From Microbacterium resistens NBRC 103078 (GTDB taxonomy: Bacteria > Actinomycetota > Actinomycetes > Actinomycetales > Microbacteriaceae), in the NCBI RefSeq assembly GCF_001552355.1, contig NZ_BCRA01000016.1, forward strand, positions 1 through 64,000: DNA of 64,000 bases, written 5' to 3'. The position numbers were made by a program, and so were the translations under genes. Each line of letters begins with the position of its first letter. Positions within the stretch are counted from its first letter, which is position 1. The notes under the pieces are model-generated. The model was not told where the DNA came from and made no database searches. It saw only the letters and a program-made list of their open reading frames with translations. Of the stretch, positions 1-64,000 are shown one piece after another.

Positions 1-231
1 GACGGATCCGGCGGCCGCTGCACGAGGGGCGGGGAGCTGGAGCGCGCGCTGCGCGTCTGGCTCGAGCACGACGCCCGGCTCGAACCGGCCGCCGCCGCGC
101 TGGGGGTGCACCGCCACACGCTGCGAACCCGCATCGCCCAGGCCGCCGAGCTGCTGGGGATGGACCTCGCCGCGTTCCCGGCTCGCGCCGAGCTCTGGAC
201 CGCGCTGCGTCTCTCCGATCCTCCGGCCTGA
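1..231 (+). CDS. PucR-family transcriptional regulator, C-terminal part (truncated by window edge)
   Basis: The reading frame is open from base 1 to a TGA at 229-231 (76 residues) and its start lies outside the window. The visible part matches the PucR C-terminal helix-turn-helix: a WLEHDA segment, then LEPAAAALGVHRHTLR, then a region ending in FPARAELWTAL. The family regulates catabolic genes, often purine or amino-acid related, and binds DNA through this end. The effector domain is missing, so no target can be inferred. It is followed by the convergent MBL hydrolase gene. Confidence 0.75.
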   Translation, partial: DGSGGRCTRGGELERALRVWLEHDARLEPAAAALGVHRHTLRTRIAQAAELLGMDLAAFPARAELWTALRLSDPPA

Positions 232-280
232 GCCGGCGCGCCCACCCCCCGTGCCCGCGGCGTCGGCATCGGCGTCAGGC

Positions 281-979
281 TCAGGACGACAGGGCGGCGA
301 GGAGGTCGTCGGCCGTACCCGAGAACTCCGGGCCATGGCCGGGGAGGAGCCGCCGCTCGGGCAGGCCGCGCAGCCGCTCCAGGCTGCCCGGCGTCACGGC
401 CGGCTCGTCGCTGAAGGGCCCGATCCCGACGCCCGTCCGACCGGTCAGCACGTTGCGCGTGGTGACGGCGTCGCCGAGGAACAGCGCGTCGGCGGACGGG
501 ACCCGGATCGCCACGGATCCCGGCGAGTGCCCGGGGATCCCGATGATCTCGGGGCGCCCGGGGAGATCCAGCACGTCGCCGTCGACCATGGTGCGCACCT
601 CGGTCACGGGACGCGTCCGGATCGCACCCCGCCGCAGCGCCCCGCCGAGGAACCGCAGGACCGGACCGAGGCGCCACGCCCCGCCCGGAGCGTGCGACGA
701 GCTCGTGCCCCGCGCCCGGTCGGCGTCCGCCTCGTGGACGTACACCGGCACGCCGTAGGTCCGGCGCAGCCACTCCGCCACTCCGATGTGGTCGCTGTCG
801 CCGTGCGTCAGGACGACGCCGCGGATGTCCCTGAGCGTGCGGCCGGCCTCCACGAGCGCCCGCTCCAGTCGACGGCGGTCGCCGGGCAGTCCCGCGTCGA
901 TGAGGGTGACTCCGTCAGGGGTCACGATCGCGTGCATCGCGACGATGTCGTCGCCGATCCGAAGAAGCTGCGTGGTCAT
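281..979 (-). CDS. MBL-fold metallo-hydrolase
   Basis: This 232-residue protein has the metallo-beta-lactamase fold signature. THGDSDHIG at residues 58-66 is the metal motif, with Asp replacing the second His of HxHxDH, a variant seen in some family members. Further downstream are a GHSPGS His, an FLGD Asp and a GHGPEF His. The family hydrolyses thioesters, lactones or similar substrates in the cytoplasm; the substrate here is unknown. It is divergent from a TetR gene, and the shared 78-bp intergenic region holds an inverted repeat, so the TetR protein probably controls it. No good ribosome binding site precedes the ATG at 979. Confidence 0.85.
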   Translation of the reverse strand: MTTQLLRIGDDIVAMHAIVTPDGVTLIDAGLPGDRRRLERALVEAGRTLRDIRGVVLTHGDSDHIGVAEWLRRTYGVPVYVHEADADRARGTSSSHAPGGAWRLGPVLRFLGGALRRGAIRTRPVTEVRTMVDGDVLDLPGRPEIIGIPGHSPGSVAIRVPSADALFLGDAVTTRNVLTGRTGVGIGPFSDEPAVTPGSLERLRGLPERRLLPGHGPEFSGTADDLLAALSS

Positions 980-993
980 GAAGGCTACGTTAC

Positions 994-1021
994 ATAGCTT
1001 TCATGGCTATGGTCAATAGCC
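994..1021. promoter_or_regulatory. Candidate TetR operator between MBL hydrolase and TetR genes
   Basis: A perfect inverted repeat GGCTAT-N5-ATAGCC lies at 1005-1021. A further half-site, ATAGCT, lies at 994-999, so three half-sites are spaced exactly 11 bp apart. The site lies between divergent promoters and is the obvious operator for the adjacent TetR protein. Binding is inferred. Confidence 0.6.
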
Positions 1022-1057
1022 TATTGTGGACGCGAGACGACAGCAGAGGAGGCCGCG

Positions 1058-1609
1058 ATGCCCGCACCGCAGCGCGTGAGCACGGAGACGCTCGTGCGCG
1101 CCGTGCGTAGGATCGCGGAGCGCGACGGCGTGGACGCGGTGACGATGAGCGCCGTGGCCGCGGCCGTCGGCGTGCGCCCGCCGAGCCTGTACAAGCGCGC
1201 CGAGAACCGGCTCGCGCTGCTGCGGCTGGCCGCGGACGACGCGGCCGCGGAGCTGACCGGGATGATCGACGCGGTGGCCGTATCGACTCCGGACCCGCGC
1301 ACGCGGCTCGTCGGGATCGCGCACGCGCTGCGCACGTTCGCCGCCCGCTCCCCCCGGGTCACGACGCTGCTCTTCTCCGCCGAGGGCACCGGGCCGTCCA
1401 CCGGGGCGACGGCGCCCGTCATGCGGATCCTCCTGGAGACCATGACGACGATCGCCCCGGACGACCCGCTCTCCGCCGCCCGCACGCTGACCGCCTGGGC
1501 CTACGGGTTCTGCACCATGGAGCAGAGCGGCGCCTTCCGCCAGGGCGGGGACGTCGACACGGCGTTCGCGCACGGGCTCGACGCCGTCCTGCGCGGTCTC
1601 GGCGCCTGA
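1058..1609 (+). CDS. TetR-family transcriptional regulator
   Basis: This 183-residue protein has an N-terminal TetR helix-turn-helix at about residues 8-52. The recognition-helix region is AAVGVRPPSLYKR, typical of the WHG-type subgroup, followed by a helical ligand-binding domain. The start is supported by an AGGAGG ribosome binding site just upstream of ATG 1058. It is divergent from the MBL hydrolase, with a palindromic operator candidate between them, so autoregulation and control of the hydrolase are likely. The ligand is unknown. Confidence 0.85.
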   Translation: MPAPQRVSTETLVRAVRRIAERDGVDAVTMSAVAAAVGVRPPSLYKRAENRLALLRLAADDAAAELTGMIDAVAVSTPDPRTRLVGIAHALRTFAARSPRVTTLLFSAEGTGPSTGATAPVMRILLETMTTIAPDDPLSAARTLTAWAYGFCTMEQSGAFRQGGDVDTAFAHGLDAVLRGLGA

Positions 1610-1768
1610 GCTGCGCCTGCGCGGACCACGCGCCCGCATCCGACCGATGCGCCCCCACCCGCCCATCGGGGTCCGTCGTCGGCGAGGTTGTCCGAGAGGA
1701 TCCCGAGCACACGCGCCCGCACGTCCCGGCCGTCGTGGTCGAGCGCGCGGTCACGTAGGGTGGGCACC

Positions 1769-2428
1769 GTGGCCCCGATTGATGAGCTCATCCGTGTCGC
1801 CGAGCGTGCCGCCGACGGCACGGCGGACGCCGCCCATGACGCCCTGACCGCGCTCCCCTGGCTCGGCGCGTCGATCGACGACGACCGTGCGGCGGACCGG
1901 TTCTCCCGCTGGGGCGCGTCCACCGTGATCGACGAGAAGACCGGCGGCGAGATCATCCCCCGTGCCGTGTTCGACGCGCTGCACAAGCGCGCGGGGCTCT
2001 CGGCGTCCTGGCCGGTGGGCAACGCCGGGCTGCTCCACGGCTACGGGTACCTGCTCTCGACCATGCCCACGCCGTACGGCCTGAAGCGCGACCGCTGGCT
2101 CGGCGACGCACTGGCCGTCTCGCTCGGCCTGCCCGCGGACCACTTCCTGCCGTGGAGCGGATCGACCACCCTGCTCGCCCGCGCCGAGGCGGCGGCCGCG
2201 TCCGTGCGGGACGCCGCCGAGTTCGCCTGGTTCGCCCCGGTGGACGGCCGGGCCACCCACACCGCCCTCGGCGCGGAACGCGGCGGGTTCCGCGCCCTCG
2301 TCCACGCGGTCGCGCCGACGCCAGGCGCCTCCCCGCTCCTGGTGACGACCTTCCCCGTCGCCGACGTGTCCGCCCTCCGCCGCGAGCTCGACGAGGCCTC
2401 GGCCCGCCTGCGCTGGAACGCGGCCTAA
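1769..2428 (+). CDS. Conserved protein of unknown function
   Basis: I do not recognise a named family in this 219-residue soluble protein. The chosen start is GTG 1769, because TAGGGT at 1756-1761 sits 7 nt upstream as a leaderless -10 box and the residues upstream in the longer frame are low-quality. Motifs include GNAGLLHGYGYLLST and TPYGLKRDRWL, with no transmembrane segment or signal peptide. It is convergent with the RamB-like regulator gene across a GC-rich gap. Codon use is typical of the host, so it is a real resident gene. Confidence 0.7.
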   Translation: MAPIDELIRVAERAADGTADAAHDALTALPWLGASIDDDRAADRFSRWGASTVIDEKTGGEIIPRAVFDALHKRAGLSASWPVGNAGLLHGYGYLLSTMPTPYGLKRDRWLGDALAVSLGLPADHFLPWSGSTTLLARAEAAAASVRDAAEFAWFAPVDGRATHTALGAERGGFRALVHAVAPTPGASPLLVTTFPVADVSALRRELDEASARLRWNAA

Positions 2429-2516
2429 GCCTCGTTTCGGGGCCCTTCCCGGGGCCGGCGCGCCTCGCCCGGCGCCCCGGATCCCCGATTCGCGCCCCAA
2501 AAGCAGGCCGAGCGGG

Positions 2517-3953
2517 TCAGGCGGGGGCGTGCGCCTCCAGGAACTCGTACACGTCCGTCGTGTCCACGCCGGGGAAGGATCCGGTCGGCAGGGTCGCGAG
2601 CAGCGTCCTCGGCGTCCGCACGTTCGGCCAGGAGTTCTCCCGCCACCGCTGCTCCAGCTCGGCGGGCGCTCGGCGGCAGCACGCCTCGACCGAGTGCTTC
2701 GACACCCCGCGGTTCGGGGTGTCGCGGCCCACGAACCACTTCGTGTCGTCGAAGCGCACGCCCACGCTGACCGAGTGCAGCCCCTCGCTGGAGGGCTCCA
2801 CCCGCGCGGTGCACCAGTAGGTGCCGTTCCCGGTGTCGGTGTACTGGAAGTACGGGTTGAACCGGTCCTCGATGTCGAAGACCACCCGGCTCGTCCACCG
2901 CCGGCAGCACATCTGCCCCTCGATGGATCCGAGCCGGTCCGTCGGGAAGTTCACGTCGTCGTTCTCGTAGGCCTTGGTGATGGTGCCGGACTCGTGCACC
3001 TTCAGGAAGTGGACCGGGATGTCCAGGTGCCGGGTGGCGAGGTTGGTGAACCGGTGGGCGGCCGTCTCGTACGAGACCGAGTACGCGTCGCGCAGGTCCT
3101 CGATGGAGATGGCTCTCCGGGACTTTGCGTCCTGCAGCACCGGGACCACGTGCGCCTCGGAGATCAGCAGGGCGCCCGTGAGGTAGTTCGTCTCCACCCG
3201 CTGGCGCAGGAACTCCGCGTAGCTGCGGGGCTCGCCGTGTCCGAGGATCCGGCTGGAGAGCGCCTGCAGCACCGCCGTGCGGGCATCGCCCTTGGCCGGC
3301 ACCGACTTGGGGAGATACAGCCGCCCGTGCGCGAGGTCGGCGACCGAGCGGGTGGACTGCGGCAGATCCGAGGCGTAGTGGAGCGTGAAGCCGAGGTAGG
3401 CCGCGATCTCGGAGGCGGTGCGCTGGGTGAGCGGACCGCCCGGATGACCGACGGCGTCGAGGATCTGCGCCGCCTTCGCCTCCAGCTCCGCGAAGTAGTT
3501 GTCCTGACGGCGCATGAGATGGCGCAGCTCCAGGTTCGCTCTCCGGGCCTCCTCCGGTGTCGCCGCGCGCTCGTCGCGCAGCCGTTCGATCTCGCCGTGC
3601 AGCGCGAGCATGGCGGCCAGCGCCTCGGACGGCACGGACTTCCCGATCCGGAACGGCTCGATGCCGAGCGTCTGGAAGGTCCCCCCGCGCATCGCCCGCT
3701 CCAGGGCGATCTCCATGGTGCTGCGCTCGTCGAGGGGGCCGTCCTCCAGCAACGCGTCCAGCGACGTGTCGAGGGCCCGCGCGATCGCCTGCAGGAGCGT
3801 GAGCTTCGGCTCCCTCTTGCCGGTCTCGATCATCGAGATCTGGCTCGGCGCGCGATCGACGGCGGTCGCCAGAGCCTCCAGCGTCATCCCGCGGGTGGTC
3901 CGCAGCTGGCGGATGCGGCGCCCGATGGTGAGCGCGTCGGTGTTGTCGTCCAC
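2517..3953 (-). CDS. ramB: RamB-like regulator of acetate/glyoxylate metabolism (XRE-ScfR type)
   Basis: This 478-residue protein has an XRE helix-turn-helix at residues 9-65 ([26 protein letters not shown]). A central IrrE-like/DUF955 region follows, then a Cys-rich C-terminal DUF2083 region (CCRRW, ACCRRAP). That order is the short-chain-fatty-acyl regulator family, including Corynebacterium glutamicum RamB, which controls aceA/aceB and acetate activation. It is divergent from aceA with a 131-bp intergenic region carrying two GAACTTCACAC repeats and a TTCTGT-C-ACAGAA palindrome near its own start. These suggest control of aceA and autoregulation. Confidence 0.85.
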
Positions 3954-3960
3954 GGGGCGA

Positions 3961-3973
3961 TTCTGTCACAGAA
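3961..3973. promoter_or_regulatory. TTCTGT-C-ACAGAA palindrome upstream of ramB
   Basis: This perfect 6-1-6 inverted repeat lies 8 bp before the ramB start codon, with another ACAGAA copy immediately beside it. The position fits an autoregulatory site, but no known consensus is matched exactly. Confidence 0.4.
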
Positions 3974-3987
3974 ACAGAAATTCGGAA

Positions 3988-4032
3988 GAACTTCACACCT
4001 GATTCGGCCAGATCCGACCCCGAACTTCACAC
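3988..4032. promoter_or_regulatory. Tandem GAACTTCACAC boxes upstream of aceA (candidate RamB sites)
   Basis: Two identical 11-mers, GAACTTCACAC, lie at 3988-3998 and 4022-4032, 34 bp apart. They sit 53-97 bp before the aceA start. They resemble the AACTTTGC core reported for RamB in Corynebacterium, and their position between ramB and aceA supports an operator role. Confidence 0.55.
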
Positions 4033-4084
4033 AGAGTGGGAGCACGCCATCCGGCACCGATGCCGGTTCCCCGAAGGAGACGCC

Positions 4085-5398
4085 ATGACGAACACCGCAC
4101 CCCGCCCCGCCGGCCTCCGCGCGGGCGACCAGGTCCAGACGGCCGCCGAGCTCCGCGAGAGCTGGGAGAACGACCCGCGCTGGGACGGGATCGAGCGCAC
4201 CTACACCGCCGAGGACGTCGTCCGCATCCGCGGCTCCGTCCGCGAGGAGAACACGCTCGCCCGCCGCGGCGCCGAGAACCTGTGGAACCTCCTGCACACC
4301 GAGGACTACGTCCGGGCGCTCGGCGCCTACACCGGCGGGCAGGCCGTGCAGCAGGTCCGCGCGGGCTTGAAGGCGATCTACCTCTCCGGGTGGCAGGTGG
4401 CCGCCGACGGCAACCTCGCGGGCCAGACGTACCCGGACCAGTCGCTGTACCCGGCGAACTCCGTGCCGTCGGTGGTCCGCCGCATCAACAACGCGCTGCT
4501 GCGCCAGGACCAGCTCGAGCACGCGGAGGGCCAGGTCACACGGGACTGGCTCGCCCCGATCGTCGCGGATGCGGAGGCCGGGTTCGGCGGGCCGCTGAAC
4601 GCTTACGAGCTCGCCCAGTCGCTGATCCAGGCCGGCGCCGCGGGGATCCACTGGGAGGACCAGCTGGCGAGCGAGAAGAAGTGCGGCCACCTCGGCGGCA
4701 AAGTCCTCGTGCCCACTCAGCAGCACATCCGTACGCTGAACGCCGCCCGTCTCGCCGCCGACGTCGCCGGCGTCCCCACGGTGATCATCGCCCGCACCGA
4801 CGCCCTCGCCGCCGACCTGCTCACCAGCGACGTCGACGAGCGCGACCAGGCGTTCACCACCGGCGAGCGCACGAGCGAGGGCTTCTACCGGATCCGCGCC
4901 GGGATCGAGTCGGTCATCAGCCGCGGCCTGGCCTTCGCGCCCTACGCCGACCTGCTGTGGGTCGAGACCGGCGAGCCCGACATCGCGCTCGCCCGCGAGT
5001 TCGCCGCGGCGATCCACGCGGAGTTCCCCGGCAAGATGCTCGCCTACAACTGCTCGCCGAGCTTCAACTGGAAGCGCCACCTGTCCGACGCCGAGATCGC
5101 GACGTTCCAGCAGGAGCTGGCGGAACTGGGCTACCGGTTCCAGTTCATCACGCTGGCCGGCTTCCACGCCCTGAACCACTCGATGTTCGACCTCGCCCGC
5201 GGATACGCCGAGCGCGCCATGAGCGCGTACGTCGAGCTGCAGGAGGCGGAGTTCGCCGCCGAGGCCTCCGGATACACCGCCACCAAGCACCAGCGCGAGG
5301 CGGGCACCGGCTACTTCGACGTCATCTCCACCGCGCTCAACCCCGACAGCGCCACTCTCGCCCTCGCCGGCTCCACCGAGGCCGCGCAGTTCCACTAA
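4085..5398 (+). CDS. aceA: Isocitrate lyase
   Basis: Isocitrate lyase cleaves isocitrate to glyoxylate and succinate, the first step of the glyoxylate bypass used on acetate or fatty acids. The 437-residue length is normal. The catalytic KKCGH motif is present with Cys200, together with the upstream DAEAGFGG and GIHWEDQ metal and substrate segments. The ATG has a GGAG site 8 bp upstream. It is followed by aceB after a double-hairpin repeat and is divergent from the RamB-like gene. Identification is essentially certain. Confidence 0.97.
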
Positions 5399-5420
5399 GC
5401 CGTCGCGGATGCCGCATCCG

Positions 5421-5500
5421 TCGAGACCCCCTCGGCCTCCCGAGACCCCCTCCGAATCACGCATCTCCGAGGGGGTTTCGGGGCCAAGAGGGGGTCTCGA
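5421..5500. repeat. Intergenic double-inverted repeat, family B copy 1
   Basis: Two tandem CGAGACCCCCTC arms at 5421 and 5441 face two GAGGGGGT(C/T)TCG arms at 5469 and 5488, giving two nested hairpins within 80 bp. It sits between aceA and aceB. Near-identical architecture recurs at 11604-11681 and 15975-16054. It could attenuate or stabilise the aceA-aceB transcript. Confidence 0.75.
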
Positions 5501-5539
5501 CACCACCACCGGCTCCGCTCACAGAACAGGACTCCCACC

Positions 5540-7231
<1,692 letters not shown>

Positions 7232-7250
7232 TCGCCTCGATCCCTTCCAT

Positions 7251-7307
7251 CGAGTGGTCAGTTTCTGCGGGTTCGGCGCCGTTCGACCCACAGAAACTGA
7301 CCACTCG
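7251..7307. repeat. 57-bp palindromic intergenic repeat, family A copy 1
   Basis: Arms CGAGTGGTCAGTTTCTG and CAGAAACTGACCACTCG flank a short GC-rich centre. A second copy with the same 57-bp length lies at 9845-9901. It is downstream of aceB and before rraA, and may act as a transcription terminator. Confidence 0.8.
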
Positions 7308-7347
7308 CGACGACGCGACGCCGATCGCGCGATCCCGAGGAGCCGAC

Positions 7348-7815
7348 ATGACCGAGTCCACCGCCGACCTCTACGACCGTCTCGGCGAAGCGCTGCAGTC
7401 CCTCCCGCTGCAACTGCGCTCGTTCGGCGGACGGGCGGCGTTCTCCGGCCCCGTCCGCACGGTGCGGTGCTTCGAGGACAACGTCGTCCTGAAGTCCGTC
7501 CTGGAGACGCCGGGCGCCGGCGCCGTGCTGGTCGTGGACGGCGGCGGATCCCTCGACCGCGCCCTGATGGGAGACATGATCGCCGGGCTCGCCGTGAGGA
7601 ACGGGTGGGCCGGCGTCGTCATCCACGGCGCGATCCGCGACAGCGCCGACATCGCCCGGCTGCCGCTCGGGGTGAAGGCCCTCGGCACCAACCCGCGCAA
7701 GAGCACGAAGGAGGGCGTCGGCGAGATCGACGTGGAGGTCGCGTTCGGCGGCGTCGTGTTCCGTCCGGGCGCGCGCCTCGTCGCCGACGAGGACGGGATC
7801 CTCGTCGAGCGCTGA
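7348..7815 (+). CDS. rraA: RraA-family protein (RNase E activity regulator-like)
   Basis: This 155-residue protein has the RraA fold signature: VLVVDGGGSLDRALMGDMIA, GWAGVVIHGAIRD and LGVKALGTNPRKS. Members either inhibit RNase E or act as 4-hydroxy-4-methyl-2-oxoglutarate/oxaloacetate aldolase-like enzymes. GDM plus the RD pair of the aldolase site are visible, so sequence alone cannot separate these roles. Start ATG 7348 is preceded by GAGGAG. It is likely transcribed separately from aceB because the palindromic repeat lies between them. Confidence 0.88.
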   Translation: MTESTADLYDRLGEALQSLPLQLRSFGGRAAFSGPVRTVRCFEDNVVLKSVLETPGAGAVLVVDGGGSLDRALMGDMIAGLAVRNGWAGVVIHGAIRDSADIARLPLGVKALGTNPRKSTKEGVGEIDVEVAFGGVVFRPGARLVADEDGILVER

Positions 7816-7894
7816 GGGATCCGCCCGAGGTCGCACCGCTCGCCTGACCGCCCCGCGCGGCCCCGGCCTGTTGACCCGGGCGTACGCTGGCGGC

Positions 7895-8347
7895 ATGAGT
7901 GACTCCCCGGACGCCGTCCCCTCCGTCGCCGACGACCTCGTGGGCGAGTTCCTGGCCCGTTCGGCGCACGGCGCACGCCTGATCGCGGTCGCCGGAGCCG
8001 ACGCCGACCGGGTGACCGCGTTCGCGACGCGGCTGGCGGAGGCGTTCGCCGGCCGCGACGTCGTGGCCGATGTCTCCGACGCCACGGGCAAGGACGAGGC
8101 CGCCCTGCGCACCGAGGTCGTGGCGCCGTACCGGGCCTCCCGCGTGGACGCGGTCCGCATCGTGACCGGCGACGCCGGACTGCTGATCCCGTCGGCGCGG
8201 GGCCTCTGGCACCAGTCGATCTGGGTGCTCGCCGGCGACGAGCCGCCGCACACGGCGGCGGACGCCCTCGTGGATCTGACCGACCCCGGGCGCCCGACCC
8301 GACGCTTCGGCGACTACTGCGCGGTGCCGCCGGACCACCTGTCCTGA
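7895..8347 (+). CDS. Uridine kinase-like protein lacking a P-loop (hypothetical)
   Basis: This 150-residue soluble protein begins at ATG 7895; TACGCT at 7883-7888 lies 6 nt upstream, so it is probably leaderless. The order of elements resembles actinobacterial uridine kinase-like NTPases: an AVAGAD strand-loop, then RTEVVAPYRA, then VRIVTGDAGLL, then LWHQSIWVL, then DPGRPTRRFGDY. The GxGKT/S nucleotide-binding loop is absent. It may be a catalytically dead paralogue. The family link is my inference from layout, not a clear motif match. Confidence 0.6.
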   Translation: MSDSPDAVPSVADDLVGEFLARSAHGARLIAVAGADADRVTAFATRLAEAFAGRDVVADVSDATGKDEAALRTEVVAPYRASRVDAVRIVTGDAGLLIPSARGLWHQSIWVLAGDEPPHTAADALVDLTDPGRPTRRFGDYCAVPPDHLS

Positions 8348-8426
8348 CGCCCCGGCACGACTCCCTCTTCCGGAATCCGCCGCACCGCTGCCGGGCCCCG
8401 GGCCCGCGACCCGGTAGCGTGCACTC

Positions 8427-8486
8427 ATGCCGAAACGATCGCCGTGGCCCGCCGCCGCCGGATGCCCGCGGACGCGATGCCCGTGA
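8427..8486 (+). CDS. Candidate leaderless 19-codon leader ORF before the LCP gene
   Basis: ATG 8427 is placed 6 nt after TAGCGT (8415-8420), the arrangement of other leaderless starts in this window. Its frame closes at TGA 8484-8486, overlapping a GTG (8483) in the LCP frame. Either it is a short translated leader coupled to the LCP gene, or the true LCP start is here and a frameshift separates the two. Confidence 0.35.
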   Translation: MPKRSPWPAAAGCPRTRCP

Positions 8487-9814
8487 CCCGTCGTCATCGC
8501 CGTCCGCTCGCCCGCCACGCCGCGTTCCGCTCCCCCGGCGTCCTCCGCCAGCTGCTCACCGTGCTCGGAGCCGGCGCCGCGTCCGTCCTCGTCGCCGCCC
8601 TCGCCGTCGGTGCCTTCGTCCTCTCCGAGCTGACCGGGAGCCTCGCCGAGAACACCGTGTCCCTCGGGCAGGACGCCGTGGTCCCCGCCCAGCCGCCCGG
8701 CATCGGCGCCTACAGCGGCAGCTTCGACGTCGTGATCACGGGTATCGACGAGTGCGGGCCGATCACCACGCCGCTGTTCGGCGACCGGTGCGCCGATCCC
8801 GAGAGCGACGTGCCGCTCAACGACGTCAACCTGCTGGTGCACGTCTCCGACGCGCCCCGCCGCGTCACGGTCGTCTCCTTCCCCCGCGACCTCATGATCT
8901 CCATTCCCGCGTGCACGGACGACAACGGCGACGAGACCTCGCCGATGTGGCGGGCGCAGATCAACACGGCGTTCGCGACCGGTGGGCTGCCCTGCGTGGC
9001 GAAGACCCTCGGCGATCTGGCGGGGATCACGGTCGGCTACGCGGCGAAACTCGGCTTCGACGACGTCATCCAGATCACCGATGCGATCGGCGGGGTCGAA
9101 GTCTGCATCGGCGGCACCGGGATCAGCGACGAGCACACGAGCCTGGAATGGGAGCCCGGCAACCGCGTGATCCAGGGGTTGGACGCGCTGCAGTTCCTGC
9201 GGACCCGCCACGGCGTCGGCGACGAGAGCGACCTCGGGCGCATCTCCAACCAGCAGCAGTACATGTCGCGTCTGGCGCGCAAGGTGGTCAGCGACGAGGT
9301 GCTCGGCGACCCCGCGAAGCTGCTGCGGATGGCCACCGTGGTCACGGACAACGTCGTCACCAGCGACACCCTGCAGGACCCCGTGCTCCTGGTCCGGATG
9401 GCGCTCGCGCTGAAGAGCGTGCCGTTCGACGACTACGTGTTCCTGCAGTACCCGACCTTCACGGATCCGTCCGATCCGAACCGTGTCGTTCCCGACGAGG
9501 ACTCCGCGGAGATCCTCTGGGCCGCGATCGCCGCCAACCAGCCGCTGCGGATCACGGGGGACGTCTCCCCCGTGGGCGGGGCCGAGCTCGTGCCCGACCC
9601 GAACGCTCCGGCCGACCCCAACGCGCCGGTCGACCCCAACGCCCCCGTCGATCCGAACGCCCCCGTCGATCCGAACGCCCCGGTCGACCCGAACGCCCCG
9701 GTCGACCCACCGGTGCCGACGCCCGGCGCGGTCGTGGACGGCCGTCTGGAGCTACCGCCCTCGATCACCGGCACGACGCCCGGCGAGCTCACCTGCTCGG
9801 GCGGAAACGCCTGA
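8483..9814 (+). CDS. LytR-CpsA-Psr (LCP) family cell-wall glycopolymer ligase
   Basis: LCP enzymes transfer teichoic-acid-like or arabinogalactan-type polymers from lipid carriers to peptidoglycan at the outer face of the membrane. The protein has a short basic cytoplasmic tail, one transmembrane helix, and an LCP catalytic domain containing VSFPRD, QINTAFATGG and FLRTRHGVGDESDLGRISNQQ. The C-terminus carries about six PNAPVD-like hexapeptide repeats, probably a wall-spanning linker. Start choice is uncertain: GTG 8444, ATG 8462 and ATG 8477 are also in frame. GTG 8483 overlaps the stop of an upstream leader ORF. Confidence 0.88.
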   Translation: MTRRHRRPLARHAAFRSPGVLRQLLTVLGAGAASVLVAALAVGAFVLSELTGSLAENTVSLGQDAVVPAQPPGIGAYSGSFDVVITGIDECGPITTPLFGDRCADPESDVPLNDVNLLVHVSDAPRRVTVVSFPRDLMISIPACTDDNGDETSPMWRAQINTAFATGGLPCVAKTLGDLAGITVGYAAKLGFDDVIQITDAIGGVEVCIGGTGISDEHTSLEWEPGNRVIQGLDALQFLRTRHGVGDESDLGRISNQQQYMSRLARKVVSDEVLGDPAKLLRMATVVTDNVVTSDTLQDPVLLVRMALALKSVPFDDYVFLQYPTFTDPSDPNRVVPDEDSAEILWAAIAANQPLRITGDVSPVGGAELVPDPNAPADPNAPVDPNAPVDPNAPVDPNAPVDPNAPVDPPVPTPGAVVDGRLELPPSITGTTPGELTCSGGNA

Positions 9815-9844
9815 TCCCGCGACGTCCGCTCCGCCGCCCGTCGT

Positions 9845-9901
9845 CGAGTGGTCAGTTTCTGTGGGTTGAGAGCCCGCGAACCCACAGAAACTGACCACTC
9901 G
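9845..9901. repeat. 57-bp palindromic intergenic repeat, family A copy 2
   Basis: Arms CGAGTGGTCAGTTTCTGTGG and the matching CCACAGAAACTGACCACTCG enclose a short centre. Length and arm sequence match the copy at 7251-7307. It lies just after the LCP gene and before the YccF gene. Confidence 0.8.
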
Positions 9902-9936
9902 GCGTCCGTGCGGCGGCGGGCGGGGAGAATGGGAGC

Positions 9937-10356
9937 ATGCGCACGCTGCTCAACATCATCTGGCTGGTCTTCGCCGGCGTGGGCCTCTTCCTCGCCTACG
10001 TGCTCGCCGGGATCCTGCTGTGCATCCCGATCATCACGATCCCGTGGGCGATCGCCTCCTTCCGCACCGCGCGCTACGTGATCTGGCCCTTCGGCCGCAC
10101 GATCGTCGCCAAGCCCACCGCGGGCGTCGGCTCGTTCCTCGGCAACGTGATCTGGGTGATCCTGGCCGGATGGTGGCTGGCGCTCGGGCACATCGTCTCG
10201 GGGATCGCACTGTGCATCACGATCATCGGCATCCCGATGGCGATCGCGGACTTCAAGATGGTCCCGATCTCGCTCATGCCGCTCGGCAAGGACATCGTCT
10301 CGACCCGGGACGGCGCGTTCGACCGCACGCTCGGAGGCTCCTCGACACGGGGATGA
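9937..10356 (+). CDS. YccF-family membrane protein
   Basis: This 139-residue protein consists of two copies of the YccF repeat. Each copy has a hydrophobic helix, then the CIPIITIPWAIASFR or CITIIGIPMAIADFK motif, then a (W)PFG/MPLGK turn. It is an inner-membrane protein of unknown function. GAGAAT at 9925-9930 sits 6 nt before the ATG, consistent with a leaderless transcript. A further leaderless gene follows 33 bp downstream. Confidence 0.85.
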   Translation: MRTLLNIIWLVFAGVGLFLAYVLAGILLCIPIITIPWAIASFRTARYVIWPFGRTIVAKPTAGVGSFLGNVIWVILAGWWLALGHIVSGIALCITIIGIPMAIADFKMVPISLMPLGKDIVSTRDGAFDRTLGGSSTRG

Positions 10357-10389
10357 CCCGGCGCAGGGCGCCCGGGTACGCTTTCCCGT

Positions 10390-11589
10390 GTGACCGAACG
10401 CGCGCCTCTCTCCCGCAAGCTCTCCGCCATCGCCGAGTCCGCCACGCTCAAGGTGGACGCGAAGGCCAAGTCCCTCAAGGCCGAGGGCAAGCCCGTCATC
10501 TCGTATGCCGCGGGCGAGCCCGACTTCGCCACACCGCAGTTCATCGTGGACGCGGCCGCCGAGGCCCTCGCCGATCCGGCGAACTACCGGTACACGCCCG
10601 CCGCGGGCCTGCCGGCGCTGCGCGAGGCCATCGCCGCCAAGACGCTGCGCGACTCCGGGCTCGAGGTCTCTCCGAGCCAGGTCATCGTCACGAACGGCGG
10701 GAAGCAGTCCGTCTACCAGGCGTTCCAGACCGTTGTGAACCCCGGCGACGAGGTGCTGCTGCCCGCGCCGTACTGGACGACGTACCCGGAGGCCATCCGT
10801 CTCGCCGACGGCGTGCCGGTGGAGGTCTTCGCCGGTGCCGACCAGGACTACAAGGTCTCGGTCGCCCAGCTCGAGGCCGCCCGCACCGAGCGCACGACGG
10901 TGCTCGTGTTCGTCTCCCCGTCCAACCCGACCGGCTCGGTCTACACCGCCGAGGAGACGCGCGCGATCGCCGAGTGGGCGCTCGAGCACGGCATCTGGAT
11001 CATCAGCGACGAGATCTACCAGAACCTCACCTACGACGGCGTCGAGGCCACCTCGGTCGTACAGGCCGTCCCCGAGGTCGCCGCGCAGACGATCCTCGTC
11101 AACGGCGTGGCGAAGACCTACGCGATGACCGGATGGCGCGTGGGCTGGATGGTCGGTCCCGCCGACGCGATTAAGATCGCCGGCAACCTGCAGTCGCACC
11201 TGTCGAGCAACGTGAACAACGTCGCGCAGAAGGCGGCGATCGCGGCCCTCACCGGTCCGCAGACCGAGGCCGAGCAGATGCGCGAGGCCTTCGATCGCCG
11301 CCGGCGACTGATCGTCTCCGAGCTGTCCAAGATCGAGGGGCTGGTCGTGCCCGACCCGCACGGCGCGTTCTACGTGTATCCGGACGTCCAGGGACTGCTT
11401 GGTCGCTCCTGGGGCGGCGTCACCCCGACGACCTCGCTGGAGCTCGCCGACCTCATCCTGGAGCAGGCCGAGGTCGCCGTCGTCCCGGGCGAGGCGTTCG
11501 GGCCCTCGGGGTACATCCGCATGTCGTACGCGCTCGGCGACGACGCCCTCCTGGAGGGCGTGCAGCGTCTCCAGCGTCTGTTCTCCTGA
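10390..11589 (+). CDS. Class I/II PLP-dependent aminotransferase (aspartate aminotransferase-like)
   Basis: This 399-residue aminotransferase has the expected PLP ligands: Asn179 in SPSNPTG, Asp207 and Tyr210 in SDEIYQN, and Lys242 in [14 protein letters not shown]-terminal substrate Arg lies in YIRMSYA. It resembles AspC-type aspartate/aromatic transaminases of fold type I that act in cytosolic amino-acid metabolism. The start is GTG 10390, 7 nt after TACGCT (10377-10382), implying a leaderless mRNA. Confidence 0.92.
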
Positions 11590-11603
11590 GCGGAGGGGTT
11601 CAC

Positions 11604-11681
11604 CGAGACCCCCTCTCGGCATCGAGACCCCCTCTCACCCGCGTGGGTGTGAGGGGGTCTCGGCGTTGCGAGGGGGTCTCG
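11604..11681. repeat. Intergenic double-inverted repeat, family B copy 2
   Basis: Two CGAGACCCCCTCTC-type arms (11604, 11623) face two GAGGGGGTCTCGGC-type arms (11651, 11670) over 78 bp. It lies between the convergent aminotransferase and VOC genes, where a bidirectional terminator would be expected. Confidence 0.75.
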
Positions 11682-11712
11682 GCGCCCAGGGCGGGAGAAG
11701 GGCGCGGAAAGG

Positions 11713-12108
11713 TCAGCCGCGGAAGCCGATCAGCCAGCGCACGCCGTATCGATCCGCGACCGATCCGTCGTGGTCTCCCCAAGGACGCTTCTGCAGCGGG
11801 TCGATGATGCGCCCGCCGACGGCGAGTTCCTCGTACCAGCGGGTGAGCGTCTCGGGCTCGGCGGTGCCCAGCAACGCGAGGAACATCCCGCTCATCTGGA
11901 CGCCGTCCTGGTCGGCGCCAGCGTCGGCACCGGACACGGCGACGGGGCCGTGCAGCTCTCCGTGCGCGATCGCGTCTCCCGGACCATCGCTGCGGCCGCC
12001 CTCGGCATACGTGAACGTCATCAGCTCGCCGCCGAACACGCTCCGATAGAACTCCAGAGCCTCGGCCGCGTTGCCGGGGAAGAGCAGGTACGGAGCAGGT
12101 GCGGTCAT
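11713..12108 (-). CDS. VOC-family (PhnB/glyoxalase-like) protein
   Basis: This 131-residue single VOC-fold protein has PYLLFPGNAAEALEFYRSVFGGE at the N-terminus and LQKRPWGDHDGSVADRYGVRWLI at the C-terminus, typical of the PhnB/3-demethylubiquinone methyltransferase-like subgroup. Function cannot be specified. Its start fits the leaderless pattern on the minus strand: TAGGCT, then 7 nt, then ATG. Confidence 0.85.
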   Translation of the reverse strand: MTAPAPYLLFPGNAAEALEFYRSVFGGELMTFTYAEGGRSDGPGDAIAHGELHGPVAVSGADAGADQDGVQMSGMFLALLGTAEPETLTRWYEELAVGGRIIDPLQKRPWGDHDGSVADRYGVRWLIGFRG

Positions 12109-12141
12109 GCGGGCGAGCCTACGCGGTGGCTGAGCCGCCGG

Positions 12142-13296
12142 CTACAGCTCGACGTCGACGAGCACCGGCTCCGGCTGCAGCAGCAGTCCGAACTCGGCGT
12201 GCACGCGCCCCTGGATGAACCGCGCCAGCTCGGCGATCTCCCCCGCGGTCGCGCCGCCGCGGTTCGTCAGCGCGAGGGCGTGCTTGGTCGAGACGCCCGC
12301 CCGGGAACGCGGCAGCCGGAACCCCTTGCGGATCCCGGCGTTCTCGATCAGCCATGCCGCGCTGACCTTCACGTCGGAGGACACGTCGGCGCGGGGCGGG
12401 GGCACGATGCCGTCGTAGGAGTCCAGCGGGATGACCGTGACGGTGTCGAGGTCGGGCGACACCGGCCAGCGGGGGCACTCGGCGGGAAGGGTCCGCGCGA
12501 ACGACTCGGAGACGATCGCGTTCTGGAAGAAGGACCCGGCCCCGTGCGTGTCGGGATCCTCCGGATCGAAGATCATGCCCTTCGCCGCGCGGGTGGCCAG
12601 GATGCGCTCGCGCACCCAGCTCAGCGGGACCGGCTCCTCCCCCTCGAGCCCCAGCGCGCGGCGGAGCTGCTCACCGCGCACCACGCGCCCCGCGGGACCG
12701 ACCTCCGCGAGGTCGAGGGTCACCGAGAGGATCACCGCTCGGCGCCGCGGCACCGAGCCGTAATGGTGCTTGAGGACGGAGGTGCGGAACCCGAGCCCGA
12801 GCTCGGCGGCCGGGACGACCGACACCTCGCCGGTGGCCTCGTCGATCAGCTCGACCTCGACCAGCGTCTCCTGGATCTCCTGTCCGTACGCGCCCACGTT
12901 CTGCACCGGCGCCGCGCCGGCCGTGCCCGGGATGCCCGACATCGCCTCGATCCCGGCCAGTCCCTGCGCGACCGTCTCCGCGACGAGGGCGTCCCAGTCG
13001 TGGCCGGCCTGCACGCGCAGCCGGACGCGGCCGGGGTGCGGCGAGGGGAGCCGCTCGATCCCCGTGGAGCGGATCCGGACGACGGTGCCGTCGAACGGCT
13101 CGTCCCCGGCGAACAGGTTGGAGCCGCCGCCGAGCACGAACCACTCGTCCCCGCGGGACCAGATGTCCCGCAGCGCCGCCACGATCTCATCGGCGGTGGA
13201 CGCGTCGACCATGCGGGCGGGCGCGGCACCGGTCTGGAGCGTCGTCAGCTCGGCGAGGCGGATCGGGGCGGTCTCCGGCACGAGGGCGTCCGTCAT
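12142..13296 (-). CDS. murB: UDP-N-acetylmuramate dehydrogenase
   Basis: MurB is the FAD- and NADPH-dependent reductase that makes UDP-MurNAc for peptidoglycan. The 384 residues include the FAD-binding WFVLGGGSNL, the GIPGTAGAAPVQNVGAYGQE loop, a GSFFQNA catalytic Ser segment and a late KHALALTNRGGAT motif. Its start overlaps the upstream MaoC stop by 4 bp, so it is translationally coupled in a hadA-hadB-murB operon. This pairing of envelope and fatty-acid dehydratase genes recurs in actinobacteria. Confidence 0.95.
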   Translation of the reverse strand: MTDALVPETAPIRLAELTTLQTGAAPARMVDASTADEIVAALRDIWSRGDEWFVLGGGSNLFAGDEPFDGTVVRIRSTGIERLPSPHPGRVRLRVQAGHDWDALVAETVAQGLAGIEAMSGIPGTAGAAPVQNVGAYGQEIQETLVEVELIDEATGEVSVVPAAELGLGFRTSVLKHHYGSVPRRRAVILSVTLDLAEVGPAGRVVRGEQLRRALGLEGEEPVPLSWVRERILATRAAKGMIFDPEDPDTHGAGSFFQNAIVSESFARTLPAECPRWPVSPDLDTVTVIPLDSYDGIVPPPRADVSSDVKVSAAWLIENAGIRKGFRLPRSRAGVSTKHALALTNRGGATAGEIAELARFIQGRVHAEFGLLLQPEPVLVDVEL

Positions 13297-13715
13297 CGTC
13301 CGAGCGAGTCCGCCGCGACGCGGAGCTGGGCCTTGACGAGCACCGTCGTGTCTCCGTGCTTGACCGTGAGGTCGATGCGCACGGCGGACTCGTCCGCCGC
13401 TCCCACCTTCGCGGTGACGGTCAACTCTGCGCCGGTGACCGGGTCCACCACGACCGGTCGTGCGAAACGCACGCCGTAGTCCACCACCCGTGCGGCGCCG
13501 GGCAGCGCCGCGACCACCACGGAGGAGGCGATCCCCATGGTGAGCATGCCGTGGGCGAGGACGCCGGGCAGTCCCACCTCCGCCGCGACGTCGTCGCGGT
13601 AGTGGATCGGGTTGAAGTCACCGGAAGCGCCCGCATAGCGCACGAGCGAGTCCCGGGTGAGGTGCACGGAGCGCTCGGCGACGACCGTGCCGACCTCGAA
13701 CGTCTGGGCGGTCAT
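13293..13715 (-). CDS. MaoC-family (3R)-hydroxyacyl dehydratase subunit, HadB-like
   Basis: This 140-residue hot-dog protein contains the hydratase-2 motif YAGASGDFNPIHY followed by GLPGVLAHGMLTMG, supplying the catalytic Asp/His pair. It probably pairs with the upstream 155-residue partner as a HadA/HadB-type heterodimer acting on 3-hydroxyacyl thioesters. ATGA overlaps link it to both neighbours. Confidence 0.85.
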   Translation of the reverse strand: MTAQTFEVGTVVAERSVHLTRDSLVRYAGASGDFNPIHYRDDVAAEVGLPGVLAHGMLTMGIASSVVVAALPGAARVVDYGVRFARPVVVDPVTGAELTVTAKVGAADESAVRIDLTVKHGDTTVLVKAQLRVAADSLGR

Positions 13716-14179
13716 GCCGCGGCCTCCGTCTTCTCCTCGTCGGATCCGATCAGCAGCACGCTCGTCGCCGTCACGACGTGCGCGCCGTCGGCGTCCGTGA
13801 TCTCGGCCTCGCTCGTGACCATCGCCGCGGTCCCCATCGGCCGGATGCCGGTGATGCGCAGCTGCGCCGTCAGCTCGTCACCCGCCACGATCGGCCGGGT
13901 GTAGGCGAAGCGCTGCTCGGCGTGGATCGTGCGGGCCAGGACGATGCCGGAGTCCGGAGCGGACAGCAGCTGCTGCAGGGTCAGGTCCTGGATGACCATC
14001 GCGAACGTCGGCGGGGCGACGACGTCCGCGAAGCCGAGCGCGCGGGCGGCCTCGACGTCCGTGTGCTGGGGGGCGTCGGCGAAGACGGCGCGGGCGAACT
14101 CGCGCACCTTCTCCCGCCCGACGAGATACGGCGTGGTCGGCGGGAACGCGCGTCCCACCAGTTCGGGGTTCACAGGCAC
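13712..14179 (-). CDS. MaoC-like N-terminal (FAS1-type) dehydratase subunit, HadA-like
   Basis: The 155 residues begin MPVNPELVGRAFPPT, typical of HadA/HadC-like non-catalytic or substrate-binding hot-dog subunits. PPTFAMVIQ and HAEQRFAYTRPIVAGDEL segments follow. It probably forms a heterodimer with the overlapping HadB-like protein. The GTG start at 14179 has GGAGGG about 6 nt upstream, so it is the first gene of the operon ending in murB. Confidence 0.82.
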   Translation of the reverse strand: MPVNPELVGRAFPPTTPYLVGREKVREFARAVFADAPQHTDVEAARALGFADVVAPPTFAMVIQDLTLQQLLSAPDSGIVLARTIHAEQRFAYTRPIVAGDELTAQLRITGIRPMGTAAMVTSEAEITDADGAHVVTATSVLLIGSDEEKTEAAA

Positions 14180-14282
14180 CCTCCGATCCTACCCAGCGGG
14201 CCCGGGCCCCGTTCCGCGGCCGCACCGTGCGAAGGCCTCACTCCGCGACGTCCTCGCTCGACCGTCCGATCCGGCGCCCCGT

Positions 14283-15080
14283 TCAGCCCTTCTTGCGGCC
14301 GCGGATCGCCTTGAGCGCCATCTGCACGCCGATCACGACAAGGTATGCCGCGAACAGCATGTTGCCGGCGAAGGGATCGATGAGCGTCGCGAGCCACGCG
14401 CCGAGGGCCGTGGTCGTGCAGGCGGCGAGGCCGATCAGCCCGGCGGCGAGCAGGTCGACGTTCTGATGGCGGATGTTACCGATCGTGCCGGAGACGGCGG
14501 TGGGGATCATCATCAGCAGCGACGTGCCCTTCGCGATCAGGTCGCTCGTGCCGAAGCCGAGCATGAGCACCGGGACGACGATGACGCCACCGCCGACGCC
14601 GATCAGGCCGGCCATGACACCCGTGAGCAGCCCCACGACCACCAGCAGCGGTCCCGTCGCCCAGGTGAGCTCCAGCGCCGCGTCACGGGACGGGATGACG
14701 AGGAACAGGCTGACGATCACGATGACGAGGAAGCCGACGAAGAACCAGCGCAGCGCCGTCTGCGAGATCCGGGGAAGGAGACGTGTGCCGATCTGGGCGC
14801 CGACGACGGCGCCGGCGGCCAGCAGCAGAGCGGGCATCCACGCGACGGAGCCGGAGACGGCATAGGAGACGACTCCCACCGTCGCGGTCGGCACGATCGC
14901 TGCCAGCGACGTGCCCGCGGCGAGGCGCTGGTCGAACCCGAGCAGCAGCACGAGGAGGGGCACGATGACCGTGCCCCCGCCGACTCCGAAGAGCCCGGAG
15001 AGCAGCCCCGCGGCCAGCCCGATTCCGATGAAGGACGCGTAGGCGCGTGGCCCCCGGATGCGCTCGACGACCTCGCCCAC
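14283..15080 (-). CDS. TauE/SafE (TSUP) family membrane exporter
   Basis: This 265-residue, approximately 8-helix membrane protein has paired half repeats, each beginning with a Gly-rich loop: GLFGVGGGTVIVPLLVLLL and GLIGVGGGVIVVPVLML. This is the TSUP family signature. Members move sulfite, sulfoacetate or other organosulfur anions; the substrate here is unknown. GTG 15080 follows GGGAGAAGAC. It ends in a basic RGRKKG tail on the cytoplasmic side. Confidence 0.88.
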   Translation of the reverse strand: MGEVVERIRGPRAYASFIGIGLAAGLLSGLFGVGGGTVIVPLLVLLLGFDQRLAAGTSLAAIVPTATVGVVSYAVSGSVAWMPALLLAAGAVVGAQIGTRLLPRISQTALRWFFVGFLVIVIVSLFLVIPSRDAALELTWATGPLLVVVGLLTGVMAGLIGVGGGVIVVPVLMLGFGTSDLIAKGTSLLMMIPTAVSGTIGNIRHQNVDLLAAGLIGLAACTTTALGAWLATLIDPFAGNMLFAAYLVVIGVQMALKAIRGRKKG

Positions 15081-15157
15081 GTCTTCTCCCGTCCCCCGCG
15101 CGGTCGGCGGGCAGCATCGCCCAGCCTATGCCCGGGCGTGGCCGGCGCGCGGACGGG

Positions 15158-15928
15158 TCATTCCCCGCGGAACACCGGCGGTCGCTTCTGCTGGAACGCC
15201 GCGAAGCCCTCGCGGTAGTCGGCGGTGTCGCGGAGCGCGGCCTGTGCCGTGTTCTCCTGCCGCATCGATTCCCACAGTCCCCGCCGCTGGTCCCGGAGCG
15301 CCGCCACCAGCCGCTTGCTCGCGAGGAAGGCCGCCGTCGCCCCGGTCGCCGCCCTCTCGGCCGCCGCAAGGGTCGCCGCGTGCACCTCCCCGTCGGGCAG
15401 CACGCGGGAGAACACCCCCGCCTGCACCGCCTCCGCGCCGCTCATGAGCCGGCCCGTATAGATCAGGTCCAGCGTCCGGTGCGCGCCGAGGCGCTCGTAG
15501 AAGAGCGCGTGACCGCCCGAGTCCAGGACCGCGCCGAGCGCTGCGAACGGGGAGCCGATCTTCGCGGATTCGGCCACGTAGACGACATCCGTCGCGATCA
15601 GGAGCCCCAGCCCCACGCCGAGGCAGGCGCCGTGCGCCGCCGCGAAGGTCGGCGCGGGGAACGCGGACATCCGCTCCAGCAGCGGCGTCACCCGTCCGTC
15701 CAGGAAGGCGGACACATCATCCTCGGCCGGGTCCACACGGGAGATGTCCCGCCCCGCGCAGAACGCCCTCCCCTCGCCGCGCAGGACGAGCGCCCGTACT
15801 CCGGCGCTCGCCGCCTCGGCGTAGGCGCTGTCGAGGTCACGCAGCGCCCCTTCGTCGAGCGCGTTGAGGGCCGACGGGTTGTCGAGCGTGACGTGGGCGA
15901 CGCCCCCGTCGATCCGCAGGTCGATCAC
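15158..15928 (-). CDS. Enoyl-CoA hydratase/isomerase (paa-cluster associated)
   Basis: This 256-residue crotonase-fold protein has GEGRAFCAGRDIS (oxyanion hole) and AAHGACLGVGLGLLIATDV motifs. Start is GTG 15928 with GGAGAGG close upstream. It lies downstream of paaE in the same direction but is separated by a family-B double hairpin. It is probably a PaaG/PaaF-type isomerase or hydratase for oxepin-CoA or dehydroadipyl-CoA, but the crotonase subtype cannot be fixed by eye. Confidence 0.87.
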   Translation of the reverse strand: MIDLRIDGGVAHVTLDNPSALNALDEGALRDLDSAYAEAASAGVRALVLRGEGRAFCAGRDISRVDPAEDDVSAFLDGRVTPLLERMSAFPAPTFAAAHGACLGVGLGLLIATDVVYVAESAKIGSPFAALGAVLDSGGHALFYERLGAHRTLDLIYTGRLMSGAEAVQAGVFSRVLPDGEVHAATLAAAERAATGATAAFLASKRLVAALRDQRRGLWESMRQENTAQAALRDTADYREGFAAFQQKRPPVFRGE

Positions 15929-15974
15929 GGTCCTCTCCTCTCTCTCATCTCCCGCTCCCCCGCGTCTGCGTCGG

Positions 15975-16054
15975 TCGAAACCCCCTCCCCCTGTCGAGAC
16001 CCCCTCTGAATCACGTCCGCGCAAGGGGGTCTCGGCGGGGAGGAGGGGTCTCGA
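15975..16054. repeat. Intergenic double-inverted repeat, family B copy 3
   Basis: TCGAAACCCCCTCC and TCGAGACCCCCTCT arms (15975, 15994) face AAGGGGGTCTCGGC and GGAGGGGTCTCGA arms (16023, 16041) over 80 bp. It lies between paaE and the enoyl-CoA hydratase gene and may reduce read-through within the catabolic operon. Confidence 0.72.
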
Positions 16055-16071
16055 CGCACATGGACCGCACC

Positions 16072-17331
16072 TCACACGTCGTAGTCGACGACGACGCGAT
16101 CGGAGGTCGGGTGCGACTGGCACGTCAACACGTAGCCGCGGTCGAGCTCTTCCTTCTCCAGCGCGTAGTTCTCGGTCATCGTGACGGACCCCTCGACCAG
16201 CCGCGCCCGGCACGTGCCGCACACCCCGCCCGCGCAGGCGTACGGCACGTCCGGCCGCACCCGCAGGGCGGCGTTCAGGATCGACTCGTCCGCGGAGACG
16301 GGCGTCTCGACGGACCCGGACTGGCCGTCGAGCGTGAACGCGATCGTGCGCGCCGGCTCGTCCTCGAGCGCCTCGACCGGGCGTCCGCCCTCCGGCCGCT
16401 CCCGGCCGGGCTCTCCCGTCGTGAACAGTTCGTAGCGCACGTGCCGACGGTCCACTCCGCTGTCGGCGAGCACGTCGCGACAGAGCTGGACGAGATCGAA
16501 CGGCCCGCACAGGAACCACTCGTCCACGGAGCTCGGAGGGATCAGCCGATCCAGGATGCCGCGCAGCCGCTCCTCGTCGATCCGCCCGGACAGAAGCGGC
16601 GCGCTGCGCTGTTCGCGCGTGAGGACGTGGTGAACGGCGAACCGCGTCGGAAAGCGGTCCTTCAGATCGGCGAGGTCGTCCAGGAACATAACGTCCGTGG
16701 CGCGGCGGTTGGTGTAGACGAGGTCGAAGCGGGCGCTGTCGGATCGCGCGAGGACAGAGGCGGCGAGCGCCATGAGCGGCGTGATCCCGGAGCCGGCAGC
16801 GATCCCGGCGATGCGGGCGCCGTCGAGATCCGCGAGTGACGACGTGAACGTGCCCTGCGGGCTCATCACGTCGATCCCCTGCCCCGGACGCAGCGCGCTG
16901 TGCGCCCACGTGGAGAACCGCCCGCCGCGGTCCCGCTTGATCGCCACGCTGATGCGCGAGCCGCCGCTTCCCGACGCCCCTCCGTGAGCCTCCGGGGCTC
17001 GGCAGAGCGAATAGGAGCGGCGCACCTCCTGGCCGTCGATCCGCGTCCGCAGGGCCACATGCTGCCCGGCGAGGTAGTCGAACTCGCCGGCCAGCTCGGG
17101 CGGGACGGCGAACGTCACCTCGATGGCGTCCGTCGTGAGCGGGCGGATGGACGCCACGGTCAGCCGGTGGAACCGGGCACGCGGACGACGCCGCGGCTCG
17201 TCGCCGTCCGCTGCCTCCGCTGCGCGATCGGTCGAGCCGCCCACCAGTCCCCGCAGCAGTGCACCGGCGACGCGCTCGGCATCGGCCGCGGGTGCGGTGC
17301 TCGGGGGCGCCGGTGTCCACAGGCTCGTCAT
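16072..17331 (-). CDS. paaE: Phenylacetyl-CoA epoxidase reductase subunit PaaE
   Basis: PaaE passes electrons from NAD(P)H through FAD and a 2Fe-2S centre to the PaaA di-iron site. The 419 residues hold a ferredoxin-reductase FAD domain (RRSYSLCRAP) and an NAD domain (GIAAGSGITPLMAL, WFLCGPFDLV). A C-terminal plant-type ferredoxin domain has CAGGVCGTC and a later CQSH Cys. Its ATG overlaps the paaD stop by one base. It is the last gene of the tightly packed paaABCDE run. Confidence 0.94.
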   Translation of the reverse strand: MTSLWTPAPPSTAPAADAERVAGALLRGLVGGSTDRAAEAADGDEPRRRPRARFHRLTVASIRPLTTDAIEVTFAVPPELAGEFDYLAGQHVALRTRIDGQEVRRSYSLCRAPEAHGGASGSGGSRISVAIKRDRGGRFSTWAHSALRPGQGIDVMSPQGTFTSSLADLDGARIAGIAAGSGITPLMALAASVLARSDSARFDLVYTNRRATDVMFLDDLADLKDRFPTRFAVHHVLTREQRSAPLLSGRIDEERLRGILDRLIPPSSVDEWFLCGPFDLVQLCRDVLADSGVDRRHVRYELFTTGEPGRERPEGGRPVEALEDEPARTIAFTLDGQSGSVETPVSADESILNAALRVRPDVPYACAGGVCGTCRARLVEGSVTMTENYALEKEELDRGYVLTCQSHPTSDRVVVDYDV

Positions 17332-17822
17332 CAGAACGCCTTGAAGTGGTCGAAGGGCTCTCCGCACGAGCGGCACTCGTAGAGCGCCTTGCACGAGGTC
17401 GACCCGAAGCGGGACACCTCGTGGGTCTCCGGCGATCCGCACCTCGGACAACGCACCCGCAGGACGACCGGAACCGGTCCGCTCCCGCGGGTCGCCGCAG
17501 CGGAACCCGACGGCGGCGCGATCCCGTACTCGGTCAGCTTCCGCCGACCGGCAGCGGTCATCCAGTCGGTCGTCCACGCCGGCGAAAGCACGAGGCGCAC
17601 GTCGACGTCGCCGAACCCTGCGTGCGTCAGCGACAGGATCAGGTCGTCACGGATCGCGTCCATCGCAGGACAGCCGCTGTACGTCGGCGTGATGTCCACG
17701 CGCACCCGACCGTCGTCGACCTGGATACGCCGCAGCACACCGAGATCCTCGATCGTCAGCACGGGGACCTCGGGATCCGGCACCGCTGCCGCGACCTCCC
17801 AGGCCCGTTCCTCGACGGTCAC
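17331..17822 (-). CDS. paaD: PaaD-like Fe-S maturation protein of phenylacetyl-CoA epoxidase
   Basis: PaaD is a SufT/DUF59-like protein needed for the active epoxidase. The 163 residues have the PDPEVPVLTIEDLG N-terminal motif and TPTYSGCPAMDAI with its conserved Cys. A C-terminal zinc ribbon has CPRCGS and CRSCGEP pairs. The GTG at 17822 overlaps the paaC TGA in a GTGA junction, so translation is coupled; one more in-frame GTG lies 3 nt upstream. Confidence 0.92.
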   Translation of the reverse strand: MTVEERAWEVAAAVPDPEVPVLTIEDLGVLRRIQVDDGRVRVDITPTYSGCPAMDAIRDDLILSLTHAGFGDVDVRLVLSPAWTTDWMTAAGRRKLTEYGIAPPSGSAAATRGSGPVPVVLRVRCPRCGSPETHEVSRFGSTSCKALYECRSCGEPFDHFKAF

Positions 17823-18679
17823 CACGACGCCCCCGGATGCTGCCGGGCGAGCACCTGCATCTCCGCGAGGAGATGCCCGAGGTGCGGCGCGTGGGATCCC
17901 CGCCGTCCTCCTCCCGCCGCCTCCGCGACCACCGGCAGGGCGTCGTCGAGCCCCGCCTCGCTCAGGACCGCCGCGATCACCGCGTCGTATCCCGGGCGCA
18001 GCGAAGACGGACGCACGGCGACTCCCGCGTGCGGCGCCGAGAGTCGATCGGTGAGCGGGTCGTCTCGGAACAGCTCGGCCGCATAGGGAAGCATGTCGCC
18101 GAGCCCCCGGATCATCCGTCGGCGTGACTGCTCCGTTCCCCCCGCCAGGCGCAGCACCCACTGGACGGCGTGGTCGCGGTGATAGTCCGCCTCTTTGCGG
18201 GCCTTCTCGGCCACGGCGGCGAGCATCGCGTCCGTGCTCTCGCGGAGGGCTCCGTAGAGCTCGACGAAGTACGCCGCGGCGATCAGCTGGCGTGCGATCG
18301 TGTGAGCGAAGTCGCCGTTGGGCTGTTCCATGAGCCACGCGCTGCGGAACTCCGCCTCATCCCGGAAGTACGCGAGGTCGTCCTCGCTGCGCCCGTCCCA
18401 GCTCCCGGCGTAGCGCAGCAGAGACCGGGCGTGGCCGAGGAGGTCGAGCGCGATGTTCGCGAGCGCGACGTCCTCTTCCAGCTCCGGCGCACGGGTGACC
18501 CAGCCGGCCAGCTGCTGGCTGAGGATCAACGCATCGTCGCCCAGCCGGAGGGCATACTCGGCCACGTCCGCCGACGGGGCACGACTCTCCTCCCCGGCGA
18601 ACTCGGCCGAGAGCGGGAGCTCGTCGACCGTGACGTCCCCGTGCGGGCCTTCCGGCGGCCGCGGCGATCCGGCGCTCAC
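17819..18679 (-). CDS. paaC: Phenylacetyl-CoA epoxidase structural subunit PaaC
   Basis: PaaC is the ferritin-like partner that forms the catalytic heterodimer with PaaA but carries no active iron site. The 286 residues include LGDDALILSQQLAGWVTRAPELEEDVALANIALDLLGHAR and KEADYHRDHAVQWVLRL, in the family order. GTG 18679 overlaps the paaB stop in a GTGA junction. It is flanked by paaB and paaD. Confidence 0.95.
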   Translation of the reverse strand: MSAGSPRPPEGPHGDVTVDELPLSAEFAGEESRAPSADVAEYALRLGDDALILSQQLAGWVTRAPELEEDVALANIALDLLGHARSLLRYAGSWDGRSEDDLAYFRDEAEFRSAWLMEQPNGDFAHTIARQLIAAAYFVELYGALRESTDAMLAAVAEKARKEADYHRDHAVQWVLRLAGGTEQSRRRMIRGLGDMLPYAAELFRDDPLTDRLSAPHAGVAVRPSSLRPGYDAVIAAVLSEAGLDDALPVVAEAAGGGRRGSHAPHLGHLLAEMQVLARQHPGASW

Positions 18680-18993
18680 AGGTGCGGCACCCCCTCGGAG
18701 GCGGTGTAGTACACGGCGTGGCGGTAGTTCTTCCCGGCAGGGCTCTCGAAAAAGGCGTCCTTCGCGTCCGGATCGCTCGCCGTGATCGCCGCGGCCGGGA
18801 CCACCCAGAGGGAGGTCCCTTCGTTGCGCCGGGTGTAGAGATCCCTCGCGTTGCGCACGGCCATCTCGGCGTCGGGCGCGTGCAGGGAGCCGACATGCAC
18901 GTGACTCAGCCCCCGGCTGGCGCGGACGAACACCTCGAAGAGGGGCCACTCCTCCGCGCCGTGCCCGCGGATCGATGCGTCGGGCATGCTCAT
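18676..18993 (-). CDS. paaB: Phenylacetyl-CoA epoxidase subunit PaaB
   Basis: PaaB is the small bridging subunit of the epoxidase complex. The 105 residues show [32 protein letters not shown] and [12 protein letters not shown], diagnostic of the family. The start overlaps the paaA stop by 4 bp (ATGA) and the end overlaps paaC by 4 bp. Confidence 0.95.
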
Positions 18994-19970
18994 GCCGCCT
19001 CCGCCTGTTCTTGTGCCGCGCGCTTGCGGGCGTACTCCGCCGCGGCCTCACGCACCCAGGCGCCGTCCTCGTGCGCGTCCCGCCGCCGTTGCAGCCGCTC
19101 GGCATTGCACGGCCCGTGTCCGCGCAGCACCGCGAAGAAGTCGTCCCAGTCGATCTCGCCCATCTCGTACCGCTCGGTCTCGGAATCCCAGCGCAGGTCG
19201 GGGTCCGGAAGCGTCACGCCGAGGACCTCCGCCTGCGGCACGAGCATGGCCACGAAGCGCTGGCGCAGCTCGTCGTTCGAGAACCGCTTGATCTTCCACG
19301 CCATCGACTGCGCCGAGTTCGGCGACTGATCATCGGGCGGCCCGAACATCGCCAGGCTGGGCCAGTACCAGCGGTTCACCGCGTCCCGGGCCATCCGCCG
19401 CTGCGCCGGCGTGCCCTGCATCAGCGCGAGGAGGATCTCGAACCCTTGACGCTGGTGGAACGACTCCTCCTTGCAGATGCGGACCATGGCACGCCCGTAC
19501 GGCCCGTAGGACGCGCGGCACAGCGGCACCTGGTTGCAGATGGCCGCGCCGTCGACCAGCCATCCGATCGCCCCCATGTCCGCCCACGTCGGGGTCGGGT
19601 AGTTGAAGATCGAGGAGTACTTCGCCTCGCCGTCGATGAGCTGCCGCGTCATCTCCTCCCGGGTGATCCCGAGGGTCTGCGCAGCGGAATAGAGGTACAG
19701 ACCGTGCCCGGCCTCGTCCTGGACCTTGGCGAGCAGGATCGCCTTGCGCCTGAGGCTCGGCGCACGGGTGATCCAGTTGCCCTCGGGCTGCATGCCGATG
19801 ATCTCGGAGTGCGCATGCTGGGAGATCTGGCGGATCAACGTCCTGCGGTAGGCGTCGGGCATCCAGTCGCGCGGCTCGATCCGCTGCTCTTCGGCGATGA
19901 GCGCGTCGAAGAGTGCCTGCTGCTCCGCGTCGACCGGCGGTGCGTCGCGCTCGGTCCGGGTCGTCATCAT
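18990..19970 (-). CDS. paaA: Phenylacetyl-CoA epoxidase catalytic subunit PaaA
   Basis: PaaA is the di-iron oxygenase that epoxidises the ring of phenylacetyl-CoA. The 326 residues have the bacterial multicomponent monooxygenase ligand pairs E86-x2-H89 in VQDEAGHGL and E169-x2-H172 in [16 protein letters not shown] site precedes the ATG-ATG start, and a TetR-like dyad lies 16-37 bp upstream of the start. It is the first gene of the paaABCDE operon. Confidence 0.96.
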
Positions 19971-19985
19971 CGACTCCTCCAGGAA

Positions 19986-20007
19986 TTACCTAACGATCGT
20001 ACAGTAA
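19986..20007. promoter_or_regulatory. PaaR-type operator upstream of paaA
   Basis: This is a 22-bp imperfect dyad with TTAC and GTAA ends and an ACGATCGT core. The segment CTA-N-CGATCGT-N-CAGTAA recurs at 25553-25574 upstream of the thiolase operon. It is the likely binding site of the TetR encoded at 25670. Confidence 0.7.
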
Positions 20008-20098
20008 TTATGACACACGCCCTCGTCCGTAGCGATGGCACGCGCGACGACATGCCGTCGCGGCGGCGACCACGACTCGACGCCAGCCCTGCTCGGAC

Positions 20099-20452
20099 TC
20101 AGCGGCGCGTCTGCAACTGCGGCCGCGGCCCCTCCCAGCGCGCCACCGAGACCTTGACGTCGACGAGCTCGGCCTGCACGTCGTCGATCCGACGCGACAG
20201 CTTCTCCTCCACGCCGTCGATCCGATGCGACAGCTTCTCCTCCACGTCATCAATCCGACGCGACAGCTTCTCCTCCACGTCATCAATCCGACGTGACAGC
20301 TTCTCCTCCACGTCGTCGATCCGATGCGAGAGTCGGGCCTCCACGCCGTCGATCCGGCGGAGCATCCAGGCGAAGCCGACGAACATCGAGGACCCGAGGG
20401 TCACCACGAGCCCCAGCCCGGTGATCATCGTCGCGAGGATCTCGATCGACAT
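20099..20452 (-). CDS. Membrane-anchored hendecad-repeat coiled-coil protein
   Basis: This 117-residue protein of unknown function has one N-terminal transmembrane helix (residues 6-31). Six 11-residue repeats of the form (R/H)RIDDVEEKLS follow to about residue 95, then a short basic tail. At DNA level the repeats are near-identical 33-bp tandem units at about 20160-20350. Hendecad periodicity implies an extended, slightly right-handed coiled coil in the cytoplasm. It lies between the two paa operons; no role in the pathway can be inferred. Confidence 0.7.
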   Translation of the reverse strand: MSIEILATMITGLGLVVTLGSSMFVGFAWMLRRIDGVEARLSHRIDDVEEKLSRRIDDVEEKLSRRIDDVEEKLSHRIDGVEEKLSRRIDDVQAELVDVKVSVARWEGPRPQLQTRR

Positions 20453-20607
20453 GTACACGCCCCCATTCTGGCGCGCAATCCGACGCCACGCCAGAGACGG
20501 TATCGCCCCGTCCGGACGCACCGCCGCGGTGGGACGTGGTCTGTGCACAGCTCGCTCCCGCTCCCCGGTGTGCAGGACGAGGGCGCAGGACGACGATTCC
20601 GTCCGTG

Positions 20608-22674
20608 TCAGCCCGCCGCGGGCTCCTTCTCCACCAGCGTCAGCACGTCGTAGGTCGCCACGACCTCGTCCCGCTGGTTGTGGATCACGGCGTCCCAGCG
20701 CACCTCTCCGTACTCCTCGGTCTCCCGCGGGGTGATCTGCTTGGCGGTGAGGGTCACCCGGATCGCATCGCCCGGCCTGACCGGGGTGACGAAGCGCAGG
20801 TTCTCCAGACCGTAGTTCGCGAGCACCGGTCCGGGCTCCGGCGAGACGAACAGCCCGGCCGCCCAGGAGACCAGCAGGTAGCCATGCGCCACGCGCCCGC
20901 CGAAGAACGGGTTGGCCGCGGCGGCCTCCTCGTCCATGTGCGCATAGAAGGTGTCTCCCGTCGAGTGCGCGAAGGCCTCCACGTCCTCCAGCGACAGCTC
21001 CCGCAGCCCGGACTCCACTTGATCGCCCAGGCGGAGCTCGGCCAGGGACTTGCGGAACGGGTGCTGCGCGCTGTCCGTGCCCGCGCCCGTGTGCCAGATG
21101 CCGGTGATCGCGGTCAGGATCTCCGGGGTCCCCTGTACGGCGGTGCGCTGCATGTGGTGCAGGACGGCGCGGATGCCGCCGAGCTCCTCGCCGCCGCCCG
21201 CCCGCCCCGGCCCGCCGTGCACGAGGTGCGGCACCGGCGCCCCGTGCCCCGTGGAGGTCCGGGCGTCGTCCCGGTTGAGGAACAGCACGCGGCCGTTGTA
21301 CGCGGCGATGCCCGCCAGCAGCGTCGCCGCGGTGGCCGGGTCGCGGGTGGCGACGCTCGTGACCAGCGAGCCGCCCCCCTCGCCGACGAGTCGGGCCGCG
21401 TCCTCCAGGTCCGCATACTCCAGGACGCTCGCGACCGGCCCGAAAGCCTCGATCCGGTGCACCGCCGGCGTCCTCGGGTCCGCGAAGCCGATCAGCGTCG
21501 GGGCGACGAACGCCCCGTCCGGCGCCGGCCCCGTGCTGCCGTCCGCACGACGGACCTCCGGCTCGGAGACGTCGCCCAGGAGCAGCTCTCCCCCGGCCGC
21601 CCGCAGCGCGTCGACCTGCCGCCGCACCTCGTCGCGCTGTGCGACCGAGACGAGCGGGCCCATCGTGACCCCCTCCCCCCGCGGATCGCCGAGGACGACC
21701 CGCTCCTCGAGCTTCGCCCGCAGTGCGTCGGCGAGCGGCGCCGACATCCCCGCGGGGACGATCGCCCGGCGGATCGCGGTGCACTTCTGCCCCGCCTTGG
21801 TGGTCAGCTCGACGAGGAGCTGTGTCACGTACGCATCGAACTCGGGGGTGTCCGGGGTCGCATCCGGGCCCAGCACGGAGGCGTTGATCGAGTCCGTCTC
21901 GCTCGTGAACCGGACCCCCTCCGGGGTTTGCCCGCGAAGACCCTCCGCGGTGCTCGCACTGCCGGTGAAGGCCACGAGGTCGCCGAGGCGCAGGCGCTCG
22001 AGGAGGCCCGGGACGGCTCCCGAGATCAGCTGCAGCGTTCCGTCCGGCACGAGTCCGGCGTCGACGAGGATCCGCACCCACGCCTCCGCGATGTACGCGG
22101 TCGGGGTCGCGGGCTTGACGATAGTGGGGACCCCCGCGAGGAAGGCGGGCGCGAACTTCTCCAGGGCGCCCCACACGGGGAAGTTGAAGGCGTTGATCTG
22201 GAGCACGGCCCCCGGGAGCCTCGTGTAGACGTGCCGCCCGAGGAAGGACCCGTCCTTGGACAGCGGCTCGGCCGGGCCGTCCACGACGACCTGCGCGTTC
22301 GGCAGCTCCCTGCGCCCCTTCGACGAATACGTGAACAGGACACCGATGCCGCCGTCGATGTCGTTCGCCGAGTCGCGCAGGGTGGACCCGGCGCGCAAGG
22401 ACAGCGCGTACAGCTCTTCCTTGTGCTCGGTGAGCACGAGCGCCATCTGTTTGAGGAGGAGCGCCCGCTGGTGGAACGTCAGCGCCCCGAGGCTGCGCTG
22501 CCCCACGGAGCGGGCGTGGGCCAGCGCGCCCTCGAGATCGATCCCGGTCGCATCGACCCGGACGATCTCCTCCCCCGTGGACGCGTCCCGGACGACGACG
22601 CCGCCCTCGCCCGCCGGTGTCCACCACGATCCCTGCACGAAGCTGGGCAGCACCTCGGTCACGACGGGCTCCAT
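20608..22674 (-). CDS. paaZ: Bifunctional oxepin-CoA hydrolase/aldehyde dehydrogenase PaaZ
   Basis: PaaZ opens the oxepin-CoA ring and oxidises the resulting semialdehyde. The 688 residues contain an NAD(P)-dependent aldehyde dehydrogenase domain (residues 1-520) with Glu259 in TSETDS and nucleophile Cys298 in GQKCTA. A MaoC hot-dog hydratase domain follows (residues 540-685), with AHSTGDTFYAHMDEEAA and VAHGYLLVSWAAG. Its start overlaps the end of the dehydrogenase gene by 16 bp. It is the last gene of the thiolase-hydratase-dehydrogenase-paaZ operon. Confidence 0.95.
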   Translation of the reverse strand: MEPVVTEVLPSFVQGSWWTPAGEGGVVVRDASTGEEIVRVDATGIDLEGALAHARSVGQRSLGALTFHQRALLLKQMALVLTEHKEELYALSLRAGSTLRDSANDIDGGIGVLFTYSSKGRRELPNAQVVVDGPAEPLSKDGSFLGRHVYTRLPGAVLQINAFNFPVWGALEKFAPAFLAGVPTIVKPATPTAYIAEAWVRILVDAGLVPDGTLQLISGAVPGLLERLRLGDLVAFTGSASTAEGLRGQTPEGVRFTSETDSINASVLGPDATPDTPEFDAYVTQLLVELTTKAGQKCTAIRRAIVPAGMSAPLADALRAKLEERVVLGDPRGEGVTMGPLVSVAQRDEVRRQVDALRAAGGELLLGDVSEPEVRRADGSTGPAPDGAFVAPTLIGFADPRTPAVHRIEAFGPVASVLEYADLEDAARLVGEGGGSLVTSVATRDPATAATLLAGIAAYNGRVLFLNRDDARTSTGHGAPVPHLVHGGPGRAGGGEELGGIRAVLHHMQRTAVQGTPEILTAITGIWHTGAGTDSAQHPFRKSLAELRLGDQVESGLRELSLEDVEAFAHSTGDTFYAHMDEEAAAANPFFGGRVAHGYLLVSWAAGLFVSPEPGPVLANYGLENLRFVTPVRPGDAIRVTLTAKQITPRETEEYGEVRWDAVIHNQRDEVVATYDVLTLVEKEPAAG

Positions 22675-23552
22675 TCGTAGAATCCTCGGCCGCTCTTGCG
22701 ACCGAGCCTGCCGTCGGCGACCATGTCGCGCAGCAGGCGGGGCGGAGCGAAGCGCTCGCCGAACGCGGCGTGCAGCTCCTCCGCGATGCCCAGACGCACG
22801 TCGAGGCCGACGAGGTCCGTGGTCCGGAGGGGACCGGCGGGATGCCGGTAGCCGAGCTCCATCGCCGCGTCGATGTCGGCGGGCGTCGCGACGCCCTCCT
22901 CGACCATGCGGATCGCCTCGAGCGCAAGGGCGACGCCGAGACGGCTGGACGCGAACCCGGGGGCGTCCCGCACCACGATCGCGGTCTTGCCCAGGGCGGC
23001 CGCCCAGGTCCGCGCCGCCTCGACCAGGGCGGCGTCCGTCGCGGTCCCGGTCACGATCTCGATGAGGGCGGACGAGGGCACGGGGTTGAAGAAGTGCAGC
23101 CCGAGGAACCGATCGGGTCGGGCCAGAGCCGCGGCGAGATCGTCGATCGGGATGGACGACGTGTTCGTCGCCAGTACGGCGTGCGGGGCGGCGCCCTCGA
23201 TGCGACGCAGGGTCTCGGTCTTCAGCCGCCGGTCCTCCGGGACGGCTTCGATCACGAGGTCCCTATCCGCCAGCAGGGTCGGTGCGGTGCCGGTGACGAG
23301 CCGCGCGAACGCCTCGTCGACGCCCCGAACCGTGCCGCCGCGCTCGACCGAGCGGCGGATGCTCTCCGCGATCCGCTCTCCCGCCGAGCGGGCCGCTTCC
23401 TCGTCGCGCTCCACCACGACGACGTGGGATCCGGCGAGGAGGAAGGCGTGCGCGATCCCGGCGCCCATCCGGCCGCCGCCCATCACACCGACGCGCGCGG
23501 GGGCCGGCTCCCGGTCCGCCTCGCCTGCGCCCGTGGCGTCCGCCTCGCTCAT
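22659..23552 (-). CDS. paaH: 3-hydroxyacyl-CoA dehydrogenase, PaaH-like
   Basis: This NAD-dependent enzyme oxidises 3-hydroxyadipyl-CoA. The 297 residues hold a Rossmann motif VGVMGGGRMGAGIA, the catalytic His in LGLHFFNPVP, and a C-terminal dimerisation domain ending GRKSGRGFYEW. It is shorter than two-domain PaaH/PaaC types, so it has a single C-terminal domain. The ATG at 23552 overlaps the upstream hydratase stop by 4 bp. Confidence 0.92.
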   Translation of the reverse strand: MSEADATGAGEADREPAPARVGVMGGGRMGAGIAHAFLLAGSHVVVVERDEEAARSAGERIAESIRRSVERGGTVRGVDEAFARLVTGTAPTLLADRDLVIEAVPEDRRLKTETLRRIEGAAPHAVLATNTSSIPIDDLAAALARPDRFLGLHFFNPVPSSALIEIVTGTATDAALVEAARTWAAALGKTAIVVRDAPGFASSRLGVALALEAIRMVEEGVATPADIDAAMELGYRHPAGPLRTTDLVGLDVRLGIAEELHAAFGERFAPPRLLRDMVADGRLGRKSGRGFYEWSPS

Positions 23553-24289
23553 CGACGACTCCTCCGTTCCAGGAATGCGGTCATGCGCCGGTGCTTCTCC
23601 GGGCTTTCGAAGAGATCGGCCTGGAGCTCGAGCTCGAGCTCCGGGTGCGCGTCGCTCTCCTCCCGCAGGGCCGTCTTGGTGTGCCGCGTCGCGGCAGGAT
23701 CCGCCCGGGCGATCCGCTCGGCGATCGCGTGCGCCGCAGCGCGGAGGTCGCCGGGCTCGTGCAGGGAGGACACCAGCCCCCAGGCGAGGGCCTCGTCTCC
23801 CGTCAGGATGCGCCCGGTGAGGAGGAGCTCGGCAGCCCGGGCCGCGCCGACGATCTCCGGCAGTCGCCAGGTCGCACCCGCGGCCGCGATGATGCCCAGT
23901 CCGGTCTCCGGATTCCCGATCCGAAGACCCGGCGTGCCGATCCGGATGTCGGCCGCATAGGCGAGCTCCGCGCCGCCGCCGAGCGCATAGCCGTCGAGCG
24001 CCGCCACGACCGGCATCGGAAGCGCGCGGACCCGCTGGAACGCGTGCGTGTTGATCCCCCGGCGCGCATCGTCGGCGCCGCGCTCGCGAAGCTCGGCGAT
24101 ATCGGCGCCGGAGGCGAAGACCCCGCCCTCGCCGGTGAGGATGAGCGTCCGCGGCTCCGCTTCCAGCTCGGCGCACAGCGCGTGCAGCTGGTCGATCATC
24201 GCCTGGTCGATGGCGTTGCGGGTGTCAGGTCGGTCGAGCGTCGCCACGACGACGTCGGGGGCGCGTTCGATCCGGAGGGACGCCGCCAT
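23549..24289 (-). CDS. Enoyl-CoA hydratase/isomerase, PaaF/PaaG-like
   Basis: This 246-residue crotonase has GEGGVFASGADIAEL (oxyanion hole) and ALDGYALGGGAELAYAADIR motifs, and a C-terminal SPEKHRRMTAFLERR segment typical of short hydratases. It lies between the thiolase (1 bp gap) and the dehydrogenase (overlap), so it probably hydrates 2,3-dehydroadipyl-CoA. With the crotonase at 15158 it would supply both PaaF and PaaG roles; which is which is unresolved. Confidence 0.9.
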   Translation of the reverse strand: MAASLRIERAPDVVVATLDRPDTRNAIDQAMIDQLHALCAELEAEPRTLILTGEGGVFASGADIAELRERGADDARRGINTHAFQRVRALPMPVVAALDGYALGGGAELAYAADIRIGTPGLRIGNPETGLGIIAAAGATWRLPEIVGAARAAELLLTGRILTGDEALAWGLVSSLHEPGDLRAAAHAIAERIARADPAATRHTKTALREESDAHPELELELQADLFESPEKHRRMTAFLERRSRR

Positions 24290-24290
24290 G

Positions 24291-25478
24291 TCACACCCGC
24301 TCCAGGATCATCGCCGTGCCCTGGCCGACGCCCACACACATCGTGGCCAGACCGTACCGCGCCCCCTCGCGCTCCATCCGCCCGAGCAGCGTCACGAGGA
24401 TCCGACAGCCGCTGGAGCCGAGCGGATGCCCGAGCGCGATCGCCCCGCCGTCGGCGTTGACGCGCGCAGGATCCAGGCCCAGGCGACGGATGACGGCGAG
24501 CGCCTGGGTCGCGAACGCCTCGTTCAGTTCGACGGCGCCGATGTCCGCCACGGACAGGCCCGCTCTCTCCAACGCCTTCCCGGTCGCCGGCACCGGACCG
24601 AGCCCCATGATCTCGGGAGCGAGGGCCGCGGTGGCGGAGGAGACGATCCGGGCCCGGGGAGAGAGCCCGTGGCGGTTCACGGCGGACTCCGACGTGACCA
24701 CCAGCGCGGAGGCACCGTCGCTGAGCGGGCTGGCGTTGCCCGCAGTGACGAGAGACCCGCCCGGGACGACGGCCGGCAGCCGAGCGAGCGCCTCGAGAGT
24801 CGTGTCCCGGCGCGGCCCCTCGTCCGTCTCGACGGTGTGACCGCCCGAGGTGGTCACGGGGAGGGTCTCCGCGGCGAACCTCCCGGCGTCGAGGGCCGCG
24901 ACCGCGCGACGGTGACTCTCCAGCGCGAACGCGTCGGCGTCCTCCCGCGTGATCCGGTCGATCCGCCCGACCTCCTCGGCGGTCTCCGGCATGGAGGACG
25001 TCGCCCGGTCCCTCGCGAGCAGGCGCGGGTTCGTGAAGCGCCACCCGATCGCCGTGTCGAAGGCGGCGCCCGGCTTCGCCCAGGCGCGCTCCGGCTTGGC
25101 CTGGACCCAGGGCGCCCTCGTCATCGATTCCACGCCGCCGGCGACCAGCGCGTCGGCGTCACCGGCGCGGATGGCCTGGGCGGCGAGCGCGACGGCCGTC
25201 ATCCCGGAGGCGCACAGCCGGTTCACCGTCATGCCCGGCACCGTGTCCGGAAGCGCCGCGAGGAGCACAGACATGCGCGCGACGTTGCGGTTGTCCTCAC
25301 CCGCCTGGTTCGCGGCGCCGAGCACGACCTCGTCCACGGCGTCGACCGGCAGCGCCGCACGTTCGACGGCGGCACGGACGACGAGGGCCGCGAGGTCGTC
25401 CGCCCGCACCGAGGCGAGCGCTCCGCCGTAGCGCCCGACGGGCGTCCGCACGCCGCCGACCAGATAGGCCTCGGGCAT
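24291..25478 (-). CDS. paaJ: Acetyl-CoA acyltransferase (3-oxoadipyl-CoA thiolase, PaaJ/PcaF-like)
   Basis: This thiolase releases acetyl-CoA from 3-oxoadipyl-CoA, the last step of the pathway. The 395 residues carry acylated Cys89 in NRLCASGM, a GGAIALGHPLGSSG His and a CVGVGQG Cys. A TetR-like dyad lies about 75-96 bp before the ATG. It is the first gene of a four-gene operon ending in paaZ and is divergent from the TetR regulator. Confidence 0.93.
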   Translation of the reverse strand: MPEAYLVGGVRTPVGRYGGALASVRADDLAALVVRAAVERAALPVDAVDEVVLGAANQAGEDNRNVARMSVLLAALPDTVPGMTVNRLCASGMTAVALAAQAIRAGDADALVAGGVESMTRAPWVQAKPERAWAKPGAAFDTAIGWRFTNPRLLARDRATSSMPETAEEVGRIDRITREDADAFALESHRRAVAALDAGRFAAETLPVTTSGGHTVETDEGPRRDTTLEALARLPAVVPGGSLVTAGNASPLSDGASALVVTSESAVNRHGLSPRARIVSSATAALAPEIMGLGPVPATGKALERAGLSVADIGAVELNEAFATQALAVIRRLGLDPARVNADGGAIALGHPLGSSGCRILVTLLGRMEREGARYGLATMCVGVGQGTAMILERV

Positions 25479-25552
25479 CGTGACCTCCTGCGACGGTGCG
25501 GGGCGGATCGTCCTCGTCGGCGGGCTCGGGCGCTCGCTCGGCGCCCTGAGCT

Positions 25553-25574
25553 TTTCCTACCGATCGTTCAGTAA
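25553..25574. promoter_or_regulatory. PaaR-type operator between thiolase and TetR genes
   Basis: This 22-bp site shares the CTA-N-CGATCGT-N-CAGTAA core with the dyad upstream of paaA at 19986-20007. Being between divergent promoters, it can serve both the catabolic operon and regulator autoregulation. Confidence 0.7.
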
Positions 25575-25669
25575 TCTTCGCAGACCGGGGGTCACGGCGG
25601 CAACCCGTGGCTCGCCCGCGATCGTCCGTCCGCGCGGCGGCGACCGCCGGACGGTGCGAGACTGGGTCG

Positions 25670-26302
25670 ATGACCCCCGATGCCGAGCGCGCGTCCGCCG
25701 ACGCGCCGACCGCGACGGCACCGCGGCGCGGCCGGCCGGGCTATGACCGGGACCAGGTGCTCGCCGCCGCGGTGCTGCTGTTCACCCAGCGCGGTTACGA
25801 CGCGACCAGCGTCTCCGACATCACGGGACGACTGGGCGTGTCCAAGGCCGCGCTCTACCACCACTTCTCCTCGAAGGAGGAGATGCTCCGCATCGCGCTC
25901 GACTCCGCTCTCGGTTCGCTCGAGCAGGTGCTCGAGACCGCACTGCGGTCACCGGGATCGGCCACGTCCCGTCTGGAACAGGTCGTCACCGGCGCCGTGC
26001 ACGTGCTGACCGACGAGCTGCCGACCGTCACTCTGCTTCTTCGCGTCCGCGGCAACAGCGAGGTGGAGCTCGCCGCGATGCAGCGACGGCGGACGTTCGA
26101 CCAGCGGGTCAGCGCCCTCGTGGCCGAGGCCCAGGGCGAGGGCGGCGTGCGGGACGACATCGAGCCGGCGCTCCTGACGCGGTTCGTGTTCGGCATGATC
26201 AACTCCCTCGTGGAGTGGTACCGGCCCGAGGGCCCCGTCCTTCCGGACGACATCGCCGCCGACGTCGTGCAGGTGGCGATGACGGGGCTCCGCGGCCGCT
26301 GA
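25670..26302 (+). CDS. paaR: TetR-family regulator of phenylacetate genes, PaaR-like
   Basis: This 210-residue TetR protein has an N-terminal helix-turn-helix (ITGRLGVSKAALYHHFSSKEEML) and a TetR_C-type effector domain. It is divergent from the thiolase operon, and matching dyads precede both paa operons. The likely inducer is phenylacetyl-CoA, as for actinobacterial PaaR; this is inference. ATG 25670 is preceded at 6 nt by GAGACT, a weak leaderless -10. A long palindromic terminator follows. Confidence 0.85.
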   Translation: MTPDAERASADAPTATAPRRGRPGYDRDQVLAAAVLLFTQRGYDATSVSDITGRLGVSKAALYHHFSSKEEMLRIALDSALGSLEQVLETALRSPGSATSRLEQVVTGAVHVLTDELPTVTLLLRVRGNSEVELAAMQRRRTFDQRVSALVAEAQGEGGVRDDIEPALLTRFVFGMINSLVEWYRPEGPVLPDDIAADVVQVAMTGLRGR

Positions 26303-26306
26303 CGAC

Positions 26307-26351
26307 GACAGCCGCCGTGTCGATGCCCGGGGCATCGACACGGCGGCTGTC
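26307..26351. terminator. Bidirectional palindromic terminator
   Basis: This perfect 22-1-22 inverted repeat begins GACAGCCGCCGTGTCG and mirrors itself to 26351. It lies between the convergent paaR and aquaporin genes. It lacks a U-tract, which is usual for high-GC actinobacteria. Confidence 0.85.
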
Positions 26352-26381
26352 AGGTGATCGTGCGCTCGAGAGAGCGCCGGG

Positions 26382-27032
26382 TCACTCCGCGGCGGCGATC
26401 TTCTTCGCGTCGTCCGTGTTCAGCAGACGGAAGGCGAGCGCGGCCACGATCGCGCCCACCACGGGGGCGAGGATGTAGAGCCACAGCGCGCTCCAGGCGA
26501 ACTGCCCGCTGATCGACAGCCCCAGGGCCACGGCCGGGTTGAACCCGCCGCCGGAGACGCCGCCGACCGCGACGGCGCCGACGAACACCGTGCCGCCGAT
26601 CGCGAGGCCGTAGAACGAGTTGCCGGCGGTGTCCTTGGACGTCGCGACGTTCAGCACCACCCAGACCAGGACGAGCGTGAACAGCGCCTCGGCGAGGAAC
26701 GCCGGGCCGATCTCGATCTGGGTGGGCTCCGCGGCGCGGGGCCACAGGGCGAAGCTCGCGAGCGCGGCGAGGGCGCCGCCGACGAACTGGGCCACAATGT
26801 AGGCGATGAGGTCGCCGACGCTCAGGCCGCCGCGCAGGAACACCCCGACCGAGACGGCGGGGTTCAGGTGCGCGCCGGAGATGTGCCCGGTCGCGAAGAC
26901 GAGCACGCCGAGCGCGAGGCCGATCGCGAGCGGTGCGAGCGCGTTGCCGCTGTTGACGGCTCCGATGATGCTGAAGACGAAGAGGAAGGTCGCGAGCGCC
27001 TCAGCGGTCGCCTTCCGTGCCGTACCGGTCAT
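26382..27032 (-). CDS. MIP/aquaporin family channel
   Basis: This 216-residue six-helix channel has both half-helix signatures, HLNPAVS and GFNPAVA, which line the pore. It passes water, glycerol or small neutral solutes; selectivity is not determinable by eye. Its short form and the GGVSGGGFNPAVA loop resemble bacterial aquaporins rather than long glycerol facilitators. It has a GAAAGGG ribosome binding site. Confidence 0.9.
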   Translation of the reverse strand: MTGTARKATAEALATFLFVFSIIGAVNSGNALAPLAIGLALGVLVFATGHISGAHLNPAVSVGVFLRGGLSVGDLIAYIVAQFVGGALAALASFALWPRAAEPTQIEIGPAFLAEALFTLVLVWVVLNVATSKDTAGNSFYGLAIGGTVFVGAVAVGGVSGGGFNPAVALGLSISGQFAWSALWLYILAPVVGAIVAALAFRLLNTDDAKKIAAAE

Positions 27033-27287
27033 GGTGATGCCCTTTCTCGTGGGTTCATCCGAATGAGGGCGATGCTCGCCCGCGCGCCGTGCGGGGTCGA
27101 AGGCCCGATCGGCGCGACCAGAATATCGACATCTGAGTGTTTCCTGTGTGTTTGCCGCACGTCCGCGTCGGCGTGTGACGACGAGGACGCGGACTCCCGC
27201 CCCCCGGCCCGTCGCGAGACCGCGCGGCGACGGATGCGGCGCACGCCGGCGCGGACCCGCCTCGTCACGGCTCTGCGAACCGCACGG
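27033..27287. other. Intergenic region upstream of aquaporin
   Basis: These 255 bp hold the aquaporin leader. An AT-richer patch at about 27120-27150 (AATATCGACATC) may contain the promoter. No gene was seen here on either strand. Confidence 0.4.
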
Positions 27288-28007
27288 TCAGGCCTCCAGG
27301 GCGCCGCTCAGCACGGCGATCGCGTCGGCCGAGGAACGCCCCTCGGCGTCGTGCGCGGTCAGCGCGTCGATCGCGTCCTGGTACAGACGGAACACGATGG
27401 CGTAGGCGGCATCCGCATCCCGCTCGACGAATGCGCGGTACACCGCGTGGAAGCCGACGGCAGACGGGAACGGACGATCGATCTCCTCGAAGTACGCCTC
27501 CAGTCGCGGGCGCACGACGTCGTCCATGTCCATGAGCGCCTCGTTGTCGGACATGCGCATCGACTCATCGCGGAACTCGATGCACCCGCGCATGACGTCC
27601 TTCGGGCGGTCCTTCGCGAGGGCGGAGTCGATCCGTCGCAGCAGGGCGGCGAGATGATCGAGGTCGTCCTGGGAGCGTCGCTGCGCCGCAAGATGACAGC
27701 CGTACGCCGACACCTGCTGCGCGACGACGAAAAGGTCGGTCACGTCCTGGTAGCCGCACTCGGCCACGCGGGCTGCCGACCGGGGTCCGCCCGGGGTGGC
27801 GAGGCCCTCGTCGATCAGGTTCTGCACGGCCGGACGGACGGCGGCGCGCCCCACGCCGTGCGCGTCGCCGATCTGCCGTTCGGAGAGCACGCTGCCGGCC
27901 CGACGCCGGCCCGAGATGATCTCGCGCCGCAGGGCCTGCGCCACGCGGGCCGCCTCGTCCGAGGAGTGCGTCCTGGCGCCCTCCGCCTTGGTCATCGTCG
28001 TCGTCAC
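27288..28007 (-). CDS. GntR-family (FCD-type) regulator, second half of a split tandem pair
   Basis: This 239-residue protein has a GntR winged helix (GSVLSERQIGDAHGVGRAAVRPAVQNLIDEGLAT) followed by a helical FCD-like effector domain. GTG 28007 overlaps the stop of the next GntR gene in a GTGA junction, so the two are translationally coupled. The helix-turn-helix and following ARVAECGYQDVTDLF-V-LAAQR pattern closely parallel the second module of the fused protein at 32128-33486. Together the coupled genes probably form a heterodimer. Targets are unknown. Confidence 0.83.
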   Translation of the reverse strand: MTTTMTKAEGARTHSSDEAARVAQALRREIISGRRRAGSVLSERQIGDAHGVGRAAVRPAVQNLIDEGLATPGGPRSAARVAECGYQDVTDLFVVAQQVSAYGCHLAAQRRSQDDLDHLAALLRRIDSALAKDRPKDVMRGCIEFRDESMRMSDNEALMDMDDVVRPRLEAYFEEIDRPFPSAVGFHAVYRAFVERDADAAYAIVFRLYQDAIDALTAHDAEGRSSADAIAVLSGALEA

Positions 28008-28690
28008 CCGCGCCCCCCTCCGTCGACACCGGAAGCCGCCGACGCGGCCTCCTCCAATCCGCGAAGGGCGCGGTCCACGCCGACGCGCTGGATCCGCGAC
28101 TCCTCCTCCTCCAGCAGGCTCACCGCGGCCTCCACGTCGCGCGCGACCAGGGCGTCCATCAGCGCGTGGAGCCATCTCCGCGCGTCGGTGCGCGGCTCGA
28201 TCGCCGCAGCCAGCACCCGCTGGCGGATCTCGAAGCGCGCCATCGCCTGTTGGAAGACGCGGTTGCGCGTGGCCGCGATGAGGCGCTGCTGCACATCCGC
28301 GAGGATCTCCTCCGCCGCGGCGGGGTCCTCATCGGACAGCTCGGCCAGCCTCGCCTTGCCGTCACGCAGTTCCTCGTCCGTGGCGTGCGCGACGACGAGC
28401 TTGACGAACAGCACGGCGAACGCCCCCTGGACCTCGCGGGCGTCCGCGATCTCTCGGGGGCGATGCGTGCTCTTCACCACCGCACCTCGATTGCGCCGGT
28501 GCTCGACGAACCCTTCGCGCTCCAGAAGGTCGAGCGCGACACGCGCGGGCGTGCGGCTCACACCGAACTCGGCGGCGATGTCGGCCTCGACCAGCCGCGC
28601 CCCGTCGGCGATCTCGCCGCGGACGATGCGCCCTCGCAAGGCGTCCGCGATCCGCCGCGTGTGGTCGCCCGCGGCATGGAAGTCAGTCAT
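28004..28690 (-). CDS. GntR-family (FCD-type) regulator, first half of a split tandem pair
   Basis: This 228-residue protein has a typical GntR helix-turn-helix (LVEADIAAEFGVSRTPARVALDLLEREGFVEHRRNRGAVV) and an FCD domain with an LIAATRNRVFQQAMARFEIRQRV segment. The ATG at 28690 is preceded 7 nt upstream by CAAAAT on the coding strand, suggesting a leaderless start. It is divergent from the GntR gene at 28933 across 242 bp and overlaps its downstream partner by 4 bp. Confidence 0.83.
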   Translation of the reverse strand: MTDFHAAGDHTRRIADALRGRIVRGEIADGARLVEADIAAEFGVSRTPARVALDLLEREGFVEHRRNRGAVVKSTHRPREIADAREVQGAFAVLFVKLVVAHATDEELRDGKARLAELSDEDPAAAEEILADVQQRLIAATRNRVFQQAMARFEIRQRVLAAAIEPRTDARRWLHALMDALVARDVEAAVSLLEEEESRIQRVGVDRALRGLEEAASAASGVDGGGRG

Positions 28691-28932
28691 GGCCACTATT
28701 TTGGCATGCGACCTAACCATCGCGATCTCCCTTTGCTCTTGCGGGCGAGGAAGCCTCGCGTGCCGCGCCTTCTCCCAGCCCGACCCGAGCGCGACCTGGC
28801 GAGCTTTCTCGCCACCCACCGTTGTGCCACCGGGTCGCCGTACGGAATCCGCTGTGCGAATGCTCCACACATTTCGTGAATACTGGCGTGCAATCTATCC
28901 ACCATCCACCCACGGTTCACTATGCTCGGAAC

Positions 28933-29691
28933 ATGGCTTCTGTCACCCGCCTCGTCGAAGAGGGCGCGTCGTCGCCCGAGCACGGGGCGACGCCCCCGGA
29001 CGCCGCCCCGGCACTTCGCGGACTGGAACGGATCACCCTCTCGCCCCATCGGCTGAGCGACGCGGTGTTCGACATCCTCGCGGGCGCCATCGCGACTCGG
29101 CAGCTCCCGCCCGGCACGCGCCTCGCCCTGCCGGCCCTGTCGGCGGAGCTCGGGGTCTCGCGGATGCCGGTCCGCGACGCCCTGCTGCGCCTCGAGCAGA
29201 TCGGCTTGGTCGAACTCGCCGCCAACCGCTTCTCGCGGGTCACGCCATCCACGCGTCGCTCGTCGGATCTGTCGGTGAGATTCGCGTGCGATCTGACCGG
29301 CAGCACTCTGCGCTACATCGTTCCCGAACTGAGTTCCGCGCAACGCCGCCACCTGATCGAAGACGTCGTCGCCATCGAGGAGGCGCTGGGATCACACAGG
29401 ATCACCGACGTCCTCGCGTCCTTCTCCGCGGGCATCGAGCGCCTCGCAGAACTGGCCGAGGGCACGCCGTACGGCGCTGCCCTGTCGCACATGCGATTCG
29501 CTTTGATGCGCGACATGTTCGCCTACCGAGTCGCCGCGCCGCTTGCCCCCGATCTCGGCGCGACCTTCGAGAGGCTTCGCCGCGCCATCCAGGACGGCGA
29601 GGGTGAGGAGGCGGCTGCCGCGGTGCAGGGACTCCAGTCCATCCTGGCCCCCGCCGACGACGTCCCCAACAACGACCTCGGGAGTCGGTGA
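28933..29691 (+). CDS. GntR-family regulator
   Basis: This 252-residue GntR protein begins at ATG 28933, 6 nt after TATGCT (28921-28926), a clear leaderless arrangement. Its HTH reads LALPALSAELGVSRMPVRDALLRLEQIGLVEL, after an unusual N-terminal extension of about 35 residues. The effector domain is only loosely FCD-like, with fewer recognisable metal-ligand His residues. It is divergent from the split GntR pair. Confidence 0.82.
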   Translation: MASVTRLVEEGASSPEHGATPPDAAPALRGLERITLSPHRLSDAVFDILAGAIATRQLPPGTRLALPALSAELGVSRMPVRDALLRLEQIGLVELAANRFSRVTPSTRRSSDLSVRFACDLTGSTLRYIVPELSSAQRRHLIEDVVAIEEALGSHRITDVLASFSAGIERLAELAEGTPYGAALSHMRFALMRDMFAYRVAAPLAPDLGATFERLRRAIQDGEGEEAAAAVQGLQSILAPADDVPNNDLGSR

Positions 29692-30087
29692 GGCGCACCC
29701 GCGCGCGACACCGGTCGCGGCACGTCCCGACCGATCACACTGACGAGCCTGCGCCGTGCTCGCAGGCCTCCGGTACCGCGAACACGCGATGACACGTCCT
29801 CCCCCGGCGATCGTTCGTGGCCGGCGACGGTGCCCGTCATCGGCCCGACGCATCCGCGTCGCGTCGGCCTTCGTACGCATGGCCAGGGAACGGCGCCCGG
29901 CGCCGACATGGACGGCCCGGCTTCGAGGCCTGGGGAGGTGACTCTCTGCCGCTTCGAGGTTCTGGCATGCCATCGAATCTCACCGATGACGGGCACTGGC
30001 CAGTGTAGCCCAGCTCATCGCGCGAGTCGATACAGAACTCCGGCGAAAAGTCTATGCCGTGGCGCGCATCTAACTGGAACGCAATCA
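29692..30087. other. Non-coding or degenerate stretch upstream of candidate sRNA
   Basis: No convincing gene was found. A minus-strand open frame from ATG 30088 to 29837 contains aromatic-rich residues but has no ribosome binding site and turns Arg/Pro-rich. It could be a decayed gene. Base composition is lower in GC towards 30000-30110. Confidence 0.3.
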
Positions 30088-30116
30088 TGGACAACGCATC
30101 GATTCTCTGGCATACT
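30088..30116 (+). promoter_or_regulatory. Sigma-A-type promoter of candidate sRNA
   Basis: TGGACA (30088-30093) and CATACT (30111-30116) are separated by exactly 17 bp. Transcription would begin near 30123, in front of a run of stem-loops ending in a terminator. Confidence 0.6.
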
Positions 30117-30122
30117 CTTCAC

Positions 30123-30290
30123 GGGCCGCTTCGCGCTCCGTGGCAGAGGACACCCTCTGCCCCACGCGAGGACCCCGTCGACGCGGCCACCCGGAGGAAA
30201 GACCGTGAGCCCCGCGCGGTGGGGGATAACCCGCGGGGCTCGCGCCCGGGCAACCCTTCCCGCCCCTCTTCCGCGGGAAGGGTTGCGTCA
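30123..30290 (+). ncRNA. Candidate structured small RNA (about 165 nt)
   Basis: A well-spaced promoter is followed by three perfect stems. The first is GGCAGAGG-ACAC-CCTCTGCC (30142-30161). The second is GAGCCCCGCG paired with CGCGGGGCTC (30207-30241). The last is a 14-bp stem at 30250-30286. No open reading frame with a ribosome binding site spans it. It does not match 4.5S, RNase P, tmRNA or riboswitch cores that I know. It lies in a regulator-rich region, 115 bp before an HTH-less FCD gene, and could also act as that gene's attenuator leader. Confidence 0.5.
30250..30286 (+). terminator. Terminator hairpin of candidate sRNA
   Basis: A perfect 14-bp stem, GCAACCCTTCCCGC with GCGGGAAGGGTTGC, encloses a 9-nt loop. 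GTCATT follows. The sequence is strong as an intrinsic terminator, though the U-tract is poor. Confidence 0.7.
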
Positions 30291-30401
30291 TTGGTGCGAC
30301 ACTGTATTCCAACGCCTCATCAGTTGCCGCGCAGAGCCTCCCCTGCTTGCTCGTTCGGCTTTCCCAGATAGGATGCCAGGACGCAAAGGGGAGGAGACCC
30401 G

Positions 30402-30881
30402 ATGGAACCGGGTTCTGGGGACACGAGGCCGCACGGACGACGCGTCATGCCGCCGTGGCCGGTAGGCGCTTCGACAGGGGCCCGGCGGGTGAGTGACCCC
30501 GCCTACGCCCATGGAGTCATCGCACTTCTCGCGGCACGGTTGGCTGCGTCCCGTCGCACCGACGACGACCTCGCCGTGCTTGAAGGCCACATCGATGCCG
30601 GAGCGGACGAACAGCGGACATGGGCGGACTTTCTGAGCGCCCTGCGACACGCCGCGCGGAACCCTCTGCTGGAGCGGCTCGGCCCAGAGACCCTGAGCCA
30701 CGTCGCTTCGCTGGATCGCGCGCCGGCCGCTGTCGCCGCCCGTCAGGCGGCGCGAAAGACGGTCGTCGGCGCCGTCCGCGCCGGTGATTCCGAAGCCGCA
30801 GAGGAAGCGCTCCGGCACCTGCTCGACCTCGTCGTCCGTCCGGACCGAGCGGGATCGCCGACCTACCCCGTTGCATCCTGA
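30402..30881 (+). CDS. HTH-less FCD-domain protein (orphan GntR effector domain)
   Basis: This 159-residue protein starts at ATG 30402 behind a strong GGGGAGGAG site. A TTGCTC-N16-TAGGAT promoter lies about 25-55 bp upstream. From about residue 40 it follows the FCD helical pattern: ARLAASRRTDDDLAVLEGHI, then FLSALRHAARNPLLERL, then VVGAVRAGDSEAAEEALRHLLDLV. No winged-helix DNA-binding domain precedes it. It could be a relic, or a ligand-sensing partner that dimerises with nearby GntR regulators. Confidence 0.6.
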   Translation: MEPGSGDTRPHGRRVMPPWPVGASTGARRVSDPAYAHGVIALLAARLAASRRTDDDLAVLEGHIDAGADEQRTWADFLSALRHAARNPLLERLGPETLSHVASLDRAPAAVAARQAARKTVVGAVRAGDSEAAEEALRHLLDLVVRPDRAGSPTYPVAS

Positions 30882-30926
30882 TCCGGGTCCGTGGCCCGGG
30901 CGGGCCGCCGCCGCTCCGTAACCGGT

Positions 30927-31637
30927 TCAGGGACGCTGGATGAGGAGCGAGAACTCCACGGCCCCCGTCGGCTCCACCGAGACGAACCCGAGGTTCGGCG
31001 CTTCGACGCCGAAGTCCGCGAACGTCACGGGGATGGATCCGGCCACCTGGCCCCCTTCGCCGTTCCAGACCGCCTGCAGGTCCACGGTGACGGCACGGGT
31101 CTGCCCGGCCATCGTGAGTTCTCCGCTGGCAGTGATCGTCTGCGACTGACCGGCGGCGGGCGCCTGTGGGGCGGTGACCGGCGCGGTCAGTCGGAAGGTC
31201 GCCGTCGGATAGGTGCCCGCGCGCATCGCCGTGTCACGGAAGTAGCTATCGCGGCTCGCAGAATCGGTCTCGATGGAGGCCACGTCGACTTCGATGACGG
31301 CATCCGTGAGCGTCAGGCCGTCAACCGTCAACGATCCCGTGACCCTCTCGGTGCGTCCGACGACGGTGACGTCCGTGCCGTTCAGGACCTCGTCCACCCG
31401 ATAGCCCGCGTATGACCCGTCCTGCACCGCCCACTCGCCATCGAGCGCAGGAGCCGCGGCGTCGCCGCCTCCGGCGTCTTGCGTCGCGGGAGGCGTCGCC
31501 GCGACCGTCGGCGGTGCGTCGACCTCCCCGACGATGAGATCGCGGTACACGATCGGACCGGCGATCGCTGCCACGCCGCCGAGGACGAGCACGCCGGCCA
31601 GGCTGGACAGGAGGATCACTTTCGCACGCTTTCTCAT
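30927..31637 (-). CDS. YceI-family lipid-binding-like protein, membrane anchored
   Basis: This 236-residue protein has one N-terminal transmembrane segment (residues 5-28), a short Ala/Pro-rich linker, then a YceI lipocalin-like domain. The domain includes VVGRTERVTGSLTV, VDVASIETDSASRD, PTATFRLTAPV and ITASGELTMAGQTRAVTV. YceI proteins bind isoprenoid or amphiphilic ligands outside the membrane. ATG 31637 is used because the in-frame upstream extension lacks family similarity. A possible small ORF precedes it on the same strand. Confidence 0.88.
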   Translation of the reverse strand: MRKRAKVILLSSLAGVLVLGGVAAIAGPIVYRDLIVGEVDAPPTVAATPPATQDAGGGDAAAPALDGEWAVQDGSYAGYRVDEVLNGTDVTVVGRTERVTGSLTVDGLTLTDAVIEVDVASIETDSASRDSYFRDTAMRAGTYPTATFRLTAPVTAPQAPAAGQSQTITASGELTMAGQTRAVTVDLQAVWNGEGGQVAGSIPVTFADFGVEAPNLGFVSVEPTGAVEFSLLIQRP

Positions 31638-31686
31638 CAGCGCTCGCCTTCTTCTCGTCTCGTGATCGGTGTCTGGCGTCGACGGA

Positions 31687-31833
31687 TCAGCCGTCCACGC
31701 CGAGGTTCGCATACGCGAGGTAGCCGTCTGCCACGGGCTCGGCCGTCAGCGGCTCCGTCGGATCGTGGATCCCGTCCGCGTCCTGTGTCTCCACGCCCTC
31801 GTTCCGCTCCCGGCGTTCTGGAGTCCCATCCAT
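31687..31833 (-). CDS. Candidate 48-residue acidic small protein upstream of YceI gene
   Basis: A frame opens at ATG 31833 and closes 49 bp before the YceI start on the same strand. Codons have G/C-rich third positions. The peptide is acidic and ends EPVADGYLAYANLGVDG. The ribosome binding site is weak. It may be a real small protein or a decayed gene tail; it resembles no family known to me. Confidence 0.35.
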   Translation of the reverse strand: MDGTPERRERNEGVETQDADGIHDPTEPLTAEPVADGYLAYANLGVDG

Positions 31834-32127
31834 TCCCGAGGTCCGGACCCGCCGTCGGATCGACACTAACCGACGGGTCTCGGGGCCTCGCCGTCCTCGC
31901 CCCGTTATGGAGGGGATTCATCGGAAAGCGTGCCTCCGATACACGGTGCTGCTGCTGGTACGCGTTCGCCCCGGCAAAGGGACGTGACGGCCCGTCTGTG
32001 AGCGACCACGACGGAGAAAGGGCGTGCGATAGTCTGAGGATTTCTCGCCGCACACGCCCGCCGTCGTTCGCCGACGCGATCCCGGTCCGGTGGTGCACGG
32101 GGGCGATCCGGACGGGAGGTGCAGGGC
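31834..32127. other. Intergenic region upstream of double-GntR gene
   Basis: No gene was seen. A TAGTCT at about 32032 (GCGATAGTCTGAGG) may be a -10 element for the downstream regulator, leaving a leader of about 90 nt. Confidence 0.3.
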
Positions 32128-33486
32128 GTGGACGAAGCCGACGAGTGCTCCGCCACCGAGCGCGTCCAGCGGGCGATCCGCGACGAGATCATCGACGGCA
32201 CCCGGCCCGGCGGAAGCCGGATCGTCGAGGCGACCGAAGCCGCACGGTTCTCCGTGAGCCGCATCCCGGTGCGCAAGGCGATCCGCGGGCTGATCCACGA
32301 GGGACTGGTCGACCGGCTCCCCCGCCACGGCGGGCTCGTTCACGTGCTCAGCCGGACGGACGTCGCCGATATCGCGGAGCTGCACAGCGCCTTCGACCGC
32401 CTCGCGGTCCGGCAGGCGGCCGTACGCCGCACCGACGCGGACCTCCGCCGATTCCGCGCCGACGTGGAGGACGCCCGTCGCGCGGTCGCCGCGGATGACA
32501 CGGAGCAGCTGCGCCGAGCCGGGCTGGCCTTCCGGACACACAGCTACGAGTCGACCCGCAATCCCATCCTCCTCGAGATCCATGCCGCCCTGCTGAGCCG
32601 CACCCGGCGGATGTTCGCTCTCGCCGACCCCGCCCTGACGACGCCACTGCCGTTCTACGAGAGGTTCGAGCGCGCGTTCGCCGACGGTGACCCCGATGCC
32701 GCCGAGACCACGATGGTCGAGCTCGCCGAGAGCTCGCGCGCCGCCCGCCATGCCCGGGTACTGCGTGCGCTCGACGACGATGCGTTCGACCTCTCCCTGA
32801 CGGCGCCGGAGACGGAGGCACCGCCTCTGCATGGCGAGGACCGATATGCGCCTGAGCACGTGATGGTGCACGACCGTCTCCAGCGTCAGATCATCGACGG
32901 CCTCCGCGCTCCCGGGAGCGTCCTCTCCGAGAGGCTCCTGGCGGAGGAGTTCGGCGTGAGCCGCATCCCGGTCGGCGAGGCCATCGAGATGCTGACCAGG
33001 GAGGGACTCGCGACTTCGGGGTCCTCGCGGGTGGCCTCCCGCGTGCGGGGCCTGCGCGACGAGGAGCGCGACGACCTCTTCGACGTCGGTGCCGCCATGG
33101 ACGTGCTCGCCACACGCCTCGCCGCCCAGCGACCGCTCCCACGCGAGCTCGCGGCGCTGAAGGAGAAGCTGGTCGCCGAGCATCGCGTCGTGCCCGGCGA
33201 CACGAAGACCCTCGTGGAGACGATCTTCGACTTCCGAACGCAGATCTACGACATGTGCGGCAACCTGCTTCTCGTGGAGATGAACAGGCTCATCGAGGGC
33301 CGGATGAGGCTGCTCGTCTCGCAGGCACCGCTCGCCTCCGTCGTGCTGCGCGGGCACAGGCTGCTGTACGAGGCGATCGCGAGCCGCGACACCCGCCTGG
33401 CCGAACTGGTCTATCGCGACGTCTTCACGCGGGCCGACCGCCGGGGGCAGATCCTCGCGAACGCTCCTCGCGACGACGGTCAGTGA
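32128..33486 (+). CDS. Fused double GntR/FCD transcriptional regulator
   Basis: This 452-residue protein carries two complete GntR-FCD modules in tandem. Module 1 is about residues 5-220 (HTH: RIVEATEAARFSVSRIPVRKAIRGLIHEGLV). Module 2 is about 240-450 (HTH: VLSERLLAEEFGVSRIPVGEAIEMLTREGLAT). Ordinary GntR proteins have one module and dimerise. GTG 32128 is favoured by GGGAGG 8 nt upstream; GTG 32119 is an alternative. The arrangement mirrors the overlapping two-gene pair at 27288-28690, so the fusion may be an intramolecular heterodimer. No target gene is evident nearby. Confidence 0.85.
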   Translation: MDEADECSATERVQRAIRDEIIDGTRPGGSRIVEATEAARFSVSRIPVRKAIRGLIHEGLVDRLPRHGGLVHVLSRTDVADIAELHSAFDRLAVRQAAVRRTDADLRRFRADVEDARRAVAADDTEQLRRAGLAFRTHSYESTRNPILLEIHAALLSRTRRMFALADPALTTPLPFYERFERAFADGDPDAAETTMVELAESSRAARHARVLRALDDDAFDLSLTAPETEAPPLHGEDRYAPEHVMVHDRLQRQIIDGLRAPGSVLSERLLAEEFGVSRIPVGEAIEMLTREGLATSGSSRVASRVRGLRDEERDDLFDVGAAMDVLATRLAAQRPLPRELAALKEKLVAEHRVVPGDTKTLVETIFDFRTQIYDMCGNLLLVEMNRLIEGRMRLLVSQAPLASVVLRGHRLLYEAIASRDTRLAELVYRDVFTRADRRGQILANAPRDDGQ

Positions 33487-33615
33487 TCCGCGCGCTCGCC
33501 ATAACGCCACGGGCACTGCCGCTCGACCTCGACAACGGGATCCCGTTCGCCAGCAGCGCCGCAACCAGGAGCATCTCCGTACCGCCTCCTTCACCCGGCG
33601 GGACGAGTTGCCCAC

Positions 33616-34095
33616 CTAGCGCATGGTGAGGCCAACAGCGACGATCGCAAACAGCACATCAGCGATCACAAGCGTCCCGAGAACGATCCGAAGCGCCCGG
33701 TACCGCTGCACCAGAAGCGACAAAGCGGCCAGCACCGGAATCGCAACGAGGCCCTTTGCCGACATCACAAGGACACCGAAAACGGCGGTGCCTGCGAGAT
33801 TCCCGGGTATCGAAACCATGCCAACGATCGCGATCATCAGCAGGTAGCCGAGCATGTCGCCGCCAATGATCCATGCCGGTGTCGGCTCTCGTTTGCGGAT
33901 CGTCGCGACGGTGGCTCGAACGACCAGTGCGATGGGGATCACGGCCAGAGCCTGAACAACGTCGAGGTACGTTGAGATTCCGTCCGTGAGGCGTCCCATC
34001 GTCCCCGGGAGAATCAACACCAGGACAGCAGCATGGTAGGTGAGCGCGCCCGCGACCGCGGCCTCCCGCCATGCTGCTGCCCTGTCGTCACTCAA
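33616..34095 (-). CDS. Four-helix integral membrane protein of unknown function
   Basis: This 159-residue protein has four predicted transmembrane helices, near residues 13-30, 45-62, 80-117 and 120-155. No recognisable family is visible. Base composition is clearly lower in GC than its neighbours and codon use is less biased, suggesting acquisition by transfer. It lies between the double-GntR gene and an integrase remnant beside tRNA genes. Confidence 0.6.
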   Translation of the reverse strand: MSDDRAAAWREAAVAGALTYHAAVLVLILPGTMGRLTDGISTYLDVVQALAVIPIALVVRATVATIRKREPTPAWIIGGDMLGYLLMIAIVGMVSIPGNLAGTAVFGVLVMSAKGLVAIPVLAALSLLVQRYRALRIVLGTLVIADVLFAIVAVGLTMR

Positions 34096-34150
34096 TGTGA
34101 GGCACTCTTCTGGTGGAAGCCCATGCCGCAGATGTTACCGAGCAGACAGT

Positions 34151-34282
34151 GGGATCCCTCGGGACGCCGAGCGATCCGGTCTGCGGGACCTCATCGCCGG
34201 GCGCAACCCGGAGGAGTTCGTCTTCACAAGCGCGCGGGGCGGCCGACAACGCCGCGTGATTTCCCCCGTGATACGTATGTGA
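34151..34282 (+). pseudogene. Tyrosine recombinase (integrase) remnant
   Basis: The frame encodes LRDLIAGRNPEEFVFTSARGGR, the short segment that precedes the catalytic HxxR box in phage-type integrases, then terminates. The catalytic Arg-His-Arg-Tyr regions are missing, so it is a fragment. Its position about 70 bp from the 3' end of tRNA-Met is typical of an integrative element scar. Confidence 0.55.
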
Positions 34283-34319
34283 TACGCCGGCGCCAGGCGC
34301 TCCCCGCAGACACGGAAAA

Positions 34320-34347
34320 GCCCCGAGATTCCGCGGAATCTCGGGGC
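34320..34347 (-). terminator. Intrinsic terminator of the tRNA operon
   Basis: A perfect 14-bp arm palindrome, GCCCCGAGATTCCG and its complement, is followed on the minus strand by TTTTCC. It ends the tRNA-Thr/tRNA-Met transcript. Confidence 0.85.
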
Positions 34348-34353
34348 GATCTG

Positions 34354-34427
34354 TAGCAGGAGCGGGGCTTGAACCCGCGACCTCACGATTATGAGTCGTG
34401 CGCTCTCACCAACTGAGCTACCCTGCC
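34354..34427 (-). tRNA. tRNA-Met(CAT)
   Basis: A 74-nt cloverleaf is visible on the minus strand: D-arm GCTCAGTTGGTGAGAGC, anticodon loop CTCATAA, T-arm GCGGGTTCAAGCCCCGC. The acceptor stem has two G-U pairs and CCA is not encoded. The CAT anticodon with this body fits elongator tRNA-Met; a lysidine-modified Ile tRNA is less likely. Confidence 0.9.
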
Positions 34428-34454
34428 GCGGCACCTGGCGGACCAGGTGTTGCG

Positions 34455-34526
34455 AGCCCCGAGTCAGGATTGAACTGACGACCCCTTCCTTACCATGGAA
34501 GTGCTCTGCCACTGAGCTATCGGGGC
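34455..34526 (-). tRNA. tRNA-Thr(GGT)
   Basis: A 72-nt cloverleaf on the minus strand has acceptor stem GCCCCGA/TCGGGGC, anticodon arm CTTCC-ATGGTAA-GGAAG (anticodon GGT) and T-arm GTCAGTTCAATCCTGAC. It lies 27 bp upstream of tRNA-Met in the same transcript. Confidence 0.95.
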
Positions 34527-34566
34527 GTGCTGCCCTTGCGGGCAACCAGACGAGAATACCAAAGAT

Positions 34567-35772
34567 TCAGCGCTGATCCGAATCGGCGCCGACGCCCTCC
34601 TCGTTGAGCGACTTGCGGCCCGCGTTCGCCTGCAGCCAGGGCAGCGGATCGATCGTCGCGTCGTTCACGTAGAGCTCGAAGTGCAGGTGCGCGCCGTAGG
34701 AGTTGCCGGTGTTCCCGGTCAGGCCGATGATGTCGCCGACCTTGACCGTGTCGCCCGTCTTGACGCGCATCGAGCCGTAGATCATGTGCCCGTAGTGGCT
34801 CGTGATCGGCTTGCCGTCGATGATGTGGTCGATGTAGATGCCGACCCCGTAACCCCCGTCGTTCTCGCTCGCGAGACGCACGACCCCGTCCGCGATCGCC
34901 TGGATCGGCGCCCCCTCGCCCGGGATGAGGTCGATGCCCTGGTGCATCCGGCCGTCCCTCGGCCCGTACGGCGAGCTCATCGCGACGCCGACGGCGTAGG
35001 GCCACTGGATCGCGGCGGTCCGGTCATTCGTGTAGAGCTCGCTGGAGAAGCGGATCCCGGACTCGGCCGCCACGTCCGCCTGCGACATCGCCGTGAAGCC
35101 CTGGGCGCTCTGCAGCGACGGGTTCTGCACGTCGTTCGGAGCGATGAACGCCTGGATCTGCTCCTCGCCGCCGGCCGCGGACTCCGTCTTGGCGCGCTCA
35201 CCGACGACCAGGGAGGTCGCCGCGGCAGCGCCGGCCGACGAGGCCACGGCCTGCGAGGGGAGCGTCATCGAGACGGCGATGAGCGCGGCGACGCCCATGG
35301 CGCCGGCGACGGACCCGACCGTCGCCAGACGCCGGAAGGAGGAGCGGGTCTGGCCGGGAGCGGGCACACGGATCGACGACTCCGAAGAAGACGAGGCGGC
35401 AGGCGCGTCGGAAGAAGACGAGGCGGCAGGCGCGTCGGTGTCGTTCGTGCCGGCGACGCGAGCCGCCGCGCCGCCCAGCGCGCGCAGCGCGGCGTCGAAG
35501 TCGGGAGCGGAGGTCGGCCGGCCTTCCGGAGCGTGGACATCCGTGCTCGGACCGGCGGCGGAGGCCGGGGACGACGACATCATCCTGCTCTGGCCGGCCG
35601 CGGCACGGGCAGCTCGTCGGGACGAGGCGGACGGGGCAGCGGGCGCTGCGGCGGACGGGGCGGCGGGCGCGGACACGCTCGGGGGGATCGTGGATGCGGG
35701 CGCGCTCACGGCCGTCTGGCGTCGGGAGCGTCGCGTCTGTGCGGGCTCGGACGCAGGAGTGTCGAGGAGCAA
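34567..35772 (-). CDS. M23-family metallopeptidase (LytM-type), membrane anchored
   Basis: This 401-residue protein has a long Ala/Pro/Ser-rich cytoplasmic or disordered N-terminus, one transmembrane helix near residues 155-175 and a C-terminal LytM domain. Zinc motifs are HQGIDL and HLHFE, with YGHMIYGS between them. It probably cleaves peptidoglycan crosslinks or activates other hydrolases outside the membrane. The start TTG at 35772 is weakly supported by GAGAG upstream. Two copies of an ASSSSDAPA-like segment repeat near residues 115-130. Confidence 0.88.
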   Translation of the reverse strand: MLLDTPASEPAQTRRSRRQTAVSAPASTIPPSVSAPAAPSAAAPAAPSASSRRAARAAAGQSRMMSSSPASAAGPSTDVHAPEGRPTSAPDFDAALRALGGAAARVAGTNDTDAPAASSSSDAPAASSSSESSIRVPAPGQTRSSFRRLATVGSVAGAMGVAALIAVSMTLPSQAVASSAGAAAATSLVVGERAKTESAAGGEEQIQAFIAPNDVQNPSLQSAQGFTAMSQADVAAESGIRFSSELYTNDRTAAIQWPYAVGVAMSSPYGPRDGRMHQGIDLIPGEGAPIQAIADGVVRLASENDGGYGVGIYIDHIIDGKPITSHYGHMIYGSMRVKTGDTVKVGDIIGLTGNTGNSYGAHLHFELYVNDATIDPLPWLQANAGRKSLNEEGVGADSDQR

Positions 35773-35897
35773 GAACGTGTCTCTCGGGTCGACCGTCGGG
35801 GGAACGGCGTGGGGGGCTCAGCACCTCCGCCGTCGGGCCGACGAAGGTAACGATCGGATAAACACTATCGAAGGTGGCCTGGGAAAGCCATGGACGA

Positions 35898-36713
35898 TCA
35901 CGGCACCGCGCGGATCCTCTCCACGAGATCCGCGACGAGCTCGGCGGATCCGGCGACGCACATGCGACGCGCGCTCCCCGGTTCGACAAGTCGCTCGAAT
36001 CGGCCGCCGGCCTCTTCGACGAGCAGGGCGCCGGCGGCGAAGTCCCAGGGCTTGAGTCCGCGCTCGAAGTACCCGTCCAAGCGGCCCGCCGCGACGTACG
36101 CGAGATCGAGGGCAGCCGCGCCCATCCGACGAAGGTCACGGACGAGGGGAAGGACCCGACGGACAGTGGCGAGGTCCCCGTCGTGCGTCGCGGGGTCGTA
36201 GCCGAAGCCCGTGCCGAGGAGCGCGCCGGCGGGATTCTCCGTGGAGACCTGGAGGGGTACCGCGCCGAGTCGGGCCCCGTGCCCGCGTGCGGCGGTGAAG
36301 AGCTCTCCCAGAACGGGCGCATGGACGACCCCCGCCAATGCGCTCCACGTGTCGGGATCGTCGCCGCCGGCGACCGCAGCGATGCTCACGCAGTACGTCG
36401 GGAACCCGCCGGCGTAGTTGACCGTCCCGTCGATCGGGTCCACGACCCAGGTCACGCCCGTCGTGCCGGGCTCGCCTCCCGACTCCTCGCCGAGGAAGCC
36501 ATCGCCCGGTCGCTCGGCGTCGAGCCGATCTCGGATGAGCTGTTCCACCTCGCGATCGGCCTCCGTGACGATGTCGGCGAGCGTGCTCTTGGTCGCCGCG
36601 ATCGATACGCCCTCCGCGCGGCGGCGCCGTGCCAGTTCGCCCGCCTCGAGGGCGATCTCAGCGGCGAGGGAGCGCAGCGCGTCGACGTCGGGGGCGGCGG
36701 TACCCGCGATCAT
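35898..36713 (-). CDS. Inositol monophosphatase-family phosphatase
   Basis: This 271-residue Mg-dependent sugar phosphatase has family motifs GEESGG, VVDPIDGTVNYAGGFP and PWDFAAGALLVEEAGG. Substrates in the family are inositol-1-phosphate, histidinol phosphate or fructose bisphosphate; it cannot be assigned further. Its ATG overlaps the stop of the upstream membrane-protein gene by 4 bp. Confidence 0.92.
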   Translation of the reverse strand: MIAGTAAPDVDALRSLAAEIALEAGELARRRRAEGVSIAATKSTLADIVTEADREVEQLIRDRLDAERPGDGFLGEESGGEPGTTGVTWVVDPIDGTVNYAGGFPTYCVSIAAVAGGDDPDTWSALAGVVHAPVLGELFTAARGHGARLGAVPLQVSTENPAGALLGTGFGYDPATHDGDLATVRRVLPLVRDLRRMGAAALDLAYVAAGRLDGYFERGLKPWDFAAGALLVEEAGGRFERLVEPGSARRMCVAGSAELVADLVERIRAVP

Positions 36714-37843
36714 CGCTGCGGAGCCGCGGGCGGGGCGGGCGGGAACGCCGGGGGCACCGGAGGGTCCTGCGGTCGGGGCGGGACCGGGGGCTCCGCGGGC
36801 GGCTCGGGCTGCGGGGGAACCGGCGGCTCGGGGCGCGGCGGCACAGGAGGCTCCGGCTGGGCCGGCGGCTCCGGCTGGACCGGCGGAACGGGCGGCACGG
36901 GTTCGACCGGCGCCGAGGCCGCAGGCGGCAGCTGGTGACCGGCCGCGGAGCCCGAGGAACCGCCCGCGGATGCCGGTGCGGGGGCAGACGCGAACGGGTC
37001 GGCGGCAAAGGCCGCCGGAGACGCGGGCGGAGCCGCCTGACCGGGGTAGCCGCCGATGGCCGGCGCAGCCTCGATCGTGGGCACGCCCGTGTAGTAGGCG
37101 TTCCAGTCGGGCGAGCCGTCGCGGAGCACGGGAAGCGGGGTGCGTCCGTCCGCGTAGGTCGGCCACGCGCTGGCGACGGCGGGCTGCGCGACCGGGCGCT
37201 TCGGGGCGAACAGCGCATTCAACAGCGGCAACAGGGTCGTCCCCACCGCGGCGAGGATGGTCAGGGCCACGACGATCCGCCAGAAGAGCTCCGAGTACGA
37301 GAAGGCGTGCGGTAACGTGAGGAAGAAGACCAGCATGGCGACCAGGACGCCGAGGAAGCCGAAGGTCGTGTACACGATCACCCGCGTGAAGGTCGTCACG
37401 TAGCGCTGCGACGCCCGCCAGAAGAGGCGAACGTGCAGCATCGCCAGCTGCAGGATCGCGACCACCAGGACCAGGTGGAAGAACCGCTCGAACCCGCTGT
37501 CGACGCCGAAGTCGTAGTCATTGAAGGTCTGCTTCTCCGGAAGCCAGATCTTGACCGCGCCGACCAGCAGGGCGACGATCCACGAGATCATGCTCAGCAG
37601 GGCGAGCCAATCGGGGCGGGTCGGCGCCAGGCTCGCCTCCAGGATGGCGATGCCCGCGAAGCCTGCCAGCAGCAGGATCGTGAGGAACGCGCGGCCGATG
37701 AGCCCCTGCTGATCCCCCACCAGCACCCACACGACGCAGACGAGAGCGGCGGCGATGAGCGCGCCGATCGCGATCCAGATGGCTCCTCGGATCAGCAAGG
37801 AGGTGTTCGGCTTCTTGGAGCCGGAGGCAGCGACGTCTGACAT
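36710..37843 (-). CDS. Multi-pass membrane protein with proline-rich C-terminal tail
   Basis: This 377-residue protein of unknown function has about six transmembrane helices in residues 15-215. An Ala/Gly-rich linker follows, then a C-terminal low-complexity tail of (Q/R)PEPPVPP-type repeats from about residue 310. It has a GAGAGGATC ribosome binding site. It is translationally coupled to the inositol-phosphatase gene. The tail may interact with cell wall or with partner proteins; no catalytic motif is visible. Confidence 0.8.
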   Translation of the reverse strand: MSDVAASGSKKPNTSLLIRGAIWIAIGALIAAALVCVVWVLVGDQQGLIGRAFLTILLLAGFAGIAILEASLAPTRPDWLALLSMISWIVALLVGAVKIWLPEKQTFNDYDFGVDSGFERFFHLVLVVAILQLAMLHVRLFWRASQRYVTTFTRVIVYTTFGFLGVLVAMLVFFLTLPHAFSYSELFWRIVVALTILAAVGTTLLPLLNALFAPKRPVAQPAVASAWPTYADGRTPLPVLRDGSPDWNAYYTGVPTIEAAPAIGGYPGQAAPPASPAAFAADPFASAPAPASAGGSSGSAAGHQLPPAASAPVEPVPPVPPVQPEPPAQPEPPVPPRPEPPVPPQPEPPAEPPVPPRPQDPPVPPAFPPAPPAAPQR

Positions 37844-37957
37844 GGCGATCCTCTCGTCGGTGCCTTCATCCTGCCACGCGGACGTGGCGTATCCGGGAGA
37901 GGATCCCCCGGGTGTGGGGAGATCCTCACGGATCGGATCGGTGCAGGACGAGCAGCG

Positions 37958-38752
37958 TCAGGCGCGACGCGACGATCGGGCTGCGAAGGCCGCGACCCGC
38001 GTCTTCGCCTCCTCGCCGTCGAAGGCCGCGCCGATGGTGCGGGCCTCCTCGTCGAGCTGCTCGGCGAACGTGCGGGCGGGGCGGGAACGCACGAGGCGCT
38101 TCGCCTGCCCGTACGCGCCGTGCGCACCGGCCAGCCAGAACCGCGCGACCTCCTCCGCCCTCGCGCGCACGGCCGCAGCCTGGGACTCCGCGTCCTCGCC
38201 CGCGACGACCTCGGCCACCAGCCCCCACTCCCGGGCCTCCTCGGCCGAGAGCAGGCGGTCCTGCAGCACGAGCTGGAGCGCGCGACGCTCGCCGACGGCG
38301 GCGGCGAGCTGGGCGGACACGGACAGATCCGGGGTCAGGCCGATGTTCGCGTACAGGCTTCCGATCCGCGAGCCGGAGCCCACGATCGCGTAGTCGCTGC
38401 AGAGCAGGATCCCCAGACCGCCACCGGCGGTGCTTCCGTGCGCGGCGGCGACGACCGGGACCGCCGACTCCGTGAGCGCACGGATCCCCCGGTTGATCGT
38501 TCCGGCGAGCGCCGTGACGTCCGCGCCGCCGCCCACGCCCTGGGACATGGCGATGACGTCCCCTCCCGCGCAGAAGGAGGGGCCTTCCGCGTCGATCAGG
38601 ATCGCGCCGACGTCCTCCCGCGTCGTGGCCTCCTCCGTCGCCTCGGCCCAGGCGTGGGCGAGCTCCGCGTCGAACGCGTTGAGACGCTGCGGACGGTTGA
38701 GGGTCAGACGGGCCATGCCGTCCTCGACGGTGAAACGGATGGGGTCGGTCAT
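37958..38752 (-). CDS. Enoyl-CoA hydratase/isomerase family protein
   Basis: This 264-residue crotonase has oxyanion-hole motifs EGPSFCAGGDVIAM and AAHGSTAGGGLGILLCSDY. A GAGGAG site 5 nt upstream fixes ATG 38752, so the 5-codon upstream extension is ignored. It stands alone, away from the paa operons; the substrate is unknown. Confidence 0.88.
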   Translation of the reverse strand: MTDPIRFTVEDGMARLTLNRPQRLNAFDAELAHAWAEATEEATTREDVGAILIDAEGPSFCAGGDVIAMSQGVGGGADVTALAGTINRGIRALTESAVPVVAAAHGSTAGGGLGILLCSDYAIVGSGSRIGSLYANIGLTPDLSVSAQLAAAVGERRALQLVLQDRLLSAEEAREWGLVAEVVAGEDAESQAAAVRARAEEVARFWLAGAHGAYGQAKRLVRSRPARTFAEQLDEEARTIGAAFDGEEAKTRVAAFAARSSRRA

Positions 38753-38869
38753 CGGAACTCCTCGCATGCGGACGACAGCGGCCGGCGGCGCCTCCGCACC
38801 GGGAGCACGCCACGACTCAGCCTAGGCGCTCCCGCGCCGCGCCCTCGCCGGGCGGGAGCCGCCGCCGGC

Positions 38870-39361
38870 TCAGTCCTCGCGGAGCACCGAGTCCACGAAC
38901 GCGTGCAGCCGCGCATGCGTGCCGTCGAGGCGCCGGTCGGCATGGTGCGCCGCGCGGATCTCGTTGGGCGCGAGGGGCGGCACGATCCGCACGCTCTCGT
39001 GGCAGGAGAGGTCGGCGCACATGTACGTCCCGACACTGGATCCGCGCAGGCCGGCGGCCCCGGCCCGTCGCGCGGAGAACAGCGCGACCTGGTTGCCGGG
39101 CTGCATCGTGTGGCAGATGTTGCACATCCCCGACCGCGCGCGGCTCGGATCCGTGGACCGCAGGAGGATCCCGACCGCGCGCCCCTCGCGCTCCACGACG
39201 ACGCATCCGCGACGGGGCGACTCCGGATCGCGCCACGCGAAGAAGTCCAGGTAGTCCCACTCCGCGAGCAGGAGGTCGTGGGGCATCCCGATCCGCGCGA
39301 TCTCGTCGTCGTCCGCGTTCACGATCGATGCGCGGATCTCGTCCTCGGTGAGCGCACGCAT
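38870..39361 (-). CDS. FBP-domain protein (EF-G-binding, treble-clef zinc finger)
   Basis: This 163-residue protein resembles the FusB/FBP C-terminal family. RSGMCNICH and TYMCADLSCHESVR supply the four Cys/His zinc ligands. Relatives bind elongation factor G and can rescue it from fusidic-acid-locked ribosomes. The start fits the leaderless pattern: TAGACT, 6 nt, ATG on the minus strand. Confidence 0.85.
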   Translation of the reverse strand: MRALTEDEIRASIVNADDDEIARIGMPHDLLLAEWDYLDFFAWRDPESPRRGCVVVEREGRAVGILLRSTDPSRARSGMCNICHTMQPGNQVALFSARRAGAAGLRGSSVGTYMCADLSCHESVRIVPPLAPNEIRAAHHADRRLDGTHARLHAFVDSVLRED

Positions 39362-39453
39362 CGCCCCAGTCTACGAGCGGGCGGAGTCCGTGGGCGGGTC
39401 GGGCGGGCCATTCCGGGGTGCCGGGTTCGGGCGCGTCGGACTACCGTGGGGTC

Positions 39454-40602
39454 ATGGGACCGAGGCGGAAGAGGTTCCGGCGGGCCATCGCGGGCATCGC
39501 TGCGGCGACGACGTGCCTTCTCGCCGCCGGCGCGCTGGCCGCCTGCGGCTCCCCCGGTCCGGCCCCCAGCCCGTCGCGCTCCACGCCCGAGACGGCGTCC
39601 TCCATGCCGGCATCGCCGACGCCCGCCCCGACCGCTTCCGCGACCGCCACCCCGGTCACGCCCGGGGTCGTGGCGGAGGGTCTGGACGTCCCCTGGTCGC
39701 TGGCCTTCCACGCCGGGACCGCGCTGTTCAGCGAACGAGACAGCGCGCGGATCCGCGAGCTCTCGCCGTCGGGAAGCCTCCACGACGTCGGCGTCGTGGA
39801 CGGGGTGACGCCCCGCGGCGAGGGCGGGCTGCTCGGCATCGCCGTCCGCGACGGCTTCCTCTACGCCATGTCGACGGCCGACGACGGCAATCGCGTGCAG
39901 CGCTTCCGGCTGGACGGCGCTCCCGGCGCGCTGTCGCTCGGTCCGGCGGAGACGATCCTCGCCGGGCTCCCCGCCGCGGCCGTGCACAACGGCGGTCGGA
40001 TCGCGTTCGGCCCGGACGGCATGCTCTACGTGACCGCGGGAGACGCCGGCGACCCCTCCCGCGCGCAGGATCTCACAAGTCTCGGCGGCAAGATCCTCCG
40101 GATCACGCCGGACGGCCAGGTCCCGCCGGACAACCCGTTCCCGGGATCGCCGGTGTACAGCTACGGCCACCGCAATCCGCAGGGGCTCGCCTGGTCCGCG
40201 GACGGCACGCTCTACGCGAGCGAGTTCGGGCAGGACACGTGGGACGAGCTCAACGTCATCACCCCGGGCGCCGACTACGGGTGGCCGGAGGCCGAGGGGA
40301 TCGCGGGGGTCGAGGGATTCGTCGACCCCGTGCAGCAGTGGCCCACGGACGCCGCGAGCCCCAGTGGCATCGCGATCGTCGGCGACACGCTCTTCCTCGC
40401 GAACCTCCGCGGCGAGCGTCTCCGCCGCGTGCCCCTGTCTGATCCGTCGTCGTCCTCGGAGGAGCACGTCGGCGAGTTCGGGCGGCTGCGCGACGTGGTC
40501 GATGCGGGCGGCGGGGCGATCTGGATCCTCACGAACAACACCGACGGGCGCGGGGATCCCCGGGAGGGCGATGACCGGATCGTGAGGCTCCCCGCCGACT
40601 GA
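39454..40602 (+). CDS. PQQ-dependent aldose sugar dehydrogenase-like lipoprotein
   Basis: This 382-residue exported lipoprotein has a basic N-terminus, a hydrophobic helix and the lipobox LAAC at about residues 29-32. A Pro/Ser/Thr linker and a six-bladed GDH beta-propeller follow, with GLDVPWSLAF, GEGGLLGIAV, HNGGRIAFGPDG, GHRNPQGLAW and PGADYGWP. Such proteins oxidise sugars with PQQ or act as solute-binding propellers. ATG 39454 lies 6 nt after TACCGT, so it is leaderless. Confidence 0.88.
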   Translation: MGPRRKRFRRAIAGIAAATTCLLAAGALAACGSPGPAPSPSRSTPETASSMPASPTPAPTASATATPVTPGVVAEGLDVPWSLAFHAGTALFSERDSARIRELSPSGSLHDVGVVDGVTPRGEGGLLGIAVRDGFLYAMSTADDGNRVQRFRLDGAPGALSLGPAETILAGLPAAAVHNGGRIAFGPDGMLYVTAGDAGDPSRAQDLTSLGGKILRITPDGQVPPDNPFPGSPVYSYGHRNPQGLAWSADGTLYASEFGQDTWDELNVITPGADYGWPEAEGIAGVEGFVDPVQQWPTDAASPSGIAIVGDTLFLANLRGERLRRVPLSDPSSSSEEHVGEFGRLRDVVDAGGGAIWILTNNTDGRGDPREGDDRIVRLPAD

Positions 40603-40637
40603 GCCGTCCCTGTCCGGAGGGGGCGCGGCGACAGCCG

Positions 40638-42137
40638 CTACCCGATGCCTCCGTCCGGCGACGCGGTCGCATCAACACCGTCGGCGGCGGCGGGCGGGGC
40701 CGGAAGCCGGATCGTGAACATCGTCCCCGGCCGGTCCTCGGCGAACGCGATGGAGCCGCGGTGGGCGTCGACGATCGCCTTCACGATCGATAGCCCGAGC
40801 CCCGACGACGAGCCGGATCCGTCTCCGCCGCGACGGCCGTTGAACCGCTCGAACAGGTGCGCAGCGCGCTCGGGCGGGATGCCGGGCCCGTCGTCGGCGA
40901 CGATCAGCCTCGCGGTCTCGCTCCCGGGCTCCCCCGTCTCCACCCGCACGGTCGTCGTGGTGCCCGGCGGCGTGTGGGTGCCGGCGTTCGCCAGCAGATT
41001 CGCCATCAGCTGGTGCAGCCGCTCGGTGTCCCCGCGGATGATCGCGGGACCGTCGGGGAGCTCCGCGGTCCAGGAGTGGTCGGGGAAGGCGGCGCTCGCA
41101 TCCGACACCGCCGCGGCCGCGATGTCGGCGAGGTCGACGTCGTCCAGCTGCAGGTCGTCCTCCTCGTCGAGTCGGGCGAGGAGAAGGAGGTTGTCGACGA
41201 GCCGCGCCATCCGCGCGGCCTCGGACTCGATGCGGCTGAGAGAGTACTCGGTCGTGGGCGGCAGGGCCGCGCTGTCCTGCCGGGTGAGCTCGGCATAGCC
41301 GCGGATCGAGGCCAGCGGCGTTCTCAGCTCGTGGCTGGCGTCGGTGAGGAACTGGCGCATCCGCCGGTCGACGGCCACGCGGTACTGGATCGCGTCGTCG
41401 ACGTTGTCGAGCAGCAGGTCGAAGGCGCGCCCGACCTCTCCGACCTCGCTCCGATCACGGAGGTCCCGGTCGTCGAGCGGGCGCGGCACCCGGGTGTCGT
41501 CATCGCGCAGCGGACTTCGCGCCACCACCTTCGCGGCCGTGGCGACCCGGGTGAGCGGGCGCAGCATGAGCCGGACGAGGATCGTCGCCCCGACCGCGAG
41601 CGCCACCATCGCCAGTGCGGCGACGCCGGCGTTGACGGCGGTCTGCAGGCCGATCGCCGCATCCACCGCGCTCGTGGAGACGGCGGTGACGAGCACCCGC
41701 CCCTGGGCCTCGTCGACGGTCGCGCGGAAGGACCCGAGGCCGGGAAGGGCGAGATCCTGGATCCTCCCGCGATCGGCGGACTCCGCGAACGCACCCACCG
41801 TGGCGAGCGCCTCTGCGGGGACGGGGCCGCCGCCGTCCTCGGTGAACCGTGCCGCATCGAGCACCCGGCTATCAGCGGTGAGGAGCACGATCACCGATCC
41901 CGGGCCCTGTCCGATGAACTCGGACAGAGGCTTGTGCGGCGAGCCGTGGTTCTTGACGATCACCCGTTCGAAGGCCAGCTCGGACGCCGCGACCTGCTGG
42001 TCGACGATGGCGGTGGCGTTCGCCCGGAGCGCGACCCCGACCACCAGGCTCCCGAGGAGCATGGCCGCCGCGAACAGGATCAGAGTGCCGCCGACGATGC
42101 GTCCGACCAGGGAGGTCGGCCCCCAGCGCCGCGTCAC
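40638..42137 (-). CDS. Two-component sensor histidine kinase
   Basis: This 499-residue kinase has an N-terminal transmembrane helix (residues 12-35), an extracytoplasmic sensor (residues 36-160) and a second helix (165-190). A HAMP linker follows, then HisKA with FLTDASHELRTPLASIRGYAEL, and a HATPase domain with N-box LMANLLANAGTH and ADDGPGIPPERAAHLFERF. It overlaps the response-regulator gene by 4 bp. The signal is unknown. Confidence 0.93.
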   Translation of the reverse strand: MTRRWGPTSLVGRIVGGTLILFAAAMLLGSLVVGVALRANATAIVDQQVAASELAFERVIVKNHGSPHKPLSEFIGQGPGSVIVLLTADSRVLDAARFTEDGGGPVPAEALATVGAFAESADRGRIQDLALPGLGSFRATVDEAQGRVLVTAVSTSAVDAAIGLQTAVNAGVAALAMVALAVGATILVRLMLRPLTRVATAAKVVARSPLRDDDTRVPRPLDDRDLRDRSEVGEVGRAFDLLLDNVDDAIQYRVAVDRRMRQFLTDASHELRTPLASIRGYAELTRQDSAALPPTTEYSLSRIESEAARMARLVDNLLLLARLDEEDDLQLDDVDLADIAAAAVSDASAAFPDHSWTAELPDGPAIIRGDTERLHQLMANLLANAGTHTPPGTTTTVRVETGEPGSETARLIVADDGPGIPPERAAHLFERFNGRRGGDGSGSSSGLGLSIVKAIVDAHRGSIAFAEDRPGTMFTIRLPAPPAAADGVDATASPDGGIG

Positions 42138-42907
42138 GGCTGCGGCGCTCTCAGGATGTAGCCGACGCCGCGGACCGTCTGGATGAGGGTCGGTCCCGGC
42201 CGCGCGAGCTTCTTGCGCAGGTAGGAGATGTAGAGATCCACGATCGAGCGGCGCCCGGCGAAGTCGTAGTGCCAGACGTTGTCGAGGATCTGGCTCCGGC
42301 TGAGCACGAGATCGGGGTTGCGCATGAGGTAGCGCAGGAGCTCGAACTCGGTCGCCGTGAGGCTCACCGCGCGCCCGTCGAGGGTGACCTCGTGGGTGCG
42401 TTCGTCGAGCATCAGCGGCCCCACTTCGATCCGGATCTCCTCCTGCCCGGGGATCGACCGGCGCAGCAGCCCGCGCAGCCGCGCGACGAGCTCGGCGAGG
42501 CTGAAGGGCTTGGTGAGATAGTCATCTCCTCCCGCGGTGAGGCCGAGCACGCGGTCGCCGACGGAGTCCCGGGCAGTGAGGAAGAGGACGGGGATCCCGG
42601 GCGCGAGCTCGCGCATGCGCCGAAGCAGCGCGATGCCGTCGGTGTCGGGAAGCATGATGTCGAGCACGACGGCGTCCGGCCGCTCGGCGCGCAGGGCCGC
42701 CAGCGCCTCGGCGCCCGTGCCCGCGGCCTCCACCCGCCATCCTTCGTAGCCGAGGGCGAGACCGACCAGGCGGGTCAGGACCTCCTCATCGTCGACGAGC
42801 AGGATGCGGATGTCCCCGCCGTCGCTGCGCCTGATCCGGGGAAGCTGGGCGAGCAGGGCGGGTCTCGGCTCCTCGTTCGAGACGGGGAGGAAGGATCCGG
42901 ACTCCAC
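42134..42907 (-). CDS. OmpR-family response regulator
   Basis: This 257-residue regulator has a receiver domain (LLVDDEEVLTRLV, phospho-acceptor Asp in VVLDIMLPDTDG, Lys in YLTKPFSLAEL) and a winged helix (SLTATEFELLRYL, YISYLRKKL, VRGVGYIL). GTG 42907 is preferred over ATG 42910 because AATACT lies exactly 6 nt before it, the leaderless pattern used elsewhere here. It is cotranscribed with the sensor kinase. Confidence 0.93.
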   Translation of the reverse strand: MESGSFLPVSNEEPRPALLAQLPRIRRSDGGDIRILLVDDEEVLTRLVGLALGYEGWRVEAAGTGAEALAALRAERPDAVVLDIMLPDTDGIALLRRMRELAPGIPVLFLTARDSVGDRVLGLTAGGDDYLTKPFSLAELVARLRGLLRRSIPGQEEIRIEVGPLMLDERTHEVTLDGRAVSLTATEFELLRYLMRNPDLVLSRSQILDNVWHYDFAGRRSIVDLYISYLRKKLARPGPTLIQTVRGVGYILRAPQP

Positions 42908-43009
42908 CATCCAAGTATTTCCGCATGGCAGGCGTGCGCGCCCGGGATTCATAGAAGACGCACACGATCGCTTCGAGACCGCACGTGTTCGCTGACTACC
43001 GTCCGTCGC

Positions 43010-43666
43010 ATGACAGCGACGACACCCCACGGCGCAGCCCCGCTCTCCTCGCCCCGACGCCCCGGGACGCCTCGGGCCGTCGGGATCCCGGCCCTGCGCG
43101 CAGCGATCCCCGTGCGTCGTCCCGACTTCCTCCGAGGCCCCCGCGTCCCGACGCCGCTGCACGCCCGACCGGTCCCCACCGCGCGGCTCCTGCTGCGCCC
43201 GTACGCGATGACAGACGCCGACGACTGGTTCCGCATCCAGTCCTCCCCCGAGGTCCTGCGCTTCCTGCCCTGGCCGCGACGGTCCCGCCGCGCGTCCCGC
43301 ACGCACCTGCGCCACCGGACGCGCCACACCCGCCTCTGCTACGACGGGGACTTCCTCGCCCTCGCCGTGACGCGGGACGACCGGGTGATCGGCGACGTGT
43401 CCCTGCATCTGCGGGGGACGGATCCGGCGACCTTCGGGGTGGAGGTCGGCTGGCTGCTGCACCCGGCGCACACCGGGAACGGCTACGCGTTCGAAGCGGC
43501 GTCCGCGCTGCTGCGGCTCGCGGACGAGGCGCTCGGCGCGCACTGGGCGCTGGCCGAGATCCACGCCGAGAACACGGCGTCCCTCCGGCTCGCGGAACGC
43601 CTCGGGTTCACCCGCGTGAGCGAGACGCCCGCCGACATCCTCCGCCTGATCCGCCCGCGCCCCTGA
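43010..43666 (+). CDS. GNAT-family N-acetyltransferase (RimJ/RimL type)
   Basis: This 218-residue protein has an approximately 50-residue basic N-terminal extension, then a GNAT domain: TARLLLRPYAMTDADDWF, VGWLLHPAHTGNGYAFEAA (acetyl-CoA loop) and IHAENTASLRLAERLGFTRV. It probably acetylates a protein N-terminus or small amine. ATG 43010 follows TACCGT by 7 nt. It is divergent from the response-regulator gene. Confidence 0.88.
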   Translation: MTATTPHGAAPLSSPRRPGTPRAVGIPALRAAIPVRRPDFLRGPRVPTPLHARPVPTARLLLRPYAMTDADDWFRIQSSPEVLRFLPWPRRSRRASRTHLRHRTRHTRLCYDGDFLALAVTRDDRVIGDVSLHLRGTDPATFGVEVGWLLHPAHTGNGYAFEAASALLRLADEALGAHWALAEIHAENTASLRLAERLGFTRVSETPADILRLIRPRP

Positions 43667-43705
43667 CCCGGCGCTCCGCGTGCATGGCGATCCGCGCGCG
43701 AGCGG

Positions 43706-44977
43706 TCAGCGCAGGTCGAGGATCATGCCGTCCGCGGGTGCGGTCGGCAGGCGGCGGAGGCTGATGCGCAGATCCTGATCCGGGACGCGATGCTCCGTCC
43801 GGGCGAGGACGTCCACCGCGGCCGCGATGAGGTCGGTCGTCGCGTCCTCGCCAGGACAGCGGTGAGCGGTGAGCGGATCGCCGACGCCCTGGGCGACGAC
43901 CGGATGCGGACGCTCATCGGCGAAGCGCTGCGGATCGAACACGGACGGATCCGGCCAGATGCCGGGATCGTGGTCGGTGCCGTACAGGTCGAGCAGCATC
44001 CACTGGCCGCGCCCGAACCGCTCTCCGCCGAGGTCGAAGGGCTCGTCGGCGATCCCGCCGATCAGGGGGAAGAAGGGGTAGAAGCGCCGGACCTCCTCCG
44101 CGAACCAGCGCGCGACCCCGTCCTCGCTCCGGATGCGCTGCTCCCACGCCGGGTGCCGGACGAGTGCGTGCGCGGCGAAAGCGAGGAAGCGCCCGACGGC
44201 CACGACAGGACGGACGAGGTTGAGCAGCTCGACGGCCGCGACGGGGAGCGGGAGAGGCATCCCCATCTCCTCGTGGTGCGCGATGCGCCCGACCGGGCTC
44301 TCCCGATCCCCGCGCTCCCGCGCACGGATGACCTGATCCGTCGCCCACCGCTCCGCCCGGCGTCGTCGGACGCGCGCCGCCCAGTTGACCGGGCCGATGC
44401 TCGCCGCGCGATCGATCATCGCGCGCACGTCGGCCAGGAGCCGCGGATCGTCGCGTCCGGCGTCCGCGCCGACCCAGTCGAGGGCGGCGCGGAACAGCAC
44501 CGCCGAGCCCAGTTCGAGCACCGCGACACGCGATCCCCGACGGGCACGCAGAGCTTCCTCGACCTCGTCGCGGAACAGGAGCACGAGGCGGGCGCGGTCG
44601 TCTCGCGCCATCGCCAGCATCAGGGCCTTCCGCTCCCGGTGCGCACGGCCTTCGAGGGCCTGGACGCTGCCCTCGTCCTGGAGCAGCCGCATGGTCGACC
44701 GCGGCAGCGCTCCGGGACGGCGGAACCGGGTCGCGCCGAAGACATGGGCAGCCTCCGCGCCGCGGGCGACGACCACACGGCGGCCGAGGAGCCGGGTGCG
44801 GAAGGCGTCGGCTCCGGCGTCACGGAACCCCCGGATGCCGAAGAGATAGCCGTCCCGCACGAACCGCAGCCCCGATTCGCCCCGCAGCCGCGGGACGCCC
44901 GTCGGCGAGACGGCGGCCGGCGGGGCGCCCGCGCGCGTCGCCGAAGCCCCTGACGTCATGTCCCCTCCGTCCGTCAT
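43706..44977 (-). CDS. CYP152-type cytochrome P450 (fatty-acid peroxygenase-like)
   Basis: This 423-residue P450 has heme ligand Cys374 in AHRCPGED and ExxR at 295-298 (EVRRFYPFFPLIGG). Its I-helix reads LLNLVRPVVAVGRFLAFAAHAL, with the Arg256-Pro257 pair that replaces the usual acid-alcohol pair in CYP152 enzymes such as BS-beta and OleT. LLDLYGTDHDP also matches. Those enzymes use hydrogen peroxide to hydroxylate or decarboxylate fatty acids without a redox partner, and no ferredoxin gene lies nearby. Product type cannot be predicted from this. Confidence 0.88.
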   Translation of the reverse strand: MTDGGDMTSGASATRAGAPPAAVSPTGVPRLRGESGLRFVRDGYLFGIRGFRDAGADAFRTRLLGRRVVVARGAEAAHVFGATRFRRPGALPRSTMRLLQDEGSVQALEGRAHRERKALMLAMARDDRARLVLLFRDEVEEALRARRGSRVAVLELGSAVLFRAALDWVGADAGRDDPRLLADVRAMIDRAASIGPVNWAARVRRRRAERWATDQVIRARERGDRESPVGRIAHHEEMGMPLPLPVAAVELLNLVRPVVAVGRFLAFAAHALVRHPAWEQRIRSEDGVARWFAEEVRRFYPFFPLIGGIADEPFDLGGERFGRGQWMLLDLYGTDHDPGIWPDPSVFDPQRFADERPHPVVAQGVGDPLTAHRCPGEDATTDLIAAAVDVLARTEHRVPDQDLRISLRRLPTAPADGMILDLR

Positions 44978-45081
44978 CCAGGTCGGATGCCCATCACACC
45001 TCGGGGACGCGGATCACGACAGGGGGTTCCGTCCGGCGGCGACAACGGGCACAATCGCCGCCGCCGGACGTGCGCGTCGCG

Positions 45082-45303
45082 TCAGCGCAGGGCACGGCGC
45101 CGACGGCGCCCCGCCTCCTCCACGGCCTTCTTGATCTTCTTCGCCGCCCGCTTCCGCGACTTCTGCGCCTCGGGGCTGGTCCACAGCCGCTCGATCTGGT
45201 GGCGCAGGTCCTCGTAGTCCTTGCCGCGGGAGCGGCCGGCCTCCACCCCGACGATGTACGCCGCGACGACGACGATGGCGATGATCAGGACGTTCTTGCC
45301 CAT
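45082..45303 (-). CDS. Small single-pass membrane protein
   Basis: This 73-residue protein has an N-terminal transmembrane helix (residues 4-21), then a charged helix rich in Lys/Arg ending RRRRRALR. It resembles YtxH-like small proteins only in layout; the function is unknown. It has a GGAAGGAAGAG ribosome binding site. Confidence 0.75.
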   Translation of the reverse strand: MGKNVLIIAIVVVAAYIVGVEAGRSRGKDYEDLRHQIERLWTSPEAQKSRKRAAKKIKKAVEEAGRRRRRALR

Positions 45304-45490
45304 GGCTCTTCCTTCCCGTGAACTGTCGTGGGACGCGCCGGGCGCCTTCCGCCCGCGACCGCGTCACACTTCCGAGACGGATGCCGGAGGTCGATCGTCA
45401 CGCACTCACACCCTTCTCGGAGTCTGTTCCAGGACAGTCCGGTTCCCAGGCGAACGCGAGGGGGTTGCGCCCGGGCCGCACCGGACCCCG
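45304..45490. other. Intergenic region after zinc operon
   Basis: These 187 bp have no convincing ORF. They contain the promoter region of the small membrane protein and abut the zinc-operon terminator. Confidence 0.4.
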
Positions 45491-45523
45491 CGTCGCCCGG
45501 CCGGAGGGTACGGCCGGGCGACG
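45491..45523 (-). terminator. Terminator of the zinc uptake operon
   Basis: A perfect 13-7-13 hairpin, CGTCGCCCGGCCG and its complement, lies 6 bp beyond the aztD-like stop codon. Confidence 0.8.
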
Positions 45524-45529
45524 GTGGCG

Positions 45530-46735
45530 TCAGCCGTGGGCGACGGCGAGCTCGTTCGGCGTGTGGTCGAGCTCGACGCTCGCCACGGTCTTGCCCGTGG
45601 TGAGGTCGACGGCGTGCACCGCGTTCGCGGCGGGCTCGGTGACGTACGCGATGTCGCCGCTCACACGGATGGCGGGGTGGGCGTCCTGCCATTGCGCCGG
45701 CCCCTGCCACGGCTCGATCACGGGGTAGGCGTCGGTGATCTCCCCCGTCTCCGGGTCGAGCACGTGGATCTTCCCGTCCGTGCTGAGGATGTAGGCCTGG
45801 TCCTCCGGACCGCGGGCGACATCGCGGAAGGTGTACTGCACCTCGTCCGGGAGGTCCACGACGCGGGACGTGCCCGCTGCCGTGTCGATGAGGGTCACCG
45901 CGTTCAGGAGGTATCCCTCGGCATCCGGATCGCTCTTGTAGTCGCCGACGACGATCGGGCTCGTCTCGGAGACGAACGCGTTGCCCATCCGGCCGTACGG
46001 GTCGGGCGCGCTCAACTTGCGGAAGGTCCCGTCCCGGTACAGCAGCGCGCCGTCCTCGCATCCGAAGACGACGGCCTCGCCCATCGCCGTCCCCTCGCCG
46101 TGGATGCCCGGGCACTCGGCGTTGACGGAGATCTGTTCCCAGCCTCCGTCCTTCCCGGCGAGCGCCGTCGCGCCGGTCCGTCCGGTGTCGTCTCCCACGG
46201 TGGTGAGGAGCGTGCCGTCGGACAGGACGATCGAGACGCCGTGGTGGGGCGCCGCGGCCGTGTAGGTCTCTCCCTCGGGGAGCGACGCGTACCCGTCCGC
46301 GAAGATCTCGGTGTCGAGGATCGTCGTCCTCCCGGTCCCGTCGTCGAAGAGCACGGTCCGGCCGTCGTGGACGACCACGTGCCCCGGGGTGGTCGCGTCG
46401 AACACGAGGTCGGTCAGCTCCGGCTGGGCGGTGTCCAGCATCTGGAAGCCCTTCGAGGTCGTCACCGCGATCGTCCGGCCGTCGCCGAAATCGTTGAGCC
46501 GGGTGAAGGTCTCGGATTCCAGCTCCGCGACGACCTCCAGGGTGGTCGGGTCGAGCACCGCGATGCCGTTCTCGTACGAGACGGCGACGCGACCGGTGGT
46601 CGATCCGGAATCCGTCGCGACCGTGCCTTGGTCGGACGCGGGCGTACCGTCCGCGGCGGCGGGCGCGCAGCCGGTCGCGGCCAGCGCGAGCCCGGCGAGC
46701 CCGGCAGCCGTCGTCCATCGGATGTGTTTCTTCAT
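45530..46735 (-). CDS. aztD: AztD-like zinc metallochaperone lipoprotein
   Basis: This 401-residue lipoprotein (signal and lipobox ATGC near residue 23) has beta-propeller repeats such as VSYENGIAVLDPTTLEVVAEL and a His-containing APHHGVSIVLSDG loop. AztD proteins hand zinc to the AztC binding protein. It is the last gene of the operon aztB, propeller lipoprotein, aztC, aztD, and is followed by a hairpin terminator. Metal binding is inferred from family and context. Confidence 0.85.
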   Translation of the reverse strand: MKKHIRWTTAAGLAGLALAATGCAPAAADGTPASDQGTVATDSGSTTGRVAVSYENGIAVLDPTTLEVVAELESETFTRLNDFGDGRTIAVTTSKGFQMLDTAQPELTDLVFDATTPGHVVVHDGRTVLFDDGTGRTTILDTEIFADGYASLPEGETYTAAAPHHGVSIVLSDGTLLTTVGDDTGRTGATALAGKDGGWEQISVNAECPGIHGEGTAMGEAVVFGCEDGALLYRDGTFRKLSAPDPYGRMGNAFVSETSPIVVGDYKSDPDAEGYLLNAVTLIDTAAGTSRVVDLPDEVQYTFRDVARGPEDQAYILSTDGKIHVLDPETGEITDAYPVIEPWQGPAQWQDAHPAIRVSGDIAYVTEPAANAVHAVDLTTGKTVASVELDHTPNELAVAHG

Positions 46736-46761
46736 CTTCTCTCTTTCTGGGTGGGGGGGTC

Positions 46762-47667
46762 TCAGCGACGGAGGCCCTGGGCGATGCGCTCCGTGTTGGT
46801 GCGCATCATGGTGAGATAGGTGTCCGCGCCCTCGCCGGGCCCGGTCAGCGACTCGGTGAACAGCTCGACGACGTCCACCCGGATCCCGGCCTCCCGGGCG
46901 AGCACCTGGACGAGCCGGTCCGGCTGCGAGGACTCCGCGAAGATCGTGGGCACCCCGGCCTCCTCGATCGCGACGGCGAGGTCGCGGAGGTCCGCCGCGC
47001 TGGGTGCGGCGAGCGTCGTGCCGCCCGGGATGACGGCGCCGACGATCCGGAAGCCGAATCGGTCGGCCAGGTAGCCGAAGACGTGGTGGTTCGTGACGAG
47101 GGCGCGATGGTCCTCGGGGATCGCAGAGAACGCCGTCGTCATCTCGGCGTCGAGATCCGCCAGCTCGGCGCGATAGGCGTCGGCGTGCGCGCGGATCGCG
47201 CCCTCGTCGATGCCGTCGATCCCCGCCAGCGCGTCCTCGAGCGCGTCGACCACGTCGACCATGCGCTGCGGGTCGGTCCAGAAGTGCGGATCCGGGGCGC
47301 CGTCATTCTCGGGACCGTACGCGAGGACCTCGATGGCGTTACCCGCGACGACCATGTCGACGCCGGATTCCGCGGCGCGGTCGAGATGCTGCTGCAGCCC
47401 CTCCTCCAGCCCGAGCCCGTTCGACACCGCGAGGTCGGCCGTCCCGAGGAGCGCGGCCTCCTGCGCCGAGATCTCGAACGAGTGCGGGTCGGCGTTCGGC
47501 TTCATGAGCGTCGTCACGTCGGCCTGATCGCCCGCCACGGCGCGCACGACGTCCCCGAGGATGTTCGTGGTCACGACGATCTGGGGCCGGGTCCCGGACG
47601 ACGACGGAGCCGCACATCCGGCGAGCGCGAGCACCAGGCCCAGCAGGAGCGCCGCCCACCGTCTCAT
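46762..47667 (-). CDS. aztC: Zinc ABC transporter solute-binding lipoprotein AztC-like
   Basis: This 301-residue cluster A-I metal-binding protein (ZnuA/TroA fold) has a lipobox LAGC near residue 18. IVVTTNILGDVVRAVAG, MKPNADPHSFE (metal His), DPHFWTDPQRM, TNHHVFGYLADRF (His) and IFAESSQPDRLVQVLA are visible. It lacks a long His-rich loop, as in AztC, which relies on AztD. Its start overlaps the upstream propeller gene by 4 bp. Confidence 0.92.
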   Translation of the reverse strand: MRRWAALLLGLVLALAGCAAPSSSGTRPQIVVTTNILGDVVRAVAGDQADVTTLMKPNADPHSFEISAQEAALLGTADLAVSNGLGLEEGLQQHLDRAAESGVDMVVAGNAIEVLAYGPENDGAPDPHFWTDPQRMVDVVDALEDALAGIDGIDEGAIRAHADAYRAELADLDAEMTTAFSAIPEDHRALVTNHHVFGYLADRFGFRIVGAVIPGGTTLAAPSAADLRDLAVAIEEAGVPTIFAESSQPDRLVQVLAREAGIRVDVVELFTESLTGPGEGADTYLTMMRTNTERIAQGLRR

Positions 47668-48854
47668 CGCCCGACCTCCGTGAACAGCGCCGGTGCGACG
47701 GCGGGTTCCAGGGTCCGGGCGACGCGCGCGCCGTCCGCGTAGGCGATCTCGTGCACCACGCCGCCGACCGGGTCGTTCAGGTAGGCGCGCTGGGCGTCGA
47801 CGACGAGCGCCGCCGCCTCCGCGGGACCGGAGACCAGCGGTTCCGTCACCGCGACCTCCACACCGTCCACGAACACGCGGACCCGCCCCTCGGCGTCAAG
47901 CGCGACGACATGGCCGTCGGCGTCGTCGACGGCCACGACGCGCGCCAGGTCCGCGTCGACGCGCACGAGCTCCCAGGCTCGCGCCCGCGTGTCGAGCAGC
48001 CAGTACCCGGCGCCGGGCGCGACACCGGCGACGGTGGGCCGACCTTTCCGTCCGTCCAGCGCCGCGGGCGCCGGAGCGCCGCCGGGGATCGGGATCCGTT
48101 CCACCGCGTCGCTCTCGCCCAGCAGCAGTGCGCCGTCGGCGCACCCCACGACCAGCCCCGCGCGGGTGGTGATCGCACCGCTCGCATCCGGGCAGGGCGC
48201 CGGTGCCCCCGTCTCCTCGCCCTCCTCGTCGAGCAGGCGGATCTCACCGCCCGAGACGAGCGCGGCACCGTCCGCTCTGGGGGCGAGCAGCCCCGGCGCC
48301 GCCGCGTCGATCCGGAGGCGCTCGACGATCTCGCCGCGCGAGAGCGCCGCGTTGTCCAGCAGGACGGCCTCCCCGCTGCCGCCGAAGAAGAGCCCCGTCG
48401 TCCCCGCCGTCGACAGCGGCCCGGTGGCCACGACGACGGGGCCGGAACCGGGGACGGTCCCGATCACCCGCGGCTCCGCGCGGTAGTAGTGGTAGTGGTC
48501 CCCGTGGTCCCAGGTCCACACGCCGCTGTCGATGACCTCCGCTCCCTCCTCGGTCGTGACGAACGCGTACCGTCCGTCGGAGGCGAGGGCGGTCGGGCTG
48601 CCGACCGGATCCAGCGTCGTCGCGGCTCCGTCGAGGAGGTCGAGGATCCCGACGCCTCCGTGCGCGTCGACGGAGAGGATCTGCAGCGGCGGCTCGGCGA
48701 CCTCCTCCGCCCCGGACACCGCGCCGTGACCGTCGCCCGCCGGAGCGGAGGAGGCGGACGGGGGTGCGGACGGCCCGGACGCGCTCGCGCATCCGGTGAG
48801 GGCCAGTGCGAGGGCGAGGAGCGCGACCCCGCTGTGACGTGGGAGGACGGACAT
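47664..48854 (-). CDS. Second AztD-like beta-propeller lipoprotein of the zinc operon
   Basis: This 396-residue lipoprotein (lipobox LTGC near residue 21) has propeller-like repeats. It carries a striking metal-binding candidate loop, TWDHGDHYHYYRAEPR, near residues 120-135. It is distantly similar in layout to AztD but shorter in repeats and otherwise divergent. It sits between the permease and AztC genes, suggesting a second zinc chaperone or sensor. ATG 48854 has an AAGGAA site; ATG 48875, overlapping the permease stop, is an alternative. Confidence 0.8.
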   Translation of the reverse strand: MSVLPRHSGVALLALALALTGCASASGPSAPPSASSAPAGDGHGAVSGAEEVAEPPLQILSVDAHGGVGILDLLDGAATTLDPVGSPTALASDGRYAFVTTEEGAEVIDSGVWTWDHGDHYHYYRAEPRVIGTVPGSGPVVVATGPLSTAGTTGLFFGGSGEAVLLDNAALSRGEIVERLRIDAAAPGLLAPRADGAALVSGGEIRLLDEEGEETGAPAPCPDASGAITTRAGLVVGCADGALLLGESDAVERIPIPGGAPAPAALDGRKGRPTVAGVAPGAGYWLLDTRARAWELVRVDADLARVVAVDDADGHVVALDAEGRVRVFVDGVEVAVTEPLVSGPAEAAALVVDAQRAYLNDPVGGVVHEIAYADGARVARTLEPAVAPALFTEVGR

Positions 48855-48871
48855 GTGTTCCTTTCGACGGA

Positions 48872-49780
48872 TCATCGCGACGCTCCGGCCGCGAGAGGGG
48901 TGAGGGTCGGCGCGCCGTCCGCCGCAGCCCTCTCGCGGAGCGTTCGGCTCCGGCCCGCGGCGCGTCCACGGACGCTCGCCCGGAGTCCTGCGGAGGCGGC
49001 GGCGAGGGCCACCGCGGAGAAGGCGATGGACGCCCCGGCCGCGGTCCCCGCGTGCCAGGACACGACGAGACCCCCGAGGACGGCCAGCACGCCGACCCCC
49101 GAGGCCAGCGCCATCGTCGCCGGGATCCGACGCGTCCACAGGCGAGCGGCGACGGCGGGCGCGAGGAGCAGTCCGACGACGAGCAGCGATCCCACCGCCT
49201 GGAACGAGGCGACAACCGCCAGCGTGACGAGCCCCACGAGGGCCACGTGCGCCCGCTGCGGGTGCAGCCCCTGGGCGAGGGCGATGCGTCGGTCGAAGGC
49301 TGCCACGACGAACGAGCGATGGAAGACCACCGCGACCACGACCGTGACGGCGAGGGCCAGTGCGAGCGCCCCGATGTCGGCCGAGCCGATCGCGAGCACG
49401 TCGCCGAAGAGCAGGGCCGTCGCGTCGGTGGCGAAGCTGCGCGAGTGGGAGACGACGATGACGCCCAGCGAGAGCATGCCCACGAACAGCAGGCCGATGC
49501 TCGTGTCGTAGGACAGTCGCCCTCTCCGCTGGAGGAGCCCGACCGCGGTGCTCATCACCACGGCCGAGACCGCCGCACCGAGCAGCACCGGTGCGCCGAC
49601 GACCGTGGCGATCGCCACGCCGGGCAGCATGCCGTGCCCGATCGCCTCACCGAGGAACGCCATCCCTCGGATCACCACCCAGGTCCCGACGATCCCGCAC
49701 ACGAGGGCGACGAGAGCGCCGCCGATCAGAGCGTTCAGGACGAACGGTGTCCCGAGGGGATCGAGGAGCCAGGACAGCAT
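48872..49780 (-). CDS. aztB: Zinc ABC transporter permease AztB-like
   Basis: This 302-residue ABC-3 family permease has about nine transmembrane helices. MAFLGEAIGHGMLPGVAIA and FQAVGSLLVVGLLLAPAVAARLWTRR match the ZnuB/MntB family. It is the first gene of the minus-strand arm and is divergent from the ATPase gene. A Zur box lies in the 62-bp gap, so zinc starvation should induce both arms. Confidence 0.92.
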   Translation of the reverse strand: MLSWLLDPLGTPFVLNALIGGALVALVCGIVGTWVVIRGMAFLGEAIGHGMLPGVAIATVVGAPVLLGAAVSAVVMSTAVGLLQRRGRLSYDTSIGLLFVGMLSLGVIVVSHSRSFATDATALLFGDVLAIGSADIGALALALAVTVVVAVVFHRSFVVAAFDRRIALAQGLHPQRAHVALVGLVTLAVVASFQAVGSLLVVGLLLAPAVAARLWTRRIPATMALASGVGVLAVLGGLVVSWHAGTAAGASIAFSAVALAAASAGLRASVRGRAAGRSRTLRERAAADGAPTLTPLAAGASR

Positions 49781-49804
49781 GCGGATCGTTCCTCTTTCCG
49801 AAGT

Positions 49805-49825
49805 TGATAATGAGAATCGTTCTCA
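49805..49825. promoter_or_regulatory. Zur box between divergent azt arms
   Basis: This 21-bp site begins TGATAATGAGAATC and ends GTTCTCA, with a perfect TGAGAA-TCG-TTCTCA core. It matches the actinobacterial/proteobacterial Zur consensus layout TGAnAATGAnnnTCnTTnTCA. It overlaps the -35 area of the ATPase gene. Confidence 0.8.
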
Positions 49826-49842
49826 ACGGTAGCATGGCGGTC

Positions 49843-50529
49843 ATGAGCTCCCGAACCACCGCCCCCTCGCTGCGATCCGTCCGCGCCGGCTACGACGGAC
49901 CCGATGTCCTGCACGATCTGTCCCTCCGCTTCGCCCCCGGCGAGATCACGGCGGTCACCGGACCGAACGGATCCGGGAAGTCGACCCTCCTCGAGCTCCT
50001 CGCCGGCGGCATCCGGCCCCGCGCGGGGACGGTGAGCCGCAGCGGCACGATCGGGCTGGTCGTGCAGCGACTCGCTGCCGCCGACGCCTTGCCGCTGACG
50101 GCGGAGGACGTCGTCCGCATCGGCACCTGGGGCGCGGCCGGTCGGCGGATGACCCGTGGGCGACGACGGCTCGCCGTGTCCGAGGCGATCGCGCGCGTCG
50201 CCCTCAGCGGCCTGGAGCGCAGGCCCTTTGGGGAGCTCTCCGGCGGTCAGCGGCAGCGGGCGCTCCTCGCCCAGGGGATCGTGTGCCGCCCGGACGTCCT
50301 GCTCCTCGACGAGCCGACCGCCGGGCTCGATGCTGCGAGCACGGAGCGCACCCGCGTGATCCTGGCCGAGGAGTCCGCCCGGGGTGCGGCGGTGGTCTGC
50401 GTCACCCACGACGATGACGCGCTCGGCGCCGGACGGGTCGTCCACCTGGAAGCCGGCCGGGTCACGGCCGACCGGTCGCGATCCGGCCGGTACGCCGCGG
50501 AGGAGTGCCGGCGGAGTTCCCGTCAGTGA
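49843..50529 (+). CDS. aztA: Zinc ABC transporter ATP-binding protein AztA-like
   Basis: This 228-residue ABC ATPase has Walker A GPNGSGKSTLLELLAGG, signature LSGGQRQRALLAQGI, Walker B VLLLDEPTAGLD and an H-loop VCVTHDDD. ATG 49843 is chosen because TAGCAT (49830-49835) lies 7 nt before it; ATG 49834 is an alternative. It powers the AztB permease. Its end overlaps the convergent GntR gene by 7 bp. Confidence 0.93.
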   Translation: MSSRTTAPSLRSVRAGYDGPDVLHDLSLRFAPGEITAVTGPNGSGKSTLLELLAGGIRPRAGTVSRSGTIGLVVQRLAAADALPLTAEDVVRIGTWGAAGRRMTRGRRRLAVSEAIARVALSGLERRPFGELSGGQRQRALLAQGIVCRPDVLLLDEPTAGLDAASTERTRVILAEESARGAAVVCVTHDDDALGAGRVVHLEAGRVTADRSRSGRYAAEECRRSSRQ

Positions 50530-51194
50530 AACGTCGTCGCATCGTCGAAGCCGAAGGAGGACAGAGGGCGGACGCCCGTCTCCGCGATGTGGTCCCGCAG
50601 CGCAGCGGTGAAGCCCTCGCCATCTCCGGACCGCAGCAGGCCGGTGAGCGCCTCGTGCTCTGAGATGATCTCCTCGCAGCGCCGCAGGAGACGGTCCCCC
50701 GCCTGGAAGAGGACGAAACGCTGACGGTCGGCGAGGCGATCGTAGAGTTCCAGGAGCACCCCGTTGCCTCCCGCCTCGACGAACCCTCGGTGGAATCGCA
50801 GCGTGAGTTCGATGAACTCGCGGATGTCCCCGTCCGCGAACGCGGCGCGCTGATCGGCGAGGGAGGACTCCATCCGGTCCGCCAGGCGGCAGCGGAGCGC
50901 CTCCGGAGCGCGGGCCACGGAGGTCGACTCCAGGGCGAGCCGCGCGTCGCCGAGCTCCGCGACCGCGCGTTCGGAGAGCCCCTGCACGACCGCGCCGCGC
51001 TTGGGGTAGATGACGATCCAGCCCTCGTCCTGAAGGCGCGCGAGCGCGGCACGGACCGGCGTGCGGCTCAGCCCCATCGACGACGCCAGCGATGCCTCGC
51101 CGAGCATCTCCCCGGGAGCGTGGGTGCCGTCGAGGATGTGATCGCGGATGACGATGTACGCGCGCGACGACGCGCTCAGGTCGTTCTCCGTCAC
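50523..51194 (-). CDS. GntR-family (FadR/FCD) regulator
   Basis: This 223-residue GntR protein has an HTH (MLGEASLASSMGLSRTPVRAALARLQDEGW) and an FCD effector domain with LRFHRGFVEAGGN and ISEHEALTGLLRSGD, which carry metal-binding His candidates. GTG 51194 has a GGAGG site. It is divergent from the dsbA-like gene across 86 bp; what it controls is not evident. Confidence 0.88.
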   Translation of the reverse strand: MTENDLSASSRAYIVIRDHILDGTHAPGEMLGEASLASSMGLSRTPVRAALARLQDEGWIVIYPKRGAVVQGLSERAVAELGDARLALESTSVARAPEALRCRLADRMESSLADQRAAFADGDIREFIELTLRFHRGFVEAGGNGVLLELYDRLADRQRFVLFQAGDRLLRRCEEIISEHEALTGLLRSGDGEGFTAALRDHIAETGVRPLSSFGFDDATTFH

Positions 51195-51280
51195 GGGCGG
51201 TCCTCCAGGAAGGTGAGTCCAGGGTACAGCCGGGGCGTACGCCGGATCGGACTCTTGAATGCCAGTTGTATCCTAGATCC

Positions 51281-52018
51281 ATGAGCGAATCCCCGCGCCC
51301 GGACCCGACCGAGCTGACCTCGAAGCTCACCTTCTACCGGCGGCTGACGGCGGCGCTCGCAGTCGTCGTCGTCTTCCTGGGGATCGTCGTCGTCGCCCAG
51401 TTGACCATGAACACGGGCTCCGCCGCCCCCGCGGCCCAGCCGACGACGAGCTCATCCCCGGAGGTCCCCGAACTCGCCCGCCGCGATCCGGACGACCCCA
51501 TGGCGCTCGGGAAGGTCGACGCCCCCGTCGCGCTCGTGCAGTGGACCGACCTGCGCTGCCCGTTCTGCGCCGCGGTGCACCGCGACACCATCCCGACGAT
51601 CATCGAGGAGTACGTCGACAAGGGCCTCGTGCGGCTCGAGGTCCGCGACGTGGCCTTCTTCGGCGAGCAGTCCGAGGACGCGGCCGTCGCAGCCCGCGCG
51701 GCCGGGGAGCAGGGACGCTTCTTCGAGTACCTCGACGCCGTCTACGCGGCCGCCCCGGACAGCGGTCACCCGGACCTCCCCCGCGAGAAGCTCATCGCCT
51801 TCGCGAAGGAGGCCGGGATCCCGGATCTGGACCGATTCACCGCCGACCTGGACGACCCCGCCGTGCGCGCGGCGGCACAGGCGAGCACCGCCGAGGCCCA
51901 GCGCCTGGGCGTGAGCGCCGTCCCCTTCTTCGTCGCCAACGACACCGCCCTGTCGGGCGCACAGCCGGTCGCCGTCTTCCGTGACTTCCTGGACCGGGCG
52001 ATCGCACAGAAGGGCTGA
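51281..52018 (+). CDS. DsbA-family thiol oxidoreductase, membrane anchored
   Basis: This 245-residue protein has an N-terminal transmembrane anchor (residues 22-42) and an extracytoplasmic thioredoxin-like DsbA domain with a CPFC active site (LRCPFCAAVH) and a cis-Pro in VSAVPFFV. It likely oxidises or isomerises disulfides in exported proteins. ATG 51281 follows TATCCT by 6 nt (leaderless). The CcdA-like gene starts 1 bp after its stop, which supports a redox pair. Confidence 0.92.
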   Translation: MSESPRPDPTELTSKLTFYRRLTAALAVVVVFLGIVVVAQLTMNTGSAAPAAQPTTSSSPEVPELARRDPDDPMALGKVDAPVALVQWTDLRCPFCAAVHRDTIPTIIEEYVDKGLVRLEVRDVAFFGEQSEDAAVAARAAGEQGRFFEYLDAVYAAAPDSGHPDLPREKLIAFAKEAGIPDLDRFTADLDDPAVRAAAQASTAEAQRLGVSAVPFFVANDTALSGAQPVAVFRDFLDRAIAQKG

Positions 52019-52019
52019 G

Positions 52020-52862
52020 ATGGACATCGGCCTCCTCGGAGCGCTGGTGGGCGGCGTCCTGACGCTGCTGAGCCCGTGCTCGGTCATGCTCCTTCCAGCG
52101 TTCTTCTCGTACGCGTTCACGAACCCCGCGAAGCTCGTCGCCCGGACCGGGATCTTCTACCTGGGCCTCATCACGACCCTGGTGCCGCTCGGCGTCCTGG
52201 CCGGAACGCTCGGCGCCTTCGTCACCCAGCATCGCCTGGTCTTCGTCAGCGCGGCCTCCGTCGTCGTGATCCTCCTCGGCCTCCTCATGGTGCTGAACGT
52301 CCCGGTTCCGTTCCTGCGCGGGGGCAAGGGCGTCGAGAGCACGACGCCCGCATCGGTCTACGCGCTCGGCACCGTATACGGGCTGGCGGGCGTCTGCGCC
52401 GGCCCGCTGCTCGGAGCGGTGCTCACGGTCGCCGCGCTGAGCGGGAACGCACTCCACGGCGGCATCGTGCTCCTCTTCTTCGCCGCGGGGATGACCTTGC
52501 CCCTCCTGGTCCTCGCGCTCCTGTGGAGCCGGCTGCCGTTCGTGCGGCGGCTCGTCCGCCCCCGGGAGGTGCGTCTCGGGCGGTGGCGGAACACGTGGAC
52601 CGGCCTCGTCGGCGGTCTGCTGACCATCGCCCTGGGCGTGTTCCTCCTCGTCACCGCGGGCACGTCGTCGCTCGGAGGGGTCCTCTCCGCCTCCGACCAG
52701 GTCCGGATCGAGGGCTGGGCCTACGAGGCCACCCGCGGCGTGCCGGACATCCTCGTCCTCCTCATCGTCGTGTTCGTGGCCGCGGGCGTCGCCGGGCTGA
52801 TGGCCCTCCGTGCCCGCCGAACGGCGGCGCCGAGCAGCGCACTCGCAGCGGACGAGGACTGA
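52020..52862 (+). CDS. CcdA-family transmembrane thiol transporter
   Basis: This 280-residue protein has about seven helices and two conserved Cys segments: LLSPCSVMLLPAFFSYAF near the N-terminus and GVCAGPLLGAVLTVA. The CcdA/DsbD family shuttles reducing equivalents from cytosolic thioredoxin across the membrane. It begins 1 bp after the dsbA-like stop, so it is co-translated with the probable partner oxidoreductase. Confidence 0.9.
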   Translation: MDIGLLGALVGGVLTLLSPCSVMLLPAFFSYAFTNPAKLVARTGIFYLGLITTLVPLGVLAGTLGAFVTQHRLVFVSAASVVVILLGLLMVLNVPVPFLRGGKGVESTTPASVYALGTVYGLAGVCAGPLLGAVLTVAALSGNALHGGIVLLFFAAGMTLPLLVLALLWSRLPFVRRLVRPREVRLGRWRNTWTGLVGGLLTIALGVFLLVTAGTSSLGGVLSASDQVRIEGWAYEATRGVPDILVLLIVVFVAAGVAGLMALRARRTAAPSSALAADED

Positions 52863-53009
52863 GCCGAACCCTTCGGGCGACAGGGGTGCGGACGGTGCGG
52901 CGGCGGGGCCGGCCCCGGAGGACCCCCTCCCCGACGCGCCCTGTCAAGGCCCTGTCCGTGCGGATCCGCTCCCGGCATGCTCGACGCGAGCGCGACCGAA
53001 GGAGGAGCC

Positions 53010-53216
53010 ATGACCATCGGCACCGGAATCGTCCTGTTCGTGATCGGCGCGATCCTGACATTCGCGATCGACATCGACGTCCAGGGCGTGGATCTCGACA
53101 TGATCGGATACATCCTGATGGGCGCCGGTGCGGTGGCGTTCCTCATCGGGCTGATCCTGCTCCTCGTGCGCCGCGGTCGGCCGCGGGCCGAAGCGATCGA
53201 CGACGACGTGGTCTGA
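53010..53216 (+). CDS. Small two-helix membrane protein (DUF6458-like)
   Basis: This 68-residue protein has two transmembrane helices: MTIGTGIVLFVIGAILTFAI at the N-terminus, and a second at residues 29-50 followed by RRGRPRAEAID. The N-terminal pattern with a short DVQGVDLDMIGYILM linker is widespread in actinobacteria and matches what is named DUF6458. A strong AAGGAGGAG site fixes ATG 53010. Function is unknown. Confidence 0.82.
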   Translation: MTIGTGIVLFVIGAILTFAIDIDVQGVDLDMIGYILMGAGAVAFLIGLILLLVRRGRPRAEAIDDDVV

Positions 53217-53233
53217 GCACCGACCCGGCCCGG

Positions 53234-54775
53234 TCACGCCAGGACGGCGGCGGCGAGACCCAGGCGACCTCGCACCTGCAGCTTCCGATAGATGTTGCCG
53301 AGATGCACCTCGACGGTGCGGTCGGAGATGTCCAACGCCGCACCGATCTCGCGATTGGTCCGACCAGCTGCCACGAGCTGAGCGATCTGCTGCTCCCGGT
53401 CCGTCAGTTGCTCCGGCAGTCGCGGGAGTGCGGCGGCGGGGATCGGGTGCGTCTTCCGGGTGACGGCGGACGATCGTCGGCCCGCGGCGGCGGCCGTCGT
53501 GCGGGCGGCCTGGTCCCCCGGCCCCGGCGCCGGGAGCATCGCCCCCGTCGCCTCACTCAGCTCCGGAAGCACGCCCTTGAGCTGCCGCAGCAGGCCGCCG
53601 AGCGCACCGCCGGCCATGCCGGCGAGGGGCAGCCGCGGGAGGGCGCTCCGAAGCACCGCTCCCGCGCCGTCGACATCCCCGACATGAGCGAGGAACCCGA
53701 CCTGGTGCAGTCGTACGGCCGCCTCCACCGCCGGGGACACGGCCCCGTCGCGAAGCTGCCACGGCCACTCGGGCGCCGCGCGCCCCAGCGCGAGGAACAT
53801 CCGCGCCTGCAGACGGTCCGCTTCGCGCGGATCCTCGCTCCGGGCGTCGGCGATCTCGGCGAGCTCAGCCAGGTGCAGCGCATCGGCCGCCGTCGCCGCC
53901 GCCGGCGCGAGGGCGAGCTGCTGCCTCGCCAGCCGCTCGCCGAGATTCGCTCCGTCACGGTCGCCGAACCCGCGGGCAGCGCGGAGCAGCACGGCGGCAC
54001 GCTCACGCGTGCCCGGATCGCCGTTCTCCGTCAGCGCCCCGAGGATCCGGGTGGCGGAGAGATCGGCCCCGCTCATCAGCGCCGCCTGCGCCCGGAGCAG
54101 CTCCACGCGGGCCCGCGCCTCCGCGGATGTGCGCAGCGCCGCGTCCGTGGCGACGTAGTAGGCGGCCGAGCTCGCCCCGGACTTCAGCAGACGCGAGGCG
54201 AGGTGCATCAGCGAGCGGACGAGGTCGCCGTCCACCGACATGCCGGATTTCGCCAGATGCCACGGGGCGAGCGCGAAGTCTCGGGCATCCATGGCCTTCG
54301 CCAGCGATCGATGGATCGCGATCCGCGCCTCGGGATCAGCGCCCTTCCGCAGCGCGAGGCGCAGGCGCGGATCGGAGAAGCGGAACGTGCCGTCCGCGGC
54401 GAACCGCAGCGCACCGTCGGCGGGGCCCGAGACGACGTCGTCCAGCTCCGTGGCCGCGGCGGCGAGGACGACGTCGAGGGAGTCCACGACGCTGAACGCG
54501 GCCGTCATCAGCAGACGTCGCCCCGCGGCCGACAGGCCGTCCAGCCCCTCGAACGCACGGTCGAGGAGGACAGGGCCCACGGGCAGGGTCTTCGGAAGCA
54601 TCTCTCGGCCCGCGAGCTGATCGGCGGTCAGCTGAGCGGCCATCTCGCGGAGCACGTCCGCGTCCCGGAGGGTCTCGGAGGCGAGGCGACCGGCGATGTG
54701 CGCGGCGACGGGGACGCCGAGGACCGCCAGGTTCTCGCTGGCCCACTCGACATCGCTCAACGAAACCGGTTCCAT
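53234..54775 (-). CDS. LuxR-family regulator lacking the ATPase domain
   Basis: This 513-residue protein ends in a LuxR helix-turn-helix (LTDREQQIAQLVAAGRTNREIGAALDISDRTVEVHLGNIYRKL). The rest is helical-repeat-like, similar to the central part of large MalT/LAL regulators. No Walker A motif is visible, unlike full-length LAL proteins of about 900 residues, so it is a short form or N-terminally truncated relative. Ligand and target are unknown. Confidence 0.85.
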   Translation of the reverse strand: MEPVSLSDVEWASENLAVLGVPVAAHIAGRLASETLRDADVLREMAAQLTADQLAGREMLPKTLPVGPVLLDRAFEGLDGLSAAGRRLLMTAAFSVVDSLDVVLAAAATELDDVVSGPADGALRFAADGTFRFSDPRLRLALRKGADPEARIAIHRSLAKAMDARDFALAPWHLAKSGMSVDGDLVRSLMHLASRLLKSGASSAAYYVATDAALRTSAEARARVELLRAQAALMSGADLSATRILGALTENGDPGTRERAAVLLRAARGFGDRDGANLGERLARQQLALAPAAATAADALHLAELAEIADARSEDPREADRLQARMFLALGRAAPEWPWQLRDGAVSPAVEAAVRLHQVGFLAHVGDVDGAGAVLRSALPRLPLAGMAGGALGGLLRQLKGVLPELSEATGAMLPAPGPGDQAARTTAAAAGRRSSAVTRKTHPIPAAALPRLPEQLTDREQQIAQLVAAGRTNREIGAALDISDRTVEVHLGNIYRKLQVRGRLGLAAAVLA

Positions 54776-54876
54776 CCTCTCGCGATGCTAGAGCACCCGG
54801 CGATGCGCGATCCCTCTCGTACGGGCTTACCCGTATACCGGAAAGCACCACGGCTCTCCGTCGAGACTCCGCGGCG

Positions 54877-55926
54877 TCAGCCGGCCGCGACCACGGGCGG
54901 ACGCCCGGTGGATCCGCGCACCACGAGGGACGTGGGCAGGGTGAGATCGGGCCGCCGCTCCCCCCGCAGAAGCGCCAGCAGCGTCGTCGCGGCGGCGGTG
55001 CCCTTCGCGTCCACGTCCTGCCGGACCGTCGTCAGCGGCGGCGACACCCGCGCGGCGAGCGGGCTGTCGTCGAAGCCGACGACGGAGAGGTCCTCGGGGA
55101 CGCGGAGCCCGCGGTCGCGGGCCTGACCGATGACCTCGAGCGCAGCCAGGTCCGAGAACGCGAGAACGGCGGTCGGCGGGTCGTCCAGCATCGCCGCGAT
55201 GCGCTCGCGCAGCACGTCGTCGACGTCGAAGCCCGGTGTCCCGACGATCCGCGGCACGACCCCGGCACCGGTGAGGACGCTCGCCCATCCGTCCAGGCGT
55301 CGGCCGATCGTCCCCGATGCACGGCCACGGTGAGCGGGGTCGAGAGGCTCGTCCGCGGCGTCGACCGAGGTCACGACGACGGCGATGTCGCGATGGCCCT
55401 GCTCGAGCAGGTGCGCGGCCGCCTGCCCGCTGCCCGCCGCGTCGTCGAGAAGGATGCGAGGCTCGTCTCCGAGCGGCGCGGACTCGACCGTGACCACAGG
55501 GAGCCGACGCTCGCGCAGCGCGGTGACCTCGCGGGCACGGGGCGCGCAGGAGTACACGATGGCGCCGTCCATCGCGATGTCGCGAACCGGGTCGACATCG
55601 CTGCGCTCGGACGAGTGCAGCAGCACCAGCGAGTACCCCTCGTCGGCGAGCGTCGCCGCGACCGCGCGGAGGAATCCGACCGCGACCTCGTCCGCGAAGG
55701 CATCCCGCGGCGAGTTGGTCAGGACGACGCCGATCACACCGGTGCGCCCCCGGGCCAGCGCCCGCCCGGCAGGGTCCGGGCCGGAGTACCCGAGGCGCGC
55801 GGCGGCGTCGAGGATCTGCGCCCGGAGCGCCGCGGAGAGCTGATCCGGACGGGAGAACGCGTTCGAGACGGTCATGCGGCTCACGCCGACCTCGTCGGCG
55901 ATCGTCTGCAGCGTCACGCGCGCCAT
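54877..55926 (-). CDS. LacI-family transcriptional regulator
   Basis: This 349-residue protein has an N-terminal LacI HTH (TLQTIADEVGVSRMTVSNAFSRPDQLSAALRAQI) and a periplasmic-binding-protein-like sugar-sensing domain. Two palindromes with the LacI-type central CG (CTGTAYCGGTACAG) lie about 360-400 bp upstream, ahead of a small same-strand gene. It may therefore control that gene and itself. No sugar operon lies nearby to indicate the effector. Confidence 0.9.
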   Translation of the reverse strand: MARVTLQTIADEVGVSRMTVSNAFSRPDQLSAALRAQILDAAARLGYSGPDPAGRALARGRTGVIGVVLTNSPRDAFADEVAVGFLRAVAATLADEGYSLVLLHSSERSDVDPVRDIAMDGAIVYSCAPRAREVTALRERRLPVVTVESAPLGDEPRILLDDAAGSGQAAAHLLEQGHRDIAVVVTSVDAADEPLDPAHRGRASGTIGRRLDGWASVLTGAGVVPRIVGTPGFDVDDVLRERIAAMLDDPPTAVLAFSDLAALEVIGQARDRGLRVPEDLSVVGFDDSPLAARVSPPLTTVRQDVDAKGTAAATTLLALLRGERRPDLTLPTSLVVRGSTGRPPVVAAG

Positions 55927-56039
55927 CTCGCTCCCTCGTTCCCCTCCATTCTGGCCCAGGCCAGGGAGAGGAACGCCGTCGACGATCGCGGTCGCCGCAT
56001 CCGCCGGGCGCGGAGGGATCCCCGCGGCGCCCGCGTACG

Positions 56040-56273
56040 TCACACCGGGATGCGCTCGGCCGCGGCGCCGGGGCAGGGATCGATGACGGCGGCGAACCGA
56101 CGGAGGAGCCGGGCGAGCCCGATGCGGATCCGCGCCCCGGCGGCTCGACGCCGCCGTGCGCGGGCGTGCCGCTCCCGGGCGTACACGTTCTCGCGTCGGC
56201 GGTCCTGGTCCCCGCTCCGCCGCGTCGTCTGCGCGTCCGCCTCGACCAACGCGGCGATCATCGCCCGTTCCAT
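56040..56273 (-). CDS. Small Arg-rich protein of unknown function
   Basis: This 77-residue protein has MERAMIAALVEADAQ at the N-terminus, then a strongly basic centre with many Arg pairs. GGGGG lies 6 nt before the ATG. The dense operator pair directly upstream supports its being transcribed. It lies upstream of the LacI gene on the same strand with a 113-bp gap. The function is unrecognised. Confidence 0.5.
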   Translation of the reverse strand: MERAMIAALVEADAQTTRRSGDQDRRRENVYARERHARARRRRAAGARIRIGLARLLRRFAAVIDPCPGAAAERIPV

Positions 56274-56286
56274 GGCGACCCCCGTT

Positions 56287-56325
56287 CTGTATCGGTACAG
56301 AGATGACGATACTGTACCGGTACAG
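56287..56325. promoter_or_regulatory. Paired LacI-type operators
   Basis: CTGTATCGGTACAG (56287-56300) and the perfect palindrome CTGTACCGGTACAG (56312-56325) are spaced 25 bp centre to centre. The central CG and TGTA/TACA arms are typical of LacI-family operators. They lie immediately upstream of the small gene at 56040-56273. Confidence 0.6.
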
Positions 56326-56377
56326 AGTCGTCAAGAGAGACGCCGAAGCTCGAGCGCGGTGCGGACGCCGCGAGTCC

Positions 56378-56401
56378 CAATTGACAGGGTCCTGTCAATT
56401 G
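56378..56401. promoter_or_regulatory. Perfect 24-bp palindrome upstream of VOC-MarR-methyltransferase operon
   Basis: CAATTGACAGG-GT-CCTGTCAATTG is an 11-2-11 perfect inverted repeat, 15 bp before the VOC gene start, and it includes a TTGACA hexamer. It is a strong operator candidate, most simply for the MarR protein encoded second in the operon. Confidence 0.7.
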
Positions 56402-56416
56402 CGTGAGGATGACGTC

Positions 56417-56770
56417 ATGACCCCCTCCGCGACGCTGCGGCGCCTCATCCTCTCCGTGTCGGACCTCGACCGGGCGATCGCCTTCTACGCCGGTGCGCTC
56501 GGCCTGCAGGAGACCGAGCGGACCGACGGGCTCGCGTGGCTGCGGACCGGCGACGGCGTGGAGGTCATGCTGCACGAGCGCCGGCCCGAGCCGTCGGACA
56601 CCGCCGTGGCCGCCGGATTCGCGACGGTCGGTCTCGAGGATGCCGTCGACCGATGCGTCGGCACCGGGGGCGTGGTCGTGGACGAGGTGGAGACGAGGCC
56701 ATGGGGCGAGCGGATGGCGGTGCTCCGGGACCCGGACGGCCACCTCCTGTGCGTGAGCGAGGGGCGTTGA
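56417..56770 (+). CDS. VOC-family (glyoxalase-like) protein
   Basis: This 117-residue single VOC domain has RRLILSVSDLDRAIAFYAGALGLQE at the N-terminus and AVLRDPDGHLLCVSE at the C-terminus with the conserved Glu. It may bind or modify a small electrophile or antibiotic. ATG 56417 has GAGGA upstream. Its stop overlaps the TTG start of the MarR gene (TTGA), linking them in an operon. Confidence 0.88.
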   Translation: MTPSATLRRLILSVSDLDRAIAFYAGALGLQETERTDGLAWLRTGDGVEVMLHERRPEPSDTAVAAGFATVGLEDAVDRCVGTGGVVVDEVETRPWGERMAVLRDPDGHLLCVSEGR

Positions 56771-57210
56771 CCTCCGCGGGGGCGCTGACGGCGCTCGTCG
56801 ACGAGACCTTCCGCCTCGCGGACGCCTTCTCGCGCGCCGGGGACGCCCTCGTCGCCGAGGAGGGGCTGACCGCCGCACGGTGGCTGACACTGGGAGCGGT
56901 CGCGCACGGCCCGCTGAGCGTCGCGGGGATCGCCCGGCGCCGCGGCATGCGCCGGCAGTCCGCCAACGAGTCCGTCGCCCAGCTGGAGAGGGCGGGACTG
57001 GTCGTCCGGCGCCCCGATCCGGCCGATGCGCGCGCGCCGCTGGTCCATCTCACCGACGAGGGACGCCGCGCGCTCGACCGGATCCGGCCACGGCGTCTGG
57101 CGTGGGCGGCGGACGCCGCAGCCGGCGCGTCGGAGGCGGACCTGACCGCGGCCGTCGACCTGCTCCGGCGGATCCGCACGACGCTCGAGACGGGAGCCCG
57201 CGATGAGTGA
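56767..57210 (+). CDS. MarR-family regulator
   Basis: This 147-residue winged-helix protein has LSVAGIARRRGMRRQSANESVAQLERAGLVVRRPDPADARAPLVHLT, the MarR HTH and wing. The probable start is TTG 56767, overlapping the VOC stop, because no ATG/GTG lies near. It overlaps the methyltransferase by 8 bp. It probably represses its own operon through the palindrome at 56378-56401. Confidence 0.85.
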   Translation: MTSAGALTALVDETFRLADAFSRAGDALVAEEGLTAARWLTLGAVAHGPLSVAGIARRRGMRRQSANESVAQLERAGLVVRRPDPADARAPLVHLTDEGRRALDRIRPRRLAWAADAAAGASEADLTAAVDLLRRIRTTLETGARDE

Positions 57211-58006
57211 CCAGACGCCGCATCTCGGCGGCCGCCGCGCGGCGGACGGCAGCGCGGGCGACGCCGACTACGGGGCGGTCGGCGGCTCCTATGCCGCCTT
57301 CCGCCGTGCCGACCCCCGGATCGCCCGCCGGATCTCGGACGCGCTCGGGGATGCCGCCTCCGTGCTCAACGTCGGAGCCGGGGCGGGAAGCTACGAGCCC
57401 ACGGACCGGAGCGTGACCGCGGTCGAGCCCTCCGAGACGATGCGACGGCACCGCCGCGCACCGCTCCCGCCCGCGGTCGACGCCGTCGCCGAGGCCCTTC
57501 CGTTCCCGGACGACGCCTTCGACGCGTCCATGACGACCTTCTCCGTCCACCAGTGGAGCGACCTGGAAGCGGGCCTCGCCGAGATGCGGCGGGTCACCCG
57601 CGGGCCGGTCGTGATCCTCACCTGCGACCCCGACCTCCTGGACCGGTTCTGGCTCGGCCGGTACGCGCCCGAGGTCATCGCCACCGAGCGCCGCCGGTAT
57701 CCGACCACGACACGACTCCGGGCGGCGCTCGGCGGGAGCGTGACGGTCGAGCCGGTCCCGATCCCGCAGGACTGCACCGACGGCTTCAACGAGGCCTACT
57801 ACGCGCGACCGGAGCGCCTCCTCTCCGCCTCGGCGCGGGCGGCGTGCTCCGCATGGAGCTTCATCGACCCCGCGGTCGCCGCGGCCTACACCCGAGACCT
57901 CGGGCGTGCTCTGGACACCGGCCAATGGGATGCCGACTACGGCCACCTCCGCACGCAACCCTTCTTCGAGGGGTCGTTGGTCCTCGTCCGCGCCGTCCCG
58001 TCCTGA
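57203..58006 (+). CDS. Class I SAM-dependent methyltransferase
   Basis: This 267-residue enzyme has SAM-binding motif VLNVGAGAGSYEP, acidic VTAVEPSE, and ALPFPDDAFDASMTTFSVHQW of the UbiE/SmtA-type (Methyltransferase 11) fold. The substrate is unknown; the context (VOC plus MarR) suggests a small-molecule stress or detoxification module. The start overlaps the MarR gene by 8 bp. Confidence 0.9.
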   Translation: MSDQTPHLGGRRAADGSAGDADYGAVGGSYAAFRRADPRIARRISDALGDAASVLNVGAGAGSYEPTDRSVTAVEPSETMRRHRRAPLPPAVDAVAEALPFPDDAFDASMTTFSVHQWSDLEAGLAEMRRVTRGPVVILTCDPDLLDRFWLGRYAPEVIATERRRYPTTTRLRAALGGSVTVEPVPIPQDCTDGFNEAYYARPERLLSASARAACSAWSFIDPAVAAAYTRDLGRALDTGQWDADYGHLRTQPFFEGSLVLVRAVPS

Positions 58007-58057
58007 CCGGGTGCCGCATCTACCGCTCCCCCACGATCCGACCTCAGGAGGTCTCCC

Positions 58058-58459
58058 ATGTTCGAACCGATCGGCGGGTTCAGCGGCTTCTCCGTGCGCA
58101 GCGCTCGCGCGACCCGTCAGTTCTATCGAGACGTGCTCGGCCTGGACGTACGCCCCCATGGCTATGGGACGTTCGTCACCCTCCCCGGCGGGAACACCGT
58201 CTTCTTCTACCCCAAGGGCGCCCGCCACCGACCAGCCGACTTCACGATCCTGAACCTCGTCGTGCCCAACATCGACGCGGCCGTCGACGCCCTCGCCTCC
58301 CGAGGCGTGGAGTTCGAGCATTACCCGCACACCGATGCGAAGGGCATCCAGCGCGGCCTCGCGAGCGGTCGCGGGCCGGACCAGGCCTGGTTCACGGACC
58401 CCTCCGGGAACATCCTCTCCGTCCTCGTGGACGATGCCGGAGGCGACGGCACTCGGTGA
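58058..58459 (+). CDS. VOC-family protein
   Basis: This 133-residue glyoxalase/bleomycin-resistance fold protein has FSGFSVRSARATRQFYRDVLGLDV and QAWFTDPSGNILSVLVDD. A strong AGGAGG site precedes ATG 58058. It has a separate ribosome binding site and a 51-bp gap from the methyltransferase gene, so it may be cotranscribed. Confidence 0.88.
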   Translation: MFEPIGGFSGFSVRSARATRQFYRDVLGLDVRPHGYGTFVTLPGGNTVFFYPKGARHRPADFTILNLVVPNIDAAVDALASRGVEFEHYPHTDAKGIQRGLASGRGPDQAWFTDPSGNILSVLVDDAGGDGTR

Positions 58460-58624
58460 GGGTTGCGCCGGGAGTCGCGCGACGCCTGGACCCGGCGACT
58501 CAGACGCTATTGCGCGCCCGCCCAGGGCGGCCGCCGCACGGCGACCATGCTTCGCTCCACCATGCCCCCAACCGCGAACCGCCCCCGTTCTCCTCGGAGA
58601 GGTGGGGTCAGTTTCGTCGTTTGC

Positions 58625-58867
58625 TCATGAGTGAGGCGGGGAGTTCACCTTAGCGGCTCGATAAGACCTCGTCATGAGGAGGTACCAGCCCAACATCGCG
58701 ATCACCGCGACGGCATAGAACCATACCCGGAACTCGTCGAAGACATACCCCATCCAGACGCCTGCCACGAAAACCACCAATGCGGCGATGGTGGCGAGGA
58801 GGTGACTTGTTGGGCGGGTGATGGTCCGGAACCAACCGTTCGACGGACCTGCTGATTGTGCAGTCAT
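58625..58867 (-). CDS. Small two-helix membrane protein
   Basis: This 80-residue protein has transmembrane helices near residues 23-42 and 47-65 and a basic tail. The DNA is visibly lower in GC than the preceding genes, marking entry into an accessory island. No family was recognised. Confidence 0.55.
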   Translation of the reverse strand: MTAQSAGPSNGWFRTITRPTSHLLATIAALVVFVAGVWMGYVFDEFRVWFYAVAVIAMLGWYLLMTRSYRAAKVNSPPHS

Positions 58868-58963
58868 GATCGTATTTACCCTCCGACGTCTATCGGCACG
58901 GAGCCTCGAGGTAGGTGTCGACCCACCAGACGGGAGGCACAGCGGGCGCCGTAGTCAGGGTAA

Positions 58964-59218
58964 CCTGGACGCACCTCTTCGGATTCGAGTTCTCTGCAAC
59001 ACCAGCGTTGTAAGCCAAAACCACACCGGCCGCGATGCATACGCTGCCCCGGCTGGATCTCCGAAGCGCCCGGGTACTCCTGGGACACGAAGGCGGCACT
59101 CGCTGGCCAGGACGTCCCGGTGAAGGTCAACGACCACACCCTGAATGGCTGCCGGTACGTCGTCGCGACGACCGACTCGATGTGGCGGCCAGCGCTGAAC
59201 TGGACGCTCGCGGCCTGA
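58964..59218 (+). pseudogene. 3' remnant of a truncated plus-strand gene
   Basis: The frame ending at TGA 59216-59218 lacks any start codon. Its last 55 codons have strongly G/C third positions, and it encodes a natural-looking tail including GYSWDTKAALAGQDVPVKVN and CRYVVATTDSMWRPALNW. It is probably the end of a disrupted gene. A 69-residue minus-strand frame (58890-59099) overlaps the region and is an alternative, less codon-biased reading. Confidence 0.4.
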
Positions 59219-59219
59219 G

Positions 59220-59615
59220 CTACCAACCGTTGGCGACCTTCGGGAGCTGGTCGTCACACAACACGGTCGCGCTGCCGATGATCATGTTCGCCGCGACAAT
59301 CTGCGCGAATCCGTTGCGCGTGAACTGGTCCTCGATCTCTGCGGGTTTGACGCCCGACTCGAGCGCCAGGCACACGCTGTGCCCGACCGCGATGATCTCG
59401 TCGTCGCTCTGCCCGGCGATGGCCTCGCCCAGCTCGGCCCGCGCTGTCTCAACGAGGGTCGCTTCACGCACGGCGGCGCTGATCGTCGGCTCCGGCGTCG
59501 GTGTCGCGACGGCAGCCGTGCGCGTCGGCGTCGGCGTGCTTGCGGTGGCTGGCGCTGAGCATCCGGCGAACGCGAGCACGGCTGCGAGAGCGGCTGGGGC
59601 TACGAGACGACGCAT
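59220..59615 (-). CDS. DUF732-like secreted lipoprotein
   Basis: This 131-residue lipoprotein has a signal and lipobox FAGC near residue 19, then a Thr/Pro linker. The small helical domain has IIAVGHSVCLALESG and a second Cys in VLCDDQ, the Cys-pair layout of DUF732 proteins common in actinobacteria. Function is unknown. It ends 2 bp past the remnant on the other strand. Confidence 0.72.
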   Translation of the reverse strand: MRRLVAPAALAAVLAFAGCSAPATASTPTPTRTAAVATPTPEPTISAAVREATLVETARAELGEAIAGQSDDEIIAVGHSVCLALESGVKPAEIEDQFTRNGFAQIVAANMIIGSATVLCDDQLPKVANGW

Positions 59616-59704
59616 GCGCTCAGCGTAGCGGCCCTACGGCCGCGCATTCTTCCCGGCGCGATGCCGGGTAGGCCCCGTGATGGGCTCTCACGAAAGGGGC
59701 CGTG

Positions 59705-59884
59705 ATGCCCAGAGAACAGATCACGCACAACCGGATCGAGGAACGCTCGATGCCGCGGCGGTCCTACGCCGGGGACCAAGCGGACGCCGAGATCCGCGAC
59801 CTGCTGAAGCACGCCGAGGAGGAGGCCGCCGCTGCTGCACGAGCGTACGAGCACATCGGTGAGTACGCGACCAAGAGCCACTAG
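59705..59884 (+). CDS. Small charged helical protein
   Basis: This 59-residue hydrophilic protein has a C-terminal helix DLLKHAEEEAAAAARAYEHIGEYATK. AAAGGGG lies upstream of ATG 59705. It has no recognised family; similar short proteins occur on phages and islands. A 46-bp perfect palindrome follows it. Confidence 0.5.
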   Translation: MPREQITHNRIEERSMPRRSYAGDQADAEIRDLLKHAEEEAAAAARAYEHIGEYATKSH

Positions 59885-59937
59885 GTGTATTGACCCGGAT
59901 CGTTGTTGACGCAAGAGAGGGCTCCGCGGTCGAGTTG

Positions 59938-59983
59938 GAGCGGGCTAGGTGTAGTGCCCATGGGCACTACACCTAGCCCGCTC
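59938..59983. terminator. 46-bp perfect palindrome between convergent genes
   Basis: Two 23-base arms beginning GAGCGGGCTAGGTGTAGTGC meet without a spacer. It lies 1 bp from the stop of the minus-strand immunity-like gene and after the small plus-strand gene, so it fits a bidirectional terminator, though perfect arms of this length are unusual. Confidence 0.75.
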
Positions 59984-59984
59984 G

Positions 59985-60497
59985 TCACATGTAAGTGTCG
60001 AACTCCTTGCTCTTCTCGGACGCGATGATCGTCTGCTCGGTGACGCCTTCGGGAGGCGTAGGCCAGATGTCGACGAGGTATTGATCCGGTGCGGTCTCTT
60101 CCACACGCTCGGGCTGGGGAAGGTCTCGTCCGCGGCCGAGGACGCGGACGCCATACGTCCCGGGGCCGGGGAGGAGGTCCGGCGGGATCCTGATCGCATC
60201 CGAGCTCTGGGGGACCAGATTGCCGCTCGGGGAGTCGATGGTGGTGATCGCCATGTCCTCCCACTCCGTCATGTCCGCCTCCGGCGGCTCCGTGTCGAAG
60301 ACACGGATATGGACGCGGACGTAGCCGGTGTGAGTGGGCGTGAGAATCGCGAAGCGATCCCGGTGATCGAGGCTCTCGACGAGGATGCCGCCGATGGTGC
60401 GGGTTCGGTCCTCAGGCGGGATGCCGTCGTCGGCGAATGGCCCGAAGTTCAGCTTCGAGTACCAGGTCTTCATGCGTTCTTCGACGTGCTCGATCAT
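59985..60497 (-). CDS. Candidate immunity/inhibitor protein for the NucA/NucB nuclease
   Basis: This 170-residue acidic cytoplasmic protein has no signal. Its beta-rich layout includes YVRVHIRVFDTEPP, EDMAITTIDSPSGNL, GPGTYGVRVLGRGRD and APDQYLVDIWP. The pattern resembles actinobacterial orphan proteins and, loosely, ComJ/Nin, the inhibitor paired with NucA in Bacillus. Its ATG overlaps the nuclease stop codon by 4 bp, so it is made with the nuclease. Role as inhibitor is inferred from pairing. Confidence 0.6.
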   Translation of the reverse strand: MIEHVEERMKTWYSKLNFGPFADDGIPPEDRTRTIGGILVESLDHRDRFAILTPTHTGYVRVHIRVFDTEPPEADMTEWEDMAITTIDSPSGNLVPQSSDAIRIPPDLLPGPGTYGVRVLGRGRDLPQPERVEETAPDQYLVDIWPTPPEGVTEQTIIASEKSKEFDTYM

Positions 60498-62095
60498 GAG
60501 ACCTTCACCTTGTACTTGTCGTTCACGATGACACGCATCGCCCGGTAGAAGCTATTGAGCTGGTCGCCGCCCTTTCCATTTTGCACGCCGTCGACCTGGC
60601 ACCGGCTGAAACCCATCGGACCGGACCCGGGCACGGCCGCCCATCGGCATCCTGCGAAGACGCGGGCGTCGCCGCCGGAGGCGGCGCCCTGGTTACTCGA
60701 CGCGAACGGATACTCGTCGCACTGGAAGCCGGGATCGCGCTTCAGGCTGGACGGGCATGCCTTGTTCCGGTTCCTGTCGATTACCGCCGAGCTTGCTCGC
60801 GTAAGGTCGCTCGTCAAGCCCGAGTTGATGGCCTTCGAGACATGAAGCGCCACACCGGATGCTTCACCCAGCCAGAGAAGGGTGAAGACCGGGACGACCT
60901 GGGGGAACACGCAGCCCTTCCCGCTCAGTTGCGGGGTGTTGTTGTCGCAGCGCGGAACAACGCTTGTGGTCGTGTACTTAGCTGCCTTGTCGATCCCCGG
61001 GGACGTGATCGTGTAGCCCCAGCCCGATACGACATTGTTGGCGTTCCCTGTCGGAACGTCGCCGACGACGGTACCTGTCATCGACGTCCAGGAGCTCGAG
61101 CCGACGAAAGTTGCGCTGCCCTGTGCCGAGTAGCAGTTGAATCCGCAGAGCGGCTGGCCGCTGTAGGTAAATGCTCGCCCGATGGCCACGCCTGTAGTCG
61201 CGCTAATTCGGACGTATGCGTTGCTGTCGATCTTGGTGGTGTTGCTGTTGGTTCTGGTCGTAGCGTGCGAGACTCCGACCGTCGTGAACGATCCGATAGT
61301 CTGCCCGGTGCGGTTGACGAGGCGCGACACCACGGTGTTGCTGGCACACGCCTGGATGCGGGAGATGTACTTGGTCTTGGTCGCTGTCGCGCACCCAGAA
61401 GGGGGCGCCGTGCTCGCCGTAGCGTCGACGCCGGAATCGGAACCGTCATCTTCCTCCGGGACCTCCTCCTCGGCAAGCGGAGCCACGACGCCGCCGGCAG
61501 CAGCACACTCCTGCAAGCCCGCGATCGCATCAGACCCAAGCTCAAGCTCGCACGCTCCTGCTGCGGCGATCAGTTCCGGATCGGGCGCCTGGAACTCACT
61601 GCGGAGAGGGGCGGAGCCACCTCCGAGCAGCTCTTCAGGGTCGATGCCCGCTCGCTCGAACTCCGCACGTGCCTCCGGGGTGAGTTCGTCCGCCGAGATG
61701 TCTGCGACCAGAAACTGCACCTCGCCCAGTCCGGGCACGGTCACAGAGTCCTTACCGTCCTGGTCCACCTGAACTGCGCCGTCTCCCGCTTCCGGATCCA
61801 CATAGAACTCGCCGAGCGGCGAGTCAAAGATCTCGACGCCGAGCTCCTCGTCGAAGCTGACCCGCTCCAGCGACTGGTCGGGATCGGCTCCGATCGAATC
61901 CAGGTATAGCTCGCCGTTGTCCCCGTCGAGCGAGTCGTACTCGGCGTCCTGATCAGCATCAGCAGCCTGATGACCATAGGAAGTGCCCGAGGCAGCGGGC
62001 GCGGGATGCGCCGATGCGAGCAGGGGTGGTGCACAGAGCCCCAGCGTGAGGCCTGCAACTGCCGCGGTGACGGAAAGCCGTCGCAGTGTCTTCAT
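60494..62095 (-). CDS. Secreted protein with C-terminal NucA/NucB nuclease domain
   Basis: This 533-residue protein has a Sec signal peptide (residues 1-29), an acidic Asp/Glu-rich propeptide-like region (40-225), a Cys-containing beta-rich domain (about 235-420) and a C-terminal nuclease domain (about 445-533). The nuclease domain has CDEYPFASSNQGAASGGD at 459-476 and ends RAMRVIVNDKYKVKV, the signature of deoxyribonuclease NucA/NucB. It is probably exported and cleaves DNA of competitors or in the environment. ATG 62095 is used. It lies in a lower-GC island. Confidence 0.8.
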   Translation of the reverse strand: MKTLRRLSVTAAVAGLTLGLCAPPLLASAHPAPAASGTSYGHQAADADQDAEYDSLDGDNGELYLDSIGADPDQSLERVSFDEELGVEIFDSPLGEFYVDPEAGDGAVQVDQDGKDSVTVPGLGEVQFLVADISADELTPEARAEFERAGIDPEELLGGGSAPLRSEFQAPDPELIAAAGACELELGSDAIAGLQECAAAGGVVAPLAEEEVPEEDDGSDSGVDATASTAPPSGCATATKTKYISRIQACASNTVVSRLVNRTGQTIGSFTTVGVSHATTRTNSNTTKIDSNAYVRISATTGVAIGRAFTYSGQPLCGFNCYSAQGSATFVGSSSWTSMTGTVVGDVPTGNANNVVSGWGYTITSPGIDKAAKYTTTSVVPRCDNNTPQLSGKGCVFPQVVPVFTLLWLGEASGVALHVSKAINSGLTSDLTRASSAVIDRNRNKACPSSLKRDPGFQCDEYPFASSNQGAASGGDARVFAGCRWAAVPGSGPMGFSRCQVDGVQNGKGGDQLNSFYRAMRVIVNDKYKVKVS

Positions 62096-62397
62096 TTGTT
62101 CTCTTCTCAATCAGGTGGGACTCGCCATGAGCCCAATACGGCTGTTGCCGGACCCGCCAGGTTGGTTACACCCGAATTGCACAGTGCGCGCCGCCATCAC
62201 CGTGACCACATCCGCTGTGCGCTTCCCGACCGCGGCGCCTCGTCAGGCGCTTCGGGTTATCGAGACGGAATCTGAAGGGATCCTGGCCGACTTCTTCGAC
62301 GACCGGCTAAACGCCGACGACGCAGAGTCGCGGGTAGGAAGAAGACCGCTACTTCCGCCCTCGAGAGGGTTCGCCGTTGTACCGCTATGGTCGCCGC
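62096..62397. other. Region upstream of nuclease gene, no clear gene
   Basis: A plus-strand frame from ATG 62127 to 62408 (93 residues) has a weak GGTGGGA site and a short stretch with coding-like codons (ILADFFDDRLNADDAE), but no family resemblance; it may be a gene remnant. The nuclease promoter should lie here, but I cannot place it. Confidence 0.3.
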
Positions 62398-62574
62398 ATG
62401 GACCCTGATACCAGCGCAGCCCTCGCGACCCTCATCAGCATCGGACTGTCGCTGCTGGGCGCGCTCCTCGGCGCGCTGATCCTGTACTTCATTATTCGGC
62501 AGGGGGTGTTCCACGGGATGCGAGCGCATACCCGGTGGATTGACCACGGCAAGGACTATGAGAAGCTCCGGTAG
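62398..62574 (+). CDS. Small single-pass membrane protein
   Basis: This 58-residue protein has a transmembrane helix at residues 9-33 and a C-terminal charged tail ending DYEKLR. ATG 62398 lies 6 nt after TATGGT, a typical leaderless start in this window. Function is unknown. Confidence 0.55.
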   Translation: MDPDTSAALATLISIGLSLLGALLGALILYFIIRQGVFHGMRAHTRWIDHGKDYEKLR

Positions 62575-62624
62575 CCGCTGAACGGCTACTTTTCACGGCC
62601 GCGGCCCGTTCCTCTTCCATCGAC

Positions 62625-62879
62625 GTGTTTGTGACGTTCTGGGCGCGGAATCGTCTTCGGGTGAGAACGGCCGGGGGAGGTCTACTGGAGCCGCTCACCC
62701 ATGATGCCGCCTGGCAACGGTTCGACGATGTCGCCCTGCGGATCCTCGTGACCTCGCCGATCGTGATGGCCGGGCAGAGGCTGAACGGGCCGCCAACCCA
62801 GAGCGTGGAGAGAAAACGACACGTCAACAGCACGATCACCCAGGTGCAGAATACGGTGCAGACGACCGAAGGGTCCTGA
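62625..62879 (+). CDS. Unidentified small protein or gene tail ending inside a terminator
   Basis: This 84-residue frame starts at GTG 62625. Codons from about residue 33 on have strongly G/C third positions; the first third does not, so the 5' part may be foreign to the frame. The peptide includes VALRILVTSPIVMAG and ends TITQVQNTVQTTEGS. The stop lies within the stem of the terminator hairpin. No family was recognised; it may be a truncated gene. Confidence 0.4.
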   Translation: MFVTFWARNRLRVRTAGGGLLEPLTHDAAWQRFDDVALRILVTSPIVMAGQRLNGPPTQSVERKRHVNSTITQVQNTVQTTEGS

Positions 62880-62899
62880 CCAGTCGCTGGTCAGGACCC
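62871..62899. terminator. Terminator hairpin
   Basis: GGGTCCTGACCAG-TCG-CTGGTCAGGACCC is a perfect 13-3-13 hairpin that includes the stop codon of the preceding frame. Confidence 0.8.
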
Positions 62900-62949
62900 C
62901 TCGCCTTCCGCTTGATCCCGCTCCGCGCAAGCCCGCTCCGTCCGAGAAT

Positions 62950-62986
62950 GAGAAGAGCGCCGACCCGTCGGGCCGGCGCTCTTCTC
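62950..62986. terminator. Terminator downstream of tRNA-Tyr
   Basis: A GAGAAGAGCGCCG arm pairs with CGGCGCTCTTCTC across a small GC-rich centre. It lies 3 bp beyond the CCA end of the minus-strand tRNA-Tyr. Confidence 0.8.
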
Positions 62987-62989
62987 GTC

Positions 62990-63074
62990 TGGTGGCAAGT
63001 GAGGGATTCGAACCCCCGAAGCATTACGCGGCTGATTTACAGTCAGCTCCCTTTGGCCGCTCGGGCAACTTGCC
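62990..63074 (-). tRNA. tRNA-Tyr(GTA)
   Basis: This class II tRNA on the minus strand has acceptor GGCAAGT/ACTTGCC, anticodon arm CTGACTGTAAATCAG with anticodon GTA, a variable arm and T-arm GGGGGTTCGAATCCCTC. CCA is encoded at 62992-62990; the body is 62993-63074. Confidence 0.95.
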
Positions 63075-63170
63075 AGTGCACACCCGTCCCACTTTTTCAG
63101 CCGACCGGGGGCGCGAAGATCCATCATACCTGTCCCGGCCGGGCACCGGAAATCGGCCGCTGGGGGCGGC

Positions 63171-63764
63171 TCAGGTGGCGATGCGGGCGAGCGCGCGGGC
63201 GAGCCGTTCGTCCGCGTCCGGGCCGCCCACGGCGTCCTTGCGCACCGTGCGCACCGCGTCGGCGATGCGGTCGGCGCGATCCGGGTCCGTCCCGGCGCGC
63301 AGGACCCGCGGGTCGGCCTCCGACCCGTCCACGACCCCGACGGGCGCCTCGCGGAGCGGCTCGACCAGCTCCGCCTCCGTCACCACCACGATCGGATCCG
63401 CGCCGAGGTCCGCGCGCGCCCCCGCGTGCAGCAGCCCGGCGACGGCACCGCCGAGCCCCGTGGAGGGCACGGTGCCCTGCCCGTGCTCCTGCACGCGTCC
63501 GGCCCCGATCACGACCCGGCGTCTCCCGGTGCCGGCCGGCGCGTCCAGCGGCAGCACACGCACGCGATGATCCTCCATCACGACACGGATCCGCCGCCCG
63601 TCCTCGTCGTCCGCCAGCGGCGTGAGCAGCACCACCCCGTGGCCTCCTCGCGCGAGCCGACGAGCCAGATCCGCGCCGGCCCCCGCCACCGTCTCCCGGG
63701 CACCATGCTCGTCGCGCACCTCGTCGATCCGGGCCTCCCCCACCACGACGATCCGCTCGCTCAT
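63171..63764 (-). CDS. PfkB-like sugar kinase-related protein, short or degenerate
   Basis: The 197 residues start IVVVGEARIDEV with a later AGAGADLARRLARGGHGVVLLTPLADDEDGRRI, matching the N-terminal part of PfkB/ribokinase-family kinases. The family is usually about 300 residues with a C-terminal catalytic GAGD motif, which is absent. It may be a non-catalytic relative. ATG 63764 has GAGGAG upstream. Confidence 0.7.
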   Translation of the reverse strand: MSERIVVVGEARIDEVRDEHGARETVAGAGADLARRLARGGHGVVLLTPLADDEDGRRIRVVMEDHRVRVLPLDAPAGTGRRRVVIGAGRVQEHGQGTVPSTGLGGAVAGLLHAGARADLGADPIVVVTEAELVEPLREAPVGVVDGSEADPRVLRAGTDPDRADRIADAVRTVRKDAVGGPDADERLARALARIAT

Positions 63765-63846
63765 GCGCTCCTCCTCGGGCCAGCGTAGCCCGCGTGCGGT
63801 CACGCCCGCCTGCGCCCCCGGGAGAACAGAAGAGGCAGGGACGACG

Positions 63847-63878
63847 AAGGCCCCGGATCCGAGGATCCGGGGCCTTCG
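63847..63878. terminator. Terminator hairpin
   Basis: GAAGGCCCCGGATCC-GA-GGATCCGGGGCCTTC is a perfect 15-2-15 stem, located downstream of the minus-strand gene whose end is at 63923. Confidence 0.85.
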
Positions 63879-63922
63879 ATCACCCGAGTTCACGGCCGCG
63901 ACGCGGCCCTGGGCTCATCCGA

Positions 63923-64000
63923 TCAGTTGTAGGTGCCGGGGGTGATGTCGTCGGTCGAGAACGCGTCGAAGTCGACGTAGCCGAAGTCGCCGTCGGCGTA
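63923..64000 (-). CDS. C-terminal end of an unidentified protein (truncated by window edge)
   Basis: Only the last 25 codons are visible. They encode an acidic, aromatic tail, FGYVDFDAFSTDDITPGTYN, and stop at 63923. Third codon positions are G/C rich and a terminator follows, so this is a real gene end. The ending is compatible with a secreted or solute-binding protein, but no assignment is possible. Confidence 0.6.
   Translation of the reverse strand, partial: YADGDFGYVDFDAFSTDDITPGTYN

Follow-up and report, generated by a model that had tools for sequence, protein, structure and literature searches.

A NucA/NucB-family nuclease gene in Microbacterium resistens and its overlapping neighbour, a candidate immunity gene of predicted ComJ/Nin fold

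Introduction

In Bacillus, the gene for the nuclease NucA (ComI, PF14040) is paired with that for its inhibitor Nin (ComJ, PF11033). The structure of B. subtilis ComJ/Nin is available as PDB 4MQD, and lysate assays showed Nin to inhibit both NucA and NucB, by a mechanism still open in 2017 (PMC5758888). Zhang et al. in 2012 defined a class of Tox-ComI toxins with Imm-ComJ or Imm-SUKH as immunity proteins, and suggested a toxin–immunity pair as the ancestor of the Bacillus genes (PMC3482391). Actinobacteria are among the groups in which Tox-ComI was listed; the Imm-ComJ row names proteobacteria, bacteroidetes, cyanobacteria, firmicutes, and viridiplantae, and no Actinobacteria (PMC3482391). A further protein of similar fold is CgnJ of crocagin biosynthesis (PDB 6I86), for which our search of the open-access literature found no paper treating it. 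CgnJ has no known nuclease partner.

Here we describe a gene pair in a 64,000-nucleotide stretch (the window) of contig NZ_BCRA01000016.1 of Microbacterium resistens NBRC 103078. As in the Bacillus pair, a nuclease gene is followed by a gene for an inhibitor-type fold, the nuclease has a NucB-like predicted fold with a DE pair, and the model of the partner matches 4MQD. Unlike in Bacillus, sequence comparison does not identify the partner as ComJ, the nuclease protein includes a beta-rich domain as well as an acidic stretch, and the pair is found in Actinobacteria, in a stretch of lower GC content, with relatives on plasmids. An actinobacterial NucA/NucB nuclease with a ComJ-fold or SUKH neighbour resembles the Tox-ComI systems with Imm-ComJ or Imm-SUKH, which were already known (PMC3482391); the partner family differs from Imm-ComJ as listed there in being actinobacterial and in lacking a convincing Pfam match in the members scanned. 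New here is a partner family of Actinobacteria, with the fold predicted for it and the range over which it occurs; a search of the open-access literature, mostly of listings, found no description of that family. The work links unannotated actinobacterial proteins to the fold of a known inhibitor, brings fold and operon evidence to the published idea of a toxin–immunity origin for the Bacillus competence pair, and provides a directly testable candidate weapon and antidote.

Samples and Alignments

Distribution within the window's family was surveyed in 398 genomes, the window's own included. A class-level search matched the nuclease in 31 of 394 genomes, and genome contigs scanned for a single conserved pattern yielded 306 nuclease relatives, the best 80 of which were retained; we take the host genera of these 80 to be actinobacterial. 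The 100-locus sample consists of 20 of the 48 places found by the class-level search and the 80 contig-scan relatives, and is a selection in which several loci come from one genome or repeat earlier ones. Partner alignment A1 holds 20 family members (L040, L043, L047, and L049 left out), and A3 holds 45, including 44 of the 53 partner references from L100–L179 (L122, L143, L147, L149 in two pieces, L158, L176, L177, and L178 left out). Nuclease alignment A4 has 45 rows, namely the ORFs from 44 of the 80 contig-scan loci and the window protein.

Results and Discussion

Layout of the Gene Pair

The nuclease ORF runs on the minus strand for 533 codons from an ATG at 62095 to a stop at 60496–60494, and the partner ORF for 170 codons from an ATG at 60497 to a stop at 59987–59985 (Table 1). 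The original prediction of a 533-residue protein with a C-terminal NucA/NucB domain, coupled by ATGA to the next gene, was thus exact in its coordinates and is borne out by a Pfam match to PF14040. Read by eye, the nuclease begins with a signal peptide (a basic N-terminus, then a hydrophobic core, with small residues last), and the 170-aa sequence, read the same way, has none.

Table 1. Features of the gene pair and its surroundings, with positions in the window
Feature	Position	Strand	Basis
Gene for predicted exported NucA/NucB DNase, 533 aa	60494..62095 (stop included)	-	ORF and Pfam
Partner gene, 170 aa, predicted ComJ/Nin fold, candidate immunity protein	59985..60497	-	ORF and model fold
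ATGA stop/start overlap of nuclease and partner genes	60494..60497	-	sequence
Putative Sec-type signal peptide, residues 1-38 approx.	61982..62095	-	by-eye reading
Acidic, mostly disordered stretch, nuclease residues 39-235	61391..61981	-	composition and model
Beta-rich domain, nuclease residues 236-396	60908..61390	-	alignment and model
NucA/NucB nuclease domain, residues 397-533	60497..60907	-	Pfam and fold
D460-E461, predicted catalytic DE pair	60713..60718	-	NucB alignment and A4 rows
H418, aligned with NucB His	60842..60844	-	NucB alignment and A4 rows
N506, probable metal-binding Asn, start of last long helix	60578..60580	-	model and A4 rows
Lower-GC stretch holding the pair, 4.4 kb	58500..62900	.	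1-kb GC windows
tRNA-Tyr at edge of lower-GC stretch	62990..63074	-	sequence
46-bp perfect palindrome directly behind partner stop	59938..59983	.	sequence

The AlphaFold2 model of the whole nuclease has a mean pLDDT of 70; quality is poor as far as residue 132 and again in residues 158–180 and 203–226, and good in about 240–396 and 397–533. Residues 39–235 contain 50 D/E against 5 K/R and mostly score below pLDDT 50. A propeptide-like acidic region had been proposed here, and the acidity is plain; judging from the aligned sequences, however, it is no family trait of the nuclease relatives, since for 38 of the 44 in A4 coverage of residues 60–135 falls below one half.

The region before the nuclease domain, also predicted to be beta-rich, is so in the model (about 240–396), and residues 236–396 align in many actinobacterial relatives, with no corresponding Pfam family. 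In the structural search with the whole-protein model, the best match outside the nuclease was a COPI appendage at Z 8.6, followed by many more at 6–8; we take this as a common arrangement and did not accept these as homologues. A tblastn search of plasmids with the domain found nothing, and the Pfam scan recognised no delivery or entry domain in the 533-aa protein. Nuclease N-terminal regions vary, carrying either the beta-rich domain or LGFP repeats, the latter in three of six long nuclease-type proteins scanned (L155, L160, and L169).

Nuclease Domain

PF14040 (DNase_NucA_NucB) matches residues 445–530 with E=5.8e-8 and 33.6 bits, above its cut-off of 23.8, which places the protein in the NucA/NucB DNase family; its other Pfam match, DUF2686, fell below cut-off, and NCBIfam models matched neither the nuclease nor the partner. 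A direct sequence search of the PDB with the 533-aa protein reached NucB only at E=0.087–0.18. By structure, the nuclease part of the model aligns with B. licheniformis NucB at Z 16.6 (110 residues, 2.5 Å). DNase activity is a prediction from the family assignment.

Four positions at which changes abolished NucB activity (equivalents of His53, Asp93, Glu94, and Asn117; PMC5758888) can be compared here. H418, D460, and E461 line up with NucB residues in the PDB sequence alignment, and N506 is probably the equivalent of Asn117. Within A4, every member of which matches PF14040 at E<=0.01, D460 and E461 are each present in 45 of 45 rows, Asn is found at 506 in 43, and His at 418 in 40, the window protein included. 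Cysteines 383, 395, 447, and 459 occur in all 45 rows and Cys 483 and 499 in 24, a pattern that would suit an exported, disulphide-bonded enzyme.

Partner Protein

We detected no Pfam match at E<=1 in the 170-aa partner. Its AlphaFold2 model, built from 45 sequences, is confident (pLDDT 89.5, pTM 0.86) and shows a beta-rich protein with a single C-terminal helix, in agreement with the beta-rich character read earlier from the sequence. In a Foldseek search of the PDB, the four chains at E<=0.001 came from CgnJ (6I86, the best) and ComJ (4MQD), a pair from each. VIA-align gave Z 11.7 against 4MQD (126 residues aligned, 3.2 Å, 12% identity) and Z 11.2 against 6I86, and the next row dropped to Z 3.0. 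The parallel drawn earlier with NucA–Nin is therefore supported by fold, though unseen by sequence, because the model matches ComJ/Nin itself. The fold alone is no proof of nuclease inhibition, because CgnJ, by its title the product of a peptide-biosynthesis gene, shares it as closely as ComJ does.

Assignment of the partner to ComJ by sequence was tried and rejected: PF11033 was absent from the window's partner (P0002), the 20 members of A1, and the 45 members of A3. An hhalign comparison with a single ComJ sequence gave a probability of 1%, a PDB profile search with A1 had a best E of about 1 (chance level), NCBIfam gave nothing credible on family members, and no member scanned matched any Pfam model convincingly. 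ComJ was found neither in plasmids by tblastn nor, as PF11033, in the window's own genome. We do not file the partner as a PF11033 member; on its predicted model it is a ComJ-fold protein.

Distribution in the Family of the Window

Of the 398 family genomes, 10 contain PF14040 (at 11 places) and 31 gave a match to the partner profile. Both occurred in 6 genomes, the partner only in 25, the nuclease only in 4, and neither in 363 (one-sided Fisher p=2.3e-5). All six genomes with both carry them side by side (the window, G087, G129, G203, G301, and G365, with G203 divergent). G087 has two partner copies in tandem beside the nuclease, and three of the six (G087, G203, and G365) have a further partner copy elsewhere. 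Some matches in nuclease-free genomes are weak or broken (G149 at E=1.2e-4, G258 at E=1.1e-7, G006 in pieces).

In the four genomes with the nuclease only (five places), a different gene, of 191–223 aa, lies downstream; two of the five products match SMI1_KNR4 (SUKH-1) and three have no Pfam match. The two SUKH-1 proteins (L222:4123-4695 and L224:4396-4968) are encoded directly behind NucA/NucB genes, in family relatives without the ComJ-fold partner.

Two of the side-by-side pairs have peculiarities of their own. In G129 (L031:7659-8902) the nuclease gene is interrupted by an internal stop and its N-terminal part is unrecognised, and the partner gene is open. The G365 pair lies between transposase-like genes; the right one (L032:3159-4469) matches DDE_Tnp_ISL3, and the left one (L032:2-1000) looks similar by eye.

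Linkage in Wider Actinobacteria and on Plasmids

A partner-family gene lies beside the nuclease in 64 of the 100 actinobacterial loci, as counted with a profile iterated on those same loci (63 before iteration, 57 of them at E<=1e-8), and none is more than 1 kb away. Sixty of the 64 are downstream on the same strand, two downstream on the opposite strand, and two upstream on the opposite strand; 56 of the 60 are within 100 bases of the nuclease, which is the ComJ-type gene order. We regarded one profile match, within a 1394-aa frame (L025/L049), as a chance hit. The candidate immunity gene thus adjoins the nuclease and also occurs in tandem (G087) or without a nuclease (25 of 398 genomes), a trait of polymorphic toxins.

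The 36 loci without a partner-family gene have mixed contents. In two of them a DUF6924 protein follows the nuclease (L083:4548-4964 and L089:5496-5882), and at L176:2251-3117 a single protein carries DUF6924 behind a weak partner-profile stretch (E=1.5e-4 before iteration). DUF6924, on which our open-access literature search found no paper, may be another immunity domain. L096 may be a false nuclease call, because its match is to Endonuclea_NS_2 rather than PF14040. Other partner-less loci have doubtful ORFs or other genes downstream.

On plasmids, the nuclease was matched in 39 records (37 from Streptomyces) and the partner in 22 (16 from Streptomyces). Of two plasmid regions read, one (L248) has a partner match behind the nuclease, both annotated 'hypothetical protein', and the second (L249) has a NucA/NucB-annotated gene with a 'hypothetical protein' behind it. 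No phage matched the window's partner, and PADLOC gave no match.

Unusual small or long neighbours were also seen. At L154:4371-4814, in Propioniferax, the gene for a small protein of no clear family overlaps the end of a short nuclease gene and is possibly a further immunity type. In Nocardia and relatives (L162, L165, L169, L172, and L175) the partners are 358–363 aa long, having gained about 200 aa at the C-terminus relative to the others; the L162 protein, scanned singly, had no Pfam match.

Charge, Divergence, and Co-variation of the Partner

Partner proteins are strongly acidic, with a median net charge of -14 over the first 170 residues and negative values in 62 of 64; the median was +2 for 293 other ORFs of the same loci, predicted with a simple caller, of which 12 were as low as -14. 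For the nuclease part the median is +4, mildly basic, with values from -10 to 19, of which 49 of 64 are positive. Distances of nuclease and partner are correlated over 62 pairs (Mantel r=0.77, reached in 0 of 999 permutations), a figure confounded by shared species history, which can cause part of it. Mean identity is 28% among partners and 41% among nucleases, so the partner diverges faster; in the Microbacterium pair L106/L108 identity is about 76% for the nuclease and about 36% for the partner. The partner thus has the immunity-like character that had been suspected, being acidic, faster diverging, co-varying, present in nuclease-free genomes, and replaced by SUKH or DUF6924 proteins in a few loci.

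A Candidate Toxin–Immunity Module

The recurrence of the same pair in many actinobacteria is what makes it look like a toxin and its antidote. We consider it probable on balance that the operon is a module of toxin–immunity type, made up of an exported DNase and a ComJ-fold inhibitor, and such a Tox-ComI/Imm-ComJ-like module fits better than a plain scavenging DNase. Fold, gene order, and linkage together make a nuclease with its inhibitor very likely, that is, a protein with DNase activity that the partner binds and inhibits. The first gene would encode a DNase exported through Sec, whose C-terminal NucA/NucB (ComI) domain would cut DNA with a divalent metal by means of its DE, H, and N residues. 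The second would encode a cytoplasmic, acidic beta protein of ComJ/Nin fold that binds and blocks the nuclease, shielding the producer from enzyme that folds before export or re-enters, and the copies of nuclease-free carriers may protect against a neighbour's enzyme.

As to what the pair is for, we lean slightly towards use against competing bacteria. The earlier proposal of an interbacterial toxin–immunity cassette is strengthened by the immunity-like traits of the partner and by its linkage in 64 of 100 loci, and killing and entry into a target cell stay proposals. Against a toxin–immunity module count the missing sequence link to ComJ, the failure to recognise a delivery domain, and the lack of a partner-family gene in 36 of 100 nuclease loci, and a conserved operon would also be expected of a scavenging DNase with a safety inhibitor. 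That is the possible, less probable reading that survives best: the nuclease could be an exoenzyme that scavenges DNA or degrades that of biofilms, with the partner as the producer's intracellular safety catch and no role in competition. Bacillus NucB is described as a secreted biofilm-degrading nuclease (PMC5758888), and the Sec-type export suggested by the signal peptide and the failure to recognise an entry domain are what a scavenger would show. Such an exoenzyme sits poorly, however, with the 25 of 31 partner-carrying family genomes that have no PF14040 match, with a nuclease as rare and patchy as 10 in 398 family genomes, and with the lower-GC stretch, the plasmid locations, and the other partner types in some loci. 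Antagonism is favoured over pure scavenging because of these nuclease-free carriers and other partner types, the faster divergence of the partner, and the patchy distribution.

Two further readings seem very improbable. The pair has the same two folds and gene order as comI–comJ and might serve DNA uptake as in Bacillus, the nuclease trimming incoming DNA and the partner tuning it, but patchy, plasmid-borne genes and nuclease-free partner copies are ill-suited to an uptake complex. Alternatively the partner, as a beta protein of CgnJ-like or another kind, might share a transcript with the nuclease and leave it unaffected. Its match to CgnJ on a par with ComJ (Z 11.2 against 11.7, with the lower Foldseek E) and its copies without a nuclease would allow this, but its acidity, its co-variation with the nuclease, and the linkage found in 64 of 100 loci speak against a bystander.

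If the toxin–immunity reading holds, it raises the question of how a Sec-secreted DNase reaches the inside of another cell. That the beta-rich domain might take part in surface binding or in entry is a guess. Joining these strands, we offer as a speculative and rather doubtful picture a large unnamed actinobacterial family of ComJ-fold immunity proteins that acts in communities, nuclease-free carriers being protected against their neighbours' DNases, together with a beta-rich domain that is an undescribed binding or entry module bringing the Sec-secreted enzyme into other cells.

Genomic Surroundings

In 1-kb windows, GC content is 64–67% over 58.5–63.0 kb, compared with 70–77% over 50–58.5 kb and 73% at 63–64 kb. 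In a DNA comparison with eight genomes of the genus, the tRNA-Tyr stretch was matched in all eight and nothing between 58431 and 62973; the comparison alone is weak evidence of insertion, because the left flank was matched weakly and in four of the eight. None of these eight genomes has the nuclease; a match to the partner profile occurs in one, G258. The pair had been placed in a mobile island, and a lower-GC stretch adjoining tRNA-Tyr agrees with this; however, scans of three ORFs in the stretch recognised no integrase, and within 54.0–62.9 kb the tRNA stretch has no direct repeat of at least 13 bases, so that the idea rests on composition and patchy distribution. The stretch also holds a gene for a DUF732 protein (59220–59615) and small unknown ORFs.

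A promoter scan found no sigma-70 site, and a terminator scan gave 2 terminator-like sites against 1.3 expected. The palindrome behind the partner gene consists of two 23-nt arms with no loop and without a T run, occurs at one place in the draft genome, and is possibly a terminator.
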